Assembly: GCA_001412365.1 (NCBI GenBank)
Contig: LKUE01000279.1
Coordinates: 1-14,346, forward strand
DNA: 14,346 nucleotides
Direction of reading: 5' to 3'
DNA from: Desulfuromonas sp. SDB
GTDB lineage: Bacteria > SDB-A
The stretch's first letter is position 1; each line of letters opens with the position of its first letter. The notes below the pieces were generated by a model, which did not search any database, was not told the DNA's origin, and worked only from the letters and a program-made list of their open reading frames with translations. Below, piece by piece: positions 1 to 14,346 of this stretch. Both the position numbers and the translations under genes were made by a program.

Positions 1-520
1 AACGGATATCAGTATTGCTGTTAATTGAGCTGATGTCAATGCTTCCGTATCCGCCTGACATCGTGATATTTCCGTTTTCCAGAATCACTGATACCTGGGA
101 GTACAGGTTGTAGATATCAATATTTCCTGCAGTCACCTCGGTGAAAACATTCATGGTCCGGGGGACATGGCAGTTAAAATTAACTGAATATTTTACGTCT
201 TCCGGAAAATCCGGGGAAGGTCCGGTAAAAAGATATTTCTTTACCTGATTTTCAATAACCGTGTCCACCTCTATCAGATCCAGTAAATATAAACCTGAAT
301 CTGATTCCACTTCATAGACATGTTTTTCAATTTCCACAAAAAAACTGTCTGAACTGATAATATTAATATTACCCAGATAAGAGGTTAAAGAGATAGCGGT
401 CAGTTCAACGGTAGGATAATCCCTGGAGATATCCACCACTCCGTTGGAGGTAAATATTATGTTTCCTGAATTTAAAATCAAAGGAAGGCATAACAGCAAT
501 CCGGTTAATATACGTTTCAT
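1..520 (-). CDS. Secreted DUF4097-like beta-solenoid protein (partial, C-terminus beyond window)
   Basis: An open frame runs without a stop from an ATG at 520 to the window edge (173 codons visible). The N-terminus, MKRILTGLLLCLPLILNSGN, is a typical Sec signal peptide. The rest is rich in short beta-strand repeats such as GNINI, GNIDIYNL and GNITMSGGYGSIDISS, which resemble the DUF4097 putative adhesin or beta-helix family. Such proteins are usually exported or envelope-associated and have no established enzymatic role. A strong SD (AAAAGGAG, 527-534) lies 6 nt before the ATG. A weak promoter reading, TTGTTT-N17-TAAAAT on the minus strand (540-568), would leave a very short leader. The gene diverges from the peptidase gene at 676. 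DUF4097 proteins often occur near LiaI/LiaF-like membrane proteins, and one lies at 4398, but the two are not adjacent here. The family assignment rests on repeat pattern only. Confidence 0.7.
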   Translation of the reverse strand, partial: MKRILTGLLLCLPLILNSGNIIFTSNGVVDISRDYPTVELTAISLTSYLGNINIISSDSFFVEIEKHVYEVESDSGLYLLDLIEVDTVIENQVKKYLFTGPSPDFPEDVKYSVNFNCHVPRTMNVFTEVTAGNIDIYNLYSQVSVILENGNITMSGGYGSIDISSINSNTDIR

Positions 521-647
521 TTTATACTCCTTTTAACATATTTTATTGATTGTGGAATTTTCAAACAAGGTAAATTTTCACAATCTCCCCCAGAGGTAAA
601 ACCTATTCCCAAAACTTTCTTAAATGATTATAAATTTTACTTGGTGA

Positions 648-653
648 TATAAT
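648..653 (+). promoter_or_regulatory. Putative -10 box (TATAAT) for the peptidase operon
   Basis: A perfect TATAAT lies 23 nt before the ATG at 676, in a very AT-rich leader. No convincing -35 is seen at 16-18 bp spacing (TGATTA at 625 is poor). If used, it gives a leader of only about 15 nt with no SD. Confidence 0.3.
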
Positions 654-675
654 CTTATCAAGTTATAAATATTAT

Positions 676-1680
676 ATGAAATTGTATGTAACCTCTCCTC
701 AACAATTAGATAAAAAGGGAATAAACTCCAAACCAATAATGTCTTATCTTTATAAAAATGGATTGGTTGTTGAAGCAGATTCCCTGCCTTCCAGTCCGGA
801 ATTTCTCAGACAAAAAATTTTAGCTGAACTCAGTGCAGAAGTATCCTCGGTAGTAATTATTGGAAATCACCAGGTTATCCCCTTTTTCCCCTTGGATAAT
901 CCTACTGTTGATTCAGATGCTGAGGTCTGGTCAGATAATCCTTATGTTTGCCTTTATGACGATTTTCTTCTTCCTGATTATCCGATATCCCGGATTCCTT
1001 CTGATCCACATAATCCTTTGTTTTTATGGGATTATCTGGAGAATTGTAAGGTAGAGGTTGAAGTTTCCCAAAAGGTGTTTGGAATTAGCGCCCACTCTTG
1101 GAAAAACGCCTCCCGGGAAGTTTTCTCATTGTTTCCGGATAAGCATAAACAATTACTTTTTTCTCCTCCCCTAATCCGGCTAAGTCTGCCTGTCCATCTG
1201 GTTGAAAGCAATTATACCTATAGATATTTCAATGTTCATGGAAGCAAGCATACCCATCTATGGTATGGACAACAGGGAAGCAATTATCCGGCGGTTTTAT
1301 CATCGGAGGATATAATTGACCAGAAGGGAGTAGTGGTGATCTCCGAAGCCTGCTACGGAGGATGGCTGGCAAAAAGAGGTGAAAAAACCAGCATCGCCAT
1401 GAAATTTTTACTTTCAGGGGCGTCATTGTTTTTAGGGTCAACAACCATTTCTTATGGCCCCAGTTATCCCCCCAGTGAAGAAGCTGATTTGATTTGCGGC
1501 TGTTTTGTCCAACAGCTGAGAAAACAAATTCCCGCAGCCACCGCTTTACTTAAAGCCAGGGAGGAGTTCATAAATTTAACCGTTTCCCGCCAAGGATATT
1601 TAGATGATGATGACCGCAAGAGTTTATATCAATTTGTTCTCTACGGTAACCCTGATATTATTGTCAAAGAGAGGTTTTGA
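676..1680 (+). CDS. Caspase-fold (C25 gingipain/CHAT-like) cysteine peptidase, cytoplasmic
   Basis: A 334-residue protein with the hallmarks of clan CD cysteine peptidases. A hydrophobic strand ends in the catalytic His-Gly motif FNVHGS (His188), and a second ends in the Cys motif VVISEACYGG (Cys226). The N-terminal part has C25-like elements: a strand VVIIGNHQVIPF (59-70), the segment SDNPYVCLYDDFLLPDYPISRIP (split as SDNPYVCL at 86 and PDYPISRIP at 100), and a C-terminal LYGNPDIIV resembling the LxGDP signature of gingipain-type domains. There is no signal peptide, membrane segment or type 9 secretion C-terminal domain, so an intracellular location is expected, unlike secreted gingipains. 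The ATG has no recognisable SD, which is unusual in this window. The stop overlaps the start of the next gene (TGATG). The substrate is unknown. Catalytic activity is inferred from the His/Cys dyad; assignment between C25, CHAT and other clan CD families is uncertain. Confidence 0.72.
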   Translation: MKLYVTSPQQLDKKGINSKPIMSYLYKNGLVVEADSLPSSPEFLRQKILAELSAEVSSVVIIGNHQVIPFFPLDNPTVDSDAEVWSDNPYVCLYDDFLLPDYPISRIPSDPHNPLFLWDYLENCKVEVEVSQKVFGISAHSWKNASREVFSLFPDKHKQLLFSPPLIRLSLPVHLVESNYTYRYFNVHGSKHTHLWYGQQGSNYPAVLSSEDIIDQKGVVVISEACYGGWLAKRGEKTSIAMKFLLSGASLFLGSTTISYGPSYPPSEEADLICGCFVQQLRKQIPAATALLKAREEFINLTVSRQGYLDDDDRKSLYQFVLYGNPDIIVKERF

Positions 1681-1949
1681 TGTCGGATGAGGAAATTATT
1701 AAAAAAATAAAAAATATTCATCCTCAATTTCAGGATATTACTCCTAAAATTAAAGAGGTGGTATACAAGCCGGATAAACACCTGGCGGGGAAAAGCAAGA
1801 TTTACCGGGACAAGGCTAAACCAAGAAGAATAAAAATTTTTACCTTTATCAAAAAAATCCGCTTAAATCAACAAATTGAATTTGAAAAAATTCTGCGGGT
1901 ATCCGTTGATTCTCAGGGTAATATTATTAAAACTGTATTCAGCAAATAA
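1680..1949 (+). CDS. Small, highly basic protein coupled to the caspase-like peptidase
   Basis: An 89-residue protein of unrecognised family. ATG 1680 is preferred over the in-frame TTG at 1677 because it overlaps the upstream stop as TGATG and has AAGAGAGG about 5 nt upstream, which implies translational coupling to the peptidase. The protein is rich in Lys/Arg, most densely in residues 30-60 (for example AGKSKIYRDKAKPRRIKI), with a predicted amphipathic centre. It has no Cys, signal peptide or membrane segment. Its C-terminus (RVSVDSQGNIIKTVF) looks like a beta hairpin. Tight coupling suggests a partner, regulator or substrate of the peptidase; a basic Lys/Arg-rich chain would be a natural target for a gingipain-like Arg/Lys-specific enzyme. 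That role is inference. A nucleic-acid-binding role is equally possible. Confidence 0.68.
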   Translation: MSDEEIIKKIKNIHPQFQDITPKIKEVVYKPDKHLAGKSKIYRDKAKPRRIKIFTFIKKIRLNQQIEFEKILRVSVDSQGNIIKTVFSK

Positions 1950-1982
1950 TTTTTTTCTTCAGCGGACAGAAGCAATTTATCC

Positions 1983-3539
1983 CTAGCGGGGTGAACAAAT
2001 TGCGTAGGGAATAACTACTTCTTCCAGTGATATGCCTCCATGCTGTATGGTATCCCTGTACTGTTTGGTGTAAACCTCAGGATTCGTTGGGTAAACTAAA
2101 AAAGTATCGTGAATGGCAAAAACATAATTAGTGTGGGGAGTGTGCTTGGGCAATCCCCATTGCTCGGGCTGGGTGAGAACGATACAGCGGTTTTTATGAT
2201 TTTTCTGCACATCCAGATAGGAGCCGTACTTGTATCTTAAATTGGAGGATACATCACTTCGGGCATTTTTTAAGATTGCCGGGGTTTTAACCTTAATAGA
2301 GCCGTGGTCGGTGGTAATGATTATTTTCATGCCCATATCTTTAGCAATCTTTAAAGCCTTAAACAGGGGAGAGTTTAAAAACCAAGTGCCCGCAATTTTT
2401 TTTAAAGATATCTCATTTCTAATCATTTCCTCCAGAACCACGTGCCTGGAAATTGAATGGGAGAGGAGATCAATAAAATCAACAACCACTCCGATTAACT
2501 GTTTTTCTTTTAAAGTTTTAATTTCCTCTAAAAAATTGAGTTCACCTTCTACATTGATGATTTTTCGGTAAATGGAAATTTTTTCAGGCTGTTTGGTCAC
2601 CGAACGGAGACTGGAATAGAGAAAGTCCTTTTCAAACCGGTTTTGATGAGGCTTTTCCAAAATATTTAAAAAATCAGGATACTGTTTTACTATCTCTCTG
2701 GGTAATTTACCGTTGAACAGAGCATTCCGGGAATAAGGAGTAGCTGAGGGAATGATGGAGAAATAATAATAAGTGCCAATTTCAAAGTCATTCTGGAGAT
2801 GCTGGGAAATTTCAAACCACTGATCTGCCCTCATGCAGTCAAGAATAACCCATAGTACTTTTTCCCCGCTATCCAGCAAGGGTTTAACTATCCGTTTGAA
2901 AAAAGTATGGGAAAAAACCGGAGCCTGTTCAGAATGAATGAGATCGGGATAATTCTTTTCAAAATAATGGGAAAACTCTTCATCTGCTTCTTTTTTCATC
3001 TCTCCGTGGATATCCTTTAATGCAGAATCAGTGCTTTCAGAAAGTTGATTACTCCAGGAAAATAGTTTTAACGCTGCTTCAATCCAGGAATTCCAATTTT
3101 GATTGGCATACAGTTCTCTTAATAACTGTACTTCTCTGGCGTAGCGGGGAGGGAAATTTGCTTCCACCAATCTTTTCCCCTCTAAAATTCTTTTACATAC
3201 TGCCAGTAATTGACGTGGCTGCAAGGGCTTGACCAGAAAATCCTCTGCTTTAAGGGCGATACTGGCATCAATCATATTATCATCTTCGCTTTTGGTTATC
3301 ATCACTACGGGAATATTGGGCTGAGTTGACTTCAATTCTTCCAGCACTCTAATTCCATCTTTTCCCGGCATCATCACATCTAAAAGGATTAGGTCAAAAC
3401 TGCCCTGGGCTGCCATGGCAATGGCGTCATCTCCGTTGTTTACAGTAGAGGTGTGATATCCTTTTTTATCTAATATTCGTACATGGGGAGTGAGTAAATC
3501 AATTTCATCATCAACCCATAAAATTTTATAACTTTCCAT
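1983..3539 (-). CDS. porX: PorX-type response regulator with PglZ/alkaline-phosphatase-superfamily domain
   Basis: A 518-residue two-domain protein, the usual length of PorX. Residues 1-120 form a receiver: acidic pair D11/E12 region in LWVDDE, phosphoacceptor D54 in LILLDVMMPGKDG, and K104 in FLVKP. Residues 125-215 form a helical linker. Residues 220-515 form a PglZ/alkaline-phosphatase-superfamily domain with metal-site motifs WVILDCMRADQW (D234), IPSATPYSRN (T267, the likely nucleophile position), VVVDFIDLLSH (about 351-361), TTDHGS (D411, H412) and QHGG (H500). In Bacteroidota, PorX with the kinase PorY controls type 9 secretion and gliding genes, and its output domain has been reported as a metal-dependent phosphodiesterase. 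No porY or secretion gene lies in this window, so the local target is unknown. The ATG directly follows the upstream stop with no gap; an SD (AAGGA) lies inside the upstream gene, giving coupled translation with the Mut7-C gene. Confidence 0.93.
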   Translation of the reverse strand: MESYKILWVDDEIDLLTPHVRILDKKGYHTSTVNNGDDAIAMAAQGSFDLILLDVMMPGKDGIRVLEELKSTQPNIPVVMITKSEDDNMIDASIALKAEDFLVKPLQPRQLLAVCKRILEGKRLVEANFPPRYAREVQLLRELYANQNWNSWIEAALKLFSWSNQLSESTDSALKDIHGEMKKEADEEFSHYFEKNYPDLIHSEQAPVFSHTFFKRIVKPLLDSGEKVLWVILDCMRADQWFEISQHLQNDFEIGTYYYFSIIPSATPYSRNALFNGKLPREIVKQYPDFLNILEKPHQNRFEKDFLYSSLRSVTKQPEKISIYRKIINVEGELNFLEEIKTLKEKQLIGVVVDFIDLLSHSISRHVVLEEMIRNEISLKKIAGTWFLNSPLFKALKIAKDMGMKIIITTDHGSIKVKTPAILKNARSDVSSNLRYKYGSYLDVQKNHKNRCIVLTQPEQWGLPKHTPHTNYVFAIHDTFLVYPTNPEVYTKQYRDTIQHGGISLEEVVIPYAICSPR

Positions 3540-4328
3540 TTAAGTACATTCCTTTTTGGTTAATTGTTTTTGCGGATGGTTCTCATTGCTGTGCTTAATT
3601 ACCTTTTCTACGAATTTAACCATATTCTTATAATGAGATCCTTTCCAGTAAATTCTATCACAATTACTGCATAAATAAAAATTTTCGAAATATTTACGAG
3701 TGTTCACCGGAAGACGGTGTTGAATGTAGGGCTTGTCTACACGCTCAATTTTTTGATTGCACCTCAAACACCGGGAGAAAGGCTGAAGATGGAGAGATAA
3801 GTCAAATCTGCGGATTACGGACAAGGTTTGCAAATAGGGGTCTTTTTCCCTAATCCAATAACCCCAGATAACTTTAGTTCTTTTTAATAAATTTATATCC
3901 CTGGTTATCAGGATACGGTGTTGGGAATGGGAAATAGCAGCGAGTTGATCATCATCTAAATTGTTTTCATAATAGGTGTCCAATCCGAGTAACCTTAAGT
4001 TACGGCATAATTTCCCCAGATGGACATCTAGGACAAATTTTATTTTTCGAAGAGGATGATCTCTTAATTTAATCACCGGGGAAACTTCTATGGACTCAAA
4101 AACAGGATACACTGCAATGAAATCGCCGGACTTAACCTGGTAGCTGAAATCAACTGATTTTCCGTTGACTATTATCAATTCAATTTCGGGATGAGGAATG
4201 TTGTAAGATTCAATTAAATCTTTAACCTTGATCTTCCCCCTAAAATCGAACTCCATTATTTTTTGACGAAGGGAGGGGATTAAGAAATCATTTAATTCGG
4301 CAAAAAATCTGATTTTAATTTTACTCAT
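3540..4328 (-). CDS. Mut7-C RNase-domain protein with N-terminal ubiquitin-like (ThiS/MoaD-type) domain
   Basis: A 262-residue protein. Residues 1-80 form a beta-grasp Mut7-C ubiquitin-like domain (IKIRFFAELNDFL, then VNGKSVDFSYQVKSGDFIAVYP). Residues 95-245 match the Mut7-C (DUF82) PIN-like RNase domain: acidic residues in KFVLDVHLGKLCRNLRLLG (D101) and LITRDINLL (D144), followed by a zinc ribbon formed by CLRC (C187, C190) and CSNC (C220, C223). The architecture is common in bacteria and archaea. RNase activity is predicted from the PIN-like fold, with little direct biochemistry. The ubiquitin-like domain lacks a C-terminal Gly-Gly because it runs straight into the RNase domain, so it is not a free sulfur carrier. 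The ATG has no clear SD. The gene is first in a two-gene operon with porX, and its stop codon abuts the porX start. Confidence 0.9.
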   Translation of the reverse strand: MSKIKIRFFAELNDFLIPSLRQKIMEFDFRGKIKVKDLIESYNIPHPEIELIIVNGKSVDFSYQVKSGDFIAVYPVFESIEVSPVIKLRDHPLRKIKFVLDVHLGKLCRNLRLLGLDTYYENNLDDDQLAAISHSQHRILITRDINLLKRTKVIWGYWIREKDPYLQTLSVIRRFDLSLHLQPFSRCLRCNQKIERVDKPYIQHRLPVNTRKYFENFYLCSNCDRIYWKGSHYKNMVKFVEKVIKHSNENHPQKQLTKKECT

Positions 4329-4339
4329 GTCGTTTTCAA

Positions 4340-4368
4340 TTGTAATCTATTTATTGTTATTTTATAAT
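4340..4368 (+). promoter_or_regulatory. Putative sigma-70-type promoter for the 4398 gene
   Basis: TTGTAA (4340-4345), a 17-bp spacer and a perfect TATAAT (4363-4368) sit 30 nt upstream of the ATG at 4398, in the divergent gap with the Mut7-C gene. The -35 matches consensus at 4 of 6 positions. Confidence 0.5.
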
Positions 4369-4397
4369 CAGTTTAAAAATAGATAAAAGGGGGATAA

Positions 4398-4643
4398 ATG
4401 AATTTTAAAATTACCGCCTCCCTGGTATTGATTTTATTGGGTCTATGGATATGGTTGTCCAACCTGAATTATCTGAATTTTAAACGGGATTGGCCGCTGA
4501 TCCTGATCTTTATTGGCTTGGATTTGCTGTTGACTACCATTCCTAAAAAATTTAAAAAATCGAAAAAACAAAAAGTTTTAGAAGATTTGGAAAAAGGAAA
4601 AATTTCGGTAGAACAAGCAGCAGAACAGATAAAAAATCAATAA
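4398..4643 (+). CDS. Small LiaI/LiaF-like membrane protein with SHOCT-like C-terminal helix
   Basis: An 81-residue protein with two transmembrane helices (about 5-20, LVLILLGLWIWL, and 32-48, WPLILIFIGLDLLL) separated by a short loop with NLNYLNFKRDW. This is the pattern of the LiaI/LiaF N-terminal membrane domain. A Lys-rich stretch (50-59) follows, then the amphipathic segment VLEDLEKGKISVEQAAEQIK (60-79), which matches the short SHOCT-like motif (LxxGxIxxEEA). A strong SD (AAAGGGGG) lies just upstream of the ATG. The next gene starts 31 nt downstream with its own SD, so both are probably co-transcribed. In Firmicutes, LiaF-type domains act in cell-envelope stress sensing. The role here is unknown, but an inner-membrane envelope function fits the adjacent lipoprotein gene. 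Confidence 0.75.
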   Translation: MNFKITASLVLILLGLWIWLSNLNYLNFKRDWPLILIFIGLDLLLTTIPKKFKKSKKQKVLEDLEKGKISVEQAAEQIKNQ

Positions 4644-4674
4644 TTTATATTTCAATTAATAAGGAGAAAAAAGA

Positions 4675-5310
4675 ATGAAAATTTTTGTTGGGTCAGTTTT
4701 ATGCTTTGCCGTATGCATCACCATGTTTACTGGTTGTTGTGGAGGATGCCCTTCGGTAACCGATAGCGTGACCGAGCGGATCAGAGAAGAGGTGGAGGAA
4801 GAAGTGCAGGAAGAAATTATTAGTGAGATTACCGGGGGGAATGTGGATTTTGATGAGGATGACTCAACAGTTACCATCCGGGGAGAAGACGGAGAGGAAT
4901 TGGTGATTGATGTTGATGAACGGAATGGTTCCAATTTGGTCACTATAAGGGATGAACAGGGAAATGTTGCCGCAACCTATTCTGACAATCCTGATTTTGA
5001 CCAGTACGATTTTGATCAGAAGCTGATTTATCCTGATTATGAAGAAGGAGGGATTGGGGTAATTGAAGACAGTGATGACATGAAAATGTTTCAAATTCAT
5101 ACCATCACCGATGATGATTATGACGTGGTTTTAGAGTATTATAAATCATTGAGGGGATGGCGGGAAGTTAGCAGCGTTGAACAACCCGATGGTGCATTTA
5201 TTTCTTTGGCAAATACCGGCAATGACAATATAATTGCTCAAGTGGTTATTGCCAAAGAGGGAGGAGGACGGATTGCGGTGGGAATTAGTTATTCTGAGGA
5301 TCTAAAATAG
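4675..5310 (+). CDS. Highly acidic lipoprotein of unknown function
   Basis: A 211-residue protein with a lipoprotein signal peptide: hydrophobic residues 3-18, then FTGC with the lipidated Cys at position 21, followed by CGGC. After the lipobox comes a short acidic helix (VTERIREEVEEEVQEEII), then a Glu/Asp-rich beta region (50-130) containing TVTIRGEDGEELVIDVDE. The C-terminal part, about 130-209, has DDDYDVVLEYYKSLRGWREV, similar in style to lipoproteins that carry a YxxxLxGW motif. There are few basic residues. An SD (AAGGAG) lies 8 nt before the ATG. Its 3' end overlaps the end of rluD on the other strand by 26 bp. I do not recognise a family with confidence; envelope localisation is well supported and function is not. 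Confidence 0.82.
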   Translation: MKIFVGSVLCFAVCITMFTGCCGGCPSVTDSVTERIREEVEEEVQEEIISEITGGNVDFDEDDSTVTIRGEDGEELVIDVDERNGSNLVTIRDEQGNVAATYSDNPDFDQYDFDQKLIYPDYEEGGIGVIEDSDDMKMFQIHTITDDDYDVVLEYYKSLRGWREVSSVEQPDGAFISLANTGNDNIIAQVVIAKEGGGRIAVGISYSEDLK

Positions 5311-6289
5311 CTTTACGTTGTTGATTTAAATACAAGCATGCTTTTTTAATATCCCCAGCCAGGGGGCTTTTAAATTTCATGTGTCTTTTGGTAATGGGGT
5401 GTTGAAAATTTAAGTAAGTTGCATGAAGAGCCTGCCTTCTTACAAGCTGACTTAGCTGGGGTATTTGATGAGACCATTTTCTTTTCACTCCGGGGGGGAA
5501 TTTTGCTGTTCCCCCATAGGTTTCATCTCCCAGTATGGGATGACCCAGATAGTTCATATGAACTCTGATTTGATGAGTACGTCCGGTTTGCAATTGGCAT
5601 TTGACCAGTGAGGCAGCTCCGTATTTGACCATTACCTCATAATAGGTTTTAGCGGTTTTTGAATTAAACGAAGTAACTGCCATTTTTTTTCGGTCAATTC
5701 TGCTTCTTCCAATGGGGGCTTCAACTGTTCCCCCCTCTTTATCCGGCTGTCCCCATACCAGGCACAGGTATATGCGGGTTATCTCTCTATTTCCTACCAT
5801 TTCCGAAAGAATCCGATAGGATTGTTCAGTCTTAGCCACTACCATGGCTCCCGAAGTGTTTTTATCCAGCCGGTGAACGATGCCCGGTCTGAATTGATCC
5901 TCCCCCTGAGAACTAAGAGAAGTATGATATAGCAGGGCATTGACCAAAGTTCCGGTTCTATTTCCCTTAGCCGGATGGACCACTAGTCCTGCCGGCTTGT
6001 CAATTACCACCAGGTATTCATCTTCATAAATTATTTTCAGGGGGATTTGTTCCGGTTGGAGAGGAAAAACAGGGGGCTTGGGAAATTCAATTTCAATGAG
6101 ATCGTGATATTTTACATAGTAATGGGGAGAAGTGATAACTTCATTATTTACTTTTACCTTTCCTTGCTTTATTAATTTTTGAAGCCTGGATCTGCTGGTG
6201 GGAACTTTGACTGAGGTTAAATAACGGTCTATCCTTAACTTGCTTTGATGAGTGTCCACAAGTTTGGTATAGTATTTTTCATCCAGCAT
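5285..6289 (-). CDS. rluD: RluD-family 23S rRNA pseudouridine synthase
   Basis: A 334-residue protein in the normal size range of the RluA/RluD family, which isomerises uridines in large-subunit rRNA. Residues 18-70 form an S4 RNA-binding domain (RIDRYLTSVKVPTSRSRLQKLI), and 85-320 the catalytic domain. The signature HRLDKNTSG contains the catalytic Asp142, and downstream RTHQIRVHMNYLGHPILGD is diagnostic of the family. The ATG at 6289 overlaps the 3' end of rph by 11 bp, with AGGA 4 nt upstream, so it is translationally coupled and last in the parA-to-rluD cluster. RluD versus RluC-type specificity cannot be settled from sequence alone; the S4 domain plus size favour RluD. Confidence 0.94.
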   Translation of the reverse strand: MLDEKYYTKLVDTHQSKLRIDRYLTSVKVPTSRSRLQKLIKQGKVKVNNEVITSPHYYVKYHDLIEIEFPKPPVFPLQPEQIPLKIIYEDEYLVVIDKPAGLVVHPAKGNRTGTLVNALLYHTSLSSQGEDQFRPGIVHRLDKNTSGAMVVAKTEQSYRILSEMVGNREITRIYLCLVWGQPDKEGGTVEAPIGRSRIDRKKMAVTSFNSKTAKTYYEVMVKYGAASLVKCQLQTGRTHQIRVHMNYLGHPILGDETYGGTAKFPPGVKRKWSHQIPQLSQLVRRQALHATYLNFQHPITKRHMKFKSPLAGDIKKACLYLNQQRKAILDPQNN

Positions 6290-7007
6290 TAATTCCTAAG
6301 TTTTCTAAAACCTGGTCCTGAACCTCAAATATCTGATCAGAGGATTTAATAATTTTATCCAGCAATTTATTGAATTTTTTCCTCTCTATGGGGTATCCCT
6401 CAGCAGTAGCTTGAATTTCAACAATGTCATGTTCCTTGGTTAAAATGAAATTTGCATCAAAATCTGCTTGACTGTCTTCCTGGTAGTTAAGGTCAACTAA
6501 CAGGGCTTCCTTTACCAATCCTCCGCTTAATGCGGCAATTTGCTGAATAATGGGATTGGTCTTGATAATTTTTTTGTTCAAAAGGTGATGAACAGACATA
6601 ACCAAAGCAACCCAAGCTCCGGAAATTGACGCAGTTCTTGTTCCTCCGTCTGCCTGAAGGACATCACAGTCAACATAGAACATCATCTGGGGAAGAGAGG
6701 ATAGGTCCATTGATGCCCTCAGGGATCTTCCAATCAACCTGCCGATTTCCAAAGACCTGGCATTGTAAAAATTTCTCTCTCTTTTCACCCGCTGGGAAGA
6801 TGATCCCGGAAGCATTCCATATTCCGCGGTTAACCATCCCCTTCCTTCATTTTTCATCCAGGCGGGAACATTTTCCTGATAGGAAACAGAACAGCACACC
6901 CAGGTATTCCCGTTTTTAATTAAACAGGAACCTGGGGCTGTATTTTGAAAGGGAGCAATAATTTCCACCTTTCGGGCTTGATCGGTGGTACGTCCATCAA
7001 TTCTCAT
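6279..7007 (-). CDS. rph: Ribonuclease PH
   Basis: A 242-residue phosphorolytic 3'-5' exoribonuclease that trims tRNA precursors; it acts as a hexamer in the cytoplasm. Family motifs are intact: N-terminal RIDGRTTDQ, RNFYNARSLEIGRLIGRSLRA (around R84), DCDVLQADGGTRTASISGAW with the phosphate-binding GGTRTAS (121-127), and LNYQEDSQADFDANF carrying D178 and D184 of the active site. Full length, with no truncation of the kind known in E. coli K-12 rph. Its ATG overlaps the stop of the upstream M42 gene (TGATG), so it is translationally coupled, and its own end overlaps rluD. Confidence 0.96.
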   Translation of the reverse strand: MRIDGRTTDQARKVEIIAPFQNTAPGSCLIKNGNTWVCCSVSYQENVPAWMKNEGRGWLTAEYGMLPGSSSQRVKRERNFYNARSLEIGRLIGRSLRASMDLSSLPQMMFYVDCDVLQADGGTRTASISGAWVALVMSVHHLLNKKIIKTNPIIQQIAALSGGLVKEALLVDLNYQEDSQADFDANFILTKEHDIVEIQATAEGYPIERKKFNKLLDKIIKSSDQIFEVQDQVLENLGINAG

Positions 7008-8023
7008 CAGTTATTTCCAAAACCATGTTTGCCAATATCCATCTGGGCAATTGACACTACCCATTGTACTGCTTTTTCCAGATCATTCCGGTCAATCATT
7101 TCTCCGGGAGAATGAATATATCTGGTGGGGATGGAAATACAGCCGGCGGGGATACCTCCCCGGGTAACCTGCATTGCCCCGGCATCAGTGCCTCCGAATT
7201 GAAGTATTTCCGGCTGGACGGATATCTTCGCTTTGTCTGCCGCTTTTTTCATGAAGTTCTTAACTCCCTCCGTCACCACAATGGAGTGATCCATCATTTT
7301 TAATGCAGGACCCTTTCCCAGTTCCACCGCCATAGTATAACCTTTAGGGGTGTCTCCGGTACCGGTCACATCTACGGCTATACCTAAATCGGGATTAACT
7401 GAATAGGTGGAGGTTTTGCTTCCTCTCAGACCTACCTCTTCCTGTACGGTAAAAACAAAATAGACATCGTTAGGTGATTTTTTCAGTTTTTTGGCTGCTT
7501 CGGTTAAGGTGACACAGCTGATCCGGTCATCCATTGCTTTGGAAACCCAACGGTCCGGGGAAAGTTCAATAAACTCATGGGTAAAACAAGCCATATCTCC
7601 AATGGAAATCATTTTTTCCGCTTGTTTTTTACCTTTAGCGCCGATGTCAATGAACATCTTGGACAGAGGAGGAACTTGTCCCCTGGGGACATCTTTGAAC
7701 TCAACCCCCACTACTCCTACCAAGCCATCCTTGAACTGCACTCTCTGACCCAGGGATATTATCGGATATACGCCCCCCACCGGGCTAAACCTTAAAAATC
7801 CTTTATCATCAATATGATTGACTATTACTCCAATTTCATCCATGTGGGCGGCAAATAATAGTTTTTTACCAGCGCCCTTTTTATGAGCAATTAAGCTGCC
7901 TAAATTATCGGTATAAACCCGGTCCACATAGGGTTTGATTTCTTTGGCTATAATATTTCTAATTTGTTCTTCATTCCCTGAGGGACCGTAAGCTTGAGTA
8001 AACTTCTTTGCTGTCTGTTTCAT
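7007..8023 (-). CDS. M42 family (TET-like) metalloaminopeptidase, copy 1
   Basis: A 338-residue dinuclear-metal aminopeptidase of family M42 (FrvX/YsdC/TET). These cytoplasmic enzymes form tetrahedral dodecamers that trim peptides. All ligands and catalytic residues are present: H60 and D62 (AAHMDEIG), the bridging Asp in SKAMDDR (165/166), the VQEE pair E195/E196, D218 (AVDVT) and H304 (YIHSPGE). The PDZ-like insert (about 70-155) is of normal size. An SD (AAGGAG) lies 7 nt from the ATG; the gap to the preceding M42 gene is 23 nt. Third of three consecutive M42 genes in transcription order. Substrate preference is not readable from sequence. Confidence 0.94.
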   Translation of the reverse strand: MKQTAKKFTQAYGPSGNEEQIRNIIAKEIKPYVDRVYTDNLGSLIAHKKGAGKKLLFAAHMDEIGVIVNHIDDKGFLRFSPVGGVYPIISLGQRVQFKDGLVGVVGVEFKDVPRGQVPPLSKMFIDIGAKGKKQAEKMISIGDMACFTHEFIELSPDRWVSKAMDDRISCVTLTEAAKKLKKSPNDVYFVFTVQEEVGLRGSKTSTYSVNPDLGIAVDVTGTGDTPKGYTMAVELGKGPALKMMDHSIVVTEGVKNFMKKAADKAKISVQPEILQFGGTDAGAMQVTRGGIPAGCISIPTRYIHSPGEMIDRNDLEKAVQWVVSIAQMDIGKHGFGNN

Positions 8024-8046
8024 TTTTGAACTCCTTTTATTACACC

Positions 8047-9075
8047 TTATGATATTGCCTTTAACATGTTTACCAGGGAAAGCTTGATCAACTTATAAGT
8101 GTCTTTGTAGTCAGACAGGTAGGATAATGAAACCGGTGAATGTATGTACCTGGCGGGGACACTCAATATTGCCGATGGAATTCCAGCTCTGGATTTGTGT
8201 ATCCTCCCTGCGTCAGTTCCTCCGATATTGGGCTGCTTGAACTGATATTTTATCTTATTTTTCTTGGCGGTTTCCACCAGGGCATTAATCAAACGGCGGT
8301 CTACAATAGTACTCCGGTCAGTGAGGGTGATTACCGGGCCCCCCCCCAGGTGGGGAGAAGTGGAAATATCCTGGTCGGGTTCTCCGGGAAAATCAGCGGC
8401 AGCAGTGCCTTCAACGATCAGGGAAAACTTGGGATCAATTTTTTCACCCAGCACTGCCGCTCCTCTCAGTCCCACCTCTTCCTGTACCGAAAATACCACC
8501 GCCAGTTCAAAGGAATAATTTGTTTTATCTTCAAGTAAATCCATAAGCAGGGAACAACCCGCCCGGTCATCGAATGCTTTTCCCTTAATTATATTTTTAG
8601 AAAAATGGGAGAACTTGGTGTCAAATACGGCAAATTCTCCTACTTTAACTTTTTGTTTTGCCTGTTTGTCCGAACTTGCCCCAATATCTATGACCAGGGA
8701 AGAAAATTTAGGCAAACTCTGATCAGAATTCTCTTTTAGATGAGGGGGCGCCCAGTGGATTACTCCTGGGATTTCCTTGTTTCCCACCAATACTCTCTTT
8801 GCCGGCAATACCCGGGGGTCAATGCCTCCGGAAGGGGTAAAACCGAGGAAGCCGTTTTTGTTGATTTTATTTATTATAAAACCGACTTCATCCATATGGG
8901 CAGCCAGAAGAACCCGGAGGTTATTTTTTTTGCCTTTTTTATAGCAAATCAAATTGCCCAGAGGATCAGTTTCAATTTTTGTTACTTTTGATTCAAGTTT
9001 TTCCTTGATGTATTTTCTTATCCGGTGCTCATAACCAGCTACCCCGGTGAGATCAGATAATTGTTTGAGATGCAT
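8047..9075 (-). CDS. M42 family (TET-like) metalloaminopeptidase, copy 2
   Basis: A 342-residue M42 peptidase with a complete active site: H60 and D62 (AAHMDEVG), KAFDDRAGC (169/170), VQEE (E199/E200), E222 in LIVEGTAAADFPG, and H312 (RYIHSP). The fourth-position metal ligand is Glu in an EGTAAAD context, whereas copies 1 and 3 have Asp in AVDVT and AIDVT. Both forms occur in the family, and the difference suggests distinct substrate preference. The ATG lies 3 nt after the stop of the preceding M42 gene; its SD (GAGGAGGAG) is formed by the codons of that gene's Glu-rich C-terminus. Second of the three M42 genes. Confidence 0.94.
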   Translation of the reverse strand: MHLKQLSDLTGVAGYEHRIRKYIKEKLESKVTKIETDPLGNLICYKKGKKNNLRVLLAAHMDEVGFIINKINKNGFLGFTPSGGIDPRVLPAKRVLVGNKEIPGVIHWAPPHLKENSDQSLPKFSSLVIDIGASSDKQAKQKVKVGEFAVFDTKFSHFSKNIIKGKAFDDRAGCSLLMDLLEDKTNYSFELAVVFSVQEEVGLRGAAVLGEKIDPKFSLIVEGTAAADFPGEPDQDISTSPHLGGGPVITLTDRSTIVDRRLINALVETAKKNKIKYQFKQPNIGGTDAGRIHKSRAGIPSAILSVPARYIHSPVSLSYLSDYKDTYKLIKLSLVNMLKAIS

Positions 9076-9078
9076 ATT

Positions 9079-10146
9079 TTACTCCTCCTCCTCTTCTTCC
9101 GGTTGATCAATATTCAAGTCCTCATCTTCCAGGGAACAGATAAGGTTTGCCAGTAAACGGGCGGAGCGGTCAATATCCTGAGTTGAAATTGTTTCCACCG
9201 GAGAATGCATGGACCTTACTGGTGCTGAAATTACAATGCAGGGAATTCCCGATTTTACAATTTGGATGGTATAAGCATCGGTGCCGGTGCCCCAGGGCGC
9301 AACTTCAATTTCATAGGGAATTTCTTCCTGCTTGCATACATTTCGGGCTTTTTTCAAAATTCCTGAATGAATGTTGGGACCTATGCTCAACGTAATTCCC
9401 TTTCCTAATTTAAAGGTGTCACTGTCCTTTAATCCAGGTATGTCCCCGTGGGTTACATCAATCGCCACCGCCACGTCAGGATTTAGATTATAGGCAGCGG
9501 AATTTGCCCCGATTCCCGACCATTCTTCCTGCACTGTTCCCACCGCGTAAAAGTCCCATTCCGGCTTCATTTTAGATAATCTTTGCAGGGTCATTAAAAG
9601 TACCACTACCCCGTACCTGTCATCTATGGATTTACAGGAAACGTTATCCAACATCAGTTCCCTGAATTCAAAATTAAACGATACAAAATCACCCACTTTG
9701 ATCTTGGCTTTGACTTGTTTATCGGATAAACCGGTGTCAATAAACAGAGTTTCCCAAGAAGCCGGATTGTTTCTTTCTTCAGGGGGAAGAAAATGAGGGG
9801 GTTTGCTGCCGATAACTCCGGAAACCTGACCGGAGGAGGTGTGGATTGTCACTTCCTGGGAAGGAAGTATAGTGGGATCTACTCCTCCCACCTGGGTCAT
9901 TTTTAAATAACCCCCTTCTTCTATTTTAGTAACCATCATTCCAATTTCATCAATATGTCCTGCTGCCAAAATTGATCTTTTACCTTGACCTTTCTTGACC
10001 GCAATACCATTACCCATCTTATCTATAAACACCTGGTCGGAAAAAGGTTTTGCCTGTTCAATGAAATGTTGGGCAACCTTTTTTTCCATTCCGGTTAATC
10101 CAGGTATGGATGAAAATTCTTTTAACCATTCTTTTGCGGTTTTCAT
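9079..10146 (-). CDS. M42 family (TET-like) metalloaminopeptidase, copy 3, with acidic tail
   Basis: A 355-residue M42 peptidase. Active-site residues are H64 and D66 (AAGHIDEIG), KSIDDRYG (175/176), TVQEE (E207/E208), D230 (AIDVTHGD) and H314 (RSMHSP). It is the most divergent of the three: AAGHIDEIG carries one extra Gly relative to AAHMDEIG, and VQEEWSGIGA replaces VQEEVGLRGA. Its C-terminus is a unique acidic tail (EDEDLNIDQP followed by six Glu). The SD is excellent (AGGAGGTGTAATG) and overlaps the parB stop; the gap is 8 nt. First M42 gene in transcription order. Aminopeptidase activity is expected from intact ligands. Confidence 0.93.
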   Translation of the reverse strand: MKTAKEWLKEFSSIPGLTGMEKKVAQHFIEQAKPFSDQVFIDKMGNGIAVKKGQGKRSILAAGHIDEIGMMVTKIEEGGYLKMTQVGGVDPTILPSQEVTIHTSSGQVSGVIGSKPPHFLPPEERNNPASWETLFIDTGLSDKQVKAKIKVGDFVSFNFEFRELMLDNVSCKSIDDRYGVVVLLMTLQRLSKMKPEWDFYAVGTVQEEWSGIGANSAAYNLNPDVAVAIDVTHGDIPGLKDSDTFKLGKGITLSIGPNIHSGILKKARNVCKQEEIPYEIEVAPWGTGTDAYTIQIVKSGIPCIVISAPVRSMHSPVETISTQDIDRSARLLANLICSLEDEDLNIDQPEEEEEE

Positions 10147-10154
10147 TACACCTC

Positions 10155-11018
10155 CTAAACCGGTTCGTTAAAATCAATTCCAAGATATTCCAGAAGTGAA
10201 TTTAGATCACTGTAATTAAAAAATTCAATAACCACCTTGCCTTTCTTTCCAGCTATCTGTATCTTCACCGGCTTGCCGATCTTTTCAGACAGCTGCCGTT
10301 CTAAATTGTCCAGCTCCGGTATTCTCTTTTGTCCCACTCTTCTCTTCTTGGGCTTATGTACTTTTTTCAATTCCTTAACCAGGTCCTCGGTTTCCCTCAC
10401 CGACAAGTTCTTATGGGTTATCTTCTTGGCGGTTTCCTCAATGAGCGGATCGTTCTGCAGGGACAGCAATGCCCGTCCATGTCCGGCAGTCAGCTTATCC
10501 AGTTTAATAAGCTCTTTTACCGCTTGAGGAAGGGACAGCAGCCGCAGGGAGTTAGCAATGGCAGAACGGCTTTTACCCATTCTCTCCGCTATCTCCAGGT
10601 GGCTTAAATGAAAACGGTTGCTCATCAAAAGATAACCTTCAGCTTCGTCCAAGGCACTGAGATTTTCCCTCTGGAGATTTTCAACCAAGGAGATTTCCAG
10701 AGCTTTAAGATCGTTAACTTCTTTAATAATTACGGGTACTTTAGTCAGGTTTGCTTTCTTAGCCGCCTGGTATCTTCTTTCCCCGCAGATAATTTCATAC
10801 TTACCCTGTTTGGCTGGGCGGATTATCAGAGGCTCAATTATTCCGTCCTGTTTAATGGAAGATGTTAACTCTTCCAATGCTTCCGGATCAATTTTAGTCC
10901 GGGGTTGAAGTTTACCGGGTTGAAGAAGAGTTATATCTAACTCTAGTAATTTTTCATTTTCTATCTGAGGGGAAGCAGATAGAAGCGCATCTAATCCTTT
11001 ACCCAGTCTTTTTTTCAT
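10155..11018 (-). CDS. parB: ParB/Spo0J chromosome-partitioning CTPase
   Basis: A 287-residue protein from ATG 11018. An in-frame TTG at 11039 would add seven residues (MKGSRNN), but ATG 11018 gives MKKRLGKGLDALL, the canonical ParB start; GGGAG lies about 11 nt upstream. Domains in order: ParA-activating N-terminus (1-15), CTP-binding ParB/Srx domain with CGERRYQAA (78-86) and ENLQRENL (113-120), helix-turn-helix parS-binding domain (about 138-160, LSHLEIAERMGKSRSAI), and a C-terminal dimerisation domain (about 225-287). ParB loads on parS as a CTP-gated clamp and recruits SMC. It overlaps parA by 20 bp, so translation is coupled. No good parS is visible in the window. Confidence 0.95.
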   Translation of the reverse strand: MKKRLGKGLDALLSASPQIENEKLLELDITLLQPGKLQPRTKIDPEALEELTSSIKQDGIIEPLIIRPAKQGKYEIICGERRYQAAKKANLTKVPVIIKEVNDLKALEISLVENLQRENLSALDEAEGYLLMSNRFHLSHLEIAERMGKSRSAIANSLRLLSLPQAVKELIKLDKLTAGHGRALLSLQNDPLIEETAKKITHKNLSVRETEDLVKELKKVHKPKKRRVGQKRIPELDNLERQLSEKIGKPVKIQIAGKKGKVVIEFFNYSDLNSLLEYLGIDFNEPV

Positions 11019-11787
11019 ATTGTTTCTGCTCCCTTTCAAGTAATTCTAACGCTAAGGACATATAACTGGTAGCCCCTGAAGAAGTGGCTTCATATAATAT
11101 TGCCGGTTTTCCGTAACTGGGGGCTTCCGCTAATCGTATATTCCGGGGAATGATCGTTTTAAAAATTAGTTGAGGGAAAAATTTATTTACCTCTTCCATA
11201 ACTTCCCGGGCTAACCTCAACCGGTAGTCTACCAGAGTAAATACAATCCCTTCAATGCTCAAAGCCTGATTTAAAGAACCCTGCACTCTCCTGATTGTAT
11301 CTAAAAGCCGGTTCAATCCATCCAGGGCATAGAATTCAGGCTGCATGGTTACCAGGATGGAATCGGCGGCAGCCAGGGCATTAATGGTTAATAAGCCCAG
11401 GGTGGGGGGAGTGTCCAGGAAAATGTAGTCATAGGATGATTTGATGGAGTTGAGAGTTTCACCGATAAAACTGAATTTATCTTCATAACCGGCTAATTCC
11501 ACTTCTAATCCGGATAAATCCCGGGAAGAAGGAATAATATGGAAAACCGGCAAATCAGGAAAAGTAAATATGGCTTGCTGGATGGAACATCTTCCCGCGA
11601 AAACACCGTAGAGGTTGTTGGTCTTGTCAATCTCTATTCCCAGCCCCAGAGAAGCATTAGCTTGAGGATCGGTGTCCACCACCAAGACTTTTTTTTCCGC
11701 TGCAGCCAGGGACGCTCCCAAATTAAGAGCAGTAGTGGTCTTTCCCACCCCACCTTTCTGATTAGTAATAGAAATTATTTTCGACAA
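10999..11787 (-). CDS. parA: ParA/Soj chromosome-partitioning ATPase
   Basis: A 262-residue small ParA ATPase without the extra N-terminal HTH domain of plasmid type Ia ParA, so chromosomal Soj type. Deviant Walker A is KGGVGKTT (11-18), Walker A' is VVDTDPQAN (37-44), and Walker B is YIFLDTPPTLG (about 121-131). It moves nucleoid-bound ParB-parS complexes. The start codon is TTG at 11787 (the frame has a stop shortly upstream and no ATG); GAGGGG lies only 2 nt before it, a tight spacing. First gene of the parA-parB-M42x3-rph-rluD cluster and divergent from the cobalamin-regulated receptor. The coding sequence ends inside parB. Confidence 0.95.
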   Translation of the reverse strand: MSKIISITNQKGGVGKTTTALNLGASLAAAEKKVLVVDTDPQANASLGLGIEIDKTNNLYGVFAGRCSIQQAIFTFPDLPVFHIIPSSRDLSGLEVELAGYEDKFSFIGETLNSIKSSYDYIFLDTPPTLGLLTINALAAADSILVTMQPEFYALDGLNRLLDTIRRVQGSLNQALSIEGIVFTLVDYRLRLAREVMEEVNKFFPQLIFKTIIPRNIRLAEAPSYGKPAILYEATSSGATSYMSLALELLEREQKQYEKKTG

Positions 11788-11859
11788 AGCCCCTCTATTT
11801 TTCGATTATTATTTCAAATTTTTATTTTGGTAAGAAGATATACTAATAATAAATTTCAA

Positions 11860-11875
11860 TTATAACAAGTTATAA
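11860..11875. repeat. Perfect 16-bp palindrome, candidate operator in the parA/receptor intergenic region
   Basis: TTATAACAAGTTATAA consists of 7-bp arms TTATAAC/GTTATAA around a 2-bp spacer. It lies 73 bp upstream of parA and 21 bp upstream of the TTGACA box serving the receptor, so it could bind a regulator of either gene. The DNA is very AT-rich, which raises the chance of coincidental palindromes. It does not resemble the parS consensus. Confidence 0.4.
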
Positions 11876-11895
11876 AATCAACATTTTATTAAAAG

Positions 11896-11926
11896 TTGAC
11901 AGAAAAAGAAAGGTGTTGTAATTTTG
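11896..11926 (+). promoter_or_regulatory. Putative promoter of the cobalamin-riboswitch operon
   Basis: A perfect TTGACA (11896-11901) is followed after 15 bp by TGTAAT (11917-11922). The same region contains TAATTTTG (11919-11926), which fits the Bacteroidota -7 element TAnnTTTG, with GTTG about 20 bp upstream in the -33 position. Either reading places the transcript start around 11930-11935, just before the riboswitch aptamer at 11938. Confidence 0.55.
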
Positions 11927-11937
11927 TCTTAAACTAG

Positions 11938-12111
11938 ATCCGGAGATAAGGGAAGTTCCTTGATAATGGACACGGTACCCGCCGCTGTGATCGCTGACGA
12001 CTGCAATATGCCACTGGATTAATTCCGGGAAGGATTGTAGGAGGAGGAAGCGAGAGTCAGAAGACCTGTTCCGGATAACAAAGCTTAGTTAACACGACGG
12101 GAGGTTCGTGT
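11938..12111 (+). promoter_or_regulatory. Cobalamin riboswitch
   Basis: The aptamer is closed by ATCCGGA (11938-11944) pairing with TCCGGAT (12070-12076), a perfect 7-bp helix. Conserved core elements follow in order: AAGGGAA (11948-11954), GGACACGGTACCCGCCGCTG (11968-11987, matching the GGTG..CCCGCxxCTGTGA core), GCCACTG (12010-12016), and the B12-box sequence GCGAGAGTCAGAAGACCTG (12050-12068). After the aptamer, ACACGA (12092-12097) and TCGTGT form a hairpin with loop CGGGAGGT, the usual place of the kissing-loop regulatory hairpin. This RNA class binds adenosyl- or methylcobalamin and generally switches downstream B12 uptake or synthesis genes off when the ligand is abundant. Strand and position place it in front of the receptor gene. 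Confidence 0.92.
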
Positions 12112-12132
12112 ACGGGCTAATACTCGTACCGC

Positions 12133-12158
12133 CCCTCCTCGCTAGGGAGGGTTTTTTT
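12133..12158 (+). terminator. Rho-independent terminator, riboswitch expression platform
   Basis: CCCTCC (12133-12138) pairs with GGAGGG (12146-12151) around loop TCGCTAG, followed by seven T (12152-12158). It lies after the aptamer and before the receptor coding region, so it acts as the off state. GGAGG in the preceding hairpin loop (12100-12104) is complementary to CCTCC (12134-12138) of the terminator 5' arm, a possible anti-terminator pairing (inference). Confidence 0.85.
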
Positions 12159-12179
12159 ATTTTAAGATTTTGCTGGATA

Positions 12180-14339
12180 ATGTTGATTCCGGTTTCTCTG
12201 ATCTGCGCGGAGATCAGAGGAAGAGTAGTTGACCGCCAGGACGGAATCCCGGTACAGTCTGCCTCAGTTTACTTAAACCACCAATGGCAGGCTCTTACCG
12301 AAGTTGACGGAACTTTCACCATCCCCTCTATCAGTACCAGAACCTATGAGTTAACTGTCCACAGGATCGGATATGCCGGATTTAACACCAGGTTAACCGT
12401 TACCAATCAACCATCATTGCCCTTGGAGATATTACTTGAGCCCCAGCCCATTTTGTTAGAACCGTTAACGGTGACTCCCTCTCCGGCTAAACCCGGTTTA
12501 AACGCCATTGAGATTGACCGGCAGTTTATTGAACAATCAGGATGTCAGTGGCTGCCCGATCTTCTGGAACAGCTGCCCGGAATAACCGTGCACAGAGCAA
12601 ACAGGGAAGGCATTAGCAAGGTGCTGCTGTCCGGTCCGGGGGCAGACCGGGTTTCCATCTGGCTGGATGGAATAAAGTTAAATGATCCTGCCACCGGCGG
12701 ATATGATTTGTCGGGAATTTCCCTGTCGGCAATCAATTCGATTTCCATTGTCCCCGGTGGGGAAAGTGGGGATCAGCCGGGAGGGGCGATTTTACTGCGC
12801 AGCAGGTCATTTCAGAAAACCCGCTTATCCCTGGGAACAGGACTGGGCAGTTATGGCTACAGTTACCACAAGTTTTTTGTTGAGACTGAGCAACCCCTGA
12901 ACACACCGGTTTCGCTATGGCTGGACATTAAACACAAGTACTACCAGGGGAATTATCCGGTGGAGGGATACGCCACTAACTGTTTGTATAACAATAACTC
13001 TGAAAGCTATCAGTTCAACGGCAAACTAAACTGGGGAAATCAATACCGGAATCTTTCCCTATTTGCCCAGTTTTTCATTAGAAACCGGGGGCTTCCCGGT
13101 TTAGCTAACGGCGGGATTATGTCAGAGACCAGGTATAATCAGGAAAATAAACTGGTAAATTTATCTGCTAAGTTATTAGAATCTGCCTATGGAAATGAAT
13201 TTTCTCTTTCCTGGCAGGAAAATTACGGAGAATATCTCAGTCCTGAATTTCAAAAAATACCTTATCAGGAAGAGTTCCTTAAGTACTACCCCGAACAATT
13301 AATCACTGTCTCCACCCGTTATTCATTTTTCAATCAGTTCAACTTTTTTGCCCTGGACTACCTCACCTTTTTTGCGAAAATTCAATGGGATAAAGAAATA
13401 TTTTCCCAGGAAGACCGGTTGAGACCTTTTCTGAAAATTGATGATATCAGCCGGGTTATATATTCTCCCCAGGCTGGCTGGTCAATTAAATTTCCCTGGT
13501 CAATTTACCAGCTGGACCTATCCGGTCAAGTTTCCCTGCACAGATGGGAACAGCAGAACACGGTCGGTCAATTTTTTGGTTCATCAGCGGGAATTAATTT
13601 TATTACCAGCTATGATCACAGTAAAATAATTCTGGGATGCTCCTGGGTAAAAAATGCCCGAATTCCGAATTTTCAGGAAACTTATACTGTGGAAACAGTT
13701 TACTCCTTGGGGAATCCAGATCTGAAAGCGGAACAGGCAGAGACATTTAGATTGATAGGAAAAGCGATGGGGGGAGAAATCTATCCCTGGGAATTTTCTA
13801 TGTCCTGGTGGAGGTCGCTGATGTGGAATAGGATTGTATGGAGAAGAGATTTCCGGGGAAGGTACAAACCTTATAATTTAGGCAAGTCCCTGGGCTGGGG
13901 AGTTGATTTCGGTGGTGGTTTATCCTTCCCCCATAATTTATCTGTACAGGGAAACATAGCTATCCAAGATGTTCGAAACAAAACGCCTTATGATGTAAAT
14001 TATGATAATTTCTTAACATACAGGCCAGTCTACCGATGTATGCTGAGTTTGAATCAATCAATAGATAAATTTTCATACGGGGCAACGGTGAAAGGGGTGG
14101 GAAGACAGTACACTCTTGAATCCAATAATGATCCCATCAATTTATCCAATATTTCCCTTCCTCCTTATCAAACTTTATGTCTGAAACTAACTTATCAAAA
14201 CAGGTGGAAAACACTGGACTACAAAATACTATTTCAAATAGACAATGTTTTAGGTGAAAAATACAGTGTAATTCAACAGATGCCCACCGAGGGCAGGACA
14301 ATCACCGTGGAGGTAGAATTAACATGGCCAAAAAACTAG
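12180..14339 (+). CDS. BtuB-like TonB-dependent outer-membrane receptor (probable cobalamin uptake)
   Basis: From ATG 12180 the protein has 719 residues. Residues 11-85 form a carboxypeptidase-regulatory-like beta domain (IRGRVVDRQDGIPVQSASVYL, DGTFTIPSI, HRIGYAGF). EPLTVTPSP (95-102) resembles a TonB box. Residues 108-210 form the plug (LPDLLEQLPGITVHR, LSGPGADRVSIWLDGIKLND, GGAILLRSR). The rest is a beta barrel with the family motif RIPNFQETY ... LGNPDLKAEQAETF near residue 515 and a C-terminal strand ending VEVELTWPKN. The cobalamin riboswitch upstream makes corrinoid uptake the best guess for the ligand. The start is uncertain. ATG 12180 removes most of the signal peptide and has no SD; an in-frame ATT at 12159, 7 nt after GGGAGGG, would give a better signal peptide; the in-frame GTG at 12108 would place the terminator inside the gene. 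The 3' end overlaps the next gene. Confidence 0.9.
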   Translation: MLIPVSLICAEIRGRVVDRQDGIPVQSASVYLNHQWQALTEVDGTFTIPSISTRTYELTVHRIGYAGFNTRLTVTNQPSLPLEILLEPQPILLEPLTVTPSPAKPGLNAIEIDRQFIEQSGCQWLPDLLEQLPGITVHRANREGISKVLLSGPGADRVSIWLDGIKLNDPATGGYDLSGISLSAINSISIVPGGESGDQPGGAILLRSRSFQKTRLSLGTGLGSYGYSYHKFFVETEQPLNTPVSLWLDIKHKYYQGNYPVEGYATNCLYNNNSESYQFNGKLNWGNQYRNLSLFAQFFIRNRGLPGLANGGIMSETRYNQENKLVNLSAKLLESAYGNEFSLSWQENYGEYLSPEFQKIPYQEEFLKYYPEQLITVSTRYSFFNQFNFFALDYLTFFAKIQWDKEIFSQEDRLRPFLKIDDISRVIYSPQAGWSIKFPWSIYQLDLSGQVSLHRWEQQNTVGQFFGSSAGINFITSYDHSKIILGCSWVKNARIPNFQETYTVETVYSLGNPDLKAEQAETFRLIGKAMGGEIYPWEFSMSWWRSLMWNRIVWRRDFRGRYKPYNLGKSLGWGVDFGGGLSFPHNLSVQGNIAIQDVRNKTPYDVNYDNFLTYRPVYRCMLSLNQSIDKFSYGATVKGVGRQYTLESNNDPINLSNISLPPYQTLCLKLTYQNRWKTLDYKILFQIDNVLGEKYSVIQQMPTEGRTITVEVELTWPKN

Positions 14340-14346
14340 CCCCTTT
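14324..14346 (+). CDS. Start of downstream gene in the cobalamin-regulated operon (partial)
   Basis: ATG 14324 opens a frame (MAKKLAP...) inside the last codons of the receptor gene. It is preceded by an ideal SD, GGAGGT (14309-14314), with a 9-nt spacer. The 16-bp overlap and SD indicate a translationally coupled next gene, probably in the same riboswitch-controlled transcript. Only seven complete codons are visible, so function cannot be stated; corrinoid ABC-transport or salvage genes are common in this position. Confidence 0.6.

Follow-up and report, generated by a model that had tools for sequence, protein, structure and literature searches.

A small basic protein as the highly probable dedicated partner of a predicted intracellular C25 peptidase in at least three bacterial phyla

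C25 peptidases are known mainly as the secreted gingipains, which are type IX-sorted and controlled by a removable propeptide. The locus considered here raises the question of how a member of this family might be governed when it apparently stays inside the cell, and what part the small basic protein encoded directly behind it would play. Throughout, the window denotes the whole stretch of DNA analysed, 14,346 bases that constitute a complete contig (C279) of a 3.14-Mb draft genome in 433 contigs. A preliminary description had singled out the two genes and their TGATG coupling, and its coordinates and lengths proved exact, as did the coupling, when the open reading frames (ORFs) were rechecked (Table 1).

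Table 1. Features of the peptidase–partner locus in the window, with the loci that combine the pair with V-type ATPase genes
Feature	Position or loci	Strand	Basis
Divergent gene, partial	2..520	-	No Pfam match; neighbour kept in the window lineage only
C25 (gingipain-family, clan CD) cysteine peptidase, predicted intracellular	676..1680	+	ORF, ATG start, 334 aa; Pfam C25; homologue-model fold
His188 catalytic codon CAT in YFNVHG	1237..1239	+	H-G invariant, 30 homologues
Cys226 catalytic codon TGC in SEACYG	1351..1353	+	Cys invariant, 30 homologues
Likely ribosome-binding site GAGAGG of the small gene, within the end of the peptidase gene	1669..1674	+	Sequence
TGATG stop-start overlap (TGA 1678-1680, ATG 1680-1682)	1678..1682	+	Sequence
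Small basic partner, 89 aa from ATG, predicted helix + four-stranded sheet	1680..1949	+	ORF; homologues beside peptidase; model
C-terminal motif IIKTVFSK, Lys89 at free carboxylate	1923..1946	+	K/R ends in homologues
PorX-like response regulator-PglZ protein, convergent with the pair	1983..3539	-	Pfam Response_reg + PglZ; same order in L025-L027
Pair-V-ATPase loci	L034, L037, L038, L041, L043-L047, L049-L053, L055, L056		

The overlap of the two genes suggests translational coupling, and their products differ sharply in charge, the small protein having a pI of 10.1 (22 Lys and Arg residues) and the peptidase one of 5.65. The small protein is thus indeed Lys/Arg-rich, and the earlier view that it belongs to no recognised family agrees with our searches, as no Pfam, NCBIfam or PADLOC family covers it. 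PADLOC matched neither protein (best E 0.034, to AbiEi) and a viral-contig search returned no match, on which grounds a defence or phage origin was rejected. Elsewhere in the window, the three paralogous genes in tandem at positions 7007-10146 fall into one BLAST cluster and by eye resemble M42-type aminopeptidases, and another contig of the same genome (C391 of G000) encodes one C14 (caspase-like) peptidase domain at 31689-32120, in a 787-aa frame.

By profile, catalytic residues and fold, the peptidase is a C25 member and not a secreted gingipain. Pfam C25 (PF01364) matches residues 217-327 with 29.3 bits against a cut-off of 23 (E 6.6e-7), which upholds the C25-like C-terminus noted in the preliminary description. 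The His188-Gly and Cys226 motifs, from which a stand-alone clan CD peptidase had been recognised, are intact: both catalytic residues are kept in all four genomes of the window's phylum, and H188, G189 and C226 form invariant columns in a 30-sequence family alignment, while the SDxxY...GR motif of the N-subdomain and the C-terminal GDP motif are common to the peptidase family and the gingipains. Judged by its enzyme family and these conserved catalytic residues, the peptidase should be catalytically competent. A PDB sequence search with the single peptidase as query gave no match, and in a search with the family profile the best entry was gingipain R (E 0.3). Structural comparison of the peptidase part of a homologue model retrieved gingipain R at Z 30.2 and gingipain K at Z 26.2; against PDB entries 4ief and 1cvr the values were 30 and 29, with 14 for the best non-C25 structure. 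Neither the CHAT nor the separase C50 profile matched in Pfam scans of the window and of the fused homologues described below.

The absence of an export signal, asserted earlier, fits the alignment and the homologue model, in which the chain opens directly on the first catalytic strand with no extra N-terminal segment, so that the enzyme is apparently kept inside the cell. At its other end it stops after the GDP motif, without the gingipain propeptide, immunoglobulin-like domain or C-terminal sorting domain. In WOR-3 genomes such as G167, G207, G208 and G110, ORFs of 600-1480 aa match only the N-terminal subdomain of the peptidase and are probably the usual secreted C25 enzymes.

The small protein could in principle be a chance neighbour of this enzyme. 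The window's GTDB phylum is represented by four genomes, the window genome included, one of which (L031) also bears the NCBI label 'candidate division WOR-3 bacterium isolate Zod_Metabat.185'. In the three others, which are of the same family, the peptidase is 41-45% identical and is directly followed by the small protein (29-41% identity), which makes adjacency four of four; common to the phylum is the order divergent gene, peptidase, small gene, convergent PorX-like regulator. A genome scan with a four-sequence peptidase profile, where an earlier single-sequence scan had given nothing, found 29 peptidase loci in genomes labelled WOR-3, Stahlbacteria, Cloacimonadota, Eisenbacteria and Chloroflexi, 25 of them with a small-protein ORF ending just downstream. 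The remaining four form one clade in a quick tree; in three of these genomes, all MAGs, the small gene sits on another contig, and in the fourth, a 1.7-Mb draft whose peptidase gene lies on a contig of 5 kb, it was not found. Downstream placement thus holds in the window lineage, most WOR-3/Stahlbacteria carriers, Eisenbacteria and some Chloroflexota, and the search for conserved adjacency, set beforehand as a refutation test, left the pairing standing across phyla.

Co-occurrence follows the same pattern. In the WOR-3 phylum, 43 of 147 genomes carry the peptidase, and the small gene is present in 42 of these 43 (41 by the small-protein profile, plus G093 on inspection); the sole match in a genome lacking the peptidase is partial, lies inside an 854-residue frame and is not a convincing case. 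Among 386 mostly distant genomes the two genes occur in an identical set of five, and the 19 small-domain carriers among 301 Chloroflexota genomes all have the peptidase as well. Over about 830 genomes, the small protein was never convincingly found without the peptidase. Fisher values for this association are inflated by phylogenetic relatedness, and the co-occurrence recurs in separate phyla.

Moreover, 18 of the inspected Chloroflexota proteins are fusions, single polypeptides in which TPR repeats usually precede the C25 part and the small domain follows it (TPR-C25-small), and other Chloroflexota have separate neighbouring genes for the two (L057, L058, L141, L142). The fusions group together in a quick tree, a result consistent with a single fusion event among the paired proteins. 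In Eisenbacteria (L054), the pair is flanked by two TPR-protein genes whose ends overlap or nearly do so, and this layout is the unfused equivalent of the TPR-C25-small architecture. For 541 aa of a natural fusion, spanning the peptidase and the small domain of a Chloroflexota homologue rather than the window pair, AlphaFold2 gave a model with a pLDDT of 91 and a pTM of 0.91; its peptidase part is the one compared with the gingipains above. Because a loosely placed small domain, at about 18% of the chain, would by our own estimate bring the pTM to about 0.83 or lower, the model predicts a fixed packing of the two parts. The pLDDT of the tail was dropped as evidence of docking, since the tail is also confident when the small protein is modelled alone.

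Conserved adjacency, co-occurrence, fusion and the rigid model together lead us to regard the small protein as almost certainly a dedicated partner of the peptidase, and co-occurrence and fusion rule out a chance neighbour. Two wider assignments were also rejected. About 16 Stahlbacteria loci (Table 1) continue from the pair into V-type ATPase subunits C, F, A, B and then D, with overlapping genes; membership of the V-ATPase fails as a general explanation of the small protein, as the window lineage, Eisenbacteria and Chloroflexota retain the pair without the V-ATPase, and the arrangement may be a lineage-specific operon. The PorX-like regulator adjoins the pair in the window's own phylum only (four of four genomes there) and, on its distribution, is probably outside the module. 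Loci from which the small gene has relocated (L032, L035, L036 and L039) have genes for an ECF sigma factor and a zinc-finger/TonB_C protein behind the peptidase, and close by they encode a secreted-protein family whose tails are of T9SS type.

What the partner does is suggested in part by its fold. AlphaFold2, given a 51-row alignment, predicts for the window protein a helix, a strand, a short helix and three strands (pLDDT 87.5), with a less ordered loop at residues ~31-50 (pLDDT 64-68). Foldseek returned no match with E below 0.2 for this model. A second structural alignment gave only weak similarities (Z 5-6.4, rmsd 1.8-3.6 A over 56-71 residues), and a Z under 8 may reflect a common arrangement; at this level the best matches were small bacterial lipoproteins, which we take to be PepSY-like, the vibriolysin propeptide region, and designed as well as natural cystatin folds. 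The modelled resemblance to cystatins and propeptide domains is therefore loose, if suggestive, and none of the 51 small-protein family members matches the PepSY or cystatin (I25) Pfam profiles. In three Chloroflexota fusions (L143, L125, L139) the mid loop of the small domain holds several cysteines, resembling a metal-binding site, that are absent from the window protein.

The main rival to an inhibitory role is that the partner may be a permanent structural or activating subunit that serves folding or substrate recruitment in place of the immunoglobulin-like domain found behind the catalytic domain of gingipains. Such a subunit would account for the C-terminal place of the small domain in the fusions, its rigid predicted packing, its single-copy obligate co-occurrence with the enzyme, and the fact that the peptidase family stops right after the catalytic domain, without the gingipain's extra domain. 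We nevertheless consider it doubtful, as it leaves unexplained the near-constant basic terminus of the partner and the existence of fused enzymes and extra standalone copies in the same genomes.

The end of the small protein follows the motif I-x-K-x-x-x-[ST]-[KR] with almost no overhang. Lys or Arg closes 69 of the 73 distinct sequences from pairs or fusions and 10 of the 12 standalone paralogues, so that the conservation spans separate proteins, fused proteins and standalone copies; the exceptions end in H, V, SRGRG and KSG among the former and in SKG and SRG among the latter. Among 662 other ORFs longer than 150 residues in the same loci, a control that includes non-gene ORFs, 27% end in Lys or Arg and 3.3% in [ST][KR]. 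In gingipains of family C25, cleavage follows Arg or Lys and Asp163 is the residue that binds P1 (PMC4357240); by analogy the terminal Lys/Arg of the partner matches this P1 preference. The gingipain propeptides inhibit the mature enzyme (PMC3677877), and cystatin E/M, a protein of cystatin fold, inhibits the clan CD enzyme legumain (PMC7863939).

We therefore tentatively favour, with somewhat less than even confidence, a propeptide-like inhibitor or stabiliser, encoded in trans, that acts through its C-terminal tail. The enzyme would then be a two-part intracellular peptidase, with an 89-aa binding partner made from the same message, whose helix-plus-sheet body would dock on the catalytic domain while its C-terminal Lys/Arg enters the S1 pocket as a product mimic, uncleavable because no residue follows it. 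The prosegments of subtilisins and proprotein convertases likewise bind in a product-like way. With a presumed Arg/Lys specificity, the peptidase would be inhibited by its partner until a signal displaces or degrades the latter and switches the enzyme on. The receiver of that signal, in Chloroflexota and Eisenbacteria, would be the TPR segment or neighbouring TPR proteins. The conserved terminus could, instead of a pocket ligand, be an anchoring contact.

The preliminary description had allowed for a peptidase-substrate as well as a peptidase-inhibitor module. The idea of a dedicated module stands on adjacency, co-occurrence, fusion and predicted packing, and within it an inhibitor or regulator is the better fit, owing to the loosely cystatin- and propeptide-like predicted fold together with the terminal Lys/Arg. 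A substrate or effector that the peptidase releases or activates, as in the Craspase or gasdermin pairs, is less likely and in our judgement quite improbable: the operon pairing, a Lys/Arg-rich surface suited to an Arg/Lys protease, the less ordered loop and the confinement of standalone copies to peptidase-bearing genomes would all accord with it, but the small domain is fused to the enzyme in the 18 Chloroflexota proteins, its folded core is conserved, a conserved linker open to cleavage is absent, and the basic residue that is conserved stands last, with no bond after it.

The standalone copies deserve separate consideration. With a dedicated profile, extra unfused short copies of the small domain were found in 12 of the 24 Chloroflexota genomes that have the peptidase and in none of the 56 that lack it, and their presence beside fused enzymes suggests that the domain can act in trans. 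Seven of them adjoin an FtsZ-type gene, recognised by Pfam in four cases and by the motif GGGG[SG]NAV in three. Standalones of 70-85 residues directly downstream of FtsZ-family genes (L180, L182, L183, L184, L195, L196, L197) were seen only in Chloroflexota that bear TPR-C25. In one genome (G443, L207), a TPR protein, a TPR-C25-small fusion, a 418-aa protein, FtsZ and a standalone copy lie within 9 kb. Proteins of 418-440 aa without a Pfam family stand beside an FtsZ or TPR-C25 gene at L207 6012-7268, L208 1948-3240 and L209 4465-5787, and these three Chloroflexota proteins are apparently related to each other.

These arrangements, together with the TPR-C25-small architecture and a structural likeness to Craspase TPR-CHAT and separase (Z 13-14 against the peptidase part of the homologue model), would suit a signalling protease of the separase or TPR-CHAT kind, in which the TPR repeats sense a partner and the small domain serves as a recognition tag also found on proteins linked to cell division. 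This we hold to be very unlikely, as the window lineage has no TPR partner, the gingipain match is far stronger (Z 30) and the FtsZ linkage is limited to Chloroflexota. The widest form of the inhibitor reading is also unlikely, if a little less so than either the released effector or the signalling protease: it posits a new protease-inhibitor family whose encoded C-terminal Lys/Arg is an uncleavable S1 product, with a Chloroflexota TPR-C25-inhibitor machine tied to FtsZ as an analogue of separase-securin. The TPR fusion and the FtsZ-adjacent standalones nonetheless give a genetic lead to the cellular role of the enzyme, and the conserved terminal Lys/Arg permits a sharp one-residue test.

We found no paper in the open-access literature on a C25 peptidase that is intracellular or linked to TPR repeats. 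Craspase TPR-CHAT (Csx29) and separase-securin resemble the fusions in joining a TPR or helical-repeat segment to a clan CD protease, and both are regulated by a bound protein; however, the enzyme of the pair is C25 and not C50, has no CHAT or separase Pfam match and reaches a structural Z of only 14, and no gene for the Craspase partner gRAMP/Cas7-11 or for another CRISPR component is among the annotated neighbours of the pair. Cystatin E/M-legumain and the PepSY/M4 propeptide domains offer small helix-plus-antiparallel-sheet inhibitors or propeptides, to which the predicted fold of the partner is similar only weakly; they have no detectable sequence homology to it, and it would make contact through its C-terminal tail, not through loops. 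The closest relatives remain the gingipains RgpB and Kgp, which share the catalytic fold, the HG...C dyad and the SDxxY...GR and GDP motifs with the window peptidase. Unlike it, they have a signal peptide, an N-terminal propeptide of ~200 residues and a C-terminal sorting domain, whereas the window peptidase has none of these, is predicted to be intracellular and has a small partner, separate or fused in its homologues. The RgpB prodomain is, as is proposed for the partner, a protein regulator dedicated to a C25 enzyme, but it comprises ~200 residues and acts N-terminally in cis, whereas the partner has ~90 residues, shows no sequence match and is either a C-terminal domain in cis or a separate protein in trans. 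Intracellular location, a separate or fused small partner and the TPR fusion are thus what sets the pair apart, and this intracellular C25 branch, present in at least three phyla with its partner as a neighbour gene, an unlinked gene or a fused domain, would represent another way of controlling the same enzyme.
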